Below, in pieces: positions 1 to 64,000 of a stretch of 64,000 nt of DNA. Source of the stretch: Moritella sp. 24. Lineage in GTDB: Bacteria; Pseudomonadota; Gammaproteobacteria; Enterobacterales; Moritellaceae. Both the position numbers and the translations under genes were made by a program. Below the pieces are notes generated by a model, which worked only from the letters and a program-made list of their open reading frames with translations, was not told the origin of the DNA and ran no database searches. The stretch lies in the NCBI RefSeq assembly GCF_018219155.1, contig NZ_CP056123.1, forward strand, positions 992,001 to 1,056,000, read 5' to 3'. How positions within the stretch are numbered: position 1 is the first letter of the stretch; the number at the start of each line of letters is the position of its first letter.

Positions 1-848
1 AGACAATTGACTTAATTGATGATGCAATTCAAGTGCTATGCACGTTAATCATTTTGTTGATGTCACTTCGTGCTTGGAGTAATGGCATCATGTCATTGCG
101 TGAACTATCGGAGAGTTACGCTGAAGGTAAGTTTAAGAGTCGGGTGAACGAAGTTGGGCCAGAGTCAATTCGAAATCTGATTCGTAATCAACATAAAATG
201 GCAAGTACGATTGATGAACTTGTGACGAAGCAAAAAATGCTTTACGCCACACTTCCTCATGATATTAGAACGCCTTTGGCTGCTATTCAGTTAACGAGCG
301 ATATATTAGTTTCGCACCAAGGGAATAATGATTTTCTGTTAGAGCGTTTAGACGCGCAAGTATGTAGCTTAAATACCTTGTGTGAAAGCAGTCTTCATCT
401 GTTTAAGTTACTCAATAAAGAAGTACTTTTAGCTAAAGATGCAATTAATTTTGCTGATGTGTTGAACCTGACTATTTCAACATTTGGCAGTCGAAAACAA
501 TTCAATACTTTTAATTGTAATCAAATAATTCACAGTGATGCGAAGCTACTTCGTGTGCTGTTTCTTAATCTTTTGTCTAATGCTGAGCGGTATGCAAATG
601 ACACGATTACGATTTCATTTACGTCTTATCCCCATCAAGATGTCGTGAGAGTGAAGGATGACGGGAAGGGGTTTTCAGCACAAATAATATCGGCATTTAA
701 CGACGGTGATATCGCTAATATTCTCAGTAAAGATGGATTTGGAATCGGCTTAGTGTTGATTTTTGAATTGACTAAATTATTAGATGGAAGAGTGATTCTT
801 GATAATCATCGCGATGGTGGTCAGGTGACGATTGTGATGAATCGTTAG
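1..848 (+). CDS. Sensor histidine kinase, 3' part (cut by window edge)
   Basis: The reading frame is open from the first bases, so the true start lies left of the window. What remains begins with a hydrophobic stretch (about codons 8-20) that looks like the last membrane helix, then a HAMP-like linker. A HisKA domain follows with the H-box LPHDIRTPLAAIQ, then a HATPase_c domain with N-box NLLSNAERYAND, G1 DDGKGF and G2 GFGIGL. All elements for autophosphorylation are visible, so it is probably an active inner-membrane kinase. It lacks a receiver domain, and its response regulator is presumably encoded upstream outside the window. The signal is unknown because the sensory half is missing. The gene converges on a DsbA-like gene, with a strong hairpin between them. 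Confidence 0.85.
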   Translation, partial: TIDLIDDAIQVLCTLIILLMSLRAWSNGIMSLRELSESYAEGKFKSRVNEVGPESIRNLIRNQHKMASTIDELVTKQKMLYATLPHDIRTPLAAIQLTSDILVSHQGNNDFLLERLDAQVCSLNTLCESSLHLFKLLNKEVLLAKDAINFADVLNLTISTFGSRKQFNTFNCNQIIHSDAKLLRVLFLNLLSNAERYANDTITISFTSYPHQDVVRVKDDGKGFSAQIISAFNDGDIANILSKDGFGIGLVLIFELTKLLDGRVILDNHRDGGQVTIVMNR

Positions 849-850
849 CT

Positions 851-893
851 CGTTTCCCTCTATTCACAATCGCATTGCAGGTAGAGGGAAACG
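851..893. terminator. Convergent-gene hairpin
   Basis: A perfect 12-bp stem (CGTTTCCCTCTA / TAGAGGGAAACG) with a loop of about 19 nt sits between the convergent kinase and DsbA-like genes. There is no T tract on either side, so it may act as a transcript 3'-end stabiliser rather than a canonical intrinsic terminator. Confidence 0.6.
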
Positions 894-903
894 CTGAACT
901 TGT

Positions 904-1515
904 CTAACTTGATCGTTCTGCCAATTGTTTGATCGTTTCTGATAATTCAGGAATTGATTTATGAGCACGCATATTTATTTTATATCGGCCGTTAACAACG
1001 ATGGTGGGTATTTGCATGATATGAGCTTGTGCTGTTAGTTTTTCGGCACGTACCAGTTGTACCCTTACCTGAGCCTGTTGCTCTGCAGTGAGTTGATTGA
1101 TCGGTGTTAACTGATAGCGATGGAACAGACTGGTTAAAGTGCTCCCTGCAACGGATGCATCTGCTTGAACGAGTAAGAATAGCGCACTCACAAAGTCGTG
1201 AGGCAATGATTTTACTTGAATCGCAGCTGAGTAGTAGAGGGTTGCCGCTGCGCGTGTCACATCATTAAATACAACGTGAGTTTGATAGATAGGTTGCTTA
1301 CTCTGCTCGCTGATAGTGGGTAATATTGTACTTAACTTCCAGCAAGGTCGACACGTTAAAGAAAAAAACTTCTCTACACCAAGACTCTCCTGAGTAAAGC
1401 AATCTTCTACCTTATCGTAATGTTTACCTTTCTGTGGTGCAGCATACGCACCCACTGCCTGACATAATATCAACACGGTCAATATTGATTTTATTATTAC
1501 ATATACTCGTTTCAT
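904..1515 (-). CDS. DsbA-like periplasmic thiol:disulfide oxidoreductase with CRPC active site
   Basis: A DsbA-family thioredoxin-fold protein of about 203 residues. The ATG at 1515 is chosen over an in-frame upstream codon because an AGAGGA Shine-Dalgarno precedes it and a signal peptide (MKRVYVIIKSILTVLIL...) follows. The active site reads SLTCRPCW, so the dipeptide is Arg-Pro rather than the Pro-His of E. coli DsbA. The cis-proline loop appears as IPTIVVNGRYKI. The dipeptide sets redox potential in this family, so the protein may not be a general oxidase. It is probably exported and either oxidises or isomerises cysteines in envelope proteins. No DsbB partner is adjacent. It lies downstream of the DUF417 gene on the same strand but is separated from it by about 200 bp. 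Confidence 0.8.
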   Translation of the reverse strand: MKRVYVIIKSILTVLILCQAVGAYAAPQKGKHYDKVEDCFTQESLGVEKFFSLTCRPCWKLSTILPTISEQSKQPIYQTHVVFNDVTRAAATLYYSAAIQVKSLPHDFVSALFLLVQADASVAGSTLTSLFHRYQLTPINQLTAEQQAQVRVQLVRAEKLTAQAHIMQIPTIVVNGRYKINMRAHKSIPELSETIKQLAERSS

Positions 1516-1722
1516 AATTTCCTCTGGTGCGTTCATTGTAGCTAGAACGCTAGAGTGTAAGTAACCATTTATAACCAGTCTTTAAGAGAGTGTAAGCTTA
1601 CTTTTTTATTCAAAAGGCTTAAATTATCACGATACAGGGAGCTTCCTGTACCGTGAATAATGACGTTACGCCTGCTTTAGCTGGGAAAATAAGAGCAACT
1701 AGTGGTTATTACGATGATACAC

Positions 1723-2568
1723 CTACGCTTTGTTATCTTGCGGGTTTCTAGTGCTATATATTAAGATACAGCCAGCGAATAAAACGAGGTCTTTTATAAT
1801 AAATTGACCGCTGCTGGTGAGTAAGGGGAATCCATGACTTAGCTCATAAGCGGGTAGGCTGATGATGAATGTTTGCGTCGCGAGGAAAGTTGAGCCACCG
1901 ATGAATAACCCGAATGTATTTGCGCTGTTATACTTTAATCCTAAAATAAGTCCAAATACAGCCAGTAATTCAACGACACCAATAAAATAAGAACCATGAA
2001 GTACACTAAAAACGGCGTATATCCAGCTGAAGAATGGGCTTGTCGACATAAGTCGCTCAATACCGTTTGCTTCGATTTGAGTGAACTTCATCCCACCAAT
2101 CCACAGCATCACTAAGATGATCCCCAACCATACAATATGTAGTGACCATTGCTTTAATCGCAGGTGGCCTGCGTAATGGGATGCAATATACGCACTGACA
2201 CCTGCGATAGCTAAATATTTAATTAGACCTTGGCCTGCTCCAATGGCTGGAAAGCCGCCTAAGCTATCGATCCAAACAGGATGGGTTAATAACATCAGCA
2301 TAGGTGTTAAGGCTAATAGCGCATAAATATAAAGAACGTGGGAGCTAAATCTTTGTGTTGGAAAGATGAGTGTAGCGACAACCGTTAACTGTAAAATACC
2401 TAACAGAGCTGATAACCAAGGCCATTCAGGAAAACCAATGACCGATAGTTGAGTGATGAAGTAACTGGTATCCGCATCAGTAAAGCGATTTAATGCAGTC
2501 GTCAGTAAAAATATACCTAATAGCATTCTTGAAATAGCTAAGGCATGTGTTGATCTGATGTTTAACAT
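1723..2568 (-). CDS. DUF417 (YkgB/RclC-like) inner-membrane protein
   Basis: A membrane protein of about 281 residues with several hydrophobic helices. The second half carries the DUF417 pattern: KFTQIEANGIERLMSTSPFF, then GSTFLATQTFIISLP, then SSGQFIIKDLVLFAG near the C-terminus. Family members include E. coli RclC, part of the reactive-chlorine response, but the biochemical role is unknown. The first half looks DoxX-like, and the whole protein is longer than RclC (about 197 residues), suggesting an N-terminal extension. The start at 2568 has GGAG six bases upstream; the earlier in-frame TTG has none. It is divergent from the ArsP-like permease and could share redox or electrophile stress control with it (inference). 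Confidence 0.7.
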   Translation of the reverse strand: MLNIRSTHALAISRMLLGIFLLTTALNRFTDADTSYFITQLSVIGFPEWPWLSALLGILQLTVVATLIFPTQRFSSHVLYIYALLALTPMLMLLTHPVWIDSLGGFPAIGAGQGLIKYLAIAGVSAYIASHYAGHLRLKQWSLHIVWLGIILVMLWIGGMKFTQIEANGIERLMSTSPFFSWIYAVFSVLHGSYFIGVVELLAVFGLILGLKYNSANTFGLFIGGSTFLATQTFIISLPAYELSHGFPLLTSSGQFIIKDLVLFAGCILIYSTRNPQDNKA

Positions 2569-2838
2569 ATTAGTCTCCAAGTCATATCACCTGTAAAGGT
2601 TTAAAGTGAGTAGTATCACTGAAAACTTTAAAGCTTCTCCTTTCTGGAATGTCAAACAACGTTAAGGGTTTATATCTTATTTAATGAACCAACGTGAATT
2701 ATCATCACGCCACGCTATAACGGCATTAATAAAGTCTCTTAACTTCTGTGGATAGAACCTTTGTTGTTCACACTGGACTTCATACTACTAATGATATTTA
2801 GATTATTTACGACGAGATAAATTGGAATAGACTTATTT

Positions 2839-2912
2839 TTATTTCGATAAATATGGAAATAAATTTGACTTAATCTCTCTCAAAGATTATATTTCGAATA
2901 TTCCAGAAATAT
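2839..2912 (+). promoter_or_regulatory. Double-operator promoter of the ArsP-like permease
   Basis: Operator 1 (2839-2862) is TTATTTC-N10-GAAATAA and operator 2 (2889-2912) is ATATTTC-N10-GAAATAT. Both have perfect 7-bp arms and a 10-bp spacer, and they start exactly 50 bp apart. Between them lie a -35 TTGACT (2865-2870), a 17-bp spacer and a -10 TATATT (2888-2893), so operator 2 covers the -10 and start site. The same layout recurs at 24165-24238. The rest of the 357-bp gap from 2569 shows nothing else I can assign. Confidence 0.75.
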
Positions 2913-2925
2913 AGAGATATTAATT

Positions 2926-3849
2926 ATGTTCAACATTACACATGAAATGGTGATGGATACCTTAGGTATGTTTGGTTTCTTAGCCGCCGAATTAACAGTA
3001 CTTTTTTTATTAATTAGTTACGCTGTGGGTGTACTACAAGAGTATATTCCGCCAGCTAAGATCCAACGTATTTTGAGTGGTAAAAACGGTAAGGGTTATA
3101 TCATTGCTGGTTTGTTAGGGGCGATTACACCGTTCTGTTCATGCTCAACGATTCCTTTTTTAAAAGGGCTATTACGTGCAAAAGCTGGGTTTGGCACCAT
3201 GATGGTGTTCTTGTTTGCAAGCCCATTATTAAACCCGATCATCATAGGATTATTTGCGGTGACGTTTGGCGTGAAAGTGACCGTGTTCTATTTTGTTATC
3301 GCCATGAGTGTATCCGTGATAGCGGGTTACACGTTAGAGAAATTGGGATTTGAGAAATACGTAAAACCACAAGCCTATATTGCACCAGAAACAGCATCGA
3401 GTGGTTGTGGTAGTACATGTGGAAGCAAGCCTGCACCGGTCAGTAAATGGAAACGTATTTGGCGTAGTACATGGACTGACTTCACAAAAGTATTACCTTA
3501 TTTAATTGGTGGTATCGCGTTAGGTTCTATGATTTATGGCTTTATGCCTACAGAATTTGTGGCTCGTATTGCCAGTGAAGATAATCCGTTTGCTATACCG
3601 GTAGCCGCTGTTATTGGCATTCCTCTTTATATTCGTGCAGAAGCGGTTATTCCGTTAAGCGCAGCATTAGCAGCAAAAGGTATGAGTCTAGGTGCGGTAA
3701 TGGCGTTGATTATAGGGAGTGCTGGCGCGAGTTTAACAGAAGTAATATTGCTTAAGTCTATCTTCAAAAACCAAATGATCGCTGCGTTCTTATTTGTAAT
3801 CTTGGGTATGGCTGTTGGCGCTGGTTTCCTTTATCAGTTTATTTTTTAA
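2926..3849 (+). CDS. ArsP/YraQ-type permease (DUF318 family)
   Basis: A polytopic permease of 307 residues and about eight helices. It has the family signature PFCSCSTIPFLKG in the first half and a second repeat with IRAEAVIPLSAAL and GSAGASLTEV. This family includes ArsP, which exports trivalent organoarsenicals such as methylarsenite, and uncharacterised YraQ proteins. The central cytoplasmic loop (about residues 150-170) holds the Cys-rich string SSGCGSTCGSKPA, which could bind a thiophilic ligand. The ArsP assignment rests on the family plus the promoter: two palindromic operators matching one over the ArsR gene at 23.7 kb. Substrate specificity cannot be read from sequence. It is monocistronic; the pilin gene follows 105 bp later. 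Confidence 0.75.
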   Translation: MFNITHEMVMDTLGMFGFLAAELTVLFLLISYAVGVLQEYIPPAKIQRILSGKNGKGYIIAGLLGAITPFCSCSTIPFLKGLLRAKAGFGTMMVFLFASPLLNPIIIGLFAVTFGVKVTVFYFVIAMSVSVIAGYTLEKLGFEKYVKPQAYIAPETASSGCGSTCGSKPAPVSKWKRIWRSTWTDFTKVLPYLIGGIALGSMIYGFMPTEFVARIASEDNPFAIPVAAVIGIPLYIRAEAVIPLSAALAAKGMSLGAVMALIIGSAGASLTEVILLKSIFKNQMIAAFLFVILGMAVGAGFLYQFIF

Positions 3850-3954
3850 GTTTGCGTTAATTTAACTCTTTTTTAATTAATCTTTTTTAATTAACTCTGT
3901 GTAACTAAGTATTTTATGGGGCATACTGGAGAAAAATTTTAATTGAGAGAAAAG

Positions 3955-4479
3955 ATGGACTTAATTGCGTCTAAAAGGAGTGGTGGTTTTACACTTATTG
4001 AGCTAGTGATCACGATTATTGTTCTGGGTGTACTTGCTGCCACAGCGATCCCACAGTTTATTAATTTAAAGGGGGATGCTAAAAAATCAGCGGTAGAAAA
4101 TTTTCACGGTAGCCTTCAGGAAACCGTGAGATTGCTGCATATGAAAGCGCAAATTGAGAATATACTCGGTGATGATGTCACGATCACCACGGATTATGGT
4201 GATTATCAATTCTACCGCGGGTATCCTGAAACAAGAAGTGAAGCGACAAGTCCAAGTGCCTACTTTATTGAAACTTTTTTAGCGTTAGGCATACCTGATT
4301 TAGATATTAGAACAAGTACATCAAGAATTGCGACTTATGCCAATGTGAGTGTTTATGAAGACAATGACTTCTCGCGTATTGGTTATGGGACTGGCAATTT
4401 ACTAAGTGATCTGTGCTATGCAGAATACAACCACACAAGTTCAACGCAAACATTTACTGTGAAAACGGATGGCTGCTAA
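3955..4479 (+). CDS. Type IV pilin / pseudopilin-like protein
   Basis: The protein has a class III leader: a short basic N-terminus (MDLIASKRSGG) followed by the cleavage site and hydrophobic helix GFTLIELVITIIVLGVLAA. PilD-type peptidase would cut after Gly, leaving N-methyl-Phe. The mature protein is about 160 residues and ends with a two-Cys C-terminal region (DLCYAEYN...KTDGC), a typical disulfide-bounded D-region. It resembles MSHA-type minor pilins or type II secretion pseudopilins, but no assembly gene is nearby, so it is an orphan. The ATG at 3955 is preferred over an upstream TTG at 3943 because GAGAG lies just before it. Confidence 0.75.
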   Translation: MDLIASKRSGGFTLIELVITIIVLGVLAATAIPQFINLKGDAKKSAVENFHGSLQETVRLLHMKAQIENILGDDVTITTDYGDYQFYRGYPETRSEATSPSAYFIETFLALGIPDLDIRTSTSRIATYANVSVYEDNDFSRIGYGTGNLLSDLCYAEYNHTSSTQTFTVKTDGC

Positions 4480-4505
4480 TTTTTGATTCAACGGATAGTC
4501 ATTGC

Positions 4506-4546
4506 AAGCAATCGGGGTCGTTAACGACTTAGCCCCCTGATTGCTT
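4506..4546 (+). terminator. Hairpin after the pilin gene
   Basis: An imperfect inverted repeat AAGCAATC-GGGG ... CCCCC-TGATTGCTT with a loop that itself contains the palindrome TCGTTAACGA. A strong U tract is lacking, so termination efficiency is uncertain. Confidence 0.45.
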
Positions 4547-4621
4547 ACATTGTTAGAAATGAAAGGTTATGCAGTGAAAGGGTATGCGTGAAATAGTCAC
4601 CTAAGATGAATTACTTTTTCT

Positions 4622-5872
4622 CTAGTTCGGCTGTGCATTAAGTCTATTATTCGACATATTGATTGGTGGCGTGATGATCGCTGTTCTACCTGCCAGCATA
4701 GCGAAACTTGCCCATATAATACTGATACCAGCGGTGATAATTAAGGGTATATTCCAGCTGCCAGTTGCTTCATGTAATGAACCAAAAAGAAGTGGGCCAC
4801 TGGCCGCGAATAGATAGCCCATACACTGTGCCATACCCGATAAAGCTGCGGCTTGGTGAGCATTGTGTGTACGTAACCCCACAAAAGACAAGCCTAGAAT
4901 AAAGCCACCACCACAGCTGAAACCTAATAAGCCCACCCAGAGTACTGCGTATTGTGGCAACGTGAGAAGACCTGTAATCCCCACGAGTGCAAGCAGTGTC
5001 ATGGCTAAACTCAAACCGCGTTTATCTTTCATTTTCCCCATTAGCGGTATTAAAATAATCGCGGGTGCCGCAGAAGCAAGTTGTAAGATCCCGTGGATGT
5101 AACCAGCTTGATGATTTGAGTAGCCGTTATCAACCAAGATACTCGGTAACCAGGCGATGAATGAATACATGATAAAAGAATTAAGAGCGAGAAAACCTGT
5201 AACTTGCCAAGCTGTGATTGAACGCCATAAATAACTATGGCTGTCTATTTCAGCGGTATCGGCGGTTGGCTTTGTATGACGTTTCATTTGTGGTAACCAA
5301 ACCAGCATGGTGATTATCGGCAGTACTATTGTCCCCGCGAGTGCAAACGCCCAATTTGGTATCACTAGCACGTTAAACGTGTCGGCCGCATTAAGTAGCG
5401 GAATTGTCGTGCTTGCGCTAATTGTTGCGCCGATCCCCATGATTAATACATAAATAGCCGTCAACGTAGGCACTTTTTTTGGAAAATCACGTTTTAGCAA
5501 GCTAGGTAGAAGTACGTTGCCAATCGCAATGCCGACACCAATGATACAGGTACCTAAAAACAAGGTGACAGTTGAGCCAGCTGAGCGAATAACAATACCA
5601 CTGGTGATAGCAACAAGTGCTAGCATTAATGATGGTTCGAGTCCTATTTTTCGTGCTAATCCTGATGATAGCGGTGAAAAAAGAGCAAATGCCAGTAAAG
5701 GTAAGGTAGTGAGCATGCCAGCCTGAGTGGCTGATAAAGCAAGATCGTGAGAGATAAATTCTAAAATAGGTCCGATACCAGTGATTGGTCCTCGTAAGTT
5801 ACTGGCGATGAGTAAAATACTCATAATGACCAGTACGGGGTGCACGATATTTGGTTTGTTGTTATGTGGCAT
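4622..5872 (-). CDS. MFS exporter of the CynX/NimT family
   Basis: A major facilitator protein of 416 residues with 12 predicted helices. The N-terminus reads SNLRGPITGIGPIL, the signature of the cyanate/nitroimidazole (CP) subfamily that includes E. coli CynX and NimT. The start ATG at 5872 is preceded by AGAGGA; an upstream in-frame TTG is rejected. It is transcribed divergently from an AraC-type gene at 5965. In E. coli the same pairing (nimR/nimT) controls 2-nitroimidazole export, and I infer a similar self-contained drug-export module here. Substrate is unknown. Confidence 0.75.
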   Translation of the reverse strand: MPHNNKPNIVHPVLVIMSILLIASNLRGPITGIGPILEFISHDLALSATQAGMLTTLPLLAFALFSPLSSGLARKIGLEPSLMLALVAITSGIVIRSAGSTVTLFLGTCIIGVGIAIGNVLLPSLLKRDFPKKVPTLTAIYVLIMGIGATISASTTIPLLNAADTFNVLVIPNWAFALAGTIVLPIITMLVWLPQMKRHTKPTADTAEIDSHSYLWRSITAWQVTGFLALNSFIMYSFIAWLPSILVDNGYSNHQAGYIHGILQLASAAPAIILIPLMGKMKDKRGLSLAMTLLALVGITGLLTLPQYAVLWVGLLGFSCGGGFILGLSFVGLRTHNAHQAAALSGMAQCMGYLFAASGPLLFGSLHEATGSWNIPLIITAGISIIWASFAMLAGRTAIITPPINMSNNRLNAQPN

Positions 5873-5964
5873 ATTTGTGTCCTCTTGAAGCAATTCCTCA
5901 TATTACCCATATCGAACAATTCTGAATTTATGTATATTGACATTTTATTGCTAAAAACAGCCAT

Positions 5965-6753
5965 ATGATGGAATTAGACAACGACACTACGCATTTTGAT
6001 TCAGACAGATATATTGAAAAGGTAAATGCACTGCGAACAACGGGGCTTGAAAGGGATCATGAAATGCCTGTGCATCAGCATGTAAAGTGCCAGCTCGTTA
6101 TGCCTCTCAGTGGCTACGTTCGCTGTACTATTGCTGATGCAATATGGATGGTGCCTGCGAATTGTGCCGTGTGGATCCCGAGTCAAGTGCCACACAGCAA
6201 TCACATTTCTATTTGTGATGATGTGTGTATGTTATTTGTTGATCCAAGCGTATTGGGGATCCCTGATAAAATAAGTACTTTGTCTGTGTCGCCTTTATTA
6301 CGTGAGTTAATTATTAGCTTGGCGAGTAAAAACCAACACTATGCATCTGATGAAAGTGCTGTCAGATTAGCGCAAGTATTGATTGATGAACTTATTTGTA
6401 TGCCTAAAGAACACTTCGATTTTCCGATACCTGTAGAGCCAAGGCTTAATAAAATAGCCAATCAGTTATTAGATAACCCTGCCGATCGTAAAACAGTGGG
6501 GGAGTGGGCGTCGTTACTTGCAATGAGTGAAAGAACATTTTCTCGACTCGTGAAGCAAGAAACTGGAATGACGTTTGGCCGTTGGCGTGGACAACTGCAT
6601 TTAGTGATGGCATTACAAAAATTGTCATCGAACGAATCGGTGCAACGTGTATCAGAAGATTTAGGGTATGAGTCTGTGAGTGCGTTTATTACGTTTTTTA
6701 AGAAGACATTAGGCCGTCCCCCGAAGCAATATATGAAGCAGTCGCGAGATTAA
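5965..6753 (+). CDS. AraC-family regulator, NimR-like
   Basis: 262 residues. The N-terminal part is a cupin sensor domain with an HxH motif (PVHQHVKCQLVMPLSG), and the C-terminal 90 residues form the double HTH (ASLLAMSERTFSRLVKQETG and QRVSEDLGYESVSAFITFFK). NimR of E. coli has this length and order. It is divergent from the NimT-like exporter, with only 92 bp between the two starts, so both promoters must overlap and the protein most likely controls the exporter and itself. The inducer is unknown. Confidence 0.8.
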   Translation: MMELDNDTTHFDSDRYIEKVNALRTTGLERDHEMPVHQHVKCQLVMPLSGYVRCTIADAIWMVPANCAVWIPSQVPHSNHISICDDVCMLFVDPSVLGIPDKISTLSVSPLLRELIISLASKNQHYASDESAVRLAQVLIDELICMPKEHFDFPIPVEPRLNKIANQLLDNPADRKTVGEWASLLAMSERTFSRLVKQETGMTFGRWRGQLHLVMALQKLSSNESVQRVSEDLGYESVSAFITFFKKTLGRPPKQYMKQSRD

Positions 6754-6755
6754 GT

Positions 6756-6797
6756 GGGTGCTCACTCTTATGAGCACCCTCGTTTAACCTTTATTTT
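6756..6797 (+). terminator. Rho-independent terminator after the AraC gene
   Basis: A perfect 9-bp stem GGGTGCTCA / TGAGCACCC with a 6-nt loop (6756-6779), followed by a T-rich stretch ending TTATTTTT. Confidence 0.7.
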
Positions 6798-6862
6798 TAA
6801 AAGACTAAATTAATCGTTAATGGCACTATTTTTTAAAGACTAAGTTAACCGTTAATGGCACT
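6793..6862. repeat. 35-bp tandem duplication at the 3' end of the YceI gene
   Basis: Two adjacent 35-bp copies (6793-6827 and 6828-6862) differ at three positions. The copy inside the gene encodes the last residues VPLTVNLVFKK and the stop. The outer copy, read in its own frame, would encode VPLTINLVF and then stop. It is a duplicated gene end left behind after tandem duplication. Confidence 0.8.
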
Positions 6863-7389
6863 TTGTCAGACAGTGCTAAACCACCTACGGTTGCAGCTAG
6901 ATTAGCAATATTTTCGGCTGGAATGCCAAAATCACTGGCTTGAACAATAACGGGTGTATGCGAACTCACTGTTATTGCATTTTTTGTTTTAGTCACAATA
7001 ACCGGGAAGTTAAATGTTTTTGAGTTACCATGAAAAGACACGGCCGCAGGTACGGTTACTTTTGTAATATCCTGTTTTAATCCTGACAAATCAAACTGTC
7101 CTGTAATGTTGACAGTTGGGTAATATGCGGCATTAAAGAATAATCCACTAACTCGATCATCCCTGATTGATACACCTGTATTAATGTTACCCACAGGTAC
7201 TGATACATTAAATTTACCACTGCTATCGAGATTACCCGTTAGTCCATTAATTGCTGCAGGTTCTACCACAAATTGTTTTTTGATAGTGGCGAAACTGACA
7301 GATGAAAATTCAGACGCAACAGTAAAAGTGTCTGCGGCAAACGATTGAAATGAGAGCAGTACCAGCGATAAAAATATTTTAGTTTTCAT
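6826..7389 (-). CDS. YceI-family periplasmic lipid-binding protein
   Basis: 187 residues with a clear signal peptide (MKTKIFLSLVLLSFQSFA / ADTF). The mature part has the YceI features: an early beta strand ending SSVSFATIKKQF, then INTGVSIRDDRVSGLFF, AYYPTVNITG, and the closing strand VPLTVNLVFKK. YceI proteins form an extended lipocalin-like barrel that binds polyisoprenoids such as ubiquinone-8. A role in isoprenoid quinone handling or alkaline/osmotic response is inferred from the family. The small exported protein at 7415 lies 25 bp upstream on the same strand, so the two probably share a transcript. Confidence 0.8.
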   Translation of the reverse strand: MKTKIFLSLVLLSFQSFAADTFTVASEFSSVSFATIKKQFVVEPAAINGLTGNLDSSGKFNVSVPVGNINTGVSIRDDRVSGLFFNAAYYPTVNITGQFDLSGLKQDITKVTVPAAVSFHGNSKTFNFPVIVTKTKNAITVSSHTPVIVQASDFGIPAENIANLAATVGGLALSDKVPLTVNLVFKK

Positions 7390-7414
7390 GTTTATTTTCC
7401 TTAATTAACGTTGT

Positions 7415-7786
7415 TTAAAACTTAAAGTTGTATCCGGGTTGCACAATGAAGGGGGCTCTGAAGTTATCAGCCATGAAATAATAGATTTCCTGTTCTTCAT
7501 CGTTGACTATCTTGTAGCAATTCCATCCACTACCAAAATCGGAACAATATTTATTCGCTTCGACTTTCCATTGGCCTTCTGATGGTAGTTCATCCCCCTC
7601 AGCTTGCCATAGTGTGAGCCCTGATTTTGAAAAATATTGTACGGTCTTTTTTTTGTGGTGAACGCCGACAAGTGTATTTCCATTGACTAACTGCTTGATT
7701 TCAGCTGTCTTTAATTCTACTTCTGCTGCTGTAACCGTGAATACTGATACCGAGAAAATAATGCTAATTATTGGTAAAACTTTCAT
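7415..7786 (-). CDS. Small exported protein of unknown function
   Basis: A protein of 123 residues with a signal peptide (MKVLPIISIIFSVSVFTVTAA). The start at 7786 has AAGGGG six bases upstream; an earlier in-frame TTG is rejected. The mature part is a small beta-rich domain with a pattern NGNTLVG, then GQWKVEANKYCSDFGSGW, then CYKIV, so two cysteines could form a disulfide. The layout recalls small secreted DUF995-like proteins, but that is a weak match by eye. It sits just upstream of the YceI gene and may be co-transcribed with it. Confidence 0.6.
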   Translation of the reverse strand: MKVLPIISIIFSVSVFTVTAAEVELKTAEIKQLVNGNTLVGVHHKKKTVQYFSKSGLTLWQAEGDELPSEGQWKVEANKYCSDFGSGWNCYKIVNDEEQEIYYFMADNFRAPFIVQPGYNFKF

Positions 7787-7925
7787 ATAAAACCCCTTGT
7801 AACTCAATGGTTAATTTGTTTTATCAATAATATCGCGCTTAATTAAATTGTATTCCTCACGTGTTTATCACATATTTATTACGATTTTAGAATAAGGGAT
7901 ATTTTCATGACTGACCATGACTAAT

Positions 7926-8447
7926 TTAAAGCCTGATTGCTGTTGGCAGCTTTGTTTTATCCATTAAGTTACCATGACTGTCGAGTAATTTTTTTAATTT
8001 GGGGGTGATGATGTTTTCACAAAATGGTCGTTGTGGGTCACTGTCGTAATAATTTTGAATGGATTCGTCAGACAGTTTGAATTGATTAAATTGATAAGCG
8101 CGGGTGATAAGCGGTGTATCGAAGTCTTGTTGCAATAAGGCTAGGTTATGTTTTATTTCAGTTGTTTGATATGGGTCCATCGCATAAACGGCACTGCGAT
8201 ACTTGTCTCGCATCGTATGGTTTTTGGTACTGCTGTGGGTGTGTAAATGAATAGAAATGAGACTTTTTAAGCTGATCACTTCGGGCATATAAGTCACAAT
8301 AATACCTTCTGAAAACCAATCTTGCTCGCCAACAGAAGATAACCAGCCTTGTTCTACTTTTGTTACACCGCGGAGGGATAAAAAGATTGCCTCTGTACAC
8401 CAGTAACATGTACCACTTAGGCCAATTTTTTTAACTGTGTTATCCAT
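7926..8447 (-). CDS. MsrA-like peptide-methionine (S)-S-oxide reductase homologue
   Basis: 173 residues. The N-terminal motif GTCYWCTEAIF corresponds to the GCFWC/xE catalytic motif of MsrA, with Cys14 in the catalytic position. YRSAVY and PFCENIITPKLKK are the other family blocks. Canonical MsrA has Gly directly before the catalytic Cys, and here a Thr is inserted, which is unusual. The enzyme family reduces methionine S-sulfoxide using thioredoxin. The protein resembles a divergent MsrA branch, so substrate could differ. It is divergent from the LysR gene at 8625. Confidence 0.75.
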   Translation of the reverse strand: MDNTVKKIGLSGTCYWCTEAIFLSLRGVTKVEQGWLSSVGEQDWFSEGIIVTYMPEVISLKSLISIHLHTHSSTKNHTMRDKYRSAVYAMDPYQTTEIKHNLALLQQDFDTPLITRAYQFNQFKLSDESIQNYYDSDPQRPFCENIITPKLKKLLDSHGNLMDKTKLPTAIRL

Positions 8448-8624
8448 TTTTATTCCTTAATTAACATTTTCCATATGACAAACTTGCGGCTATCAGATAC
8501 GAAGTAACGCCAAAGTCAGTTTAATTATGGACTATAGAAATGTGAGCTAATGAAGTTTAGTTAAATTATTTTTTGTTATTCACGCTATGATGGTCTGCTA
8601 ACTATCAGGCATGGCGATTATCTT

Positions 8625-9575
8625 TTGAATAACTACAAATTATTACCTGCGCTCATTTCGATATTACAAACTCGTAATTTGACTGAATCGGCACGACAAT
8701 TAAATGTGACTCAGTCGGCGATGAGTAAAACGTTACAGCAAATTCGTACGGCATTCCACGACAAAATAGTGATCAGAGAGGCTAATCAATTTGTACTCAC
8801 GCATAAGGGCGAAGAGCTAAAATTACAATTACCGACATTGATGCAGACGCTGGATAATTTATATTTACCAAACACAATGGATGCTAATTTGTGCCGCCGT
8901 CAGTTCACCCTTGCCTCAAGTGATTATGTTGCGCAAGCTATCTTACCGTCTATCTGTTGGGACTTAGCGAATCATGCACCCAATGCCAGTATTGAGTATC
9001 AACTATGGCATAAAGATAACTTAACAGAGTTAGCGGATATGCCGTTAGACCTTGTGAGTACCATTACTGATATGGTGCCTGAAAACCTGCATGGAAAAAG
9101 TATTGGTGAAGATAAGTTGGTGGTAGTGTGTCGAGACTCGCATCCATTATATCAACGGAAACGAGATTCAAATACATTGTCGTTGGTCGATTATGTTAAC
9201 GCGAAACATATATTAATCAGTGGCGGTGGTGATAAAGACAGCCCTGTTGATCATGCGTTGACTGTACTTGGTAAAAAGCGTCAGGTATTTGCTTCTGTGC
9301 CATTTTTTCAGTCTGCGATTGAGTTGCTATTAAAAACAGATACCTTGTTAACGACACCATTACACATAGCTGCGGACTTTGCGCAAACACATGATTTACA
9401 GATAATGACTTTGCCTGTTGATATCAAACCACAACAATATTATTTATTGTGGCATGCAAAACACCATCATGATCCAGAGCATACGTGGTTTCGAGAGTGC
9501 TGTTACCCTTTTCTTAAAAACCATCTCGCGCGAACTAAAGAATTTGGTATGAAATTACTTCATGCCGATAAGTAG
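8625..9575 (+). CDS. LysR-family transcriptional regulator
   Basis: 316 residues. The winged HTH is at the N-terminus (residues about 5-62: LLPALISILQTRNLTESARQ, then VTQSAMSKTLQQIR) followed by an effector-binding domain. The apparent start is TTG; no better ATG exists in frame and the HTH begins at the usual distance from it. It is divergent from the msrA-like gene and 85 bp upstream of a LysE exporter on the same strand, so it probably controls one of these neighbours. Confidence 0.8.
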   Translation: MNNYKLLPALISILQTRNLTESARQLNVTQSAMSKTLQQIRTAFHDKIVIREANQFVLTHKGEELKLQLPTLMQTLDNLYLPNTMDANLCRRQFTLASSDYVAQAILPSICWDLANHAPNASIEYQLWHKDNLTELADMPLDLVSTITDMVPENLHGKSIGEDKLVVVCRDSHPLYQRKRDSNTLSLVDYVNAKHILISGGGDKDSPVDHALTVLGKKRQVFASVPFFQSAIELLLKTDTLLTTPLHIAADFAQTHDLQIMTLPVDIKPQQYYLLWHAKHHHDPEHTWFRECCYPFLKNHLARTKEFGMKLLHADK

Positions 9576-9660
9576 ATAATACAATTTTAATTCATACTTA
9601 ATTTCTATTAAGATTAACGCCATTGATTAAGTGGAAGAAAACATAAAGTAGGAAGTGGGT

Positions 9661-10269
9661 ATGGAATTAACAGCGTGGGTATCTTTGGCATTAATTTGTG
9701 TCATGGGGGCGATGACGCCGGGGCCAAGTCTCGCGGTGGTATTAAAGCATACCATTGCTGGTGGACGTGTTAATGGCGTGGCAGCAAGTATTGCGCATGG
9801 TTTAGGGATTGGAGTTTATGCCACGTTAACAGTGCTCGGTTTGGCGATTGTAATCCAACAAACACCGTGGTTATTTAATGTTATTAAGTATGCGGGTGTA
9901 GCGATGTTATTACGCTTGGCTTACAAGGCGCTAACGTCAAAACCTGCATTAGATAATGTGGATCAGCAACAAGAGATTGTGACCTTAAAAGACAGTATCG
10001 TACAAGGCTTTATGGTTGCTTTTCTGAATCCTAAATTAGCGATTTTCTTTTTGGCGTTATTCGGCCAATTTGTCGAAGCGGATGCCTCTTGGCAACAAAA
10101 CCTGATCATGGTGGGAACAGTACTTAGTATTGATACCTTGTGGTATTGCCTTATCGCTGTGGTGTTATCGCAGTCGATGATGTTGGATAAGCTAAGACAG
10201 AATGTACATATGATTGATAAAGTAACTGGGGTAGTATTGTTAGCTGTTGCAGCGCGTGTCGCGATGTAG
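9661..10269 (+). CDS. LysE/RhtB-family amino-acid exporter
   Basis: 202 residues with six hydrophobic segments and the family N-terminal block GAMTPGPSLAVVLKHTIAGG, followed by FLNPKLAIFFLALFGQF. RhtB/LysE proteins export amino acids such as homoserine, threonine or lysine across the inner membrane. The start ATG at 9661 has AGGAA six bases upstream; the GTG at 9655 is too close to that site. Its position behind a LysR gene fits the common LysR-LysE arrangement. The substrate is not predictable. Confidence 0.8.
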   Translation: MELTAWVSLALICVMGAMTPGPSLAVVLKHTIAGGRVNGVAASIAHGLGIGVYATLTVLGLAIVIQQTPWLFNVIKYAGVAMLLRLAYKALTSKPALDNVDQQQEIVTLKDSIVQGFMVAFLNPKLAIFFLALFGQFVEADASWQQNLIMVGTVLSIDTLWYCLIAVVLSQSMMLDKLRQNVHMIDKVTGVVLLAVAARVAM

Positions 10270-10304
10270 CGTTCTAATAAAAATACCAATAATTAAAAAT
10301 ACAA

Positions 10305-10345
10305 AAGCACCACTTTTCCTGCCGAGAACAATAGAGGTGGTGCTT
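10305..10345. terminator. Convergent terminator hairpin
   Basis: A perfect 9-bp stem AAGCACCAC / GTGGTGCTT with a 23-nt loop lies between the convergent lysE-like and oxidoreductase genes. T runs are short on both sides. Confidence 0.5.
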
Positions 10346-10381
10346 CTGAAACACGTCAAAATATAACGCGTATAAGAATAA

Positions 10382-11359
10382 TTATACTGTTAGCGTGATT
10401 TTACCTACCGCTTTACCTGAACCTAAATGATCGTGTGCTTGCGCTACTTCCCAGATAGAGTAGTTGCTTTCATCAATGATTGGCGTGATCTTACCTGCAT
10501 CTACTAGTTCAGCAATCTCCGTTAAAATACGGCCGTGTGACTCGTGGTTAATGCCGTGACATAGTGGAATTAGCATTAATACACTGTGGAAAGACAAGCT
10601 TTTTAGCGCCACTTGTAGCACGTTTTCAATAGGTAGAATTGTTGCAACGTGACCGTTATATTTTGCTGCTTCAAATGATTTTTGAATGTTGTCGCCAGCC
10701 ACAGTATCAAAAATTTTATCAAAACCAGTACCGCCCGTGTGTGCTTGTACATAATCAGCCACGGTTTCTGTTGTGAAATCGACTAAGTTATCTGCACCAA
10801 CTGTTTTTGCTAGTTCAACGTTTGCAGGTGAGTGAGTTGATGTCACTGTTGCGCCTAATGCTTTTGCAAGTTGTACTGCAATGTGACCAACGCCGCCTGT
10901 CGCACCGTGAATCAGAACATTATCACCTGCTTGTACATTCATTTTTTGTACAAGCGCTTCGTATGATGTGATAGCGACAAGTGGTAATGCAGCCGCTTGC
11001 TTCATTGTTAGCGTTTTAGGTTTTTGCGCCATTAAACGAGCATCAACTAACATGAATTCAGCTAATGCACCGTCAACACCATTAATACCGCCAGCCATGC
11101 CGTAAACTTCGTCACCTACATTAAAGTTTGTTATGTCTTCACTTACTTCAACAACGATACCAGCTACATCACCGTGTAATACTTCTGGTAAATTTGCAGA
11201 CCAAGGTAGTTCAATTGAGCGTAACATTGTATCAAGTGGGTTAACGCTTGTTGCTTTTACTTCAACAATCATGTGGCCTGATTTTAATGTTGGTTTTGCT
11301 TTTTCTACTAATTGAAAAACGTCGCTTGAACCGATTTCTTTGATGATCATTGCTTTCAT
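10382..11359 (-). CDS. Zinc-free MDR quinone oxidoreductase-like protein
   Basis: 325 residues of the medium-chain dehydrogenase/reductase superfamily. The N-terminal GroES-like domain contains ATSVNPLDTMLR and LHGDVAGIVVEV. The NADPH-binding Rossmann motif is GATGGVGHIAVQLAKALGA near residue 154. The catalytic zinc cysteines of alcohol dehydrogenases are absent, placing it with the quinone oxidoreductase/YhdH-like branch that reduces quinones or activated alkenes. It is a single gene, with its own upstream region shared with nothing obvious. Confidence 0.8.
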   Translation of the reverse strand: MKAMIIKEIGSSDVFQLVEKAKPTLKSGHMIVEVKATSVNPLDTMLRSIELPWSANLPEVLHGDVAGIVVEVSEDITNFNVGDEVYGMAGGINGVDGALAEFMLVDARLMAQKPKTLTMKQAAALPLVAITSYEALVQKMNVQAGDNVLIHGATGGVGHIAVQLAKALGATVTSTHSPANVELAKTVGADNLVDFTTETVADYVQAHTGGTGFDKIFDTVAGDNIQKSFEAAKYNGHVATILPIENVLQVALKSLSFHSVLMLIPLCHGINHESHGRILTEIAELVDAGKITPIIDESNYSIWEVAQAHDHLGSGKAVGKITLTV

Positions 11360-11500
11360 GATTGATGCCTTTTTATAGAATTGTTTGGAACTTGCTTAAC
11401 AAGATGGCGCTATTCTATGTTTTGTTTTATTCGCTAACAATAACCTGAAAGGCAAACCACTTTTGCTTTTTAGACAACGCGGTTGGGTAAATCGTTGTGC

Positions 11501-11878
11501 TTAAGTTTCATTAATCGTTTTAATATATGCAAAAATATCATTTACATCACTCGCTGATAGTGAGCCTTTAAACGCAGGCATAATACCATCTTGGCCGTTA
11601 TCGCCTTCTAATACAGAGTTAATTAATTCAAGCTTCAAGCCAAGTGGATTGGTCAATTCAGTGTAAATATTATCAGGGCTGACGAGTAGGCTGTTGGCGA
11701 TAATACCATCTCCTTCGCCTTTATCTCCGTGGCAGGATTGGCAATTTAAGTTGAATTTAGCTTGACCGTTAGTGAGATTTGGTTCGCCATATTGGTTATC
11801 GGTATAAAGTTTAAAGGCAAAAAATACAGATAATGACAGTGTGATTAAAGCAATTGAATACAGTGCGAATTTTTTCAT
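11501..11878 (-). CDS. Membrane-anchored monohaem cytochrome c
   Basis: 125 residues. An uncleaved-looking N-terminal hydrophobic helix (about residues 4-24) should anchor it in the inner membrane facing the periplasm. There is one haem attachment site CQSCHG and a distal Met in GIMPAFKG, the class I c-type pattern. It probably shuttles electrons in the periplasm. No oxidase or dehydrogenase gene is adjacent, so its partner is unknown. It is divergent from the broken AraC gene. Confidence 0.85.
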   Translation of the reverse strand: MKKFALYSIALITLSLSVFFAFKLYTDNQYGEPNLTNGQAKFNLNCQSCHGDKGEGDGIIANSLLVSPDNIYTELTNPLGLKLELINSVLEGDNGQDGIMPAFKGSLSASDVNDIFAYIKTINET

Positions 11879-12110
11879 ATTATATCCTTTATTATCGTTA
11901 CTCGTATAACGTATTTATATGACATTAGCTGTATAAAAAATGTAAAAATCTATTGTTATTTATCTTTAATTAATCGATGTTTTGTCGGACTCACGCTTAC
12001 GTTATTAAGTGCGTAATAGGACACTCATTTCAGTTATTTTTCATTTTAGCTGAATGATATTACTTAAAAAACATACGCAATATTGTACTATAAAATAATA
12101 CTTCAATAGG

Positions 12111-12969
12111 ATGAGTGAAAAGATGCCTAAAATCAGCAAGGAGAAAGCTGACTTTAAAATTGTAGATGCCTTTAATGGACTAGAAATTGTTGATGCTGAT
12201 TATCAAGAACAGTCATTTTCAAAACATGTGCATGAGGGTTATACAATAGGCGTGATTAATAAAGGTGCGCAACGCTTTTATCGCAGTGGTAATACGCATA
12301 TTGCAGATGAAAACTCGATGATTTTAGTGAATGCGGACGATGTGCATAACGGGGAGTCTGCGACGGAAGGTGGCTGGCGATACCGTGCAATGTATCCGCA
12401 TCCTGAACACTTTGAGCGTATTACACAGGATCTCTATGGCGGTAAATCACACGCCCCTTATTTTACCAATGCTGTTATTAATGATCTGCAGCTATCTAAT
12501 CAGTTAAGATTGCTCTTTGAGCAAATCGACAATAACGCGTCGAAGTTACTGGTTGAAACGATTTTATATAGCATTATGATGAATATGACTCTTCGTCATT
12601 CATCAATGAAGAATACCCCCCGCTGATCTGTCAGGTAGTCGGCAAAGATTACAACTCGTTAAAGAGTATCTTGATGCGTATCCGGAAGAAGATGTGTCGC
12701 TGACCACGCTAGCGACGATGTCTGGACTCAGTCAATTTCATTTTATTCGTCAATTTAAAAGGTTGTTTCATCTTGCGCCGCACAGCTATCAGATTCAAGT
12801 AAGACTCAAGAAGGCAAAGGCCTTGTTACTGTTAGGCATTAAGCCTGTTCAAGTCGCAACCGATTGTGGCTTTCACGATCAAAGCCATTTAAATCGACAT
12901 TTTAAAAAGTCGATGGGCACCTCTCCAAGTAAGTTCCAAAAACAAGCAATTTTGTACAAGCTACTTTAG
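12111..12969 (+). pseudogene. AraC-family regulator split by a +1 frameshift in a C6 tract
   Basis: Two reading frames together make one AraC protein. The first (12111-12626) holds a cupin sensor domain (FSKHVHEGYTIGVINKG) and ends PR-stop. The second, in the next frame, resumes RLQLVKEYLDAYPEEDVSLT and continues through the double HTH (LTTLATMSGLSQFHFIRQFK, ATDCGFHDQSHLNRHFKKSM) to 12969. The break lies at six consecutive C bases (12616-12621). Removing one C restores an uninterrupted frame. It could be a real frameshift, a phase-variable tract or an assembly error. It precedes azlCD by 45 bp, and AraC-azlCD pairing is common, so azlCD control is inferred. Confidence 0.85.
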
Positions 12970-13013
12970 TATTTTAACTTTAAGCTACTTCTCTATAGTG
13001 AAGGAGCTTACTT

Positions 13014-13742
13014 ATGTTAAATGAAACGGATGTTGTTTATCGCCCTATGACAAACAATGTAAAAACAATCAATCAGGCTATGATCGACATTATGCCGCTG
13101 GCCCTCGCCACAATTCCTTGGGGTATATTGTGTGGCTCGTTATCCATTAAAATTGGACTGAGTACAATGCAAGCCCAACTCATGTCGTTATTGGTTTTTG
13201 CTGGCGCTGCGCAATTGACTAGTATCACGATCATGGGCGCTGCTGGTTCTATTACATCGATTTTTTCATCGACGTTGGTGATCAGCTCACGCCACCTTTT
13301 ATATTCAGCGGTATTTAGAGAGCATGTGAGAAAGCGGTCTTTTTTATCTCGAAGTGGCATGGCTTTTTTTCTAACGGATGAAATGTTTGCTGTTACGAGT
13401 GCCTACATCGAGAAAAATAAAACCTTCTCTGCGTTATATTCAATGAGTGCTGGTATGACGTTTTACGTTATTTGGAATCTATCTACATTTGCTGGGATTG
13501 TTGCGGGGCAATACATACCTAATTTGGAAAGTTTAGGTTTAGAATTTGCGATAGCAGCGACGTTTATCGCAATCGTGATCCCTTTAATAAAAGAGTTAGC
13601 GATATTAATATCCGTACTTGTGAGTGGCTTAAGTGCGTTAATCTTATCTATGTATACTCCCGATTATGCGCTTATCTTTGCTACGCTACTTGGCATGCTG
13701 GCTGGTTATTTTACCCCTGTAAAGGAGTCTGATAATGGATGA
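13014..13742 (+). CDS. azlC: AzlC: large subunit of branched-chain amino-acid exporter
   Basis: 242 residues and multiple helices. The AzlC signature appears as ALATIPWGILCGSLSIKIGL and then VFAGAAQLTSITIMGAAG. AzlC works with AzlD to export leucine, isoleucine, valine and analogues. It has a good Shine-Dalgarno (GAAGGAG). The downstream azlD start overlaps its last eight bases, indicating translational coupling. The likely regulator is the broken AraC gene upstream, so expression may currently be unregulated. Confidence 0.85.
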   Translation: MLNETDVVYRPMTNNVKTINQAMIDIMPLALATIPWGILCGSLSIKIGLSTMQAQLMSLLVFAGAAQLTSITIMGAAGSITSIFSSTLVISSRHLLYSAVFREHVRKRSFLSRSGMAFFLTDEMFAVTSAYIEKNKTFSALYSMSAGMTFYVIWNLSTFAGIVAGQYIPNLESLGLEFAIAATFIAIVIPLIKELAILISVLVSGLSALILSMYTPDYALIFATLLGMLAGYFTPVKESDNG

Positions 13743-14055
13743 TTTTTGGCTCGTGTTAGGTGTGATGACATGTATTACATTCTCATGTCGGTATTTGTTT
13801 TTATCTCGTGCTGTTTCGTTTGAATTAAGCCCGAAAATAAAGCGAGCGTTAAGTTTTACAGCACCTGCGGTATTAACGGCAATGTGGGTTCCTATTGTGT
13901 TTCTAGGACATAAAAGCAGTGACATTGCTTTGTTAAGTAGTCCCTTTTTATATGCAGGATTATTGACGGTATTTTTAAGTTTAAAGATTAAAAATACTTT
14001 AGCCGTCGTTTGTATTGGCATGTGCGCTTTTGTCGTGCTTCGATTGACGTTATAA
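13735..14055 (+). CDS. azlD: AzlD: small subunit of branched-chain amino-acid exporter
   Basis: 106 residues with four hydrophobic segments, the usual AzlD length. The motif CITFSCRYLFLSRAV corresponds to the TYxxRxxP-like region, with the Arg retained. The start overlaps the azlC stop, and AAGGAG within azlC serves as its ribosome-binding site. It is the obligate small partner in the AzlCD exporter. A long antisense frame covers the gene but has no independent support. Confidence 0.8.
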   Translation: MDDFWLVLGVMTCITFSCRYLFLSRAVSFELSPKIKRALSFTAPAVLTAMWVPIVFLGHKSSDIALLSSPFLYAGLLTVFLSLKIKNTLAVVCIGMCAFVVLRLTL

Positions 14056-14097
14056 ACGTATAATTCACATAGTATAAAATTAGCGATAAGGAATTAG

Positions 14098-14619
14098 ATG
14101 AAAGTTATCAGTCAACGTTTAAGTATGCGTCAAATAACAGAGCAAGATTGGCCGTTATTTTTGCGCTTACACACAGAGTTACGTGTGATTGAAAAATGTT
14201 TTGATCAACCAAGTCGTGATGACATTCGAGCTAAATTTGAATCCCGTTTACCTAAGTGGTCGGTGACATCCGGTGCTTGGTTGTGCTTGGTTATTACTGA
14301 TGTTGAGACAAATACAGCTGTGGGTATTACTGGGATTGAATATGATGGCAGAACGGCTGAAGTAGGGTATTTATTTTTACCTGAATATTTCGGTCAAGGT
14401 TATGCGAGTGAATCATTAAGTGCAGTTATCGCTTGGGCGAGTCATACGTATTTTATTACGCATTATCAAGGTATTGTGACCGAGGGTAATATCGCCTCAG
14501 AGCGGGTACTTGAAAAATGTGGTTTTGTATTTAATCACCGGATAGCGGATGCGTATAGTATAGGGGGGACGTTGTATGCTGATCGCATTTACACACTGAA
14601 TACAGGTTCACTCGATTAA
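14098..14619 (+). CDS. GNAT acetyltransferase, RimJ/RimL-like
   Basis: 173 residues. The N-terminal segment SQRLSMRQITEQDWPLFLRL is the acetyltransferase_3 opening. The acetyl-CoA pyrophosphate loop is seen in YFGQGYASESLSAVIAWA and is followed by NIASERVLEKCGFVF. The family acetylates ribosomal protein N-termini, antibiotics or small amines, and the substrate here is unknown. It has an AGGAA site before the start and lies 42 bp behind azlD, so it could be the third gene of that operon. Confidence 0.8.
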   Translation: MKVISQRLSMRQITEQDWPLFLRLHTELRVIEKCFDQPSRDDIRAKFESRLPKWSVTSGAWLCLVITDVETNTAVGITGIEYDGRTAEVGYLFLPEYFGQGYASESLSAVIAWASHTYFITHYQGIVTEGNIASERVLEKCGFVFNHRIADAYSIGGTLYADRIYTLNTGSLD

Positions 14620-14649
14620 TGTGACGCTGTATTCAGATGTTGCATATAT

Positions 14650-15588
14650 TTAAGCAGCTTGCTTGCTATCTATCGTAGTATCCATGAGCCATGGCGCTAA
14701 ATTTTCTGCCATTTCGATTTCTGTATCATCTAACCATTGGTATCTTTTGGTGTACATTTTTCGTTTCGTTTTCTTTAACGTTAATGGATCTTTTCGTGGT
14801 GTAAATACAGGTAAACCAAAAAAATACGGGGTGAGTTTCGTTGCTTCAAATTCATCCCATAACCCATCATAATCAAAGGTCACTGCATTTCGTTTCGAGC
14901 CGATATAACGCAGAGCTTGATAGATATGCCCTTTATTCGAAATCGATTTAACTTCACTAATACCTAAAATACGAGACAGCATTAATGCCATTTCAACCAA
15001 TAATGATTTTGTGCGTAAACCGTGTAATGATTTGGTGAGTTCTTTAATTAATGCGTGACGGTTTTCGATTGAATCTCTCGGGCCTTGTAACATACCGATA
15101 TGCATTGTTTTGGTATGTGTTCCAGATATATTGCATGCTAATGAATAGACACTTTGGCCTTTATCATTTACTAACCGAATACCAAGGCTACCTTCACGGC
15201 TTGCGCCTTGATATAACTGAATTCGAAATGTCTGTTCGCTTAAACTCTCGAAGCTTAAAATTGTCACGCCTTTAGATGAAATAACCGCATGAGCGTGTAC
15301 ACCAAAAGTGTCGTCAATAAACTGAAAGTGTTCAACTAAGTGCTTAACGCGCTCTTTACTCGACCAGTTTACACAAAGGTATGGTTTTAACGGTTTTTCT
15401 AGAATGCATGGATTATTCTTTAATACGGGCTTTAAATTTTCATTAGCAAAGAGAGATGTCATTGCGTTTATCGCGTTACTATTCGTTGCAGCCCAAACAT
15501 AGAATCTTACTTTCTTTTTTATTTTTTTCATCCCTTTTACATCAGGATAGGTTTGGTTTGCGAGTGCTGAGATATTTATAGTAGACAT
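14650..15588 (-). CDS. VirK/YbjX-family protein (DUF535)
   Basis: 312 residues. The family pattern is clear in the middle: REGSLGIRLV, then VYSLACNISG, MHIGMLQGPRDSIENR, LTKSLHGLRTKSLLVEMAL and finally DYDGLWDEFEA with LPVF. DUF535 proteins such as Salmonella VirK and E. coli YbjX are linked to envelope resistance to cationic peptides and to virulence, but no biochemical activity is established. No signal peptide is present. It stands alone. Confidence 0.75.
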   Translation of the reverse strand: MSTINISALANQTYPDVKGMKKIKKKVRFYVWAATNSNAINAMTSLFANENLKPVLKNNPCILEKPLKPYLCVNWSSKERVKHLVEHFQFIDDTFGVHAHAVISSKGVTILSFESLSEQTFRIQLYQGASREGSLGIRLVNDKGQSVYSLACNISGTHTKTMHIGMLQGPRDSIENRHALIKELTKSLHGLRTKSLLVEMALMLSRILGISEVKSISNKGHIYQALRYIGSKRNAVTFDYDGLWDEFEATKLTPYFFGLPVFTPRKDPLTLKKTKRKMYTKRYQWLDDTEIEMAENLAPWLMDTTIDSKQAA

Positions 15589-15800
15589 CGGTCTTTTATT
15601 CCTAGTGAAGCAGGTATTAAGCGTGTTAATTGAGCGGTACTATATTGTAAATATAATCACAGTACTGTCCGGTCAGTGACAATCAGGTATTTGATGACGA
15701 AGGTACCGTGGCAATAAAATACTTTATAGCTAGCGTTTGATTATACGTTTTAATTAAAAATGGTAGAGAGAAGGCTTGTAAGACTTTGTAAGTCGTTTAG

Positions 15801-15843
15801 AGGAACCAATCGCAAAATAGGTGTCGTTAAGCAATTGGCTCCT
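15801..15843 (-). terminator. Hairpin after the lipoprotein operon
   Basis: An inverted repeat AGGAACCAAT / ATTGGCTCCT (9 of 10 paired) directly follows the last lipoprotein stop. It has a long loop and no T tract. The remaining part of the 260-bp gap up to 15588 shows nothing recognisable. Confidence 0.4.
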
Positions 15844-15848
15844 GCTAG

Positions 15849-16169
15849 TTAGATACAAATACCTTTCATTAAGATTTTATTGTTCCAACTTAAAAAACCG
15901 TGGTCTGTTGAATATTGAGTACTGACCGCGCTCAATTCACCATCGCATTGCGAAATGAGTAATTGACGTGCTTCATCAACATAATTTGTATTAGCCGCGA
16001 AGCCTAAAATAACGTGTTGCTTGGTGCTTGCTTCGACATAACGATAGCTACTATTGACTGGTATCGTTTGATTAAATCCAGCGTTGCTTACCATGTGGAT
16101 GCTACTGGTACAGCCATTTAGTAGCAGCAAGCCTGACAGTAATGCGAATGTTTTAATTTGATTTTTCAT
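15849..16169 (-). CDS. Small lipoprotein, third of a tandem paralogous set
   Basis: 106 residues with a lipobox LNGC after a short hydrophobic signal, so Cys is lipidated. The mature part ends with QCDGELSAVSTQYSTDHG... and KGICI, a two-Cys layout shared with the two genes upstream. The ATG at 16169 shares one base with the upstream stop (TGATG), so translation is coupled; a GTG one codon earlier is less likely. No Asp is found after the lipid Cys, so outer-membrane sorting is expected. Function is unknown. Confidence 0.7.
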   Translation of the reverse strand: MKNQIKTFALLSGLLLLNGCTSSIHMVSNAGFNQTIPVNSSYRYVEASTKQHVILGFAANTNYVDEARQLLISQCDGELSAVSTQYSTDHGFLSWNNKILMKGICI

Positions 16170-16483
16170 CACAATTTACCTTGAGGTAGGTCGCAATACC
16201 CACTCACAATGATCTCGCGTTTAAAGACCAAGAGATAACTTGTGGTTTGGTGCTTCGTGAATACACCACTAATTTTACCGTCAACACACTGTGCTTTTAA
16301 GCTCTCTACCGCTTTGTCGGCAAAGTCATTTTGAGTCGTGAAATTCAGGAATACCCAGTCATGTGCATTCGCTTCAACAAGCTGGCCTTTATCTTTTGGT
16401 ATTTGTGTCATTGATACTGTGTTTAAACCAACACAGCCACTGAGTGTGAGTACGATAAGTAGCAAACAAAATTTACGGATCAT
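16169..16483 (-). CDS. Small lipoprotein, second of a tandem paralogous set
   Basis: 104 residues with lipobox LSGC. The mature sequence holds DWVFLNFTTQNDFADKAVES, then LKAQCVDGKISGVFTKH and VSGYC. The same order (aromatic strand, helix, QC-x(1-2)-G-x-I/L strand, closing Cys) is present in the flanking paralogues. AGGAA precedes the start at a good distance. The gene is coupled to the downstream paralogue by a one-base overlap and lies 10 bp after the upstream one. Such three-gene sets suggest an envelope complex or a diversified surface lipoprotein family, but this is inference. Confidence 0.7.
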   Translation of the reverse strand: MIRKFCLLLIVLTLSGCVGLNTVSMTQIPKDKGQLVEANAHDWVFLNFTTQNDFADKAVESLKAQCVDGKISGVFTKHQTTSYLLVFKREIIVSGYCDLPQGKL

Positions 16484-16493
16484 GATTAATTCC

Positions 16494-16910
16494 TTACATT
16501 ATACAATCAGCATCGATACGAATAATTTCACCACTGGCAATGGCATAATCATTGGCTTCTCGAACGCTTCTAATTGCCGTTATTCTGCCAGAGCGGCATT
16601 GGGCGTGAAGTTGGTTTAGTACATCTTGGGCGTAGGTATCATTAAATACCGGATTGCCTGTTCTAGGGCCCATATTCATGAGTGCCCAGATCGTTCTTAG
16701 TGCTTCGACTTCATCACTGCCAGAACCATTGGTTACGATTGCGTCGGTGACAGCGAGCGCTGTGTCTACATTGACCGTATTTTCAGATACCTTGACTGAA
16801 ATCGGTGTTAGCTTCCCCTGGCTTTGGTCTATATCTCCGATCTGGATATGATCCATCCGGGCACAGGCCGAGAGCAGTAGTATGGGGGTAAGCAACAAAT
16901 ACTTTTTCAT
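16494..16910 (-). CDS. Small lipoprotein, first of a tandem paralogous set
   Basis: 138 residues, start ATG at 16910 chosen because the signal peptide MKKYLLLTPILLLSAC starts there; an upstream GTG is rejected. The lipobox is LSAC. The mature part is longer than in the two downstream paralogues, with an inserted segment TWALMNMGPRTGNPVFNDTY, and ends with LHAQCRSGRITAIRSVRE and DADCIM. It is the promoter-proximal gene of the operon. The fold appears shared; function is unknown. Confidence 0.7.
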   Translation of the reverse strand: MKKYLLLTPILLLSACARMDHIQIGDIDQSQGKLTPISVKVSENTVNVDTALAVTDAIVTNGSGSDEVEALRTIWALMNMGPRTGNPVFNDTYAQDVLNQLHAQCRSGRITAIRSVREANDYAIASGEIIRIDADCIM

Positions 16911-17182
16911 TGTGAGTTTCCCATCGGTCACATTAATGCATTACATGCAACGATTTGATGTTGATATATGCAGTTGTTAGTTCTATTTATATAGGGCGTA
17001 GGTAAACAGCCTGGCGGTCTTTAGGGGTAAGTTTGTGTATGCATTTGTCAACAAATCTAACTGTGTAGTTTTTTAACTCATCCGAAAAACAGATGGAAGC
17101 TAACTTTTAACCTTCATCTTTTACGATAGAATAGACGGCATAATCAATATAAATAAAAGCATGATGACGTGGAGAACGACAA

Positions 17183-17605
17183 ATGAGAACAAGATTAGAC
17201 CGTATTAGACACGCAGTTTTATTTGAAATCATTGGCTTGATCGCAATTATGGGAGTATTAAGTCAATTAGGTTTTGAGTTGGGTCATGTCGGTGCAATGG
17301 GTGTGTTGTTCTCGGTTGTGGCGACGGGTTGGAATTATGTTTATAACATTGGCTTTGATAAGTACATGCTGAGCAAATTAGGTACGCTGACTAAAACAAC
17401 CTTTGTTCGTATTGTTCACAGTATTGGCTTTGAAGGTGGTTTATTGTTTTTAACTATCCCATTTATGGCATGGTTCTTAGACTTAAGTTTATGGGATGCA
17501 TTTGTGCTTGATATCGGCATGGTTGTTTTCTATCTGTTTTATGCATACATTTATAATTTGGCGTATGACAGAGTGTTCCCAATACCAATGACGCTCGATA
17601 AATAA
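17183..17605 (+). CDS. PACE-family multidrug/polyamine efflux transporter
   Basis: 140 residues, four helices, built of two bacterial transmembrane pair repeats. The repeats begin RIRHAVLFEIIGL and RIVHSIGFEGGLLF, and the protein ends YNLAYDRVFPI. These are signatures of PACE proteins such as AceI, which export chlorhexidine and short diamines using the proton gradient. The length matches AceI (about 144). It has GGAGAA upstream of the start. Its 251-bp upstream region shows no assignable operator. Confidence 0.8.
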   Translation: MRTRLDRIRHAVLFEIIGLIAIMGVLSQLGFELGHVGAMGVLFSVVATGWNYVYNIGFDKYMLSKLGTLTKTTFVRIVHSIGFEGGLLFLTIPFMAWFLDLSLWDAFVLDIGMVVFYLFYAYIYNLAYDRVFPIPMTLDK

Positions 17606-17617
17606 CGTCATCGAATG

Positions 17618-17657
17618 AACAAAGTGGTGGCCCGCTATTCATTACTTTGTTTTTCTT
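17618..17657 (+). terminator. Terminator after the PACE gene
   Basis: Stem AACAAAGT / ACTTTGTT followed by TTTCTTC. The loop is about 18 nt, which is long, so efficiency is uncertain. Confidence 0.5.
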
Positions 17658-17713
17658 CATTTGGTTTATCTTGATATACTGTCGTTATTCTATTTTCACC
17701 TCTAAGAGTTACC

Positions 17714-18037
17714 ATGACAGCGCCTACCACAATGACTTTTTTCGGCCGCTTTGAAGCTGATATTTGTTCTGGAAAAAAGACGATCACTATCCGTGATGAT
17801 GCAGAAAAAGACTATGTACCCGGTACAACCGTCACTGTCTCTACATTTGAAGATGGCCGTGAATTTTGCCAATTAACCATCCTTTCTGTTAAGCCAATTT
17901 TATTTGCTGATTTAACTGATTTTCATGCCGAGCAAGAAAACATGACGTTAACTGTACTTAAAGCGGTGATCCAAGATATTTATCCTGGTATCGAACAGTT
18001 ATACGTCGTGTCTTATAAGCTCGTTGGTCAGCCATAA
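17714..18037 (+). CDS. yqfB: YqfB: N(4)-acetylcytidine amidohydrolase (ASCH domain)
   Basis: 107 residues, close to E. coli YqfB (103). The ASCH domain is seen in TFFGRFEADICSGKKTITIRD, where the Lys-Thr-Arg residues correspond to the catalytic region (Lys21, Thr24, Glu74 in E. coli), and in the closing strand YVVSYKLV. The enzyme hydrolyses N4-acetylcytidine to cytidine and acetate. The stop codon abuts the rsuA start with no gap, so the pair is an operon joining RNA modification and modified-nucleoside salvage. Confidence 0.85.
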   Translation: MTAPTTMTFFGRFEADICSGKKTITIRDDAEKDYVPGTTVTVSTFEDGREFCQLTILSVKPILFADLTDFHAEQENMTLTVLKAVIQDIYPGIEQLYVVSYKLVGQP

Positions 18038-18730
18038 ATGCGCCTTGATAAATTTGTTTGTAAAAGTACTGAGTTAACTCGAGTTGAAGCAACTGCTATG
18101 ATAAACGGTGGTTGTGTTGCGGTGAATGACGACGTTATTTGCGATGTGGCCACACAGGTGCATGAAAACAATCATATCAGTTTAAATGGCGTTACGCTGA
18201 CAGCAAGAGCGTCCCGTTATATCCTCATGCATAAACCCGCTGATACCATTTGCTCTAATATCGATGAAGCTTATCCGTCATTATTTAATTATATCGATGT
18301 TGCGAATGCATCCGAATTACATGTAGCAGGACGCTTAGATGCCGATACGACTGGACTCGTATTAGTCACGGATGATGGGCGTTGGTCATTTAATATTATA
18401 ACCCCAACGAAACATTGTCAGAAAGTTTACCGTGTGGGCTTATCTCGCCCTGTTGCGGATGATGTCGCTGCTAAGTTTGCCCATGGCGTTCAACTACAAG
18501 GTGAGCAACAATTAACACGATCTGCAATTTTAACTGTTGTATCACCGAAAGAAGTATTACTGACGATTACCGAAGGTAAGTTTCATCAAGTAAAGCGTAT
18601 GTTTTCGGCGGTAGGAAATAGAGTGGTGAGTTTACACCGTGAAAAAATTGGCGCGATACAATTGGATGTCGAAGTCGGGCAGTGGCGTTATTTAACCGAT
18701 GATGAAGTGAATTCGTTTGTTATTAGTTAA
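18038..18730 (+). CDS. rsuA: RsuA: 16S rRNA pseudouridine(516) synthase
   Basis: 230 residues. An N-terminal S4 RNA-binding domain (MRLDKFVCKSTELTRVEATA) is followed by the catalytic domain with motif II AGRLDADTTGLVLVTDDG, where the Asp in RLDADT is catalytic, and by GKFHQVKRMFSAVGNRVVSL. The length matches E. coli RsuA (231). It modifies U516 of 16S rRNA during small-subunit assembly. It follows yqfB directly. Confidence 0.9.
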   Translation: MRLDKFVCKSTELTRVEATAMINGGCVAVNDDVICDVATQVHENNHISLNGVTLTARASRYILMHKPADTICSNIDEAYPSLFNYIDVANASELHVAGRLDADTTGLVLVTDDGRWSFNIITPTKHCQKVYRVGLSRPVADDVAAKFAHGVQLQGEQQLTRSAILTVVSPKEVLLTITEGKFHQVKRMFSAVGNRVVSLHREKIGAIQLDVEVGQWRYLTDDEVNSFVIS

Positions 18731-18762
18731 ATAACGCCTAGCGAGTATAACCGTATTGAAAC

Positions 18763-18800
18763 GCCCCCTCTAATGTATTGCCATACTTTTAAAGGGGGGC
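18763..18800. terminator. Convergent terminator between rsuA and the peroxidase
   Basis: A GC-rich stem GCCCCCT / AGGGGGGC with a long AT-rich loop separates two convergent genes. It can serve both directions, although T runs are weak. Confidence 0.5.
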
Positions 18801-18809
18801 TGTATATTA

Positions 18810-19928
18810 TTAGTGTATTTCACCTGCAATAGTTAAACTACTTGGTATTGATTCTGGTATCTCTCGATAAAAATTATCTGTGTCTAAGGTTCGTAAGAAT
18901 AATTCAATGTCCGCAAAATCCTCATCTTCAAGGTTAACTTGCAGATCTTCTCTGTCTTCATAAACCGCAATCGCATGGCGTAGCGATGGCGATGAACCAT
19001 TGTGCATATACGGTGCTGTTTTTGTGATGTTACGTAATGATGGTGTTCTTACCGCGGTTAACCCAATTAATATAGGTTGGGTTTCATGAATAAGGTTATC
19101 TGATAGCATGGGACCGGAGTGACAACGGGCACAGCCACCATTGATAAATTTGTTCAGTCCTGTTATTTCATTATTTGTCAAAGCATTGGTATCACCACGG
19201 ATAAAGTCATCGAAACGGGTATCGCTAGTAATAACGCGACGTTGGAATGTTGCTAGCGCCTTGGCTAAATTGTCAGTGGTTACCGAATCGATCGGTGCAA
19301 ATGTGACTGGATCAAGAGTAATAAAAGCAGCATCAAATAAATCAACATATTCAGGTATATCTTTCAGGCGTTCTACAATTGCTTTTAAATATTCTTTATC
19401 ATCTTCAATCTCCGGTAGTGCATCTCCACGCATTTCAATAGGATTAACAATTGGTCCTACAGCTTGTTGCTCTAAAGTATCTGCACGTAGATCCCAGAAG
19501 TAACCACCAGAAACAAAGTCATCGCCGATCATATCGGTTTCGAGTCCTAAACCAGTAAAAGCAACATTCATAATCGTGGGTGAATGAATCGGGGTTATGT
19601 TACCTCGGTTTTGGTCATCACGATCAGGACCCAAACCGACACCACCGGCACCAATAGAAAAAGGACGAGCATCCGCCCAACCTAAGTCTGGATGATGGCA
19701 CGTTGCACACGCTACATCTTGCTCGCCAGATAAAATTGGATCGAAGAATAATAGTTCTCCGAGGGCTTCTTTGTCTTCACTATAAGGATTATTTGCTGGG
19801 TAGATGGGCTCGTTAGGTAAAGCTGAAAAAAAGTCGGAATAAGGTTGAGTAGGTGTTGAACCTAATTCGTTTGCATCTTCACAACCCGTGATAAATACGG
19901 CAAATATTAAAGGTAATAGGATTCTCAT
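18810..19928 (-). CDS. Di-haem cytochrome c peroxidase / MauG-family lipoprotein
   Basis: 372 residues with lipobox ITGC at the N-terminus, so it is lipid-anchored in the periplasm. Two haem sites are present: CATCHHP near residue 74 and CARCHSGP near residue 267. Linking blocks include LFFDPILSGEQDVACATCHH, FWDLRADTLEQQAVGPI, NPIEM and RTPSLRNI. The peroxidase family reduces hydrogen peroxide, while MauG-like members carry out protein oxidation. The lipobox and length slightly above the usual 330-350 favour the broad MauG-like branch. It has no partner gene nearby. Confidence 0.85.
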   Translation of the reverse strand: MRILLPLIFAVFITGCEDANELGSTPTQPYSDFFSALPNEPIYPANNPYSEDKEALGELLFFDPILSGEQDVACATCHHPDLGWADARPFSIGAGGVGLGPDRDDQNRGNITPIHSPTIMNVAFTGLGLETDMIGDDFVSGGYFWDLRADTLEQQAVGPIVNPIEMRGDALPEIEDDKEYLKAIVERLKDIPEYVDLFDAAFITLDPVTFAPIDSVTTDNLAKALATFQRRVITSDTRFDDFIRGDTNALTNNEITGLNKFINGGCARCHSGPMLSDNLIHETQPILIGLTAVRTPSLRNITKTAPYMHNGSSPSLRHAIAVYEDREDLQVNLEDEDFADIELFLRTLDTDNFYREIPESIPSSLTIAGEIH

Positions 19929-20070
19929 TACTAGCGCCTTATATGATTAATTATCAAATAATTTAAACATTGAGGCTGTGAAAAAAAGGTATAAAAAATA
20001 GGTTTGTGAATGGCGTTTCTCTGGTGGCAATGAAGCAATTTTAGCTGGTAATATCAAGGTAGGGTACTGA

Positions 20071-20364
20071 TATTTTAGTCTATTATTAGGGGCTAATTCC
20101 CCTGAATTTAAGCATTGTAATCAGTTCAAAAAAGCGGTTTTTTCTAATCAGATTAACTTGATTTTAGAGCCTGTTAGCATGGGACTTGGTTTCACCGTAT
20201 TACCTGCTCATGCTGTTGCGGCTTTCCCGTCGCTTGAGAAAGTTAAGATCCATTACCTTGAAATACCAGTGACTGAAACCTTGTATCTTGGTGTACATCT
20301 TAATAAATCGATGCCGAGTCGTGTTAACACTGTGATAGTGGCCGCGAAGCAATGTTTACTGTAA
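20071..20364 (+). pseudogene. 3' remnant of a LysR-family regulator
   Basis: The frame is open from just after a TGA at 20068 and encodes about 97 residues. The stretch SNQINLILEPVSMGLGFTVLP is the typical end of a LysR effector-binding domain, with the closing LEIPVTETLYLGVHLN strand. No HTH domain or first sensor lobe is present upstream, so the gene has lost its 5' two-thirds. The remnant is unlikely to be functional. Confidence 0.75.
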
Positions 20365-20474
20365 TAAACGTATGTTAAATCGCACGTTGATTATTTAAAG
20401 ATCGATATAATACATTGTTTGTTATTGCAAATGAGATGTATTACTATTGGTGGTCGTTATTATTAGGGTGTTAT

Positions 20475-21521
20475 ATGTTTACTTTTTCTCAGTTACCTTC
20501 TCCGTCAGCAAGTGTATTCAAAAATTATAAGCGCAGTTTGATGAGTGTCCTGCTTGCTTCCGCACTTGCGGGGTGTGCGGCTTCTCCATCCTTAGATGAC
20601 ATTAATAAATCAAGTGTTTCACAGGAAGTGACTACTTACTTTAATTATAATTTACAGTCTCCTTCTGGTCAGGATATTAATTTAAAACGCTTTGTTGCAG
20701 ACATTCAAGATGCCGATGTTGTGCTGGTGGGTGAATGGCATACGCATACGGGTATTCATCGTTTTCAAACTGAACTATTACAAAGCATGATTGCAGCGAA
20801 TGATAATGTAACCTTGTCGATGGAGCAGTTTACCCGTGATAAACAAGCGATTGTGAATGCTTACTTAGCGAGTGAAATAGGGGAAGGCACATTAATTAAA
20901 CAAGGTAATGCATGGCCAAACTATACCAGTGACTATCGCCCGTTAGTGGAACTAGCGAAGACTAACAAGATTGATATTATTGCCGCTAATGCCCCTAAAA
21001 ATATCATTCGCTGTATCGCTAAAGAAGGTATTGGTTATGTTGATAAATTACCGACTGATGAACGCCTGTGGTTAGCAGAAAATATTAATACCCAAGCATC
21101 ACCGTACAAAACGCATTTTATGGCGTCGATGCATCATGGTGATGAAAGTCAAAATGAGAATAAATTTGCTTCGCAAGTGACGTGGGATGAAACCATGGCT
21201 GAGAGTATTGTTAACTATTTAGCGGATAATCCGAATAAACAAGTGATGCATATCGCCGGTAAATTCCATACCGAGAATGGTTTGGGAACGGCGGCGAGTA
21301 TCCTTGCTCGCGCACCTGAATTAAAAGTGGTTATTGTCACGCCCGTGGATGTGAATAGTGCGCTTATTGGTAACAGTGCGCTTATTGGTAACAAGGAAAC
21401 AACAAACGATTATCGATTACAGGTAATTACGCCACCCAAGCAGTTCGTGAAAGAAGCTAACATGATGGCGTCATTTAAAGACTTATCTAAACGTAATGAC
21501 AAGTTAGTTTGTATTGAATAA
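20475..21521 (+). CDS. ChaN-family haem-binding lipoprotein
   Basis: 348 residues from the ATG at 20475, which has AGGGTG upstream; further in-frame starts exist on both sides. The lipobox ALAGC lies about 30 residues in, preceded by the hydrophobic MSVLLAS segment. The ChaN domain (PF04187) shows DADVVLVGEWHTHTGIHRFQ, LSMEQF, and VMHIAGKFHTENGLG. Campylobacter ChaN binds stacked haems at the outer membrane as part of iron uptake. No TonB receptor is adjacent. The region near the C-terminus carries an 18-bp tandem repeat (SALIGN twice). Confidence 0.75.
   Translation: MFTFSQLPSPSASVFKNYKRSLMSVLLASALAGCAASPSLDDINKSSVSQEVTTYFNYNLQSPSGQDINLKRFVADIQDADVVLVGEWHTHTGIHRFQTELLQSMIAANDNVTLSMEQFTRDKQAIVNAYLASEIGEGTLIKQGNAWPNYTSDYRPLVELAKTNKIDIIAANAPKNIIRCIAKEGIGYVDKLPTDERLWLAENINTQASPYKTHFMASMHHGDESQNENKFASQVTWDETMAESIVNYLADNPNKQVMHIAGKFHTENGLGTAASILARAPELKVVIVTPVDVNSALIGNSALIGNKETTNDYRLQVITPPKQFVKEANMMASFKDLSKRNDKLVCIE
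21357..21392 (+). repeat. 18-bp perfect tandem repeat inside the ChaN-like gene
   Basis: Two perfect copies of an 18-bp unit (21357-21374, 21375-21392) encode SALIGN-SALIGN. It is in frame, so unit loss or gain would change the protein by six residues. Confidence 0.9.
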
Positions 21522-21529
21522 TAGGGTAA

Positions 21530-21562
21530 GGCACCTTAAATCTTGTTTGATTCAAGGTGCTT
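21530..21562. terminator. Convergent hairpin after the ChaN-like gene
   Basis: Stem GCACCTT / AAGGTGC extended by AATC / GATT around a short loop, between two convergent genes. There is no long T tract. Confidence 0.5.
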
Positions 21563-21577
21563 AAATCGTGATGACAG

Positions 21578-22327
21578 TCATTTTAGTAAGCGATACTGAA
21601 GTAAGCGTTTTTTATTACTGACACTAAATATAAAATTATCGCTCGAATGATCAAATGTCCCTAATCCTCCATAGTGACCACTCGATGAACAATTAAATAC
21701 AGTCAAAAATATTTTATAAATATTGATGTCCGTATTTGGAATATTGATATCTCCTTCATATTCACAACCATTGTTATCGGAACCACTTATAAGCCCGGTA
21801 TTATCAATAGTCATTGATCCGCCTATATCCAGTATGAAGTATGTACCCTTTAATTGTGCGAGAGTGGCGTTATTATTGGATGTAGTTGAAGCGGATAAGA
21901 GCATCTTATCTCCATCGTTGTCAGCGTCAGCAATGGTGAGTATAAAGCTTGTTTCTGTAAACCAGCCAAAAACATTAACTTCGCGGAGTGTATCGATATG
22001 GCTATCGTAAAGACGACCGAGTCCCGTTATGTGCATAACCGTATCGGCAGATCCAATATCAAGGTCGTTATCAATTGGTTCAGAATCGGAGATTAAAAAA
22101 TTAATCTCCATTTGTGTATTACTGCTTGATAATATAGAAGTAATATCATTATTTGATAATACATGGGCAGTATTACCCCAAGTTAATATCATTACCTCTT
22201 CTTTCGCAAATATCCCATTAAATACTCCACTAGGTATTTGCTTATTTGAGTTTTCATCGTTCCCGCAAGAAATCAGTACTGCCACTAATACAGAGATAAT
22301 TAGGCTATATATTATTTTAATCATCAT
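21578..22327 (-). CDS. Lipoprotein of unknown function
   Basis: About 249 residues. The ATG at 22327 is chosen because GGAGG lies six bases upstream and a lipoprotein signal (MMIKIIYSLIISVLVAVLISC) follows. The mature part is Asp/Asn/Ser-rich with repeated short beta-strand patterns, for example FNGIFAKEEVMILTWGNT and LKGTYFILDIGGSMTIDNTG, and includes CEYEGDINI followed by a later Cys. I do not recognise a family. The protein looks like a beta-barrel-type surface or periplasmic lipoprotein of the kind found in marine gammaproteobacteria. Confidence 0.6.
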   Translation of the reverse strand: MMIKIIYSLIISVLVAVLISCGNDENSNKQIPSGVFNGIFAKEEVMILTWGNTAHVLSNNDITSILSSSNTQMEINFLISDSEPIDNDLDIGSADTVMHITGLGRLYDSHIDTLREVNVFGWFTETSFILTIADADNDGDKMLLSASTTSNNNATLAQLKGTYFILDIGGSMTIDNTGLISGSDNNGCEYEGDINIPNTDINIYKIFLTVFNCSSSGHYGGLGTFDHSSDNFIFSVSNKKRLLQYRLLK

Positions 22328-22452
22328 GTTAAACCTCCATGAAGGACTAACAAAATTCAATGATAGGCACAATAAAACACCGTACCTATTTAACATTAGC
22401 ACTTTTACATTAGAGGCGAATAAAATAAGAAAAATATATTGCTCACGGCCAG

Positions 22453-23100
22453 TTAATGCGTTGTATTTAGCGCTTGCTTAATAAATTTAGCCATGTGATC
22501 AATTGTTGTTTGTATATGTGTTGCATGTTTAAAACCACTTTTTACTCTTGGTTTTAAATCATGATCACCATCTGCTAGCCAGAGCCATTCAATAACATCT
22601 GGCAAGCCATAACTGGCGACTTCTTCTTTTGTGCCAAGCTTGTCGCGATCACCTTGAGCAATAAAAACAGCTTGTTTAATCAGTGGAAAATGCTCGGTAC
22701 GTAGCGATTCAGGTTTATTAGCGGGATGGAAAGGAAAACCCAAACACGCGATACCTTTTATTTTCGAGTTCACGGTGATCTCATCAGTCGTTGGATCGGA
22801 TGCCACTAAACTTGCCATGCGCCCACCCATCGACTTACCGCCAATGACCATAGGCTGATCAATACTGGCGATCAACTGTTGGAATTGAGCTATTAACTTA
22901 GGTGCACGTTCTGGTGGTCGGCGAGTACCGTTATCAATACGCTGTTGCATGTAAGGAAAATTGAAACGTGCGACACGAATACCTTGTTGCGCAAGCCCTT
23001 TAGCAATGGCTTCCATAAAATCAGATGTTGCAGGCGCACCAGCACCGTGAGCAAATACGAATAATGGGCCATCAACTGGGCCGTTATAAATGAGTTCCAT
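22453..23100 (-). CDS. Small alpha/beta hydrolase, Tex30/KANL3-like
   Basis: 215 residues. The oxyanion region is FVFAHGAGAPATSDFMEAIA, the nucleophile elbow is GGKSMGGRMAS (Ser), and the acid and histidine lie in QGDRDKLG and DGDHDLKPR. This pattern marks the predicted dienelactone-hydrolase-like Tex30 family found widely in gammaproteobacteria. It is cytosolic with no signal peptide. The substrate is unknown. AGGATAATT precedes the start. It is divergent from the DUF2237 gene. Confidence 0.8.
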   Translation of the reverse strand: MELIYNGPVDGPLFVFAHGAGAPATSDFMEAIAKGLAQQGIRVARFNFPYMQQRIDNGTRRPPERAPKLIAQFQQLIASIDQPMVIGGKSMGGRMASLVASDPTTDEITVNSKIKGIACLGFPFHPANKPESLRTEHFPLIKQAVFIAQGDRDKLGTKEEVASYGLPDVIEWLWLADGDHDLKPRVKSGFKHATHIQTTIDHMAKFIKQALNTTH

Positions 23101-23273
23101 AATTATCCTATGCCGTGAATAGTATTGATGCGAGATGACGCATTAAAAGCGCATTATACGCGATTGCTTATGGAACCGTTATTAGATCATCAGATTAGCT
23201 TAATAGACGATTAAAATAATAAGTGCTAGTGTTATTAAGCTTGAACTAATGCTAACAATAAAAGGCGGTTGCA

Positions 23274-23651
23274 ATGGAAATGTATGATTCAGTTAATGTA
23301 TTTGGCGAGAGGTTGGAATTGTGTGGTGAAGACCCTATCACCGGTTTTTATCGTGACGGCGCCTGCAATACCTGCAGTCAAGATATTGGCTCACATACGG
23401 TGTGTATTGAAGCCTCGGCCGAATTTTTAGAATACTCGCGTTTTAAAGGTAATGATTTATCAACACCTGTACCGGACTCTGATTTTAAAGGTTTACGAGC
23501 GGGCGATCGTTGGTGTTTATGTGCAGTACGTTGGTTGCAGGCGTTAGAAGATAATATGGCACCCAGAGTATATTTAAAAAGAACCCATATCCGTGCATTA
23601 GATATCGTGCCAATGGAATTACTAAAACGCTATGCAATGGATTTGAGCTAG
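23274..23651 (+). CDS. DUF2237 protein
   Basis: 125 residues matching the whole DUF2237 pattern: TGFYRDGACNTCSQDIGSHT, then GNDLSTPVPDSDFKGL, then AGDRWCLCAVRWLQAL and a C-terminal AL-x-IV-x-ME-LL block. The conserved cysteines (CNTC, CLC) suggest metal binding, but no function is established for the family. It is 80 bp upstream of the ArsR gene; the ArsR promoter lies after its stop, so it is probably transcribed independently. Confidence 0.85.
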   Translation: MEMYDSVNVFGERLELCGEDPITGFYRDGACNTCSQDIGSHTVCIEASAEFLEYSRFKGNDLSTPVPDSDFKGLRAGDRWCLCAVRWLQALEDNMAPRVYLKRTHIRALDIVPMELLKRYAMDLS

Positions 23652-23671
23652 CGGATTAATGATGAGCCTGA

Positions 23672-23708
23672 TTGGCATCTATATATGTTTCTGCTAATAT
23701 CGAAATAT
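23672..23708 (+). promoter_or_regulatory. arsR promoter with overlapping operator
   Basis: A -35 TTGGCA (23672-23677), a 17-bp spacer and a -10 TAATAT (23695-23700). The operator ATGTTTC-N10-GAAATAT (23685-23708, arms 6 of 7) covers the -10. It has the same half-sites and spacer as the operators at 2839-2912, which suggests autoregulation by the ArsR protein encoded 24 bp downstream. Confidence 0.65.
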
Positions 23709-23731
23709 ATGTTGTAAGGTGGGTTAAATAA

Positions 23732-24055
23732 ATGGATATTGATATTATTGCTAAAGCACTAAAAGAGCTTGGGCATCCAACACGATTAACTATTTTTAAA
23801 AGTATTATCCGCGCCGGTTATCAAGGCATTGCGGTTGGTGGTCTACAAGAGCAATTATCCATTCCAGGATCGACATTATCGCATCACATTTCTAGTTTGG
23901 CATCGGCAGGGTTGCTTTCTCAACGCCGTGAAGGACGCACCTTATACTGCGTAGCTGAATACGACAAATTACAATCTGTGATTGGTTTTTTACAAGACGA
24001 ATGCTGTATTGATGAAGTGAAAAGTAATTCTTGTAAGGAAAGCAGTTGTAACTAA
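23732..24055 (+). CDS. ArsR-family repressor with C-terminal Cys-Cys pair
   Basis: 107 residues. The winged HTH covers about residues 5-80 (LGHPTRLTIFKSI, then IPGSTLSHHISSLASAGLLS, then the wing QRREGRTLYCV). The C-terminus is Cys-rich: Cys91-Cys92, Cys101 and Cys106. In AfArsR, trivalent arsenic is bound by C-terminal cysteines, and, as I recall, a Shewanella ArsR that controls arsP uses an adjacent Cys pair for methylarsenite. The sequence therefore fits a metalloid or organoarsenical sensor. An operator overlaps its own -10, and similar operators flank the promoters of the glutathione synthetase downstream and the ArsP-like permease 21 kb away. Target assignment is inference from matching DNA motifs. 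Confidence 0.8.
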   Translation: MDIDIIAKALKELGHPTRLTIFKSIIRAGYQGIAVGGLQEQLSIPGSTLSHHISSLASAGLLSQRREGRTLYCVAEYDKLQSVIGFLQDECCIDEVKSNSCKESSCN

Positions 24056-24060
24056 AAGTA

Positions 24061-24083
24061 CTACAACTACAACTACAACTACA
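24061..24083. repeat. Hexanucleotide microsatellite CTACAA
   Basis: Three full CTACAA units and a partial fourth lie just after the arsR stop and before its terminator. No coding role. Confidence 0.85.
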
Positions 24084-24112
24084 TCTTAATCTTTACTTTG
24101 TAATATCGTTTT

Positions 24113-24142
24113 GCACCACCTGTTCTGAGTGGTGCCTTTTTA
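24113..24142 (+). terminator. arsR terminator
   Basis: A perfect 7-bp stem GCACCAC / GTGGTGC followed by CTTTTTAG. It separates arsR from the glutathione synthetase promoter, so the two genes are independent transcripts. Confidence 0.8.
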
Positions 24143-24164
24143 GTACCTGTCTTTTGTGTCAATT

Positions 24165-24238
24165 ATACTTCCATGAAACCAGAAATATAATTGACAGTTA
24201 AAATCTATTAATCTATATTTCTAGTTTTATGGAATTAA
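24165..24238 (+). promoter_or_regulatory. Double-operator promoter of the glutathione synthetase gene
   Basis: A -35 TTGACA (24191-24196), a 17-bp spacer and a -10 TATATT (24214-24219). Operator-like sites flank it: ATACTTC-N10-GAAATAT at 24165-24188 and ATATTTC-N10-GAATTAA at 24215-24238, starting 50 bp apart. Offsets of every element equal those at 2839-2912. Because of this symmetry the region also forms inverted repeats (for example 24157-24167 with 24186-24196). Confidence 0.7.
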
Positions 24239-24316
24239 AAGCCATTAGTTAACGCTCGTTAATCGATTGAACGCTTATACAGCGTGCTTAACATTATTTT
24301 AGATAGGGTCGGTAGT

Positions 24317-25762
24317 ATGAAAAATGTAGAAATAGCAGTTACTGATAGTGTCGAATGGGCATTGGCGCATTCACTCATATTCAAAAAAAGTAATGCCAGT
24401 AGTTTGCATTGTCCGTTCACATTAACGCCCTGCAACATTGATAAGGACCGATTTGAGAACTTGCAACTGGCGGCTGGATTATTTGGTAAATTATTACATG
24501 CTATTTCTAAAAATGATGCTTTTATTCAACAAGCCATTGAGCCCATTGCTGATACTGATCCTTTATTTTCGGCCTTATTAAAGTTACATAATAAGTTATC
24601 GCAAACGCAATCCCGTAGAGCAACACCTTTACTGATCATGAGAACTGATTTTATGGATGATCAGCAGTTAGGACCTAAGCTGATCGAATTTAATGGTATT
24701 GCTGCAGGCATGGGGCCTTTTGGTCAACGAGCATCTGAATTACATACTTACATTGCCGCACAGCATGCGAATTTATTTCATAGTTATATTGATAGTTATG
24801 ATTTACAGCGCCAATCTGATACGCCAATACAGCCTGAATTTATTAACAATGAGGCGATAGAACAACTCGCTGATGGCATTGCTAAATCTGCATTCATGGT
24901 TAAACAAAAGCACAAGGATGCAGGTAAACCGACGTTTGTCATGGTGGTACAAGCGAATGAAGATAATGTTTATGACCAGCATTTATTGGAATATGCGCTA
25001 CATGCAAAAGGTATTCGGACATTAAGAAAAACATTTACCGAGCTGCACAGTCAATTGTCGACTGGCGATAATCACCGTTTGTTATTAAATGGCGAGGCTG
25101 TTGATGTGGTGTACCTGCGTGCGGGTTATCAACAGTGTGATTATTATGATAAAACCATTATAGAAAAATATTGTTGCAGAACATTGATGTCAGTACGCCT
25201 GATGCTGGAACAGCATGATATTGCGATGAATGCGACAATCGCTCAGCAGTTAGCATCAAGTAAACGAGTTCAGATGTTATTATCTAATCTTTCTGCGCAA
25301 GCGCTAGTTCAATTTGGGTTAACTGAGCAAGAAGCATTAACCATAAAACCATTTTTTGGTGAGATGTTGCCACTACATGCGGATTCTATCGACCATTTAA
25401 TGGCAACAGGACTTGATAATTGGGTGCTGAAGAATCAGGGTGAGGGCGGTGGGCATTGCGTGTTTGGTGAAGATATCGTGACTAAACTGAGAACTCTTGA
25501 TGAACTTGAATATGAGTCTTGGTCATTAATGCGCAAAATAGTACCCTTGCCGCGAACGAATCCCTCAATGATTATCCGACATGGTGAAGCAAGCATGATT
25601 GGCGATATTATCAGTGAAATTGGTATTTTTACTATCAATATCGACGATGTAGCGATTGATAATAGTTTGTCCGGCTATTTGGTTCGAAGTAAGCCTGCTA
25701 ACGTGATGGAAGGCGGGGTGCATAGCGGGCAAGGCGCTGTGGATTCATTGATTTATCGTTAA
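24317..25762 (+). CDS. Eukaryotic-type glutathione synthetase
   Basis: About 481 residues, start ATG 24317 (an earlier GTG at 24284 is less likely). It matches the GSH_synth_ATP/GSH_synthase family of eukaryotes rather than bacterial GshB (about 315 residues). Visible blocks are LIEFNGIAAGMGPFGQR, VVYLRAGYQQCDYYDK, a substrate block ending QQLASSKRVQMLLS, the ATP-grasp glycine loop LKNQGEGGGHCVFGEDI, ISEIGIFTI, and the A-loop-like VMEGGVHSGQGAVDS. The enzyme would join gamma-glutamylcysteine and glycine using ATP in the cytosol. The gene has its own promoter flanked by two ArsR-type operators. A role as an inducible second glutathione synthetase is inferred, since a housekeeping GshB is expected elsewhere. 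Confidence 0.85.
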   Translation: MKNVEIAVTDSVEWALAHSLIFKKSNASSLHCPFTLTPCNIDKDRFENLQLAAGLFGKLLHAISKNDAFIQQAIEPIADTDPLFSALLKLHNKLSQTQSRRATPLLIMRTDFMDDQQLGPKLIEFNGIAAGMGPFGQRASELHTYIAAQHANLFHSYIDSYDLQRQSDTPIQPEFINNEAIEQLADGIAKSAFMVKQKHKDAGKPTFVMVVQANEDNVYDQHLLEYALHAKGIRTLRKTFTELHSQLSTGDNHRLLLNGEAVDVVYLRAGYQQCDYYDKTIIEKYCCRTLMSVRLMLEQHDIAMNATIAQQLASSKRVQMLLSNLSAQALVQFGLTEQEALTIKPFFGEMLPLHADSIDHLMATGLDNWVLKNQGEGGGHCVFGEDIVTKLRTLDELEYESWSLMRKIVPLPRTNPSMIIRHGEASMIGDIISEIGIFTINIDDVAIDNSLSGYLVRSKPANVMEGGVHSGQGAVDSLIYR

Positions 25763-25793
25763 TATTGATCACAAAATGGATCAAGTCAGGGAT

Positions 25794-25837
25794 TAAACCG
25801 CGCGTAATGTTGAGCATCACGCGTGGTTTATATTTTT
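25794..25837. terminator. Bidirectional terminator
   Basis: A 12-bp stem (25794-25805 with 25819-25830, one G-U pair) of the type TAAACC...CGCGT / ACGCG...GGTTTA, followed by TATTTTTGA. It serves the convergent glutathione synthetase and cytochrome b561 genes. Confidence 0.8.
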
Positions 25838-25839
25838 GA

Positions 25840-26358
25840 CTAAATCATTCTTTTTAAAATACGCCTACCCATCATTTCGTGCTTTATTAATGCGCCTAAG
25901 TGACACACGATTAATGCAACTAATAATCGGCAGGTATACAAATGTAGCGTTTCAAAAAAATGAATATTGCTTGGTTGTTGCAGTAATTGTGGAATTATAA
26001 ATAACTGAAATACATTTACATCATGATCCATCATCAATACACCGCTTACTAAAACTAATGAAACCAATACATAGAGTAGAGTATGTCCGGCGTGAGCTAG
26101 TTTGACTTCTAATGCTGACATTGCGGGATGTGCTTGGGGGATGCCTTGTTTTATTCGGTAGTAAATACGCCAACAAAACAGCGGAATAAACAGGGTGGTT
26201 ATCGACACATTGAAACTTAAAATGCGGGATTTTATATTACTTTCTAGTTCGAAGTAGGCGATGTACAACCCCGATATACTTGCCCATAAGATAACAAGTG
26301 CAGATACCCAATGAAGGTATTTTGCGGTGGTATCAAATTGAATGATTACTTTGCTCAT
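25840..26358 (-). CDS. Cytochrome b561 (CybB family)
   Basis: 172 residues, four helices. Conserved histidines appear in FDTTAKYLHWVSALVILW, KLAHAGHTLLYVLVSLVLV and CRLLVALIVCHLGALIKH, the usual di-haem ligands of prokaryotic b561 proteins. The family oxidises quinol and can pass electrons to superoxide. It is preceded by AGGAAAG. The neighbouring gbpA gene lies 99 bp upstream behind a terminator, so it is transcribed independently. Confidence 0.85.
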   Translation of the reverse strand: MSKVIIQFDTTAKYLHWVSALVILWASISGLYIAYFELESNIKSRILSFNVSITTLFIPLFCWRIYYRIKQGIPQAHPAMSALEVKLAHAGHTLLYVLVSLVLVSGVLMMDHDVNVFQLFIIPQLLQQPSNIHFFETLHLYTCRLLVALIVCHLGALIKHEMMGRRILKRMI

Positions 26359-26379
26359 ATGCTTTCCTATATCGCAGAG

Positions 26380-26414
26380 ATGAAAAAACAGCGTAAATAT
26401 GATTTACGCTGTTT
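26380..26414 (-). terminator. gbpA terminator
   Basis: A perfect 13-bp stem AAACAGCGTAAAT / ATTTACGCTGTTT with a 3-nt loop, followed on the minus strand by a T6 run. It lies just downstream of the gbpA stop. Confidence 0.85.
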
Positions 26415-26457
26415 GATTTAAACTGAGCTTTTTCCAGCGGTGGCTAATATGTGGCTG

Positions 26458-27879
26458 TTAGCAAGGACCAACTAATACCCAACCTGAATACTGTGTATCA
26501 GGTGTTCTACCTACATCAGTCCAGCGCTCTGCACGGTAAACATTCCCTTGGTAAGATACTTCTTCACCCGGTTTGTATTGTTTGCTGATATCAACTTCTT
26601 GGATATCTTGGCAATCACCCGGGACTTCAGCATCGACGATATTGAAACTATTTGATTCTTGCAGTGATAGGTTAGCGTCATCATTTGAGTTGGCAATTGA
26701 AACCAATTTAAATGTGCCCGCTGTCGCATTGTGGAGTGCTATTGTAAAGTGCCCAACCGTGTCATTTATATTTTTAGATTCAGATGCGATAGCTTTATTA
26801 TTGGCGTCAAAGATGGTGTTAGTGACATTTAAATTACCAACAGCTTCAATGCTAAAGGTCACATCAACCGTATTGTTATTAAGTACGTATTCATCTTCTA
26901 AGCCTAAAACGGTAATGCTATCGTCAACAGGGATATCACCTTTAATGATGTCAATTTCAACAGAGCTAAGGCTTGAGTCTGTTTTCAGGTAGACAGGGTT
27001 ATTGCCGTAAATTGGGGTGAATTCATCTTTATTGTTTTTTGTTCCGGCTTGCGCATTGCTTTGCGTTGCATTAATCGCTGTGGCGAGGTTGTACGACCAA
27101 GTATTCTTTTTACCGTTCGCTAAAGAGCCAATTTCAATACTTGTTTCACTTGTGAATGAGCCTGTCGATGAATCAAAGAAGCGAGCTTTCACTTTATCGC
27201 CAACGATTAAATCTTCTTTTGGCGCGATGGTGGTACTTTGCTGCCAAACATCCGGTAGTGGCGGTGGCGTTACACCGTCTTCAAACTCGACATCGATGAC
27301 ATTGTAAAACGCGTTTGCAGTATCGTCGATGGTCCATACCGACAGGATAACTTGATAGCCACTGCGCTCTGGAACATGACAGGTGTGTGCGTTACCTAAA
27401 TTCTTTGGTGGTTGCTGACCATTCATATCAATAACACAGAACGGATTTTCTAAATCAAAAGATGCACGGGTTAATGGCGCATTTTGATCCCAGTCTGGCT
27501 TAGTGATGTAATAAACATAATCCGTGGTTTTATGATTGGCAGTACTGAACCAGTGAAAGTCATTTGAACCCGCCTGGATTTTGGTTTTATACCATTTGTT
27601 TGATGATTGCAGGTCAAGCACATCAAATGAACCGCCTTTTTGTGCTGATGCGATCTTACCATCAACAGGGCCAGCAGCTGGAAAGCCTTTTGGTGCTTCT
27701 AAACTTTGTCTATCGTATGACGCACTCGCACAATCATTCTTAGAACCATTGTCTGAATGACATAAATTAACGCGTGAAGGGAACTCTCCTGCTATATATC
27801 CGTGTGCGGTGGCAACCGAAGGGATGAAAGCGGCTGATACAGCCAAGGCACTGAGTGACGTTAATATTACTTTTTTCAT
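26458..27879 (-). CDS. gbpA: GbpA: chitin-active LPMO / N-acetylglucosamine-binding adhesin
   Basis: 473 residues from the ATG at 27879. A 25-residue signal peptide ends VATA, exposing His26 of HGYIAGEFPSRVNLC, the copper histidine-brace residue of AA10 lytic polysaccharide monooxygenases. The second brace histidine lies in NAHTCHVPERSGYQVILSVW. After the LPMO domain come two further domains (a GbpA2-like domain from about residue 220, with APKEDLIVGDKVKARFFD) and a C-terminal CBM5/12 chitin-binding module with YKPGEEVSYQGNVYRAERW. This is the four-domain plan of Vibrio cholerae GbpA, a secreted chitin and host-mucin adhesin. It is exported by type II secretion in that organism. Confidence 0.9.
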   Translation of the reverse strand: MKKVILTSLSALAVSAAFIPSVATAHGYIAGEFPSRVNLCHSDNGSKNDCASASYDRQSLEAPKGFPAAGPVDGKIASAQKGGSFDVLDLQSSNKWYKTKIQAGSNDFHWFSTANHKTTDYVYYITKPDWDQNAPLTRASFDLENPFCVIDMNGQQPPKNLGNAHTCHVPERSGYQVILSVWTIDDTANAFYNVIDVEFEDGVTPPPLPDVWQQSTTIAPKEDLIVGDKVKARFFDSSTGSFTSETSIEIGSLANGKKNTWSYNLATAINATQSNAQAGTKNNKDEFTPIYGNNPVYLKTDSSLSSVEIDIIKGDIPVDDSITVLGLEDEYVLNNNTVDVTFSIEAVGNLNVTNTIFDANNKAIASESKNINDTVGHFTIALHNATAGTFKLVSIANSNDDANLSLQESNSFNIVDAEVPGDCQDIQEVDISKQYKPGEEVSYQGNVYRAERWTDVGRTPDTQYSGWVLVGPC

Positions 27880-28214
27880 ATCATAAACTCCATGTTCATT
27901 TAATTTAAGCATGCTGACATAGAGCTGTGAGTGCCCCATTGCTGCTTAGTTAGCATAACTAGATGTCACATCTACCACCAGAGTAATGCTTTATGAGCGT
28001 TTATGAAAATGTGCCTAGTCGTGCCAGCAATACACATATACTGGCAATGTAGGCATTTATTAAAATAAAATTAAAACTATTACTGTGGAATTAGTGTCTA
28101 CATAAACATATATTTCAAAATATAATAATTAGTTGTGTTTTTATTTTAAACTTAGTGTTTAATGACGTTATTCAAGAGCAATGATAAGGGCGTAGATATA
28201 ATGTGGATGTGGAA
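27880..28214. other. Intergenic region between gbpA and the signalling operon
   Basis: About 335 bp, very AT-rich, divergent promoters expected. I see a short palindrome AGATGTCACATCT near 27961-27973 and a weak hairpin GCCAG...CTGGC near 28020-28045. No confident operator, ORF or RNA is visible. Confidence 0.4.
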
Positions 28215-29174
28215 ATGGGATATAAAAAATACGCTTATCAGAAAACAGTAATAATGAAGGTATTCTCAAGTTTTTTAAGAAAGATACGATCAGAGCATTG
28301 TCTTTCGCAAGAAGGTCTACGGGCTTTATTAGCGGAACGAAGTCACTCTTTTGATAGCTTAGATACGATATCAATCAGTCGTTGGGAACGCGGTATTAAC
28401 ACTCCATCCTTAACTAAGCAGTCTGAAATTGCGGAAGTGTTTGGTGAGGACCTGTTTAATATTTATAGTTCAGATGCGAGTTTTGTAGAAGAAAGTGTGT
28501 ATTCTATTCAGCTTTCGAGCAGCGGGAAAAGTGATAAAGCAGCGCACCCTTATTATAACTATGAACAATACCATACTAAGTCGATGCTATCTGACCACGC
28601 TAATTTTTCATCTATGTTAAAGCTCTGCTTAATGTATGAAGGTAATCCGCGTTTATTTCCTGCACATCAAGAAATAGCCTCAACTACATCATTAAAACCG
28701 CTCAATTTAGTCTCGGCTTTTTGCAGTTTTAGTCAATTAGTGGGGCATTGCTTATTTTGTAAGGTAAATACAAAAGCATTATTTGAATTTATGAATTGCA
28801 GTATCGACATTATGGAATTATTGAATGTCGCGAAGCAAGATCGTGCGAACGTACTGGTTGTGCTTTCTTCCTTTGGTGTCTCGCCGCAAATTGATAATCA
28901 TATGATGTCTGTTTATCTGAATCAGTTAGCGATGGATAAAACGATTGAATATCTGAGTTTTAGTACGTGTGATAGCAAATTGAAACAGAAATTAATGCAA
29001 ATGAAGATCCCTATGTTTAAAGTAAAACCAATTGAACACCAGTCTAAAACCATTCAAAACTACTCGTTTATTATGAGTCGTTCTGAAGTGATGGCAAACC
29101 GAAATATGCTTATGCTTTCTGTTATACCAACAATAAATATTAAACCGATGAATAGCGGTATAACGGAGTCGTGA
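28215..29174 (+). CDS. XRE-type HTH protein with unknown C-terminal domain
   Basis: 319 residues from the ATG at 28215 (GGAT upstream; another ATG at 28254 is possible). The N-terminal HTH_3 domain reads FLRKIRSEHCLSQEGLRALL, then SISRWERGINTPSL. The remaining 230 residues contain CSFSQLVGHCLFCKVNTKAL and SIDIMELLNVAKQDRANVLV and do not match any family I know. It is the first gene of a four-gene operon, coupled by TGATG to the REC-EAL gene. It is probably the DNA-binding output or regulator of this c-di-GMP signalling module, by analogy with VieA where HTH and EAL are fused. The analogy is inference. Confidence 0.65.
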   Translation: MGYKKYAYQKTVIMKVFSSFLRKIRSEHCLSQEGLRALLAERSHSFDSLDTISISRWERGINTPSLTKQSEIAEVFGEDLFNIYSSDASFVEESVYSIQLSSSGKSDKAAHPYYNYEQYHTKSMLSDHANFSSMLKLCLMYEGNPRLFPAHQEIASTTSLKPLNLVSAFCSFSQLVGHCLFCKVNTKALFEFMNCSIDIMELLNVAKQDRANVLVVLSSFGVSPQIDNHMMSVYLNQLAMDKTIEYLSFSTCDSKLKQKLMQMKIPMFKVKPIEHQSKTIQNYSFIMSRSEVMANRNMLMLSVIPTINIKPMNSGITES

Positions 29175-30376
29175 TGAATATTTTAATTATTGATGATCAA
29201 GTGTTTATCCGAGAGGCAATTAAAGCCGATCTTGCTGCAAGTATCTTAGTGAATGACTTCCAGACGTTTGAAGCTGAAGATGCTAATCAAGGTATTGACG
29301 CTATTGTTGCTATTGAAGGCCATGTTGATTTACTGATCCTAGATTTAAAAATGGATAACAGTGACGGGATGGAAGTCATTAATTTCTTATCTGAACATGC
29401 CCATTATGCCACTATTCCGCTTGCTGTGATTAGCTCTGCTGATAAGCGTACGTTGGGTTTAGTGAGCAGTATTGCCAGTAGTTTGAAGCTAAATCTTGTT
29501 GGCGTGTTTGAAAAACCGATTCATGTGGACTTCATATTAGCGGAAGCGACTCGTTTACAGAATCAACATCGTAATGCGACAGAAGTAAAAGCGCTAGCAA
29601 GCGTGTCGGATAATGATATTACCCAACTGCTGGCTGATGATCATATTTTACTTTGTTTTCAGCCTCAAGTGGATATGAAGAGTAAAGGCATTAGCGGCTT
29701 TGAAGTGCTCGCGAGAATGTACGACGAAAATGGTTATATTTACCCCGATACGTTTTTGCCTTTGCTTGATAAAGCGGGATTAAATGTTGATTTCACCAAG
29801 CTCATTATTGCTAAAGCATTTAAGTTTTGGGCGAGTGAAGAGATGTTATCACCTTATACATTATCCATTAATGTTACCGCCGAAGACTTAATTAGCGAGA
29901 GTTTGATTGACTACATTATTAGTCTTAAGCAAGCGCATTCTCATATTAAACTCACCTTAGAGTTAACCGAATCTCAAGCAATAATTAATGAAGCCAGTGC
30001 CTTAAATTCCATTGCGCGGTTGATTATTAATGATATCGGTATTTCACTGGATGATTTTGGTAAAAGTTATTCAACTTACGAACGTTTAGATACCATTCCT
30101 TTTAATGAAATTAAAATTGATCGTTCTTTTGTGTGTGATATTGATACCAATGAACAGCATCATCTCATTGTTGAATCAACGATAGCCTTAGCTAAAAAAA
30201 TGTCCGTCAGTGTGGTAGCTGAAGGTATTGAGACTGAAAGTGTACTTAACATTTTAAGCGAATTGGGTTGTGATATCGCACAAGGGTATTTATATAGCCC
30301 ACCAATGGAAGGGCGTTATTTAAAGGCTTGGATAAACAGCTATATAAATAAGGATACTGTCGCTAATGCGCATTGA
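29174..30376 (+). CDS. Response regulator with EAL c-di-GMP phosphodiesterase domain
   Basis: 400 residues. The N-terminal receiver has the acidic pair IIDDQ, the phosphoacceptor in LLILDLKMDNSDG, a Ser in VISSAD and Lys in EKPI. The EAL domain retains every catalytic element: E in GFEVLARM, N in SINVTAEDL, E in LELTES, DD in ISLDDFGKSYS, K in EIKIDRSFV, E in VVAEGIET and Q in DIAQGYLYSPP. It should therefore hydrolyse c-di-GMP under control of phosphorylation. It starts on ATG 29174 sharing a base with the upstream stop and has GGAG in front. The Hpt gene overlaps its end by 11 nt. Confidence 0.9.
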   Translation: MNILIIDDQVFIREAIKADLAASILVNDFQTFEAEDANQGIDAIVAIEGHVDLLILDLKMDNSDGMEVINFLSEHAHYATIPLAVISSADKRTLGLVSSIASSLKLNLVGVFEKPIHVDFILAEATRLQNQHRNATEVKALASVSDNDITQLLADDHILLCFQPQVDMKSKGISGFEVLARMYDENGYIYPDTFLPLLDKAGLNVDFTKLIIAKAFKFWASEEMLSPYTLSINVTAEDLISESLIDYIISLKQAHSHIKLTLELTESQAIINEASALNSIARLIINDIGISLDDFGKSYSTYERLDTIPFNEIKIDRSFVCDIDTNEQHHLIVESTIALAKKMSVSVVAEGIETESVLNILSELGCDIAQGYLYSPPMEGRYLKAWINSYINKDTVANAH

Positions 30377-30659
30377 TATTAGCGATAACTTACGCCATTT
30401 CTTTACTCGTTATAATGAAGAAAGGCGTTTATCTTTGTGGCAAGCACTACTCGATGAACTTGTTAGCATTAAAGTGCAAGCGCAGTTTGTTGAAAGTGAT
30501 GAGCAGTTAAATGCTGTAAAACATAAATTTAAAGGCATCTGCCGTTATCTCGCGATTGAGTTTGATATGCAAATGGCACAGATAATCTCAGCGGAACAAC
30601 TGCTTGATGTTGTTGGTCATATTTACGAGCAAGTCGTTGCGATTAAAGATGAATTATAA
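30366..30659 (+). CDS. Stand-alone Hpt-like phosphotransfer protein
   Basis: 97 residues, all helical in appearance. The central motif AVKHKFKGICRYLAIEF matches the Hpt signature in which His is followed by x-LKG (here H-K-F-K-G), giving the phosphorylatable histidine. It overlaps the REC-EAL stop by 11 nt and is overlapped by the hybrid kinase start by 11 nt. A role as intermediate between the kinase receiver and the REC-EAL protein is inferred from position and motif. It is too short to hold any catalytic domain. Confidence 0.7.
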   Translation: MRIDISDNLRHFFTRYNEERRLSLWQALLDELVSIKVQAQFVESDEQLNAVKHKFKGICRYLAIEFDMQMAQIISAEQLLDVVGHIYEQVVAIKDEL

Positions 30660-32550
30660 TTTTAATATCCGTAATTATGTGTGTTGTTGTTTGTTTATTA
30701 CTGCGCTGATCCTTGCTGTATTTATTAATGATGGCTTGAATACATTTAAGCTTAATCATGATAAAAAAGTAGCGACGCTTATGGCATTTAATCAAGAAAA
30801 TTATTTGCAGCATCGACTTATTATAAATGCGCTTAGATCTTTCTTTAAGTCATCTGAAGGGGTGAAGCAGATAGAATTTGAGGTTTTTACGCAAGAATTA
30901 CTCGGTAAAAGAAACGCATTACTCTTTACACTGACGCCTGAACTGGCGTTAGGTTATATCTCTGATGAGGCGCTTGTTAGTCAGTTAGATATGCTAGAAA
31001 CGAGTATTGCGTCGGATGGTCGCGTAAGTGGGCGTCTACCTCGTTATCAGTTAGTCTCTATCGGTATTGATGAGCCTAACATGCCGTATTTGTTTTATGG
31101 CATACCATTAGAAAATCTATTATTTAAAATCAACAAATTACAAGACTCTTGTTTACAATACTCATCATCCCAATTATCGGTTGAACGTAATGATTGTGCG
31201 TTATGGCCTGCTAATATGTTGTCGTCGTTTTTTCGCTACAGCACGGACTTAGATATCAGTATTCCTGAATATAATTTTTATTATACGTTAGGTATTGATT
31301 CTCAAGTCTCTTCGGTAAAGTTGGTTGAATTCACTTGCACGGTATTATCTATCTTATTCCTTTGTATTTTGATTTCTGTTTTGCTGTATTTCAAGTTAGT
31401 CAGTAAGCATCTATTTAACCGTATTGAGCGAGAAAACAAGCTGAGTGTGGCGATGGTATCGAGTATTAATCATGAGATCAGAACCCCGATCAATGCGTTA
31501 TTAGGCTACAGTAAAATGCTGAAGGATATGCCAAAGATTAGTGATGATCATAATGCTGTGATTGATAAAATGATGTGGTCAGCTAACTTATTATACTCAG
31601 TCGCTGAAAATACGTTGAATTACAGTAAGTCGACAATCGGTCGTATGATACTGAATGACGCGCTAATAAATGTTGTCCAATATATTGATAATATTAAAAA
31701 CTATTATGGTGAGTTAAGCATGCCAGCGGGTAAGTCGCTTCATTTTCATGTGAGCGATAAGTTACCTGAAATGATCCGCTTAGACAGCGCTAAATTATTT
31801 CAAATTATGACGAATATGATCAATAACGCCTTGAAATATAGCACTGGCCACGCAGTTCATTGCCACATTGATATTTGTCAGCGTTCGGGGTTTAACGACT
31901 TAAATATTCGGAGTGATTACCTGCGTATTTTGATCCAAGACTCTGGGCTCGGCATGTCCAAATCCACTAAAGAATTACTCATTAATCCTTTTACTGTCGA
32001 TGCAGAATCTAAGCTGAATCAAGTGTCGAGTATTGGTTTGGGGCTTTATACTTCTAACCAACTGCTGAAACAGATAGGTGGTAAATTAAGGTTACATAGC
32101 GTGGTCAATGAAGGCACTAAAATTATGCTGCACTTTCCATGTCAGCTTGATAGTTCAGTATCATCCCCACAGCTGCAGCCCATTAATTACCGTAATACAG
32201 ATATTTTAATCGTTGATGATAATAGCTTTAATCTTGAAATATGTAATGCGATGTTGGAAGAAAAACAGTTTAATACTGTTTGTGCGGACAATTCGAAAGT
32301 GGCATTAGCCCAATTTGTGAATGTTGATCCCGATGTTGTGATTGTGGATTATCAGTTAGATGAAATGAATGGATTGGAATTAATCGCCAAAATGAAATGT
32401 ATTCAAGCGAATACGCAAACTCAATATTTTATTTTATCGGCGAGTGATAAAAACGAGATAGTAGGTAGTGAACCTCACACTGATATTTACTTTATGCAAA
32501 AGCCGTTTAACATCGCGATATTTTTAAGTTGTTTGGTAAACAGCAAATAA
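30649..32550 (+). CDS. Hybrid sensor histidine kinase (HK-REC)
   Basis: 633 residues. Helix 1 (about residues 10-30) and helix 2 (about 220-245, VLSILFLCILISVLLYF) bracket a periplasmic sensor of about 190 residues with no family I recognise. Then come HisKA (SSINHEIRTPINALLGYSKM), HATPase (NMINNALKYSTG, DSGLGMSKS, SIGLGLYTS) and a C-terminal receiver (ILIVDDNSFN, VVIVDYQLDEMNG, LSASD, QKPF). The start ATG at 30649 overlaps the Hpt gene. It completes a four-step relay His-Asp-His-Asp with the Hpt and REC-EAL proteins encoded upstream. The domain order resembles VieS of Vibrio cholerae. Confidence 0.85.
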   Translation: MNYNFNIRNYVCCCLFITALILAVFINDGLNTFKLNHDKKVATLMAFNQENYLQHRLIINALRSFFKSSEGVKQIEFEVFTQELLGKRNALLFTLTPELALGYISDEALVSQLDMLETSIASDGRVSGRLPRYQLVSIGIDEPNMPYLFYGIPLENLLFKINKLQDSCLQYSSSQLSVERNDCALWPANMLSSFFRYSTDLDISIPEYNFYYTLGIDSQVSSVKLVEFTCTVLSILFLCILISVLLYFKLVSKHLFNRIERENKLSVAMVSSINHEIRTPINALLGYSKMLKDMPKISDDHNAVIDKMMWSANLLYSVAENTLNYSKSTIGRMILNDALINVVQYIDNIKNYYGELSMPAGKSLHFHVSDKLPEMIRLDSAKLFQIMTNMINNALKYSTGHAVHCHIDICQRSGFNDLNIRSDYLRILIQDSGLGMSKSTKELLINPFTVDAESKLNQVSSIGLGLYTSNQLLKQIGGKLRLHSVVNEGTKIMLHFPCQLDSSVSSPQLQPINYRNTDILIVDDNSFNLEICNAMLEEKQFNTVCADNSKVALAQFVNVDPDVVIVDYQLDEMNGLELIAKMKCIQANTQTQYFILSASDKNEIVGSEPHTDIYFMQKPFNIAIFLSCLVNSK

Positions 32551-32654
32551 CACGTTTTGTGGCGAGGGATTTAACATCTTCCCACAGGCGTTTGTCATGG
32601 GTATGATACGGCATTATTGAATGTATTAATTTCTGACTATATCAAGGTGAAACA

Positions 32655-33041
32655 ATGGCTAAATATAAGCCCGTCACTAAAATGCAAACATACGGTATTC
32701 ATTCTCAGTGGCAGAGTAAATCAAAAGACTTACCGAGTATTCAGCAGTTCACGACTGATATACCTGCTGAGATTGATATTGAATTTGGTTTTATCGTCAA
32801 TATCAAAAAAGCCCGTGGCGCCAAGATCCGTTTTTGTATTGATCATCCCGGTATTCTCGATAGTGATGGTAAGGTTCGAGCACCATTTACAGGCGAAGTG
32901 CATGTGACGAATAATGACTGGGATTTTTATCTCGGAGATACAGTATGGGAGCCCATTGCAGATAAATGCGGTGCATGGCGTATGACGATTGAATTAGATA
33001 ACAAAATATTAGCGGATAAAACCTTTAATGTCGCTGTATAG
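32655..33041 (+). CDS. DUF3859 protein
   Basis: 128 residues, no signal peptide, beta-rich. The features VTKMQTYGIHSQW, IDIEFGFIVNIKKARGAKIR and FYLGDTVWEPIADKCGAWRM match DUF3859, a small family in marine gammaproteobacteria of unknown function with an immunoglobulin-like predicted fold. It has an AAGGTG site before the start. It lies 51 bp before another unknown gene and may be co-transcribed with it. Confidence 0.65.
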   Translation: MAKYKPVTKMQTYGIHSQWQSKSKDLPSIQQFTTDIPAEIDIEFGFIVNIKKARGAKIRFCIDHPGILDSDGKVRAPFTGEVHVTNNDWDFYLGDTVWEPIADKCGAWRMTIELDNKILADKTFNVAV

Positions 33042-33092
33042 CTGCTAAAATCCAGCCCTCATGATCAACTATAGCCAACAAAGGTAGTCACT

Positions 33093-33728
33093 GTGGATAC
33101 GTTTATTTCCAAACAAATTGATAGCTCAACATTAAGATCACATCCTTGGACGAGTATGGTATCGGATGAATCGAGTGTGTACATGGATTTTAAACAGCAG
33201 CCTGCATTGATCCGAACAGCATTAGAAGATCTGTTACCGTTTACGCAGTGGGACTTTGTTGAACAGTTTTATACCTTGATTGAATGGGTGAATGGTTCAA
33301 GCTCACTACTGGAAAGTAACGATTGTGTGTTTAATGCCGTGGAAGATAATACTGACCAACAGTATCCGCATGCCAAAAAATGCAGTGCACGATTGATGAT
33401 TTTATTCCGCGATATTCCGGAAAATTGTCAGGAAAAAAGCATCGATTGGTTAATGAATACGATCCAGTCACTAGCATCATCAATGAAGCCGAGTTTTAAC
33501 GCAGGTGCGATGGGTTTATCGCAATCACCAACTTGCTATCTTGCGCTAGGTGATAAGCCTGATACCGGTGGTATGGGTTATCAGGTAACGTTAAATTTCT
33601 TTGCTTATGGCGAGAATGAGCAAGATTGTTATGGGAGCATGAAAGACGTTTTGGCTATTGCCCAACATGCTCTGCTACGTGTGAATATGCGCATTAAAAA
33701 TGGCGAGATTGACGCGCTTTATTATTAA
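33093..33728 (+). CDS. Hypothetical protein
   Basis: 211 residues, GTG start with AAGG upstream. No signal peptide or membrane segment. I do not recognise a family. Recognisable points are a Cys/acidic middle part (SLLESNDCVFNAVEDN), an Ala/Arg-rich helix (AKKCSARLMILFRDIPENC), and NAGAMGLSQSPTCYLALGDK before a beta-hairpin GMGYQVTLNFFAYGENEQDC. It follows DUF3859 and is convergent with the AllA-like gene. Confidence 0.55.
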   Translation: MDTFISKQIDSSTLRSHPWTSMVSDESSVYMDFKQQPALIRTALEDLLPFTQWDFVEQFYTLIEWVNGSSSLLESNDCVFNAVEDNTDQQYPHAKKCSARLMILFRDIPENCQEKSIDWLMNTIQSLASSMKPSFNAGAMGLSQSPTCYLALGDKPDTGGMGYQVTLNFFAYGENEQDCYGSMKDVLAIAQHALLRVNMRIKNGEIDALYY

Positions 33729-33736
33729 GTGACACC

Positions 33737-33764
33737 GTGTAAGTTACATTGTGTAAGTTACATT
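33737..33764. repeat. 14-bp tandem repeat
   Basis: Two perfect copies of GTGTAAGTTACATT (33737-33750, 33751-33764) between convergent genes. Likely replication slippage; no clear terminator is visible here. Confidence 0.85.
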
Positions 33765-33767
33765 GTA

Positions 33768-34454
33768 TTATGTTGGCAGTTGCGTTAAATCAACGCGTAA
33801 TAAACAGTTAAACTCTTTGCCAAAATCAACTGATACTCGGGCGTGTACTGCGCCTTGTTTATCGTCAAATTCTTCTTCCCCTGAAATTGCAAATACCCCC
33901 TCGTGCCAAATATCAGCATGGATCGCAGCCCCTTGTTCACCACTAAAATAAAAGCACACAAAATCTTTTGGCTTCACGTCATCACCGGGTAAGGCTAACG
34001 GCAATAAAAAAGGTTTATTCGATTTTGGGTAAAACATCTGACCGCCATCGGGGTGGTAGTTTGCATGCCATAAAATCAGTTGCGTCGGTTTATCATTGTG
34101 GGTATCTACAGCCACTTCAGGGCGTTGGTTATAACCGATAATGTAATGCCCATCGACGGCCTTATTACGGCCAAACAGGTAATCACCTTTCCAACTACTA
34201 ATAAAAGTACCTTGAGTTACACCGCCTTCGTCGCCAGTATCTTCATCCACTTTACGCCACCCTTGTGCTGGCCAGCGGGTTATTTCAATATCAAAATTTT
34301 CTGGGTCATCAACAAAAACACCGTAACCCTTTAAGGATTCAGGCGTTGCTTTCACAATTGGAATATCGAATAAAGCAAGATCAGAGGCAATATCAGGATT
34401 GAGGTAATCTTGAACCGTATTTGTAATGGTCGTATTTGAAGCTGAAGAGGTCAT
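33768..34454 (-). CDS. AllA/ureidoglycolate-lyase-like cupin protein
   Basis: 228 residues. The C-terminal half has a cupin barrel with the block AAIHADIWHEGVFAISGEEE and VSVDFGKEFNCLLRVDL, the pattern of the ureidoglycolate lyase (AllA) superfamily. The N-terminal half, with LKGYGVFVDDPENFDIEIT and RWPAQGWRKVDEDTG, also fits. The chain is longer than E. coli AllA (160), so it belongs to a wider uncharacterised branch. It is divergent from the phosphonate-binding protein gene, with the inverted repeat at 34588-34615 between them. No purine genes are nearby, so a role in the phosphonate/betaine pathway is more likely than allantoin breakdown (inference). Confidence 0.65.
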   Translation of the reverse strand: MTSSASNTTITNTVQDYLNPDIASDLALFDIPIVKATPESLKGYGVFVDDPENFDIEITRWPAQGWRKVDEDTGDEGGVTQGTFISSWKGDYLFGRNKAVDGHYIIGYNQRPEVAVDTHNDKPTQLILWHANYHPDGGQMFYPKSNKPFLLPLALPGDDVKPKDFVCFYFSGEQGAAIHADIWHEGVFAISGEEEFDDKQGAVHARVSVDFGKEFNCLLRVDLTQLPT

Positions 34455-34587
34455 GTTCGTGTCTGCGCTAGTTGAATATACGCGTAAATTAGCATTTCAT
34501 TGTTTAATTTTAATGACACTGTTTCATCTTATCGAAATAATAACCGCATAAAACTGCAATATAGTCCCTCTAGAATACGCCTTCTAA

Positions 34588-34615
34588 ATACCTATCTATT
34601 TGTGTTGATAGGTAT
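34588..34615 (+). promoter_or_regulatory. Inverted-repeat operator upstream of the phosphonate-binding protein gene
   Basis: Perfect 9-bp arms ATACCTATC (34588-34596) and GATAGGTAT (34607-34615) with a 10-bp spacer, 30 bp upstream of the ATG at 34646 and 134 bp from the divergent AllA-like gene. It could be a repressor or activator site, or a 5'-UTR hairpin. No regulator gene is adjacent. Confidence 0.6.
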
Positions 34616-34645
34616 ACATCAACTAATCAATAAAGGATGTTATTG

Positions 34646-35656
34646 ATGCACATTTTTAAACAGTCAATGCTTGCTACTGCCATTATTCTGGGTGCTTCTT
34701 CTACTGCGTTAGCGAAAGAAGAACTGACCGTTTACACCTCTTTTGAAACGGATCTTTTAGCGTTATTCAAAAACACATTTGAAGAAAGCCACCCTGATAT
34801 CGATATTAAATGGGTACGAGATTCTACTGGTGTAATGACTGCAAAGTTACTCGCTGAGGGTAAAAATGCAAAAGCAGACGTAGTGTGGGGACTGGCTGGT
34901 TCATCATTAGCATTGCTTAAAGATAGCGGCATTGTTAAGCCTTATACGCCCGCTAACCTTGATGGCATAAAAGCGAGCATGGTTGATCCAGAAGAAAATA
35001 AAGCGTGGTTTGGTAATGATGCTTTCTTTAACACGGTTTGTTTTAACACGATTGTGGCTAAACAACTGGGCTTACCGAAACCGAAAACATGGGAAGACTT
35101 ATTAGATCCTGTTTATAAGGGTCACATTGTGATGCCAAACCCAGGTTCGTCAGGTACCGGTTATATTCAAGTTACTGCATGGTTACAGGGAATGGGTGAG
35201 CAGCAGGGTTGGGCATATATGGATAAATTGGATAAGAATATTGCCCATTATACGCATTCAGGTTCTAAGCCGTGTGTTCAGTCTGCGATGGGTGAAACCG
35301 TGATAGGTATTTCTGTGGCGATCCGAGGATCTAAACTGAAGTCGAAAGGTGCGCCGATTGATCTTATTTTACCAAAAGGCATTGGTTGGGATACCGAGTC
35401 TGTTGGTCTTGTGAATAATAACTCTGACGCGGCAAAAGCACTGATCGATTGGTCGTTGTCGTTGGATGCAAACAAAATGTACAACACTATTTATCCTGTC
35501 GTTGGTCACAAAGATGTGAGCGGCGAAGTTGCTAATTATCCAAATGTAGAAGACGCAATTGTGGATATGGACTTTGGTAAGATGGCCAATGACCGAAGCG
35601 CGGTATTAAAGACATGGTCTGATAAATTTAACAATAAATCAGAACCAAAAAGTTAA
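34646..35656 (+). CDS. AepX-type 2-aminoethylphosphonate ABC transporter substrate-binding protein
   Basis: 336 residues, start ATG 34646 with AGGATG upstream. A signal peptide ends SSTALA. The mature sequence has the solute-binding blocks ELTVYTSFETDLLALFKN, IKWVRDSTGVMTAKLLAEG, ADVVWGLAGSSLALL, KGHIVMPNPGSSGTGYI and IAHYTHSGSKPC. These match the putative 2-aminoethylphosphonate-binding family, and SSGTG plus HSGSKPC are likely ligand contacts. It should bind a phosphonate in the periplasm. No permease or ATPase gene is in the window, so it depends on parts encoded elsewhere. A strong terminator separates it from tmpA, giving a separate abundant transcript. Confidence 0.8.
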   Translation: MHIFKQSMLATAIILGASSTALAKEELTVYTSFETDLLALFKNTFEESHPDIDIKWVRDSTGVMTAKLLAEGKNAKADVVWGLAGSSLALLKDSGIVKPYTPANLDGIKASMVDPEENKAWFGNDAFFNTVCFNTIVAKQLGLPKPKTWEDLLDPVYKGHIVMPNPGSSGTGYIQVTAWLQGMGEQQGWAYMDKLDKNIAHYTHSGSKPCVQSAMGETVIGISVAIRGSKLKSKGAPIDLILPKGIGWDTESVGLVNNNSDAAKALIDWSLSLDANKMYNTIYPVVGHKDVSGEVANYPNVEDAIVDMDFGKMANDRSAVLKTWSDKFNNKSEPKS

Positions 35657-35701
35657 TCGATAGTGATTAAATTTATTTTTAGACTCTACCATTGAGTTAA
35701 G

Positions 35702-35746
35702 CCAGTGCAGTGAGGGATTATGATGACCTTGCTGCACTGGTTTTTT
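35702..35746 (+). terminator. Strong terminator between binding protein and tmpA
   Basis: A perfect 9-bp stem CCAGTGCAG / CTGCACTGG followed by TTTTTTG, ending 19 bp before tmpA. It would limit readthrough so that the binding protein is made in excess over TmpAB, a common arrangement for solute-binding genes. Confidence 0.85.
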
Positions 35747-35764
35747 GTATATTAGGACGTATTT

Positions 35765-36886
35765 ATGTTAACACTCCGTGCTTCTTATCTTATTTATAAT
35801 AATCAACCGTTCCACTATTTTTGGTTGAAAGACAATTGCCGTTGCGGTGAATGTTTACACGCATCAGGACAACGATTACAAGAGGTCCTCGATTTGGACT
35901 TAGCGATCAAACCTGAAGTCGTGAAACTTGAAGAAGGGAACATCATCATCACTTGGCAAGATGGGCATCATAGTCATTACAGCCAAGACTTTTTAGACAG
36001 TATGCGAGACACTGACTGTGTGGCTGATACGGATAGTGTGACTGACACGGATAGGGTAACTCGTTGGGGGGCAGATCTTGATGCCGCTAACATTACGTTT
36101 AATTATCCAGCGGTGAAAAATCAGGATCGTGTTAAACGAGCTTGGTTAGGTGCGATCAATCAATTTGGTTTGGCATTTTTACAAGATGTACCAAATATCA
36201 GTGAGCAGCTATTTGAAGTAGTTGCACAATTTGGTTTTGTGCGCGAAACCAATTATGGCAGTCATTTTGAGGTGATTTCGGAAGAGAATCCGGTTAATTT
36301 AGCTTACACCCCTAAGCCGCTCAGTCTGCATACCGACAATGCTTACCGCCATCCGGTACCCACATTACAGTTATTACATTGTTTAGTCAGTGCTGAAAAA
36401 GGCGGGATAACCGCATTAACAGATGGATTTTATGCTGCACAATTATTGCAACAACGTTTTCCTGAACAATATCAATTATTGACCTCGACACCTGTCACTT
36501 ACCGCTTTAAGAATGAGGATACTCATCTTGAACATACCGGCTACATTATTGAATTAGAGAACAATGGTGAACTGGCTCGCATTCGCTTAAACAATCGATC
36601 TATTCAAGCAATTAAATTACCGTTTGCAGAGATGGCTGCATTTTATGAAGCGTATCAAAATTTCAGCCGTATTTTACACAGTGAAGAGTGTAAGTTTTTG
36701 TGTACCTTGCAACCGGGTGAATTAATGATTTTTAATAATGAACGTATTTTACACGGTCGAGAAGTTGCCGCAGAAGGTGCACGCCATTTACAAGGTTGTT
36801 ATGCCGATATTGATTCATTAAAAAGTACCTTAGCCGTACTCGAGACTAAGTTAGGAATGACATTAGCGGATCAGGTGGAGAAATAG
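35765..36886 (+). CDS. tmpA: TmpA-like 2-trimethylaminoethylphosphonate dioxygenase
   Basis: 373 residues of the gamma-butyrobetaine hydroxylase-like Fe(II)/2-oxoglutarate family. The N-terminal zinc domain shows WLKDNCRCGECLH. The iron ligands are H and D in SLHTDNAYRHPVPTLQLLH and the distal His in ERILHGRE, and the 2-oxoglutarate Arg is in GARHLQGCY. TmpA hydroxylates 2-trimethylaminoethylphosphonate at C1, and TmpB cleaves the product to glycine betaine and phosphate. The adjacent tmpB and phosphonate-binding protein genes support this over carnitine synthesis. A threefold 18-bp repeat expands the linker near residues 82-99. Confidence 0.8.
   Translation: MLTLRASYLIYNNQPFHYFWLKDNCRCGECLHASGQRLQEVLDLDLAIKPEVVKLEEGNIIITWQDGHHSHYSQDFLDSMRDTDCVADTDSVTDTDRVTRWGADLDAANITFNYPAVKNQDRVKRAWLGAINQFGLAFLQDVPNISEQLFEVVAQFGFVRETNYGSHFEVISEENPVNLAYTPKPLSLHTDNAYRHPVPTLQLLHCLVSAEKGGITALTDGFYAAQLLQQRFPEQYQLLTSTPVTYRFKNEDTHLEHTGYIIELENNGELARIRLNNRSIQAIKLPFAEMAAFYEAYQNFSRILHSEECKFLCTLQPGELMIFNNERILHGREVAAEGARHLQGCYADIDSLKSTLAVLETKLGMTLADQVEK
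36008..36061 (+). repeat. Three-unit 18-bp repeat inside tmpA
   Basis: Three imperfect in-frame 18-bp units encode DTDCVA, DTDSVT and DTDRVT. They lie between the N-terminal zinc domain and the catalytic domain, so the linker length may vary between strains. Confidence 0.85.
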
Positions 36887-36888
36887 AA

Positions 36889-37428
36889 ATGGATATTATT
36901 CAATTTATTAAACAGCAATTTGAAGAAAACGGTCACGTGGCTTACGGTGAGCATATTTCGATGGGTGAGCATATGTTGCAATCAGCCTACTATGCGGAGC
37001 AAAAAAAGAGTAATGATGCGATTATTACCGCTGCGTTACTACATGATTTTGGCCATTTGATTTTAGAACTACCGGAAGATATTACCGCGAATGGTATTGA
37101 TGGTTATCATGAAGATATTGGGGCGAAGTTCTTAGCCCCTTATTTTCCAAAGCAGATTATTGATGGCATTGCATTACATGTGCAAGCCAAGCGTTATCTG
37201 TGTGCGATTAAACCGAATTATCATGGACAATTGAGTCAAGCATCGCAAGAGACACTGACAGTACAAGGAGGGCCGATGAATACGCAACAAGTTGCAGATT
37301 TTGAACAAGAACCTTTTTATAAAGATGCGTTGCAAGTCCGTCTGTTTGATGATCTCGGTAAACATACTGAGTTAGATCACCCTGATTTAGATTATTACTT
37401 ACGTATTGCTACGCAGTTTGTTTTATAA
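36889..37428 (+). CDS. tmpB: TmpB-like HD-domain oxygenase (PhnZ family)
   Basis: 179 residues. This is a mixed-valence di-iron HD oxygenase of the PhnZ/TmpB type. Metal ligands are readable as His28, His52-Asp53, His56, His74, His97 and an Asp in RLFDDLGK (154/155). Tyr19 and Glu21 correspond to the gating pair of PhnZ, and TLTVQGGPM is the family signature. The enzyme cleaves 1-hydroxy-2-trimethylaminoethylphosphonate to glycine betaine and phosphate. It starts 2 bp after tmpA and is translationally coupled. Products would feed osmoprotection and phosphate supply. Confidence 0.85.
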   Translation: MDIIQFIKQQFEENGHVAYGEHISMGEHMLQSAYYAEQKKSNDAIITAALLHDFGHLILELPEDITANGIDGYHEDIGAKFLAPYFPKQIIDGIALHVQAKRYLCAIKPNYHGQLSQASQETLTVQGGPMNTQQVADFEQEPFYKDALQVRLFDDLGKHTELDHPDLDYYLRIATQFVL

Positions 37429-37475
37429 AGAGTGGATTATCAGTGTAAAAGGGGAGAAGTCGGAACACTTAACGC

Positions 37476-37491
37476 TGTGATCTGTATCACA
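37476..37491 (+). promoter_or_regulatory. CRP-binding site upstream of the chemoreceptor
   Basis: TGTGA-TCTGTA-TCACA is a perfect match to the core cAMP-CRP consensus (TGTGA-N6-TCACA). It is centred about 111 bp upstream of the chemoreceptor start and 55 bp after the tmpB stop, and suggests carbon-limitation control of chemotaxis. Confidence 0.8.
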
Positions 37492-37594
37492 CTTAGTCAG
37501 TTATCTTGTATTCGTTCAAATCGACAAATAAAGTCTATCCCTAAAGGGTATTTAAGCATAAAATGCGCGGCTAATTTGTAGATTTGAGCATATC

Positions 37595-39481
37595 ATGACG
37601 TTGAAATATAGAATCCTAGTTTTTTTCGCTTCTTTAGTTATTACTATTTGTGGTGCTATTACCTTTTTTGGCTATAGCGCATTCGATAGTTTTAGTAACC
37701 GTAATTATGAAGATAAAATGGATAGCCAGTCGCAGTTAATCGCGAAAGCATTAGATGAAAAATTAATGCGCTATTTCGATGCTCTGAATGCTGTTTCTTT
37801 TGAATTTGGTGACAATGGTGAGCCATTATCGGTAGATCGTGCGGTAGCGAAAACCCGCCATTTTATTAACAGTATCGATGGTATTGAAAATATATTTATT
37901 GGCTTAAAAGACGGACGTGCAATTGAAGGCGGAGGTTATGTTGCTAATTTCAATGCGAAAGATCTTAACCGTGAATGGTATAGCCGTATTTTCTATGACA
38001 ACGAAAAAATAATTATCACTAAGGCTTATCAAAACGCCCTAACCAAAAAAAATATTATCTCTTTGGTTGTGCCTATTTATCATAATAATCAAACCGTCGC
38101 AGCGTTGTCGATTGATATCGAGTTAGGCAATATTACCCGCTTTATTACCTCGCTAACCAGCGCTAATCACATTTTTGTTTATCGCGATGACGGCTATATT
38201 ATGTCGAGCAAAGATACTGCGTTGTTGGGCAAAAATATGTTTCAAGTACGCCCGCAGTATGAGCAAGTGAATAATGGTATTAGTCGTTTTAAGTATGACG
38301 TTAACGGTGAAACTGTATCTGTAGTAACAAATAAGCTGTCGGTACGTGATTGGATCGTCGCTAGTTATGAATATGAGAAAGACATTAATGCAGCAAGCAA
38401 TGCGAACCTGATTGGCTCATTAGTATTTTTAGCAATTGCCATTATTGTTGCGATTATCATTTTTTACTTCTTTATCGTGAAATATATCTACGCACCAATC
38501 GGTGGTGAACCGGAAGATATTTCTAACTTAATGGAAAAAATGGCGCGTGGTGATTTGAGTGCTGTGAGCACTACGGGTCAAGAGACGACTGGTATTTATG
38601 CTAGCATGTTAATTTTGCTACATGAGTTACAAGATGTGGTGCAAAAAACCCATGCGATCTCTGATAATGTGTCATCTGCATCAGTAGAACTTGCGGCTGT
38701 GATGGGTGAGGCTGCGACTAATTCTCAACATGAAATTGCACAAATAGAACAAGTAGCAACAGCGGTAAATGAATTATCAAGTACAGCGGCGGAAGTGAGT
38801 TTAAATGCCAGCAATGCTGAGGATGCTGCCAACAATGCCATCGACAGTGTGAGTCGTGGTAATGATGCGTTGCAAGAGTCGGATGCGATCACCAAACGAA
38901 TTGAAACATCGGTGCAAGAGTCAACCTTAATGGTTAATCAGTTAAGAGCATATTCGATTGAAATTGGTAGCGTTGTTGATGTGATTAATACTATTTCTCA
39001 GCAAACTAATCTATTAGCCTTGAATGCGGCGATTGAAGCTGCACGAGCTGGTGAGCAAGGGCGTGGTTTTGCTGTTGTTGCGGATGAAGTGCGCGCATTA
39101 GCGGCTAAAACGCAGGAATCGACGGTTAATATTCAGGAAATCATTACGAAACTGCAAGAGCAATCTGAAAAAGCAGACAGCTATATGAACAGTAACGTTG
39201 AACTTATTCAGGGTTCACGCGAGATTGCGCAAACAGTAAGTCATTGCTTTACGGATATCTCTCATTCCGTGTCTTTAATTTCAGACATGAATACATTGGT
39301 ATCGACAGCCTCTCACGAACAATCTGCAGTGACCCAAGATATTGCCGCAAATGTGATGCAAGCGTCAGATATGGTTACGCAAAATGTCGCGGGTATTGAC
39401 CAAAGTAATCAAGCCAGTGAAGAACTTGCTCGATTATCGGAAGAGCAAAAAACGATATTAAACTTCTTTAAGTTAAGTTAA
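37595..39481 (+). CDS. Methyl-accepting chemotaxis protein with dCache sensor
   Basis: 628 residues. Helix 1 (about 5-28), a periplasmic dCache_1 domain (about 35-275) and helix 2 (about 275-298) are followed by a HAMP region ([23 protein letters not shown]) and the MA domain with the CheA-contact hairpin tip ([20 protein letters not shown]). The sensor contains REWY at 126-129 and YQN at 145-147; dCache receptors for amino acids have R-x-WY and a downstream Asp, replaced here by Asn. A ligand related to betaine or phosphonates is possible because the gene follows tmpB, but this is inference. The 3' end runs into an AGTTA repeat. Confidence 0.9.
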
Positions 39482-39495
39482 GTTAAGTTAAGTTA
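39468..39495 (+). repeat. Pentanucleotide repeat across the chemoreceptor stop codon
   Basis: Five perfect AGTTA units (39471-39495) after a partial one. The stop codon TAA (39479-39481) lies within the array. Unit number changes would shift the frame of the last residues, although stops occur soon in each frame. Confidence 0.9.
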
Positions 39496-39501
39496 ATTGA
39501 T

Positions 39502-39575
39502 AAAGCCTCCGCCTGTTTATATAAGTCCTTGAAGAAGAACTCGAATAAACAAAGGCGGAGGCTTTCTTATTTTTA
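39502..39575. terminator. Bidirectional terminator
   Basis: A long stem AAAGCCTCCGCCT...TTTAT (39502-39520) with ATAAA...AGGCGGAGGCTTT (39545-39565), flanked by CTTATTTTTA on the plus side. It serves the chemoreceptor and the convergent aminotransferase-like gene. Confidence 0.85.
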
Positions 39576-39599
39576 CGGCTTACGAATGTCGCTTACAGC

Positions 39600-40721
39600 C
39601 TATTCATTGATATAAACCGTGTTAATCACTTCGATTAATTGCATTATTTCTATCCGGTCATTATAAATATGCGGTGATATACGCATGCCTTGCTGACGAT
39701 TATCAATACTGATGCTATGTGCTGATAATGCGGATAACACAGCCTCTTGTTGTGAGCCAAAGTGCAAGATAGCGGTGCCATTACGTTGCGCCTCCTGCTG
39801 TGGTGAGACAAGTGCTTGAGGAAAAGCGTCGGCTAACATAGCTAACAATATTTGATTATGTTGACGCAGTTTTTCAATACCAATTCTTACAAAATATTCA
39901 ATGCTATTCGCTGAAATAACATAGGGCATGATAGACGGTGTCCCTCCCCAAAATCGCAACGCCCCTTGATGGTTTTCAAAATGATGAATATTGAATTCAA
40001 ACGGCTGTTGATGTGAAAACCACCCAACATCTTTGGGCTGACAATGTTTGAGTTGATCTGGATTAACCCATAAGTAGCTGCTTCCTGGGCCGCCACATAA
40101 CCATTTAACACAAGATCCAATCATAAAGTCTGGTCGTGTAGTGCTTAGATCGAGTGGAATAATGCCAGCAGACTGAGCAACGTCAACGATAGACAATACG
40201 TGATGCTCACGGGCAAGGGCGAGTATATCTTTAACTGGCGCTTGCTGACCGGTATTAGAATAGGCGTGACTGATAAAGACTAAATCAATGCTGGTATTAA
40301 GGTATTTAGCCCAAATAGTGGGGTCGGTTATATCAAGGCTATTAGGGATGTAGGTAATATTGGCTGTATTGGCGATTGCGCGTTGCATAACAAATCCCAT
40401 ACTGGGAAAATCACTTTCACTCATTAATATTTTGGTGTGTGGTTGCTGTAAACGATCGACCGACATTAATACCTTTGTTAATGCGCTAGAGAGGTTAACT
40501 TGTGGGCAAAAATGATTTGCATCGTCATTAAAGAGCGACCCCAAGGCAATCTGATAGCGTTCTATTGCGCTGATCCACTGTGGCCAAGGTTCGCTGCTTG
40601 CATCTTGCCAATGATCGAGAAAGTGTGTTTTAAATTGTTGCTCGGTATTTTTTAGTGGACGCCCAACCGAGTGATTCAATAAATAAATATTATCGTTAAG
40701 TAAAAAATCTTTTTTATACAT
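39600..40721 (-). CDS. Kynureninase-like class V PLP enzyme
   Basis: 373 residues. It starts with YLLNHSVGRPL, has the PLP-binding Asp180 in IVDVAQSAGIIPLDL and the Schiff-base Lys206 in IGSCVKWLCGGPGSSYLWV. The GGPG string after the lysine and KDVGWFSHQQPFEF are typical of kynureninase, as are FWGGTPSIMPY and MRISPHIYN. Kynureninase cleaves the side chain of kynurenines to anthranilates and alanine. Some conserved kynureninase residues differ (for example Cys in place of Ser/Thr near the lysine), so the substrate may not be kynurenine itself. It lies 24 bp downstream of the PrnB-like gene with a good AAGGA site, so the two form an operon. Confidence 0.75.
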   Translation of the reverse strand: MYKKDFLLNDNIYLLNHSVGRPLKNTEQQFKTHFLDHWQDASSEPWPQWISAIERYQIALGSLFNDDANHFCPQVNLSSALTKVLMSVDRLQQPHTKILMSESDFPSMGFVMQRAIANTANITYIPNSLDITDPTIWAKYLNTSIDLVFISHAYSNTGQQAPVKDILALAREHHVLSIVDVAQSAGIIPLDLSTTRPDFMIGSCVKWLCGGPGSSYLWVNPDQLKHCQPKDVGWFSHQQPFEFNIHHFENHQGALRFWGGTPSIMPYVISANSIEYFVRIGIEKLRQHNQILLAMLADAFPQALVSPQQEAQRNGTAILHFGSQQEAVLSALSAHSISIDNRQQGMRISPHIYNDRIEIMQLIEVINTVYINE

Positions 40722-40745
40722 AACCGTTCCTTGTTTTATTGTCGC

Positions 40746-41924
40746 TTAATTTAATGTTTCGTGCAGGGTTAGGATGTCGTGATGGCGCGTTGCGATATCA
40801 TCACGTTGGTTGCCGACTCGAAGATCTCTCAGTTTTTCTAATGAGCGCAGTAGGATGTGTAGCGGGGGGCCACTGGCTGTTAATTTATCCATGTGCTGAG
40901 ATTGAATATGGCTAGCGGGTTGTGTGATGTATTTATTAACCAGTTGATCATGATGTTGGTTCGCGGTGGCGCCATGCAGTTTACAAACCTCTAAAAACAA
41001 GGCTAAATTACGTTGATACCACATTTGGTTTTTATGTTGTCGTTGATTAAGAAAATCATCCATCAAGTTTGTTTTTTGCATCGCATCACGTAATAGCAGC
41101 TGATCTTCAGGCATCATATAAGTGAATTTATCTACGAGCATTTGTGAGTAGAAAGGTTCATTGGCGCGGCATAGCCCTAGCAGCATATCGACAATGTTGA
41201 TCCCTGCAAAATCACCCGCATTTGCACCACGATAAATCTGCGACCCGACACGGTAAGATTTGTAATAAGGACGCACACAATGGAAGAAACGGTCGGTGTC
41301 GAGCTCGCTGAATAAGATATTATTTGATTCGATAACGTCATTAAGCGACTGCTTTGCGGTGAGCAACAAATCGTAACAAAGTGGGTGGGAGATACCCATC
41401 GCATAGATTTTTGTTAATGCTTCGGCCGCCCGCTTAAATGCCAAAATACTGCGTGTGTTGTAATCGATAAATAAAGTTTCATCATGTAGGGTGGTGAAGC
41501 ATTTGTAAGTACCATTAACAGCAATATTATGTGTGGTTAGGTGAGCAGTGGAAAATCGAGGAGCCATACCAATGGTTGGGCCGATATGCATCGCGAGTGC
41601 TGATGCTTCGATAAGTGGTGAACGCGTTTCTCGCGAGGGCTCTGTGAGGTCGTGACGGCGACATGCCGCCATATATAACCCTACGCTGCCGAGTAAATTA
41701 AATGCACGATTAAAGTCTTGGCTGGTGTTCCCTTCTGCAAGCAAGACTTTAATTAGCGACCGCCCTTCTGATTCAAGTTGGTGTTTTAATGATTTACCAA
41801 TACCGGCCACGTTATCTCTGTCTTCCTGTTGCCAGTATAACGCTTCTAACGCGGTGTTAATCTCGACAAAAGGACCTCTAATCCACTGATCAAATGCATG
41901 GGTTGCGTGACTCGTGTTTTTCAT
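40746..41924 (-). CDS. PrnB-family haem enzyme (IDO/TDO superfamily)
   Basis: 392 residues. It resembles monodechloroaminopyrrolnitrile synthase PrnB, a haem protein related to indoleamine and tryptophan dioxygenases. RPYYKSYRVGSQIYRGANAG aligns by eye with the PrnB segment [20 protein letters not shown], and HNIAVNGTYKCFTTLHDE with its counterpart containing YTGLPDEAH. The proximal haem ligand His313 of PrnB aligns best with His324 (or His325). It is longer than PrnB (361) and no pyrrolnitrile genes (prnA, prnC, prnD) are present. With the kynureninase-like gene it suggests opening of an indole ring followed by side-chain cleavage; this is inference. No formamidase gene is adjacent. Confidence 0.75.
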   Translation of the reverse strand: MKNTSHATHAFDQWIRGPFVEINTALEALYWQQEDRDNVAGIGKSLKHQLESEGRSLIKVLLAEGNTSQDFNRAFNLLGSVGLYMAACRRHDLTEPSRETRSPLIEASALAMHIGPTIGMAPRFSTAHLTTHNIAVNGTYKCFTTLHDETLFIDYNTRSILAFKRAAEALTKIYAMGISHPLCYDLLLTAKQSLNDVIESNNILFSELDTDRFFHCVRPYYKSYRVGSQIYRGANAGDFAGINIVDMLLGLCRANEPFYSQMLVDKFTYMMPEDQLLLRDAMQKTNLMDDFLNQRQHKNQMWYQRNLALFLEVCKLHGATANQHHDQLVNKYITQPASHIQSQHMDKLTASGPPLHILLRSLEKLRDLRVGNQRDDIATRHHDILTLHETLN

Positions 41925-42138
41925 TGTATTACCTCTTGGTTATGAATATTCGATATAAATATTAACGCATTAGGTATACGGAGTAGGTGTGTTTAAAACA
42001 TGAGCGTTTTATTGAAATAGATTTAACTTTAATCATTCATAAGTTATATAGTTGTTTATTGTTGTTTTGTTGAGGTAGCTATAATTTGATTAAATCACGA
42101 GACAATGTCGACTAGACTGAGCGTTAGTATGTTATAGA

Positions 42139-43701
42139 ATGTACTTAAGGATGAATATTAATAAGGATTTTGCATTGAAAAAATTATTAACCGCGTTATT
42201 TTTCTTTTTGTTTGGTGCCGTTACCAGCAACGTTTTCACTGCACAAAATTCACAACCCGTGATGATAAAGTCGGATGTGGTTGACTCTTGGAGTGACGTC
42301 AAAAAACTCAAATTAGATCTGCTCGATCAAGATGATCTTGAATTTTTAAGTAGCATGACCGAGTTTAAAAAATGTATTGACCCGTATTGGATGCCCTTGG
42401 AAGGCATCAGTGAAAACAAAGTGCATATTGGTGTGATTGCTGAGATATTAGCATTAGTCACACAGCAGATTAATGTGCCTTTTACGTTGGTTGAAACAGA
42501 AGATTGGAGTGAATCATTAGATAAACTGGCCAGTCGAGAGTGTGACATTGTGACGTCCGATCTTCAAAATGGTGTACCGCCTGATTTTTATATCAAAACC
42601 GAACCATTCTTATATCTACAACATGTGTATATCACTCAAAAAGAAGCGCTATTTGAACTAGATTTTTCTGAGATTAAGAATCACAGGATTGGTGTACCGA
42701 AAGGTTATCCTACCATTGCGCTTATGAACGAACGCTATGGAGATATTAACTTTGTCGAAGTGCAAGACATCAATGAGGGCGTGTTGTGGGTGTCGCAGGG
42801 TAAGCTGTTTGCTTTTATCGATATCTTGCCTGTTATTAGCTATTCCATAGAACAACAAGGGCTCACTAATTTAAAAGTCGCAGGGCACTTAGATTTGAAT
42901 TTACCGACGGTCATGGCTGTGCGCAGTGATATGCCTGAATTAGTGCAGATCTTAAATAAAGTGTTTAGCAGCATGAATCAGACTATTTCAAATCAACTTT
43001 TATCACAATGGGTCAAGATAGAATATGACGTGAAGGTTGATTGGTCTAAATGGATCAAATACGTGCTGCTGCTCATTTTTGTTATGTTATTGATTATTTA
43101 TTGGAATAATAAATTACGCACGATTAACACAGAGTTGGATGATGCGAATAAAAAGTTAGCCAGTTTGAGTGAAACCGACGGTTTAACCCAGCTTCAAAAT
43201 CGTCATTTTTTAAATCGACGTTTACCGACTTTGATTGATATGGCAAGCCGTAATAATACGTCGATGGCGGTTGCGATACTTGATATAGACCATTTTAAAC
43301 AGATTAATGATCATTACGGTCATGCTATTGGTGATGATTGTTTAGTGGAGTTTAGTAAATTAATAAAGACCGTCTTTAAACGAGATACAGATTGCTTAGT
43401 ACGGTTTGGTGGCGAGGAGTTTTTGGTGATATGTTTTGGTATAAAGCAGGCGCAATTTGCGACGTTATTAGAACGATTACGCTTCGCGACAGAAAACTTT
43501 ACGTTGCCGATTAGCATTATTAAAGACGGGGGCCGAGTGGGTGAGCATATTGGATTTACTATCTCGAGTGGTTATACGTTTTGTTCAGTGGCACCGAACG
43601 AAGATATTGAAAACCTGGTATCAGTTGCAGACCAACACCTCTATAAGGCGAAGAATAATGGCCGTAATAGAATTGTTGGTTTTGAATTTAACGAAAGATA
43701 A
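42139..43701 (+). CDS. Membrane diguanylate cyclase with periplasmic SBP_bac_3 sensor
   Basis: About 520 residues. A signal/anchor (LKKLLTALFFFLFG) is followed by an amino-acid-binding type sensor (SBP_bac_3, about residues 75-300), a single helix (IKYVLLLIFVMLLIIYW) and a short linker. The GGDEF domain reads DGLTQLQNRHFLNRRL, LDIDHFKQINDHYGHAIGDDCL and RFGGEEFLV, so the active site is intact. An inhibitory I-site RxxD is present five residues before GGEEF (R-D-T-D). It should make c-di-GMP in response to a periplasmic ligand. Three starts are possible; a TTG at 42175 with AAGGA upstream would place the signal peptide at the very N-terminus. It is divergent from the PrnB-like operon. Confidence 0.85.
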   Translation: MYLRMNINKDFALKKLLTALFFFLFGAVTSNVFTAQNSQPVMIKSDVVDSWSDVKKLKLDLLDQDDLEFLSSMTEFKKCIDPYWMPLEGISENKVHIGVIAEILALVTQQINVPFTLVETEDWSESLDKLASRECDIVTSDLQNGVPPDFYIKTEPFLYLQHVYITQKEALFELDFSEIKNHRIGVPKGYPTIALMNERYGDINFVEVQDINEGVLWVSQGKLFAFIDILPVISYSIEQQGLTNLKVAGHLDLNLPTVMAVRSDMPELVQILNKVFSSMNQTISNQLLSQWVKIEYDVKVDWSKWIKYVLLLIFVMLLIIYWNNKLRTINTELDDANKKLASLSETDGLTQLQNRHFLNRRLPTLIDMASRNNTSMAVAILDIDHFKQINDHYGHAIGDDCLVEFSKLIKTVFKRDTDCLVRFGGEEFLVICFGIKQAQFATLLERLRFATENFTLPISIIKDGGRVGEHIGFTISSGYTFCSVAPNEDIENLVSVADQHLYKAKNNGRNRIVGFEFNER

Positions 43702-43706
43702 TCACA

Positions 43707-44609
43707 CTATTGCGTGATTATCTTAAAGGCTGCTTTAAATTGCTCGATAGCATAACGCTGTACTTTCCCCGTGCTTTGGTGAGTTCGGGTTAATAGCACT
43801 AAACTCCAACGCCCATCATTGGTCATGAAATTAATATTAAGTTTAACTATTTCATCGGTATAGGATGATGAGCTCACAAAGTGGTTGGGTAGCAATGCCC
43901 AGCCGCCTTGTTTTAATAATGACAAAATAATATCCATATTGCTGATGGTGGCAATACGCCCCGATATTCTGGTATTTTTCCCTAATTCTACTTCCGTGTA
44001 ATTTTCTGCTGTGTACTGTTGCTGCTTTTCTAAATCTTCTAAATAACAACTTTTTTGCTGCGCTAAAGTAGAATTTTTATGTGCAAAAAAGGAAAAAGGT
44101 AAATAGCCTAAATTCGTGAAGGTTAAGCCTTTGCTAGGGAGTACGCCAGAACCTTTACTTAAGATAATTGATATATTTGCTTTTTGCGCTGCGAGGGCAT
44201 CGATGGAGTCCTGACGTCCGCGGTGTATCCAATGTAATTGGGTTTGTGGGTAGTGCTGGTGGACGGCAAGTTGCACTTGTTCTATGACCGAAATAGGCAA
44301 TGAAATATCATGATAAATAGTGAGACTTTCTTCTAGCCCTTCAGCTAAATTATCTCCGCTATTTTGAAGCACTTGCGCGTGATATAAAATATGCTGTGCT
44401 TGGGTCAATAAACTTTCCCCTTCAAGCGTTATCTTCGGAAATTTGCCACTGCGATCGAATAAGGTAATACCTAAATCTATTTCCAAATTTCCTACATGCT
44501 GATGCAAGGTCGATCGATCTTTACTGAGTGATTGTGCGGCTTTACTAAATGAACCTTTTTCAGCCACCGCGACAAATGATGTCAATTGTTCAAAGCTAAA
44601 TCTAAGCAT
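43707..44609 (-). CDS. LysR-family regulator
   Basis: 300 residues. HTH at the N-terminus (FEQLTSFVAVAEKGSFSKAA, then RSTLHQHVGNLE) and an effector domain with ISIILSKGSGVLP. GGAGTAA precedes the ATG. It is divergent from a choloylglycine-hydrolase-family gene, and a 21-bp near-perfect palindrome lies 33 bp upstream of its start. Control of that gene and itself is the likely role. Confidence 0.8.
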   Translation of the reverse strand: MLRFSFEQLTSFVAVAEKGSFSKAAQSLSKDRSTLHQHVGNLEIDLGITLFDRSGKFPKITLEGESLLTQAQHILYHAQVLQNSGDNLAEGLEESLTIYHDISLPISVIEQVQLAVHQHYPQTQLHWIHRGRQDSIDALAAQKANISIILSKGSGVLPSKGLTFTNLGYLPFSFFAHKNSTLAQQKSCYLEDLEKQQQYTAENYTEVELGKNTRISGRIATISNMDIILSLLKQGGWALLPNHFVSSSSYTDEIVKLNINFMTNDGRWSLVLLTRTHQSTGKVQRYAIEQFKAAFKIITQ

Positions 44610-44641
44610 TATTTACTCCATTCGTCGTATCAACATTCAAC

Positions 44642-44662
44642 GTGTTGGGAAATTCCCAACAC
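44642..44662. promoter_or_regulatory. 21-bp palindromic operator between LysR and hydrolase genes
   Basis: GTGTTGGGAA-A-TTCCCAACAC is a perfect inverted repeat with 10-bp arms around one central base. It contains T-N11-A (inside TTGGGAAATTCCCAA), the LysR box. It is the probable recognition site of the flanking LysR protein. Confidence 0.8.
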
Positions 44663-44769
44663 AAGTGAGATTACCTGTTCAATTAAATCGTTATTATGGA
44701 GGTAAGTAAATAGCTACAGCCCCGAATTATTTCGTTTCGGCGGTAACATGTCACAAGGTGGGTAAAAGT

Positions 44770-45837
44770 ATGGCTTTATTAACAAAAAAATCATTGGTTA
44801 ATGCTGCAATAGGTGCTGCATTATTCACGTCTGCAATCTCTGCTGTTCAAGCGTGTTCACGATTAATTTGGGAGACAGAAGACTACGGTGTGTTTGTGTC
44901 TCGTACCATGGATTGGATGGTTGAAACCCACCCTACGATTGACGTTCGAGCGAAAGGCATCAGCTATCGTGGTGCGGAATCGGGAGAAAAGGTGATGATG
45001 TGGACATCGAAATACGCATCGATCTTGACGACTTTCTATGGCAAAGCGGGTATTGATGGTTTCAATGAAGCTGGCCTTGCAGCCAATGCGCTATACTTAG
45101 GTGAAGAAAGTAGCGGGGAGTATAATGCAGATAAAGTACAGCTAGAAAACTCTCGCGTGATACCGTATTTCTTAGATAATTTTAGCTCGGTAAAAGAGGC
45201 CTTAATTGGCTTGGAAGATATTCAATTACAGTTGTTTTCACATGACGGTAGTATTCTAACTGGGCACTATTCATTACAAGATGCGAGCGGTGATTCTGCA
45301 ATTTTAGAGTTCATCGATGGTAAGTGGAAGATTTACCATGGTGAACAATATAACGTACTGACCAATAGCCCTGAGTTTCATGAACACTTGAATAACTGGG
45401 AAGCAAAAAAACCGACGCAGCAATCACAATTCTCAAGTGAATATCCTTTGGATGGTAATGTTGGCCCTGTAGAACGTTTTGTGTGGAATAAGTATATGTT
45501 AGCGCAACTGCAAGAGCCGAGTAGTGTGATTAATGGTTTAGCAAAATTGGATAGCTCGACTTATAAAGTGCCATTAGATGCGGCTAATCGAGTCGTGGCT
45601 GGCAAGATGACGGGCTATGCGACACAATATACGCTTACTTATAATTTAGAGCAGAAAGAGCTGAATATGCGTTATCAATACGGTGATGTGTACACACAGT
45701 TTAAAGTTGATTTTAATAAATTAAATGACGGTAAAAATTACACGTTAAAAGCCGATGAGCAACATAATGTTGGTGATATGACGAGTAAGTTCGAACAGAA
45801 AAACGGTGTAATGGCACAATATCGAGTGAATAAATAA
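44770..45837 (+). CDS. Choloylglycine hydrolase-family amidase (penicillin V acylase / bile salt hydrolase type)
   Basis: 355 residues from ATG 44770 (AGGTGGG upstream). A signal peptide ends VQA, exposing an N-terminal catalytic Cys in CSRLIWETEDYG. Other family residues: R and D in VSRTMDW, N in GLAANALYLG, N in LTNSPEFHEH and R in GPVERFVWNKY. Members hydrolyse linear amides such as conjugated bile salts, penicillin V or acyl-homoserine lactones. Gram-negative exported members often act on acyl-homoserine lactones, making quorum quenching a plausible role here (inference). It is divergent from a LysR gene and shares its operator. Confidence 0.85.
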   Translation: MALLTKKSLVNAAIGAALFTSAISAVQACSRLIWETEDYGVFVSRTMDWMVETHPTIDVRAKGISYRGAESGEKVMMWTSKYASILTTFYGKAGIDGFNEAGLAANALYLGEESSGEYNADKVQLENSRVIPYFLDNFSSVKEALIGLEDIQLQLFSHDGSILTGHYSLQDASGDSAILEFIDGKWKIYHGEQYNVLTNSPEFHEHLNNWEAKKPTQQSQFSSEYPLDGNVGPVERFVWNKYMLAQLQEPSSVINGLAKLDSSTYKVPLDAANRVVAGKMTGYATQYTLTYNLEQKELNMRYQYGDVYTQFKVDFNKLNDGKNYTLKADEQHNVGDMTSKFEQKNGVMAQYRVNK

Positions 45838-45874
45838 TCACTGTTTTTGTATCGTAAGTGTGTTTAACATAAAC

Positions 45875-45918
45875 AATGCTGGCAAACAGGGGCGTTAAAA
45901 CTGCTGTTTGTTGGCATT
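45875..45918 (+). terminator. Terminator-like hairpin after the hydrolase gene
   Basis: Arms of 15 bases (45875-45889 and 45904-45918) pair at 13 positions, around a 14-nt loop, and are followed by ACTTTCTT. The remaining bases up to 46096 hold the promoter of the RND operon, where I cannot assign an operator. Confidence 0.55.
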
Positions 45919-46096
45919 ACTTTCTTCGTATTATTTATCTGCATGGCTAAACTGACAAACTTTACACTTGTTGACCTTAATCTCCTCATTTTCTCCATAT
46001 TTCCCAGTCTCTTTTACGTTATTATATGCTATCAAAATTTTAGAACCGCTATTCATGGATGAAAGCTGCCTCGCTCATTTTTATAGAAGAGATACA

Positions 46097-47161
46097 ATGA
46101 ATAAACGTACTTCCCTCGCGGTAATTAGCGCGCTTATGTTCAGTTTTGCTAGCTATACGATTCCAGTACATGCCAAAGGCGGCAATGCTGGGAAAGGTGC
46201 TGGACGTGTAGTTTCTGTATATACGGACACTGTGCAATACCATGAAGTGTCACAATCAATTTCATTAATTGGTAAATTACAGTCAGACCAATTTGTGAGT
46301 GTGGCACCTGAAGTTGCGGGTAAAGTAGATAGCATTAACATTAATGCGAATCAAACCGTGAAAGCGGGACAGTTATTAGTACAGCTGGATGACAGCAAAG
46401 CACAGGCTGCCTTATTAGAGGCGAAAGCGTATTTTAATGATGAGAAGCGTAAGCTAAATGAATATTCAACGCTGGTAAAAAGTAATGCGATCACGCAAAC
46501 AGAAGTGTACGCACAAACCGCATTAATGGATATTGCCAAAGCGCGTTTAGCGGCCGCTCAAGCAAATGTAGATGATCATTATTTAACGGCGCCATTTTCT
46601 GGCACCGTTGGTTTACTTGATTTTAGTCGCGGTAAAATGGTGTCTGTAGGTACTGAGTTACTTACCCTTGATGATTTATCGACGATGCAGCTGGATCTTG
46701 AAGTGCCAGAACGTTATTTATCGCAATTATCGACGGGTATGTCGGTAACCGCAACCAGCCGTGCATGGCCTGATGATAGCTTTAAAGGGCAAGTAGTCGC
46801 GATTGATTCTCGTATTAACCCAGAAACACTTAATTTACGTGTACGCGTTAATTTTGAGAACAATTTGAACCGCCTTAAACCAGGGATGATGATGTCATCA
46901 AGTGTTGTTTTCCCTGCGATAAATGAACCTATCATTCCGGTTCAAGCCCTTGAGTATTCGGGCACGAAACGTTTTGTGTATGTTGTTGGTCAGGATAATA
47001 AAGTTGCGCGAACACAAGTGCAGTTAGGCGCGCGAATTGTTGATCAAGTGTTGATTGAGCAAGGTTTAGACGTTGGCGATCGTATCGTGGTGCAAGGCTT
47101 AGTGAATATGCGTGATGGATTAACAGTGAAAGATTTATCTGATGAACAGGAGACTAACTAA
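46097..47161 (+). CDS. RND efflux periplasmic adaptor (membrane fusion protein)
   Basis: 354 residues. The ATG at 46097 is chosen since GAAGAG precedes it and a signal peptide (MNKRTSLAVISALMFSFASYT) follows; an upstream frame extension is not supported. The order is barrel-sandwich hybrid (SVAPEVAGKVDSININANQT), alpha-hairpin, lipoyl half (APFSGTVGLLDFSRGKMVSVG) and beta-barrel (RLKPGMMMSSSVVFPA). It bridges the inner-membrane pump and an outer-membrane channel such as TolC. Its stop overlaps the pump start by one base. No regulator is adjacent. Confidence 0.9.
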   Translation: MNKRTSLAVISALMFSFASYTIPVHAKGGNAGKGAGRVVSVYTDTVQYHEVSQSISLIGKLQSDQFVSVAPEVAGKVDSININANQTVKAGQLLVQLDDSKAQAALLEAKAYFNDEKRKLNEYSTLVKSNAITQTEVYAQTALMDIAKARLAAAQANVDDHYLTAPFSGTVGLLDFSRGKMVSVGTELLTLDDLSTMQLDLEVPERYLSQLSTGMSVTATSRAWPDDSFKGQVVAIDSRINPETLNLRVRVNFENNLNRLKPGMMMSSSVVFPAINEPIIPVQALEYSGTKRFVYVVGQDNKVARTQVQLGARIVDQVLIEQGLDVGDRIVVQGLVNMRDGLTVKDLSDEQETN

Positions 47162-50100
47162 TGTGGTTGTCTGATGTCTCTGTCAAACGACCGGTTGTTG
47201 CGATTGTATTAAGTTTATTACTTTGTGTCTTTGGTGCCGTATCGTTTAGTAAACTTGCTGTTCGTGAAATGCCGGATGTTGAAAGTCCTGTCGTTACTGT
47301 GATGACGCGTTATGAAGGCGCGGCAGCTACGATTATGGAAAGCCAAGTTACGTCTGTTATCGAAGACCAAATTACGGGTATCAGTGGTATTGATGAGGTT
47401 AAATCAGTAACACGTAATGGTATGTCGCGTGTAACGGTAACGTTTGATTTAGGTTGGAATCTTACCGAGGGCGTGAGCGATATTCGTGATGCGGTTGCAA
47501 AAGCGCAGCGTAGCTTGCCAGATGAAGCGGACGATCCGATTGTATCAAAAGATAATGGCAGCGGTGAACCCTCGGTTTATATCAACTTAAACTCCACAGA
47601 GATGGACCGGACACAGCTTACTGATTATGCCCAACGGGTATTAGAAGATCGTTTTAGCTTGATCTCGGGCGTGAGTTCGGTGGACTTGTCCGGTGGTTTA
47701 TATCAGGTGATGTACGTTAAGTTATTCCCTGATCTCATGGCGGGTAGAGCGGTAACGACCAGTGATATTATCGATGCGTTAAAAACTGAAAATGTCGAAA
47801 ATCCGGGTGGTGAAGTCCGTAATGATACCACTGTGATGTCAGTGCGTACGGCGCGTTTATATGCTGAGCCTCAAGACTTTGAATACCTTGTTGTGCGTAC
47901 CACGAGTGATGGCTCTCCGGTTTACTTACGCGATGTTGCACAAGTCTATGTTGGCGCTGAAAATGAAAATTCGTCGTTTAAAAGTAACGGTATCGTTAAT
48001 CTGAGCTTAGGTATTGTCGCTCAGTCAGATGCTAATCCACTGGAAGTTGCCACAGCAGTACACAGTGAAGTGGATAAGATCCAAGACTTTTTACCTGCAG
48101 GTATGAGCCTTGAAGTGGACTATGACTCGACTGTTTTTATCGATCAATCGATTAAGGAAGTGTATAGCACGTTATTTATCACCGGTGGCTTAGTAGTATT
48201 GGTGTTGTATATTTTTATTGGTCAAGCACGTGCGACATTAATTCCTGCGGTTACTGTACCTGTATCGCTAATTTCATCATTTATCGCTGCTTATTATTTT
48301 GGTTTTTCAATTAACTTGATTACTTTAATGGCCCTGATTTTATCAATCGGCTTAGTTGTTGATGATGCCATTGTTGTGGTCGAAAACATCTTCCATCATA
48401 TTGAGAGAGGTGAAAAACCCTTGCTTGCTGCCTATAAGGGCACGCGAGAAGTTGGTTTTGCTGTGATAGCCACGACGATGGTACTCGTTATGGTATTCCT
48501 GCCTATTTCCTTCATGGATGGCATGGTTGGTTTACTCTTTACTGAGTTCTCGGTATTACTGGCAATGTCAGTGATTTTCTCCTCGTTGATTGCACTGACA
48601 TTGACGCCTGTACTGGCGAGTAAAATGTTAAAGTCAGAGCAAAAAACAAGCCGTTTTAGTTTGTTTATGGAAGGGTTATTTCAACGTTTAGAAAGCGCAT
48701 ATCGTCGTGTTGTGACTAAAGCGGTGAAATACAGACTTGCAGCGCCTGTGGTTATTATTGCCTGTGTGGTGGGTAGTTTCCTATTGATGAAACAGGTGCC
48801 ATCTCAACTGTCTCCGCAAGAAGATCGCGGGGTATTGTTTGCGTTTGTGAAAGGTGCTGAAGGTACTAGTTTTAACCGTATGACGACAAACATGGACATT
48901 GTTGAAGCGCGTTTATTACCGCTTGTTGGCCAAGGTGTGATTAAGTCATTTAGTACACAAGCGCCAGCATTTGGTGGGCGTGCCGGAGATCAAACGGGTT
49001 TTGTGATCATTATTCTTGAAGACTGGGCTGATCGCAGTGTTAGCGCTGGTGAAGCATTGGGTATGGTAGCTAAAGCGCTAAAAAATATTCCAGATGTGAT
49101 GGTTCGTCCATTAATGCCGGGTTTCCGTGGCGGTTCGAGTGATCCTGTTCAATATGTATTGGGTGGTTCAGATTATTCAGAATTAGAAAAGTGGGCTGAG
49201 CTGTTAAAGCAAAAAGCGGAAGATGCGGGTGTACTCGTTGGTGGTGATTTAGATTACTCTGAAAAAACGCCTGAGCTTGTTGTCAGTATTGATAAAGAGC
49301 GTGCTGGCGAACTGGGTATTAGTGTCGATGAAGTATCAACAACATTAGAGATAATGTTAGGTGGTCGTACTGAAACCAGCTATATCGAACGTGGTGAAGA
49401 GTATGACGTGTACTTACGTGGTGATGAAAACAGCTTTAACAATGTGAATGACCTAAGCCAAATTTATATTCGCAGTGCAAAGGGTGATTTGATCACATTA
49501 GATACAATCACAACGATCGAAGAAGTCGCTTCTGCAAGTCGTTTGTCACACAACAATAAGCAAAAGTCGATTAAGTTAAGCGGTAGTTTAGGCGAAGGTT
49601 ATACCTTAGGGGAAGTGCTCGATTTCTTAGATGCACAAGCTATTGAGTTACTGCCGAGTGATATTTCGATTGCTTATTCGGGTGAGTCAAAAGATTTTAA
49701 AGAAAATCAAAGCAGTATTTTGTTAGTGTTTGGTTTAGCTTTGCTGGTGGCTTATTTAGTACTCGCTGCACAGTTTGAAAGCTTCATTAACCCGATGGTG
49801 GTGATGTTTACGGTTCCTATGGGTGTACTCGGTGGATTCTTAGGCCTCTATGCCATGGGAGGCGGGCTGAATATTTACAGTCAGATTGGCATGATCATGT
49901 TGATTGGTATGGTAACGAAAAATGGTATTTTAATTGTTGAATTTGCCAATCAATTACGTGACCGTGGTGTTGAGTTAGAACAAGCTATTATCGATGCGTC
50001 AGCACGTCGACTTCGTCCTATTTTGATGACTGCATTTACGACATTAGCAGGCTCGATTCCGTTAATCTTATCAACGGGAGCGGGTGCAGAAAGCCGTATA

Positions 50101-50325
50101 GCTGTAGGTACTGTTGTATTCTTCGGTATGGCGTTTGCGACGTTAGTGACCTTATTGGTTATTCCAGCAATGTATCGCTTGATCTCGGGAACGACTCATT
50201 CTCCTGGTTATGTTGAAGCTATGTTAGAAGCCGAACTTGCCGAACAGTCAGCTGCAATACAATCTGAATTATTAGATAAGCAGGGTGTTACAAAAGATGT
50301 TCGAGTGGTGAAAGACGTCGCTTAA
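47161..50325 (+). CDS. RND multidrug efflux pump (HAE-1 type)
   Basis: 1054 residues, the AcrB/MexB size, with 12 helices and two large periplasmic loops. It opens MWLSDVSVKRPVVAIVLSLL. The proton-relay Asp pair in helix 4 is seen in SIGLVVDDAIVVVENIFHH, and the helix 10-11 Lys/Asn region in GMVTKNGILIVEFANQLRDRG. It exports hydrophobic drugs or dyes by proton antiport together with the upstream adaptor. No outer-membrane channel gene follows, so it probably uses TolC. A strong terminator ends the operon. Confidence 0.95.
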   Translation: MWLSDVSVKRPVVAIVLSLLLCVFGAVSFSKLAVREMPDVESPVVTVMTRYEGAAATIMESQVTSVIEDQITGISGIDEVKSVTRNGMSRVTVTFDLGWNLTEGVSDIRDAVAKAQRSLPDEADDPIVSKDNGSGEPSVYINLNSTEMDRTQLTDYAQRVLEDRFSLISGVSSVDLSGGLYQVMYVKLFPDLMAGRAVTTSDIIDALKTENVENPGGEVRNDTTVMSVRTARLYAEPQDFEYLVVRTTSDGSPVYLRDVAQVYVGAENENSSFKSNGIVNLSLGIVAQSDANPLEVATAVHSEVDKIQDFLPAGMSLEVDYDSTVFIDQSIKEVYSTLFITGGLVVLVLYIFIGQARATLIPAVTVPVSLISSFIAAYYFGFSINLITLMALILSIGLVVDDAIVVVENIFHHIERGEKPLLAAYKGTREVGFAVIATTMVLVMVFLPISFMDGMVGLLFTEFSVLLAMSVIFSSLIALTLTPVLASKMLKSEQKTSRFSLFMEGLFQRLESAYRRVVTKAVKYRLAAPVVIIACVVGSFLLMKQVPSQLSPQEDRGVLFAFVKGAEGTSFNRMTTNMDIVEARLLPLVGQGVIKSFSTQAPAFGGRAGDQTGFVIIILEDWADRSVSAGEALGMVAKALKNIPDVMVRPLMPGFRGGSSDPVQYVLGGSDYSELEKWAELLKQKAEDAGVLVGGDLDYSEKTPELVVSIDKERAGELGISVDEVSTTLEIMLGGRTETSYIERGEEYDVYLRGDENSFNNVNDLSQIYIRSAKGDLITLDTITTIEEVASASRLSHNNKQKSIKLSGSLGEGYTLGEVLDFLDAQAIELLPSDISIAYSGESKDFKENQSSILLVFGLALLVAYLVLAAQFESFINPMVVMFTVPMGVLGGFLGLYAMGGGLNIYSQIGMIMLIGMVTKNGILIVEFANQLRDRGVELEQAIIDASARRLRPILMTAFTTLAGSIPLILSTGAGAESRIAVGTVVFFGMAFATLVTLLVIPAMYRLISGTTHSPGYVEAMLEAELAEQSAAIQSELLDKQGVTKDVRVVKDVA

Positions 50326-50341
50326 CAAATTGATGTAAGGC

Positions 50342-50382
50342 AAAAGGGCAAGTACATATGATGATGTACTTGCCCTTTTTTA
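50342..50382 (+). terminator. Strong terminator after the RND pump
   Basis: A 16-bp perfect stem with a 6-nt loop (50342-50357 with 50364-50379; arms begin AAAAGGGCAAGTACA) followed by T's. It is also readable in the other direction for the convergent GST-like gene. Confidence 0.9.
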
Positions 50383-50395
50383 TGCTTGTCATATT

Positions 50396-51046
50396 TTATT
50401 CTGGAAACAGAAATTCTTCTCTATTTTCTAGCCATTCAGGATACTTTGTCATTGCTTTAGCAAAACGCTGATCTTGTAAATGGTTATTAAGCCAGTTTTT
50501 GAGGTGTGGAAAAGGTGCTTGTCGGTACCACTTTCGATCAACTCGAGCAAATTGACGGATCAGAGGAAGGATTGCGTAATCCGCTAGACTGACATTATCT
50601 CCCATTAAATATTTGTGTTTACTCAGACGTGCATCTAGCGTTGTTGCATAGTTGGCGCATTGCGTTCGTAACTCGACTTCATTACCTTCATGATAACGCA
50701 CAGCATATTTATACTGACTTAGTGAAGCGGTAAATACTGTATCGTGGGTGCTAATCAAGCTTAGCATCGCAGGGTAAGCGCTCGGGTTTTCACTGTGCAG
50801 CAAATTTAAAGGGTCGTGTTGATGCAGTGCCCAAATCATAATATCTAAACTTTCATCAATGATTGTGTCGTTATTGAGTACTAATACGGGCACTGTCGCC
50901 TTAGGTGAAACGGCTAGCATTTCTTCAGGCTTATTTTTCATAAGCACGGCTCTGAGTATAACGGTCTGTTGTGCCAGTAATAAGCCAAGTCTTGCACGCA
51001 TGGCATATGGACAATTTTGTAATGAGTACAGAATAGGTAGTGACAT
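50396..51046 (-). CDS. Glutathione S-transferase-like protein
   Basis: 216 residues. The N-terminal thioredoxin-like half has the motif NCPYAMRARLGLLLA with an active-site Cys, and the glutathione contact VPVLVLNNDTIIDESLDIMIW. The C-terminal helical half is seen in LADYAILPLIRQF. Cys in place of Tyr/Ser suggests an omega- or glutaredoxin-2-like enzyme with thiol transferase or dehydroascorbate reductase activity. It is convergent with the RND pump. A link to the eukaryotic-type glutathione synthetase is possible but not shown. Confidence 0.8.
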   Translation of the reverse strand: MSLPILYSLQNCPYAMRARLGLLLAQQTVILRAVLMKNKPEEMLAVSPKATVPVLVLNNDTIIDESLDIMIWALHQHDPLNLLHSENPSAYPAMLSLISTHDTVFTASLSQYKYAVRYHEGNEVELRTQCANYATTLDARLSKHKYLMGDNVSLADYAILPLIRQFARVDRKWYRQAPFPHLKNWLNNHLQDQRFAKAMTKYPEWLENREEFLFPE

Positions 51047-51315
51047 TAAGTATCTTCTTTTATTTTTATTATTGTATGCGACGGCATGACCAAATTATGG
51101 TTTAACAGTATTTTCGTTCGTTAACATAGATTATTGTGCTAAATTCTAATACCTAATTATATATATTTTATTATAAATTATATCACATTCGTTTTTTTAA
51201 TTTAAAACGCAATATTATATGAAAAATAAAGACGTATTATGAGCCCATATCAACTTATAAACATATTAATTTATAGATGAATTTATAAATTAGAAACCTA
51301 ATTATCGAGGCTATT

Positions 51316-51462
51316 ATGAACAAAGAACAAGTACAATACGTTATCCAATTATTACGCGATGGTCACTCACTAACTGAAATTACTAAGTTAGCAAAAATCA
51401 ACGTGATGTATGTTAGTGTTATCCGTAAACTAATGGTTATGGATTTACTACAAACTAACTAA
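51316..51462 (+). CDS. 48-aa HTH-like protein, copy 1
   Basis: 48 residues: starts MNKEQVQYVIQLLRDG and has the block INVMYVSVIRKLMVM. The pattern of two helices linked by a short turn (SLTEITKLAKINVMYVSVIR) looks like a homeodomain-like or resolvase-type HTH: helix, turn, recognition helix. CGAGG lies ten bases before the ATG. A paralogue 463 bp downstream shares MNKEQV and NVMYVSVIRKLMVM. It has its own terminator. The 268-bp region upstream from 51047 is AT-rich and shows no other gene. Function unknown; a minimal DNA-binding or anti-regulator role is inferred. Confidence 0.75.
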   Translation: MNKEQVQYVIQLLRDGHSLTEITKLAKINVMYVSVIRKLMVMDLLQTN

Positions 51463-51481
51463 TCGTAGTGTTGTAAACATG

Positions 51482-51517
51482 ATAAAGCGCTATCAGTCTC
51501 TAGCGCTTTATATTTTC
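51482..51517 (+). terminator. Terminator of small HTH gene 1
   Basis: A perfect 11-bp stem ATAAAGCGCTA / TAGCGCTTTAT with a short loop, followed by ATTTTCC. Confidence 0.85.
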
Positions 51518-51663
51518 CTTTCTTTCTCCCCCCATAAACGCTCAAATTCGGTCAATCAATCATAGATAACTCACTATCTAATCTTAATCCGCGACGTCTA
51601 CATTTCTAATATTTCTATTCCTAGCTCTATCTCTACTTCTATTTTAATGCTCGATAGTTAGGC

Positions 51664-51749
51664 TGGATTAAAATTATGACTAGTGGTTTTACGGGTTCTT
51701 CACTAAAACCAATATTAAAAATTGCCTTAAATGCGCCTTAAAGTATGCT
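51664..51749 (+). repeat. Degenerate 86-bp repeat, copy A
   Basis: It shares the blocks TGGATTA, GACTAGTGG, TTTACGGG, ATTGC and AATGCG with 52364-52449, in an ungapped alignment exactly 700 bp away. It lies upstream of small HTH gene 2. The rest of the 51463-51778 gap holds only the terminator of gene 1. Confidence 0.7.
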
Positions 51750-51778
51750 TTGATAAATTATAGCTTATCGAGATTGTT

Positions 51779-51928
51779 ATGAATAAAGAACAGGTGAAAC
51801 ACGTGGTTGTATTGTTACAGGAAGGTCACACATTGACTGATATTTCGGCGTTGGCGAAAGTTAATGTGATGTATGTGAGTGTTATTCGTAAATTGATGGT
51901 GATGGGTTTATTGAAGCTTGAAGATTGA
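51779..51928 (+). CDS. 49-aa HTH-like protein, copy 2
   Basis: 49 residues: starts MNKEQVKHVVVLLQEG and carries VNVMYVSVIRKLMVMGLL. It is a clear paralogue of the 48-aa protein at 51316, conserved in the turn and recognition helix and diverged at the C-terminus (KLED). The bases just before both starts match (TTATCGAG, then a short spacer, ATG), so the ribosome-binding region was duplicated with the gene. It is followed by a hairpin resembling the one after copy 1. Function unknown. Confidence 0.75.
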   Translation: MNKEQVKHVVVLLQEGHTLTDISALAKVNVMYVSVIRKLMVMGLLKLED

Positions 51929-51938
51929 GAGTAGCGCA

Positions 51939-51972
51939 GTATAAAGCGCTATCAGTATTGAGTGCTTTATAC
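51939..51972. terminator. Terminator hairpin of small HTH gene 2
   Basis: A 12-bp stem GTATAAAGCGCT / AGTGCTTTATAC (one G-U pair), the same core AAAGCGCT as after copy 1. It sits between convergent genes and lacks a T run. Confidence 0.65.
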
Positions 51973-51997
51973 TACTAATCATTTGATATTATTATTT

Positions 51998-52261
51998 TTA
52001 TGATGTTGATGAAACACTGTCATGGTGTTGCTTTAACTGCTGATATAGAAAATCTTTTAAGTTCGCTCGTTGTAATTTTAACTGCGTCATATGCTCATCA
52101 TTCGTTGGGCATCCTTTGATCTCTAATTGACGAATATCATAATCTAGTATGTGATATTTTTTCGATTCTTCTCTAAATACTTCATTTTTATAATTCAAAT
52201 AAACGATATCTTTTTTCAATTCTGGAAAGTCAAAAATAAGCGCGTGATTCTCATTTAACAT
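51998..52261 (-). CDS. YdcH-like protein (DUF465)
   Basis: 87 residues, fully helical. The pattern FDFPELKKDIVYLNYKNEVF, then YHILDYDIRQLEIKG and LKLQRANLKDFLYQQL matches DUF465, a two-helix coiled-coil family of unknown function that includes E. coli YdcH. AAGGAAG precedes the ATG. It is convergent with the second small HTH gene. Confidence 0.75.
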   Translation of the reverse strand: MLNENHALIFDFPELKKDIVYLNYKNEVFREESKKYHILDYDIRQLEIKGCPTNDEHMTQLKLQRANLKDFLYQQLKQHHDSVSSTS

Positions 52262-52363
52262 AGGGCTTCCTTAATAATGAAAGTAAACGTCTATAGTAAA
52301 TATAGCATTTGAATTTGTGATAGAAATTGATTTGATCGTGATTTTAGTTTTTTTTATCTCTAA

Positions 52364-52449
52364 TGGATTAGTTGAGAGACTAGTGGATTTACGGGGTTCT
52401 CGCTAGTTTGGTTATTAGGTATTGCATTCAATGCGACTTGGAGTACTGT
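52364..52449 (+). repeat. Degenerate 86-bp repeat, copy B
   Basis: Counterpart of 51664-51749, 700 bp away, upstream of the membrane protein gene at 52514. Conserved blocks are TGGATTA, GACTAGTGG, TTTACGGG, ATTGC and AATGCG. It may be a duplicated promoter region or a remnant of the small-HTH unit. Confidence 0.7.
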
Positions 52450-52513
52450 ACTCGCCCTCACATTAAATATTACTAACATAGATAAAATACATTATAACTT
52501 TGTAGGAACAGAT

Positions 52514-53161
52514 ATGGCCTTATTTACTTATTCTTCATCACCGATATTGAAAGTTGTTCAGCAGGAATTGTTGCAATTTTTATTACTCATAACAATTGTA
52601 CTCACTGCTTGTTTGGCTATTTTTTCAGATGTCATGCTATTGGACCATGGTATTGGAGAACATTCTTTAACAGAGTTTTATCAGCAAATATTACTTTTTT
52701 TAGTGGTGTGCTGTTTTGCTTATGTATTCAAAGTCGATCACTCAGAACGCCATTTTCATTTGTTAGTGATCGGATTTTTTACCTGTATGTTAATTCGAGA
52801 GTTTGATGCTTTTTTTGACGAACTCGTTGTTCATGGTTTTTGGGTTTACCCTGCGTTAGGTGTTTTTATTGTCTGCACAACTTACGCATTACAAGATAAA
52901 CAGGGTACGTTGGCAGGGATTGTTCACTTTACTCAAAATCGCTATTTTCAAGGCATCAGTACTGCGTTAGTTATTATTCTTGTTTTTTCTCGTCTGTTTG
53001 GCATGGGAGAGCTGTGGGAAACGATCCTCGCTGATAATTATGTACGTTTAGCGAAAAACACGGTAGAGGAAGGTGTTGAATTATTAGGATATTCCTTACT
53101 TTTTTATAATGCTTTTGGTTATGCTCGTCGTATTAAACGTAACTCGAAATCTGCGAATTAA
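52514..53161 (+). CDS. Multi-spanning membrane protein of unknown function
   Basis: 215 residues with about six hydrophobic helices. Start ATG 52514 with GGAA upstream. A conserved-looking block YVRLAKNTVEEGVELLGYSL near the C-terminus precedes a basic tail (RRIKRNSKSAN), typical for a cytoplasmic C-terminus. I do not recognise a family. The acidic helix FDAFFDELVV and the motif VEEGVELLGY could be functional residues inside the membrane. It stands alone, downstream of repeat copy B. Confidence 0.6.
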   Translation: MALFTYSSSPILKVVQQELLQFLLLITIVLTACLAIFSDVMLLDHGIGEHSLTEFYQQILLFLVVCCFAYVFKVDHSERHFHLLVIGFFTCMLIREFDAFFDELVVHGFWVYPALGVFIVCTTYALQDKQGTLAGIVHFTQNRYFQGISTALVIILVFSRLFGMGELWETILADNYVRLAKNTVEEGVELLGYSLLFYNAFGYARRIKRNSKSAN

Positions 53162-53353
53162 CTAAAACAGGTTAATTTGCGTGTAAACGGTGAATTATAA
53201 AGTTAATTATTTGATGTTACAGGCAAAAACTTATTAAATGGCAGCGGTATTATAGCTATTTGTATATATTAATCTAATTCCTACCTATATCTTAATAGCT
53301 AGGTTGAAATAGGATCGGCAGTTACGTTGATTCATGTGTAATAGGATTGATGT

Positions 53354-54472
53354 ATGCTTAACTATAGTAAAATAAATCAAATGTTTAATGAGGATGAAGA
53401 TACAAGCATCTATCTTGATATGCTCTATCGAATGGCTATTAATAGCTATGAAGGACTGTCTCGCATTTCTGTGATTCTGATTAAAGATGACCAAGCGTCT
53501 AATTATTTTGTACGGGATAAACTCTCGGCTGATAACAACGGTGAACTTTTTACCAAAAAAGTGAATCAGGATGGCGGTATTCCGAGAATGATCAAGTCAA
53601 AATCAGAGCGTGTTGTGAATGATTTATCGACATTGAAATTGAATCCGAGAACACTTTTTTTATTAAATAATGGTCATCGCAGTAGCTTTTCTTATCCTTT
53701 GATTTTTAAGGGTGATGCTATAGCGATGGTCTTTTTTAATGCATCAGAATGTAACTTTTTTGCGGATGTCTCGGTGCAGCAAGATATGTTGTTTTTATCG
53801 ACAGTGATACATTCGTTGATGGTACGACAGTTTGAGAAAAAACAGTTTATTAGTATCTCACTCGGGATTGCACTCAATATGGGGCACGCTAAGGATCCGG
53901 AAACAAAAGGGCACCTTACACGGATGGAGCGATATAGCTCCAAGCTGGCTTATCTATTGAGTGAGGAAAAAGGCATTACACATGAGTTTATTCGCCGTAT
54001 TGAATCTTATGCTGCATTTCATGATATAGGTAAGTATAAGATCCCTGATGAAGTATTATTTAGCCATTCTATCTTTACAGTGAAAGAACGCGAAATCATG
54101 AATCAGCACTGTCGACATGGTGTTGATATCATTAATGATGTACTGAGTCATTTTCCTGCGAATGTACGGCATATAGAGGAATACCGTTTTCTAAAAAATA
54201 TTATTCTTTATCATCATGAACAGTTTAGTGGACATGGTTATCCTGAGGGATTAAAAGGGGATGAAATTCCTCTAGAAGCCCGTATTGTTATGGTTGCTGA
54301 TGTGTTTGATGCGTTATTAAGTAAGCGCCTATATAAAGGTGCTTGGCATATTGATGATGTCGTTAACTACATGAAAAAAAATGCTGGTACGATGTTTGAC
54401 CCAGATTGTATCCATGCTTTAGTATCTAATTTGTCTGAATTTATTGAAATTTATGAAGCTCATGCAGATTAA
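53354..54472 (+). CDS. GAF-like + HD-GYP c-di-GMP phosphodiesterase
   Basis: 372 residues. The N-terminal half looks like a GAF sensor (about residues 20-165). The HD-GYP domain follows: AFHDIGKYKIPDEVLFS, HCRHGVDIINDVL, LYHHEQFSGHGYPEGLKGDE, and ARIVMVADVFDALLSKRLYK. The HD pair, the downstream histidines and GYP are all present, so it should hydrolyse c-di-GMP to pGpG or GMP. No receiver domain is present; the GAF part may sense a small ligand in the cytosol. Its end overlaps the convergent gene at 54441 by 32 bp. Confidence 0.85.
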   Translation: MLNYSKINQMFNEDEDTSIYLDMLYRMAINSYEGLSRISVILIKDDQASNYFVRDKLSADNNGELFTKKVNQDGGIPRMIKSKSERVVNDLSTLKLNPRTLFLLNNGHRSSFSYPLIFKGDAIAMVFFNASECNFFADVSVQQDMLFLSTVIHSLMVRQFEKKQFISISLGIALNMGHAKDPETKGHLTRMERYSSKLAYLLSEEKGITHEFIRRIESYAAFHDIGKYKIPDEVLFSHSIFTVKEREIMNQHCRHGVDIINDVLSHFPANVRHIEEYRFLKNIILYHHEQFSGHGYPEGLKGDEIPLEARIVMVADVFDALLSKRLYKGAWHIDDVVNYMKKNAGTMFDPDCIHALVSNLSEFIEIYEAHAD

Positions 54473-54764
54473 TCAATTGGCTATTATCAGCCGGAGTAGA
54501 GCCTTGTAAACGATTTTGATAACCATCGTTTGCTAAGTGCAGGGGGAAGTGTAATTCTTGCTTTCCCTGTCTTGCGGTAATGGAAATAGAGTCTGCTTGT
54601 AACAAGATTTGAAGCATTTCAGCAGGGATATCTGCCAGAATTAAATCGTGAATATCATAATGTGTTTTACCTATGCCAAACTCTTCTCGTAACGCAGTTC
54701 GTTCAATCTCAGTTAAAATTTGACTGTCGGTGTTGAGTACTGATCTATTTATTGGTTTTTTCAT
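54441..54764 (-). CDS. Small protein, possibly PilZ-related
   Basis: 107 residues, start ATG 54764 with CGAGG upstream; a TTG two codons earlier is rejected. The sequence starts MKKPINRSVLN, contains REEFGIGKTHYDIHDLI and DSISITARQGKQELHFPLHL, and ends with ADNSQLINLHELHKF. The stretch ending FPLHLANDG vaguely recalls atypical PilZ domains, and the convergent neighbour is a c-di-GMP phosphodiesterase, but the conserved PilZ arginines are not seen. I treat it as unknown. Confidence 0.5.
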   Translation of the reverse strand: MKKPINRSVLNTDSQILTEIERTALREEFGIGKTHYDIHDLILADIPAEMLQILLQADSISITARQGKQELHFPLHLANDGYQNRLQGSTPADNSQLINLHELHKFQ

Positions 54765-55047
54765 CGTCAACCTCGTTAGATAAAATAGCTATTACGAGAT
54801 AACGTGATCACAGCCGTGATTAAATTTAATTTTTTAGCGTCATTCACGTTAATACTGGTAGTAAGTCTGTATTTATCCTTAAAAGTTCGATTTTATTGGT
54901 TTTTATACTCATAAGTGTGAGCAAGTTAACTGTGATTTTATTTTTTCATCTTCGTTCAATTCTAGTTAACGCTGGGTTAATTTCATTCTAATGTTTTTAA
55001 CTTAAGTGACGAGCTATACTGTCTGTTCTTCAAAATAGAGAGTTCCC

Positions 55048-55995
55048 ATGTTTAAATCACTGACAAATTATACTTTTCAAAAAACTGATTTATTATTTAT
55101 TCTGATCGGTTTACTGTGCTTAACGCCGCTTATCTCATCGCCTGTTGCTTTAGTGTTGGGTTTTACGTTAGCGACATTGGGACTTGTTCCTAAAGGTATT
55201 AATCTAAGTACAATTACCAAAAAAGCACTTGCATACTCGATTGTTGGATTAGGCTTTGGTATTAACTTAGACGAAGCTATTACAGCGACGAAAGACGGTA
55301 TTGGCATTATTGTTACGTCTATTTTCTGCACGTTAATTTTAGGCTGGTTACTCACCAAAGCATTAAAGATTGAAAAGAAAACGGGATATCTCATTTCTGC
55401 AGGTACCGCTATTTGTGGTGGAAGCGCGATTGCTGCCGTTGCGCCCGCGATTAATGCGAAAAATGATCAAACTTCATTAGCGTTAGCGACAGTATTTATT
55501 CTTAATTCGGTGGCTTTATTTATTTTTCCGGTGATTGGGCATTTACTCGAAATGAGTCAACATGCTTTTGGTGTATGGAGCGCGATTGCTATTCATGATA
55601 CATCATCGGTTGTTGGTGCCGCTTCAGCTTATGGCGATGAAGCATTATTAACGGCGACTACATTAAAGCTGGCGCGTGCGCTGTGGATTGTGCCTGTGGC
55701 GTTTATTAGTGCGCTATTATTTAAAGGTGACAGTAAAAAACTAACGATTCCATTTTTCATTTTATTCTACTGTTTCGCTATTTTTACCGCGTATGTGTTG
55801 CCAGATTATCAGTCTTTATATCAAGGTATTTTCAATATATCGAAACAAGTATTAGTGATGTGCCTATTCTTAATTGGCGCGGGTATAACGGTTAAAAAAG
55901 TCCGAGAGGCGGGTATCAAACCACTGCTATTAGGTATATTGCTTTGGATTTCGATCAGTGTCAGTTCACTTATTTATATTTTATACTTTATGTAA
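55048..55995 (+). CDS. YeiH/UPF0324-family membrane transporter
   Basis: 315 residues, ten or so helices. The signature [19 protein letters not shown] is followed by [20 protein letters not shown] and [15 protein letters not shown]. This matches the putative sulfate exporter family (PSE, Cons_hypoth698) to which E. coli YeiH belongs. In several bacteria members are linked to sulfonate or taurine metabolism, although the transported ion is unproven. It has GAGAG before the start and a strong terminator after it. Confidence 0.85.
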
Positions 55996-56033
55996 TAAGC
56001 GATAAATAGCGAGACTGAGTCATATTACGATTA

Positions 56034-56065
56034 AGAAAAAGGAGGTCTGAGTACCTCCTTTTTCT
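56034..56065 (+). terminator. Strong terminator after yeiH-like gene
   Basis: A 13-bp perfect stem (56034-56046 with 56053-56065; arms AGAAAAAGGAGGT and ACCTCCTTTTTCT) with a 6-nt loop. Its 3' arm overlaps the stop codon of the small ORF on the opposite strand. Confidence 0.9.
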
Positions 56066-56219
56066 ATACGGTGAGCTGATTTTTTTTCACTCGAAATAGA
56101 TAACTAATTAATAATGAGAATGCCACAAGATCAAGTGCTGATGATGTAAGACCTTGGGTGAATACAGATAATAATATGCACGTGCATACAAGTAGAATTA
56201 TTAGCCTATTAACCAACAT
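56064..56219 (-). CDS. 51-aa membrane microprotein
   Basis: 51 residues with ideal AAAGGAGCAAAC before the ATG. It begins MLVNRLIILLVCTCILLSVF and holds two hydrophobic stretches separated by TQGLTSSA, ending YLFRVKKNQLTV, so a two-helix hairpin with a cytoplasmic basic tail is likely. It is divergent from nothing and lies 90 bp from the patatin gene on the same strand. No family is recognised. Support is the excellent ribosome-binding site and coherent membrane topology. Confidence 0.6.
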   Translation of the reverse strand: MLVNRLIILLVCTCILLSVFTQGLTSSALDLVAFSLLISYLFRVKKNQLTV

Positions 56220-56308
56220 GTTTGCTCCTTTTGGGTTAGTCACTAGGTATATTATTGGAGTAATTAGGCGGAAATAGGAAATACCGTAATCATATAACTC
56301 ATAACTAA

Positions 56309-57232
56309 TTAGAGAAATAAGTGGGCTTGAGTGCTGCTTAAAAATTTCATTCCCATTTCATATCCCACCTTATAATCGTTCGCCAATGCTTCATCACTGC
56401 TACCAAGCAGTCGGCTCGATAGTATTTGTGGTGGCGCAATTTCTATAACCTGAGTATCTTCTGGTGGTGAATTTATAAAATCGATAGCGTCATTATACGC
56501 ATTCTCATGACCAGTGATAATATCGAGTACTCTAGGGCATCGTTGTGAGCTGCATACCCAAGATTTGAGTTTATGTGCCCACGGAGATCGTGCATTTTGA
56601 TGTGCAGGTACCGTGCGAATCACGATTATTTTTTTAGCGCCACGATGATATGCTTCTTGAATTGGGATCGGCAGCGCGACACCACCATCCACGTAATGAC
56701 CATCACCAATAGCGACACCTTTCTTATACAAATAGGGCAGTGCACTCGATGCTTTTAACGCTGTAAGCCAGTTATCGACGTTAGGCTCTAAGAAGGTTGG
56801 CATCAAACCATTAATGTCCGTGGCTGAAAAAAGGAGCTGGCGATTTTTAAGTTGTGCCTGGGCGCAATCCATATTGAGTTGATAGTCTGGATCACCGACT
56901 TTTTTAAAATACCAATCGAGATTGACGGTATTGCGTCCCATTAATGTGCGTTTCATATTAAAGAATTCGGGATGTTTTGATAATGTCATAATGGAACGTT
57001 TGGCATGCCCAGACTGTCTCGTCATGTAGCTTGATAGATTTTGAGCGCCAGCTGAAGTCCCGATTAATAATGCAAAGGGGTTAAAATCTTGTGCTAACCA
57101 ACTATCTAATACCCCTGCGGTGAAAATACCGCGTTGACCACCACCTTCAACGACCAATGCTGCGTCTTTGATTGGCGTACTCGCGGTGCAACTCGCAATA
57201 TTAGTGAGGGTATTATTGGTTGTGCGCTTCAT
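56309..57232 (-). CDS. Patatin-like phospholipase
   Basis: 307 residues, cytosolic in appearance. The oxyanion loop is VVEGGGQRGIFTAGVLDSWL, the nucleophile elbow LLIGTSAGAQNLSSY (Ser), and the catalytic Asp lies in HYVDGGVALPIPI. It resembles E. coli YjjU and other Ser-Asp dyad patatins that hydrolyse acyl lipids. AGGAG precedes the start. The upstream 568-bp gap is shared with the secreted PLC-like gene. Confidence 0.85.
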   Translation of the reverse strand: MKRTTNNTLTNIASCTASTPIKDAALVVEGGGQRGIFTAGVLDSWLAQDFNPFALLIGTSAGAQNLSSYMTRQSGHAKRSIMTLSKHPEFFNMKRTLMGRNTVNLDWYFKKVGDPDYQLNMDCAQAQLKNRQLLFSATDINGLMPTFLEPNVDNWLTALKASSALPYLYKKGVAIGDGHYVDGGVALPIPIQEAYHRGAKKIIVIRTVPAHQNARSPWAHKLKSWVCSSQRCPRVLDIITGHENAYNDAIDFINSPPEDTQVIEIAPPQILSSRLLGSSDEALANDYKVGYEMGMKFLSSTQAHLFL

Positions 57233-57800
57233 ATTCAGCTCCTAAGACGGTAAGTGCTAAATTTAACGCATGAGTTAACTATTATAAAATCGATTGAATA
57301 TTAAATATTGATAGTTATTTCTGATTGATTTGTTTTTATCGAGTCTATTTACTGTTTTTGACATCAAGTTACTACCTTTTGAGTAGTTATTTTTAATTCT
57401 GTTTTCTCATGCTTTTATAATGCTTGGGCGATATTTTCGATTTACTGAGTGATCGGTATTAAGTGTATGAAAATATAGTTTTATGTCATTGTTAACATGT
57501 TATTAATTGAAAATAATCCCTTTATTACAATTGCTTAATTGTTTTTATTCGTTGTGTCTATTTGATATTAACTTTCGTATTTGAAATTATCGCAGTATGT
57601 CACCGCTGAATTAATTGTCTTCTAAATCAACTTTTAACCAATATAAATACTGAATAGACAATGGCAGTTTTTCTCCAACTTAGTACTTAATTAATGCTTA
57701 TCTTTCTGTCAGATAGTGCAAAGTAATTCATGCGAGTCGCAAATATTGAGCTTAATAAACAGTTTATATTTGTTTCGAATAATCTGGTTGGAGAAGTTAT
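57233..57800. other. 568-bp AT-rich intergenic region
   Basis: It separates the patatin gene and the secreted protein at 57801. It is over 65 percent A+T by eye, and no ORF over 40 codons, RNA gene or clear palindrome is visible. A GGAG ribosome site lies at its end. The size suggests a regulated promoter, but I cannot define operators. Confidence 0.4.
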
Positions 57801-59939
57801 ATGTCTAAAATTAACAATAAAACAATTGTAAAAAGTAGATTTATTCAAGGTGCGGTAGTGATTTCTGCGCTGTCATTTCAACCATTTGTATATGCGCAGG
57901 TAAGCGCTCAGGCTGAGCCCCTTCCTCAGGTATGCTTTTATGAACATGATGATTATACGGGTCAGCAAAACTGTTTTGATTCGACAGAGCACACAGTCGG
58001 CAGTGAAAATGATATTTGGTCATCGGTAAAAGTGCCAAGCGGATCGTTGTTAACGTTATTTGAACATGATGATTATGGCGGTAAACAATGGACACTTTAT
58101 CCGGGTGAGTATGCGAGCCTTTCAAGCTATAACTTTAACGATATCGTGTCTTCATTTAGCATCGACCCATTAATTTGTTTTTATGGGAATACGGACTTCC
58201 AAGGTACTCAATCTTGCTATAGTGCAAGCCATCAATCTATCGGTAAAGCGAATGATTCTTGGTCTTCGGTTACCGTCCCTGCTGGTTATAAGTTGACGAT
58301 TTATCAAAATGATCATTACAACGGTAGCAGTGCTGAGATTAGTGATGTAGGGCAATCGCGTTTAGCCAATATTAACTTCGATAACAAAACATCTTCATTT
58401 TTACTGACCAAAGCGGATAAAACGTTTAACGAATATAGTTGGGTAGGTGCGCATAATGCGCATGCTTCACAAGGTTATGTTTTTGAAATTGGTTATATGA
58501 ATCAATGGCTCGATATGCCTGAGCAACTACGTGATCATAATGTTCGCTCATTATTGATTGATATTCGTTATGAAGATGGTCGTGTTGAGTTAACGCATGC
58601 TACCGATAATGCCGGTGAATTCATCGATAGAATGAATGATGAGATCGTTCCATTTTTGAAAGCGAATCCAGATGTGGTGCTCACTTTTGATATTGAGGTG
58701 ACCAATAACGTCTTAACGAAAGAGCAGTTGCAAGAGGCGATGGATAAAATGCCTGAATTCACTGCGATGATGTTTGATCCAAGAGATCCTGTATGGGATG
58801 GTAAGCAAGAATGGCCGACATTGGAAGAGATGGCTGCGGCTAATCAGCGAATACTCTTCTATATAGACAAGTATGATGTGTCGGGTGATTATGGTGATTA
58901 TTACGTGCTATATAGAAAAGATGTCACTATGGAAAACATGTGGGCAGTCACTGATTATGATAGTTGTGAAGAACGACATAAATACGGTGTGCCAACGGTA
59001 AATATACTGGGACACAAAACCTGGTCTAGATTATTCAGTATGAATCATTTCCCTAGCGTGCCACATTCAGGTATCGCGGCATCAGATAATAACTGGGATG
59101 GCCTGTATCCAAGAATCATTGATACATGTATGCCTGCAACTTTGTTAGACAAAAAGCCTAACTTTATCGCTGTTGATTTTATTGAGCAAGGCGATGTACA
59201 GGAAATAACGGAAGTGCTAAATGAAGGCGGGGTAATCTTTTATGAAGGTAATGGTGCGACACAAAATATAGTTTGTGGTATTGGTGGAGAGCAAACCCGT
59301 TATATTACGAGTGGTGAGCATGGTTGTGAAAATGATGAAGCACGCTCTGCTAAACTCGTTGATGTACAAGCTGGCACCACGATTGTCGTATATGACAGCC
59401 CTTCTGGTAACACTAATGATGACTATACGGTTATTCAGGTTAAGCATAACTTGTCTGAATATGTGATTGATTCATTCGAAAACAATGTCAGTAACGCAGC
59501 GGTTAATCAGTGGGCATTTCATAATAACGGCTTAGATGGAAAGATTTCATATTTTGAAGTATTTAAGCCCGGTGACTATGAAACCACGCCTGAAATAATG
59601 CTTTATGAAGGGAATAACGCGACGCAAAATATCGTCTGTACCCTGAATGTGTATGACCGTGAGTTTAATTTTAAGAACTCAGGAAGTTGTGATAATGATG
59701 AAACGCGCTCAGCTAAATTAGTTGGCGTGAGTGCGGGTGCACAGTTTACGGTTTATGATTCTCCAAATGGTGACAAGGGTGATGATTATACCCAGATAAC
59801 GGTGCTACAAGATATTTTGGGAACTTATGATATAGACAGTTATGAGGACAGTTACAGTGATGATTATGTACGTGTTAATTTTCATCGCCATAATGGCTTA
59901 GATGGTAAAGTATCGCGTATCAAGATGAGTGCCCCATAA
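57801..59939 (+). CDS. Secreted beta/gamma-crystallin - PLC-like multidomain protein
   Basis: 712 residues. A signal peptide ends FVYA around residue 32. Then come two beta/gamma-crystallin domains (about 43-121 and 124-203) with the paired motifs CFYEHDDYTGQQNCF and CFYGNTDFQGTQSCY and calcium-site strings NDIWSSV and NDSWSSV. A PI-PLC X-like barrel follows (about 208-470), with His218 in WVGAHNAH, Asp254 in SLLIDIRYEDG and His266 in LTHATDN as candidate catalytic residues. Two C-terminal crystallin-like repeats (about 475-590 and 597-710) share FYEGN-type openings, ENDEARSAKLV / DNDETRSAKLV and NNGLDGKIS / HNGLDGKVS. It is probably a calcium-stabilised secreted phosphodiesterase. Substrate is unknown. 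Confidence 0.75.
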   Translation: MSKINNKTIVKSRFIQGAVVISALSFQPFVYAQVSAQAEPLPQVCFYEHDDYTGQQNCFDSTEHTVGSENDIWSSVKVPSGSLLTLFEHDDYGGKQWTLYPGEYASLSSYNFNDIVSSFSIDPLICFYGNTDFQGTQSCYSASHQSIGKANDSWSSVTVPAGYKLTIYQNDHYNGSSAEISDVGQSRLANINFDNKTSSFLLTKADKTFNEYSWVGAHNAHASQGYVFEIGYMNQWLDMPEQLRDHNVRSLLIDIRYEDGRVELTHATDNAGEFIDRMNDEIVPFLKANPDVVLTFDIEVTNNVLTKEQLQEAMDKMPEFTAMMFDPRDPVWDGKQEWPTLEEMAAANQRILFYIDKYDVSGDYGDYYVLYRKDVTMENMWAVTDYDSCEERHKYGVPTVNILGHKTWSRLFSMNHFPSVPHSGIAASDNNWDGLYPRIIDTCMPATLLDKKPNFIAVDFIEQGDVQEITEVLNEGGVIFYEGNGATQNIVCGIGGEQTRYITSGEHGCENDEARSAKLVDVQAGTTIVVYDSPSGNTNDDYTVIQVKHNLSEYVIDSFENNVSNAAVNQWAFHNNGLDGKISYFEVFKPGDYETTPEIMLYEGNNATQNIVCTLNVYDREFNFKNSGSCDNDETRSAKLVGVSAGAQFTVYDSPNGDKGDDYTQITVLQDILGTYDIDSYEDSYSDDYVRVNFHRHNGLDGKVSRIKMSAP

Positions 59940-59978
59940 CGTGTGGCACTCATCGCTATAGCTAGATTGTTATACGCA

Positions 59979-60006
59979 AAAAAATAGCCCTAGTTAGGGC
60001 TGTTTT
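59979..60006. terminator. Bidirectional terminator
   Basis: Stem AGCCCT / AGGGCT (59986-59991 with 59996-60001), flanked by A-rich and T-rich tracts on both sides, between convergent genes. Confidence 0.85.
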
Positions 60007-60048
60007 TACATATAGTCTTTTTGATTAGATTATATGTTATGTTATTGG

Positions 60049-60903
60049 TTAGTTTAGGTAATCTTGCTGACTTACGCTATTCACTAATAATTCAGGTTTA
60101 ATTTTTTGTAAGCTTGCAGTAATAATTTGACGAACGCGTTCGCGTGACATGAATAGACGTTCGCCAATTGCATGCAGTGTTTGCGGTTCTTCTCGGCCTA
60201 AACCAAATCTTAATTCAATGATCTCTCTGTCTCGATCAGTCAAGTGACTAAGAATTTCAGTTAAATAACTCGATGTATCAGTATTTTCTATTTCATCGTT
60301 CGGCTTGCAAATAGAGCTGTCTTCAATGAGATCTACGAGCGCGGTACTTGAGTCATTTTTAGTTTCGATAGTTTTATCTAAGCTTGTTTCAGCAAAGTAG
60401 TGGGATAGAACATCAACAACTTCTTCAAACTCAATATCTAAGTTTTCGGCAATTTTTTGTAAATCATGATTACACTTCAAGTCGAATGATTCGTCTCGCG
60501 CATTTTTTAGAATACGTTTGTAGGTTTTACCAACATGAATTGGCACGCGAATTGTGCGCGATTGATTCATGATAAAGCGTTCTATATTGTTCTTAATCCA
60601 CCATACTGCATATGTTGAGAAGCGGAAACCTTTACTCGCATCGAATTTTTCAACTGCGTGTATTAATCCGGTATTACCTTCTTGAATGATGTCGACAAGT
60701 GATAGTGACGTGTGTTGGTAGCGTTTAGCAATATTGATCACTAAACGTAAATTAGATTGGATCATACGTTGACGCGCTTTTGAGTCTCCTTCATGCGCAG
60801 CTACGGCAGTATCGTATTCTTCCTCTTTTGTGAGTAAGACACTTTTTTTATTTACTTGTTGCATGTAAAGATCTAATGCGTTTGATTCGTTAAATAATTC
60901 CAT
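60049..60903 (-). CDS. RpoS-like group 2 sigma factor
   Basis: 284 residues. Region 1.2 (ALDLYMQQVN), region 2 (RMIQSNLRLVINIAKRYQHT, GNTGLIHAVEKFDASKGFRF, STYAVWWIKNNIERFIMNQS), region 3 and region 4 (LTDRDREIIELRFGL, ERLFMSRERVRQI) are all present. Compared with E. coli RpoS (330) it lacks the N-terminal extension, and the W-I-R-Q-T-I-E-R string of region 2 is WIKNNIER. It may be the main RpoS or an RpoS paralogue such as RpoQ of Aliivibrio; nlpD, the usual rpoS neighbour, is absent. That favours a paralogue. GAGGG precedes the start. Confidence 0.85.
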   Translation of the reverse strand: MELFNESNALDLYMQQVNKKSVLLTKEEEYDTAVAAHEGDSKARQRMIQSNLRLVINIAKRYQHTSLSLVDIIQEGNTGLIHAVEKFDASKGFRFSTYAVWWIKNNIERFIMNQSRTIRVPIHVGKTYKRILKNARDESFDLKCNHDLQKIAENLDIEFEEVVDVLSHYFAETSLDKTIETKNDSSTALVDLIEDSSICKPNDEIENTDTSSYLTEILSHLTDRDREIIELRFGLGREEPQTLHAIGERLFMSRERVRQIITASLQKIKPELLVNSVSQQDYLN

Positions 60904-61208
60904 TTTTTAACCCTCAACGTATTCTATTAGCGATATTTACTGATCCCTGTAAAATACGTAACTCTATGACAGATGAAGAAAAAACAACTCGTGACAACTT
61001 GTCTAATTATAATCATTCAAATTGATTGAGATAGATAGTTATATAATTTAAAAAAGAGTCATGTTGTGAATAGGTTAAAAGAATGGGGCGAAGAGTGGTG
61101 ATGTCAGACCACTTTTTAGTAATTTCTATCTAGAATTAAGTATTTAATATGTAATAGATCATCATATGTTCTTTTAATCCCTTCATCTCCCTATTCTCGT
61201 TAATTTAT
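60904..61208. other. 305-bp intergenic region upstream of the sigma-factor gene
   Basis: Holds the promoter of the sigma-factor gene (leftward) and the 3' side of phnN. It is AT-rich. No ORF, palindrome or RNA that I can support. Confidence 0.4.
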
Positions 61209-61769
61209 TCATGAATTTGAGGCTGTTGATTGAGGTTGGTAGTGATGCTTGAATTGTATCAATGCCGACGTGATAGTGTCACTGTTATCAATACAGATGG
61301 CATTGTCGGGCAAGTTACTGTGATAGTTCCGCGCTCGTTGTAGTCGATGTTTAATTTCATGTTCATTTTCTCTGCCACGCGAACGTAATCGTTGTGCCAG
61401 AATATTCATTTCTACTTGGATCGAAACTGGGACTAATTGCGTACCAAATTTTTTTTGCGCGGTGGGTAAATAAGCACGAGAACCATTCACAACGACATCA
61501 AACCCTTTATCTAACCAAGTTTCAATCTCATATCCTAATCCATAAGAATGTTGATTAGCTTGCCAATACATAGAAAATAATTGTGACTGTTGACGTAGCA
61601 TAAATTCAGCTAATGATAGCTCTATATGGTTTTCACCACCCGAATCAGCGCAACGGGTGATATAACGGTGTGCTACCAGCAAATTATTTGGCCATTGCTG
61701 GCGTAGTGCTTGAATAAAGGTATCCTTGCCAGAGCCTGATGGTCCTATAATATAAAATAATTTATTCAT
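61209..61769 (-). CDS. phnN: PhnN: ribose 1,5-bisphosphate phosphokinase
   Basis: 186 residues. The P-loop is IIGPSGSGKDTFIQAL, followed by RYITRCADSGGENHIELSLAEF, YWQANQHSYGLGYEI, VVNGSRAYLP and LRSRGRENEHEIKHRL. All are diagnostic for PhnN of the C-P lyase pathway, which makes PRPP from ribose 1,5-bisphosphate. AGGACTG precedes the ATG. The only other C-P lyase gene visible is a broken phnM fragment directly upstream. Without other phn genes the enzyme may be a relic or serve general ribose phosphate salvage. Confidence 0.85.
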   Translation of the reverse strand: MNKLFYIIGPSGSGKDTFIQALRQQWPNNLLVAHRYITRCADSGGENHIELSLAEFMLRQQSQLFSMYWQANQHSYGLGYEIETWLDKGFDVVVNGSRAYLPTAQKKFGTQLVPVSIQVEMNILAQRLRSRGRENEHEIKHRLQRARNYHSNLPDNAICIDNSDTITSALIQFKHHYQPQSTASNS

Positions 61770-61969
61770 AACAGTCCTGTTTAAATAGGTTATTTCCTTC
61801 GCTAATCACGCCTGAATCATCTAAGCCTAATACTATCGCTGGATTAAGGCTGCATTGATGTCGACAAATAAAAGGTATTAGTTTTATTTTGAGGCCTCTT
61901 AAAAATAGCATCGAGTAGGCTAGCAGGGGAATAATCGGAAGAGATAATCGCGAATACACCTAGAGATGC
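61762..61969 (-). pseudogene. phnM: phnM 3' remnant with frameshift
   Basis: Two frames hold consecutive parts of the C-terminal PhnM sequence. The first (61969 down to about 61898) reads SLGVFAIISSDYSPASLLDA, matching the SSDYxPASLLxAAF block. One frame over, from about 61854, it reads CSLNPAIVLGLDDSGVISEG, matching the NPAxALGLxDRGxIxxGKRAD block. A stop precedes the first part and the end after ISEGN is lost. The remnant ends overlapping the phnN start. PhnM (the triphosphate diphosphatase of C-P lyase) was therefore once intact here. Confidence 0.8.
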
Positions 61970-62187
61970 TCATTCATGTGCTGTTGTTGGCACCTGAAAA
62001 TGTAGATATTCGTTGCAGAGTAAAGCCTTTCATCGCAGCTCGGAGGAATGCTTTTATTGGATAGGTATTTGTATCGATAAGTTATTTATGTGATTTTGAC
62101 ATTAAATAGCGAGTCGGAAGGTACCTAAATCAATCTAAAAACCTAAATTAAGATTGAATAGGCGAGTATTTATTAAATAAATGCGGG

Positions 62188-62478
62188 CTACATATGCTCT
62201 TCACGTTCGGCAATACATTCATATGATGCCATTTCGAATATACGACATACCCAAGGTCTATTTTCATAGATCGTACACATCAATGTGTCTCTATCGAGGG
62301 CGGCACACCAACCATCATGACCCTGTGCCATCACTTCACTCCCCCAATTATCTGTTGAAATATAGCGTTTTGGCACACCTGTATCAGTTAAAATCATGAC
62401 TTCCAAGCGGCAGCAGCATGCTTCACAATTGGCGCAAGTTACTTCCGGTTCTGGTATATTTTTGATATCAATCGTCAT
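62188..62478 (-). CDS. YkgJ-family cysteine-cluster protein
   Basis: 96 residues. Cysteines are arranged VTCANCEACCCRLEV near the N-terminus, then WCAALD, LMCTIYENRPWVCRIFE and YEC. This matches the YkgJ (CxxCxxCC) family, which is thought to bind zinc or an iron-sulfur cluster. Its ATG shares one base with the stop of the upstream methyltransferase gene (TAATG), so they are coupled. Function is unknown. Confidence 0.85.
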   Translation of the reverse strand: MTIDIKNIPEPEVTCANCEACCCRLEVMILTDTGVPKRYISTDNWGSEVMAQGHDGWCAALDRDTLMCTIYENRPWVCRIFEMASYECIAEREEHM

Positions 62479-63149
62479 TAAATATCCTTTTCTGTTGGTT
62501 TAATGCGATTTTTAATAAATTCGTGAGCCGATGATGCAATATCTGCCCCTTCTGATTTTCTCGCTAAGTTAGCAGCGGCTATTAAGGTTGAACCTGAACC
62601 AAAGAAAGGATCGATAACAAGATCACCTTCTTGTGAACTCTGACTAATGAGTTTCTCAATTAAAGGGACTGGTTTTTCAGTCGGGTAACTACGCCAAACA
62701 CGCTTTTCTTGCAATACATCAGGCATGCCTAAATCATTCAGTTTACGTTTACCTTTTTCGAAAAACAAAATAAATTCATAACGTGCGCGATAATGGTAAC
62801 CCATTCCAATAGCGCATTTATCCCAAACGATAGGTTTCCAAAATTTAAACCCGAGCTCTTCAGCGATAGGTTTTATGACAAACATAGTTTCTTGATCGCA
62901 GAATAAATAAAAGTGACTGTTCTTTTTTAGTACTCTATATATTTGTTCAACTAACGCAGGAAAATCACTGTTCGGAAAAATATCAAACCATTGGTTACTC
63001 GAGCTTGCGCTGTTTTTTAAACGCGTCGTCGTACCAATCTTTCGGTGTTTTTCTAAGGATTCATAAGGGGGATCTGTGATGACTAAATCAATACTTTCAC
63101 TAGGAAGCGTTTTTAACCAGTCTACTGCATCAAGTTTATGTAGCTTCAT
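62478..63149 (-). CDS. Orphan DNA adenine/cytosine methyltransferase (N6/N4-type, beta class)
   Basis: 223 residues. The catalytic motif IV DPPY (LVITDPPYESL) precedes the S-adenosylmethionine motif I (LVIDPFFGSGSTLIAAANLA), the order of beta-group amino-methyltransferases. The target-recognition region between them is short, so a 4-6-bp recognition site is expected. No restriction endonuclease is adjacent, so it is either an orphan epigenetic enzyme or phage-derived. Translational coupling with the YkgJ protein is unusual. Confidence 0.8.
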   Translation of the reverse strand: MKLHKLDAVDWLKTLPSESIDLVITDPPYESLEKHRKIGTTTRLKNSASSSNQWFDIFPNSDFPALVEQIYRVLKKNSHFYLFCDQETMFVIKPIAEELGFKFWKPIVWDKCAIGMGYHYRARYEFILFFEKGKRKLNDLGMPDVLQEKRVWRSYPTEKPVPLIEKLISQSSQEGDLVIDPFFGSGSTLIAAANLARKSEGADIASSAHEFIKNRIKPTEKDI

Positions 63150-63260
63150 TTATGTTATTTCAATCTGTTCGCAGTTACCTGCATGGCTTAGGGCGGCCAT
63201 GTTATCAGGTAACTGCGTTAAACAGTAGTCTCGCGTGAATTTAAGCGGTTAATGACAGGT

Positions 63261-63938
63261 TTATTCGCTGGTATTATTACCTTGCATAAATGTATCTGCT
63301 AAGCGTTCTATCCACCAATCAATGACGTCTTTTGTATCATCCAAAGAGTCGATTAACGTACCAAAATCTTTATTACCAGAGCGGCGATCAATCGCTGCTA
63401 TTAAGGGTTTACTATTTTCGTCACTGATCATGAGTTCGATACTGGCACTGCCTACATTAGTATGATTTCCGGTGGTTATTTTTGAAATAACAGAAATACC
63501 AAAGCTAACAGGGATAATACTGCTTGTCATCGCAAGTATGGGATTAGGTGTTTCGACATTACTAATAGCAATGCTTAAACGCAACGTCTTGTCTGTTGGT
63601 TTTTCGACAATGTTTTTATATGGCGATATCGTTTTGATTAAGCTATCAGTTAAATAAGCAGTGATGGTTTTGATTTCTTCATCGGATAGGCTGTCATCTT
63701 CGACCAACACATAAACACGCTCTAAAATAACGCTATCATATTGTTGTAATTTATTTTTTAATCGCGTTTTGTCTCGTAGGCCTACTCTCGCCCATACTAA
63801 ATCGACACCATCTTCAGGGCCTGCTTTAAAATCCTCGTAAGAGGTGAACTTAGTTGCTGAGAATAGATTTTGTTTCGCACAGCCAGTCAAAAATAAGAAG
63901 CAAAGAAGCGTAATGATATAGCGTGATTTGAAAGTCAT
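63261..63938 (-). CDS. DUF3313-family lipoprotein
   Basis: 225 residues with lipobox LTGC after a signal (MTFKSRYIITLLCFLFLTGC). The family strings are seen in DGVDLVWARVGLRDKTRLKN, YDSVILERVYVL and LRLSIAISNVETPNPIL, with a hydrophobic stretch around MTSSIIPVSFGISVISK. DUF3313 proteins are outer-membrane-associated lipoproteins of unknown role in proteobacteria. AGGACTTC precedes the start. The last 62 bases of the window upstream of it show no gene. Confidence 0.75.
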   Translation of the reverse strand: MTFKSRYIITLLCFLFLTGCAKQNLFSATKFTSYEDFKAGPEDGVDLVWARVGLRDKTRLKNKLQQYDSVILERVYVLVEDDSLSDEEIKTITAYLTDSLIKTISPYKNIVEKPTDKTLRLSIAISNVETPNPILAMTSSIIPVSFGISVISKITTGNHTNVGSASIELMISDENSKPLIAAIDRRSGNKDFGTLIDSLDDTKDVIDWWIERLADTFMQGNNTSE

Positions 63939-64000
63939 GTAGAAGTCCTGATATATATGGCGTCGTAGTTTATTCAGAATGAGTGAATATACACTTATTT

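Follow-up and report, generated by a model that had tools for sequence, protein, structure and literature searches.

A conserved gene pair of an SO4414-type haem enzyme and a kynureninase-like PLP enzyme that most likely forms a compact tryptophan-degrading unit

The 64,000-nucleotide stretch of Moritella sp. 24 DNA that we analyzed (the window) carries two adjacent open reading frames, one for a PrnB-family haem enzyme and one for a fold type I PLP enzyme, which lie 24 bp apart on the minus strand, at the place given in the first-pass annotation (Table 1). The spacing and the ribosome-binding stretch within it are consistent with transcription of both genes on one message. In the intergenic stretch facing the divergent GGDEF gene, a promoter scan returned 11 promoter-like matches, against 8.4 expected from shuffles (sd 3.3). 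At the other end of the pair, an inverted repeat between the PLP gene and a convergent chemoreceptor-like gene is perhaps a two-way terminator; it was missed by the terminator scan, which has a loop limit of 3–8 bases. Profile searches of five neighbouring proteins turned up neither a halogenase nor a formamidase nor any further pyrrolnitrin gene, in agreement with the earlier reading, and a pyrrolnitrin-type cluster was rejected on this ground. A search of the window for an Lrp/AsnC relative gave nothing beyond a chance-level match (E 0.19). Further out, the window encodes a 2-oxoglutarate dioxygenase and HD-domain oxygenase pair that closely resembles TmpA/TmpB of phosphonate breakdown. Its scores stay under the NCBIfam thresholds (364.9 against 400 and 195.3 against 300 bits), and it possibly acts on another substrate. 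A member of the choloylglycine hydrolase family (CBAH, 112.8 bits) adjoins a divergent LysR regulator.

Table 1. Positions of genes, intergenic features and enzyme residues at the window locus.
Feature	Position	Strand	Basis
PrnB-family (SO4414-type) haem enzyme	40746..41924	-	392 aa ORF
Fold type I, aminotransferase class V PLP enzyme, kynureninase-like, VKW clade	39600..40721	-	373 aa ORF
24-bp gap between haem and PLP genes with AAGGA-like ribosome-binding stretch	40722..40745	-	sequence reading
Intergenic stretch facing divergent GGDEF gene; presumed promoter region	41925..42138	.	ORF map
Inverted repeat AAGCCTCCGCC ... GGCGGAGGCTTT between convergent chemoreceptor-like gene and PLP gene	39503..39565	.	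sequence reading
Chemoreceptor-like ORF	37595-39481		named by reading alone
TmpA/TmpB-like oxygenase pair	35765-37428	+	
Choloylglycine hydrolase family protein	44758-45837	+	
Haem enzyme, predicted haem axial ligand	His325		inferred
Haem enzyme, predicted substrate-pocket residues	Phe213, Phe214, Arg218		inferred
Haem enzyme, GANAG loop	233-237		
Haem enzyme, TASGPP loop	349-354		
PLP enzyme, PLP lysine	K206		comparison with Pseudomonas fluorescens kynureninase
PLP enzyme, residue in place of kynureninase Tyr226	V205		comparison with P. fluorescens kynureninase
PLP enzyme, residue in place of kynureninase His204	Q183		comparison with P. fluorescens kynureninase
PLP enzyme, residue in place of kynureninase Asp132	M108		comparison with P. 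fluorescens kynureninase

The PF08933 PrnB profile matched residues 6–391 of the haem protein with 617 bits (cut-off 27; E 1.2e-185), and SO4414 of Shewanella oneidensis, which is in the PDB, aligned across residues 1–391 at ~64% identity (E ~6e-175). The window protein is an orthologue of SO4414 along its full length; the nearest named locus, from Moritella dasanensis, encodes a protein 84% identical to it (among the best 80 of 362 relatives). For the SO4414 structures (1zee, 2nwb), released in 2005 and 2006, the PDB entry title names the protein a putative 2,3-dioxygenase, and the title of 2nwb records ferric haem. By analogy with this orthologue, the window enzyme probably binds haem as well, and the haem that the first-pass annotation had expected in this family is present in its close relative. 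In the literature searched, which was judged largely by title and abstract and did not extend to key 2007 papers, we found neither an activity or pathway for SO4414 nor a paper describing the haem/PLP unit.

With an IDO-type fold and a conserved axial histidine, the haem enzyme fits the His-ligated haem-dependent aromatic oxygenase superfamily (IDO/TDO/PrnB), and fold and profile comparisons agreed on the kinship with IDO/TDO that had been proposed for it. In the fold comparison it was equally close to IDO1/IDO2 and to PrnB; by sequence profile and Foldseek it was somewhat nearer PrnB. With PrnB, the pyrrolnitrin biosynthesis enzyme that gives PF08933 its name, it has in common the Pfam family, the IDO fold and the RPF/RPY and Gly-loop motifs, but the two are only 14–17% identical, and in place of the PrnB setting the window gene has a PLP partner, with no prnACD-type neighbours among the five scanned. 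It differs from IDO1/IDO2 and TDO in lacking the GTGG[ST] loop, whose Thr contacts the substrate amine; the aligned stretch reads SGPP, with one-residue alignment shifts possible, and sequence similarity to IDO is near the detection limit.

The PLP protein matched the Aminotran_5 profile at 91.9 bits (cut-off 21.5) and KYNU_C at 22.2 bits, under its cut-off of 27, while its best NCBIfam model, the kynureninase TIGR01814, scored 95.2 bits, far under the cut-off of 246.4 and the 320.6 bits obtained by a true kynureninase of the order. Its best PDB match by sequence was P. fluorescens kynureninase. Kynureninase also gave the best Z in structural comparison, but tied there with desulfurases and C-DES, and because of this tie a verdict from fold alone was dropped. 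The enzyme has a kynureninase-like fold and has in common with kynureninase (KynU) the context of the PLP lysine, the GGPG stretch and several substrate-side residues; Ser36, Trp64, Phe129, Trp256, His259, Gly281 and Thr282 are retained. Across its clade, however, the position of Tyr226 is occupied by Val in 76 of 77 aligned sequences and by Ile in the remaining one (a separate reading of L023 showed Leu), that of His204 by Gln in 77 of 77 and that of Asp132 by Met in 11 of 12 and Leu in one, and Thr97 is likewise replaced. All five true kynureninases aligned have D, H and Y at these sites; among 25 further loci, 15 have YK, one (L191, the PLP clade's own) has VK, and nine fall outside the pattern. 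In the tree, the PLP proteins form a clade apart from kynureninase. By its residues the PLP protein is not a kynureninase, which corrects the first-pass reading, and the loss of Tyr226, His204 and Asp132 throughout the clade argues against plain kynureninase chemistry. What looked like an in-frame stop in the G038 PLP gene (L023/L126) is the gene's regular C-terminal stop.

More distant PLP relatives were found as well. Those from outside the order at 147–160 bits (L192, L193, L194) had no adjoining TDO or PrnB gene in the stretches read. Two further class V enzymes (L222:6860-8065, L223:6506-7627), which carry HS[VI]G and LKWLCG motifs, branch beside the PLP clade (98/91); they are flanked by aminotransferase-like and transport-like ORFs, so named by reading, and by no TDO or PrnB gene.

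Among the 80 loci from named genera that we surveyed by tblastn (the best 80 of 362 relatives, from Shewanella, Pseudoalteromonas, Paraglaciecola, Thalassotalea, Moritella, Colwellia, Simiduia, Vibrio, Veronia and a few MAGs), the haem and PLP genes were adjacent in 79, the single exception being a MAG contig (L042). In a second genome set, which overlaps the first in part, tblastn found them adjacent in 23 of 25 loci, with G095 and G718 as exceptions. The pairing is not chance, and the homologues are nearly always adjacent to their PLP partners, which sustains the earlier view of the two genes as a unit. An Lrp/AsnC gene lies divergent to and upstream of the pair in 62 of the 80 loci and presumably regulates it; it is missing from the window and from L027. 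Since no other neighbour recurs in more than 26 of the 80 loci, the cassette looks like a catabolic unit, and the role in making a signal, siderophore or antibiotic suggested by the first-pass annotation finds no echo in its surroundings.

PF08933 itself was present in 6 of 398 sampled genomes of the phylum, five of the six from the window's order, to which the family is mostly confined, and in 5 of 11 sampled genomes of the window's family (one genus). A marginal PF08933 match in G484 (20 bits over 53 positions, with two stops) was dropped. In the Glaciecola MAG contig noted above, the PrnB-like gene (L042:8007-9182) has neither PLP partner nor Lrp gene, and ORFs read as of sugar-acid type lie at 4058-7865; the missing partner may reflect the assembly, or the gene may be a solitary copy. 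The most distant PrnB-like relative found (L146:6083-7252, from G718; 51–52% identity) has no PLP partner within 13.5 kb, and a PF00756 esterase lies ~1 kb upstream of it.

A different haem protein takes the place of the PrnB-like enzyme in part of the order. Across 394 genomes of the order, PF08933 occurred in 24 and PF03301 in 75, with an overlap of 0. The PLP clade, which we defined by scores >200 bits (the next match stood at 95), was present in 31 genomes, 24 with PF08933 and seven with PF03301; no genome had both, and no genome had neither. Chance values for this distribution take no account of how the genomes are related and are not counted as evidence here. The seven genomes encode a short, divergent form of the PF03301 protein (open frames of 246–277 aa), and in five of them (G291, G311, G280, G271 and G262) this TDO-like gene lies directly upstream of the PLP gene, where the PrnB-like gene would otherwise be. 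The five upstream proteins scored 87–106 bits against Pfam PF03301, and an Lrp/AsnC protein is encoded beside four of them (L137, L138, L140, L144; none in L139). In G281 and G374, both of genus g51, the TDO-like gene is away from the PLP gene and adjoins two ORFs that were read as Lrp-like and serA-like. G095, which belongs to this genus too, shows the same order of genes there but has neither the TDO-like nor the Lrp-like ORF; in their stead is a 161-aa ORF whose GreA/GreB match stays under the cut-off. Its PrnB-like gene is elsewhere, and its PLP gene is retained in a similar neighbourhood, 78% identical to that of G281.

In the tree, the PrnB-partnered PLP genes form one group (95/71) that is joined to the TDO-partnered G280 (98/91), and the G095 PLP gene falls inside the TDO-partnered group. 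Two replacements of a TDO-like by a PrnB-like gene would explain this tree, if its root lies towards kynureninase. Taken by gene content, the interchangeability of the two haem enzymes in the cassette is well supported, and it is mainly because of this swap that we give both one job. In an alignment with canonical TDO, the five TDO-like proteins match its two histidines, its Arg and Tyr and the SG positions, among them residues that line the TDO pocket. They have SLKGR where TDO has GTGGS, and an insert of canonical TDO is missing. The SLxGR-type loop and the missing insert are also features of MarE, the 2-oxindole-forming TDO relative, but the TDO-like profile scored higher with Xanthomonas TDO (110 bits) than with MarE (41 bits).

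Profile searches of the window's whole genome gave no match to KynB-type PF04199 or to TDO PF03301, so that these markers of the canonical kynurenine pathway are missing and the earlier description of a two-step unit of haem and PLP enzymes without KynB stands. The genome-wide formamidase search covered the KynB type (PF04199, TIGR03035): among the 31 PLP-clade genomes PF04199 matched two, G135 and G262, and was missing from the other 29; it also matched G718, which is not one of the 31. It was found in four of five genomes taken as having true kynureninase, a status for which the kynureninases of G214, G391, G039 and G037 were read, the fifth genome being G282. TIGR03035 matched none of the 25 genomes with a PrnB-like gene, though PF04199 matches two of them (G135, G718). 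The 3-hydroxyanthranilate dioxygenase profile PF06052 had no match in five genomes, and the controls were also blank. True kynureninases of the order (L216, L217, L219, L147-L149) often adjoin a BD-FAE alpha/beta hydrolase, a candidate formamidase, and do so in six of the eight loci read; some have, by reading, a signal-peptide-like start, perhaps that of an exported formamidase. Neither a BD-FAE nor any other hydrolase recurs beside the cassette in the 80 loci. In four of the 31 genomes (G095, G262, G281 and G311) the PLP-clade enzyme coexists with a true kynureninase, so the former need not be the kynurenine-cleaving step, and the coexistence suggests that the two differ in task. The sole PF03301 or PF08933 protein in those four genomes fits the supply of N-formylkynurenine (NFK) to the true kynureninase, which is a point for dioxygenation.

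Most likely, then, the cassette is a compact unit for tryptophan degradation in which the dioxygenase has been replaced and the PLP lyase is of an unusual kind. Our best explanation, which we put forward tentatively, is that the haem enzyme acts on L-tryptophan in the stead of TDO and that the PLP enzyme cleaves the still formylated product without a formamidase. In the first step, the SO4414-type enzyme would oxidatively open the indole ring of L-tryptophan, the role that the short TDO-like protein would have in the sister operons, with NFK as the likeliest product. In the second, the VKW-clade enzyme would cut the Cbeta-Cgamma bond of the formylated product to give L-alanine and N-formylanthranilate, which would make KynB unneeded. 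Both folds, the orthology of the haem enzyme, the linkage, the TDO-like swap, the separate standing of the PLP clade and the lack of PF04199 were computed here; from these we infer tryptophan as the substrate, NFK as the product and direct use of the formylated compound. Such a route would run parallel to the kynurenine pathway, with two distant haem enzymes interchangeable and a new PLP activity, exerted without kynureninase's catalytic residues, on a formylated (or mono-oxygenated) amino acid, involving neither formamidase nor kynurenine; we hold this somewhat short of an even chance. Its plan resembles kynRABU of Pseudomonas aeruginosa, which, according to PMC12451312, likewise joins an Lrp/AsnC regulator, a tryptophan-opening haem enzyme and a PLP enzyme. 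KynR is placed in the Lrp/AsnC class by a reference title in PMC4349456, and the regulators are likened by class; kynRABU differs from the cassette in having TDO, the KynB formamidase and a true kynureninase. Further points against our explanation, besides the lost kynureninase residues and the coexisting true kynureninases, are the haem enzyme's somewhat closer standing to PrnB than to IDO and the haem genes of G718, G095 and L042 that have no adjacent PLP gene.

The first alternative, which we regard as rather unlikely, is that the haem enzyme adds one oxygen, giving 2-oxindolylalanine or a C3-hydroxylated, cyclised tryptophan as MarE does, and that the PLP enzyme, in the manner of C-DES or a cysteine desulfurase, works as a beta-lyase releasing oxindole, pyruvate and ammonia. 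In neither haem partner is there the Thr of the TDO/IDO GTGG[ST] loop, a loop tied to monooxygenation in MarE, and this speaks for such a reaction and against NFK, as does the inactivity of the PrnB oxy intermediate towards tryptophan reported in PMC11791213. NFK is nevertheless made the likelier product by the preference of the TDO-like profile for Xanthomonas TDO and by two findings in PMC12312684, namely that human TDO with an SLGGS loop forms ~95% NFK from L-Trp and that MarE itself favours dioxygenation without ascorbate.

It is also unlikely that the cassette disguises an ordinary kynurenine pathway, in which an unlinked formamidase of another family would turn NFK into kynurenine and the PLP enzyme, as a divergent kynureninase, would yield anthranilate and alanine. 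The PDB match, the tied best Z and the retained kynureninase residues would suit this account, and the BD-FAE hydrolases beside true kynureninases mean that candidates for a non-KynB formamidase exist in the group; set against it are the catalytic-site substitutions, fixed in the rows examined, the lack of a hydrolase recurring beside the cassette, and the coexisting true kynureninase. Another aromatic substrate (a hydroxylated or methylated tryptophan, or an indole acid), or a PLP enzyme acting as aminotransferase or racemase on an oxidised amino acid, seems improbable: PMC11791213 and PMC12921851 report superfamily haem enzymes that hydroxylate Tyr and Trp elsewhere, and the PLP fold is common to aminotransferases, but the TDO-like swap partners keep the aligned TDO pocket residues. 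A PrnB-like rearrangement whose aminophenylpyrrole-type product would go into a signal, siderophore or antibiotic is very improbable, since PF08933 membership and the slight lead of PrnB over IDO are met by the low identity to PrnB, the exchange with a relative of TDO and the lack of recurring biosynthetic genes around the cassette.

Together, the cassette, the swap and the missing KynB give SO4414, with structures from 2005 and 2006, a concrete and testable role in tryptophan breakdown, one that would concern common marine genera (Shewanella, Pseudoalteromonas, Moritella, Paraglaciecola and Thalassotalea). If this reading is true, the cassette would offer a natural case in which an IDO/PrnB-fold enzyme has taken over from a relative of tryptophan dioxygenase, and a PLP lyase for carbon-carbon bonds whose catalytic site is different, and would be useful for asking what sets mono- versus dioxygenation in the superfamily.

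The idea of a haem/PLP pairing also appeared in a different setting, at L229:6627-8476 (G257:C14), where the gene for a short TDO-like protein overlaps that for a class V PLP enzyme with a GGMMKYLFG motif. The biosynthetic-looking cluster around it encodes a second TDO-like protein, an FAD monooxygenase, a class IV aminotransferase, a PF04199 cyclase and a MutE/B12-binding pair.
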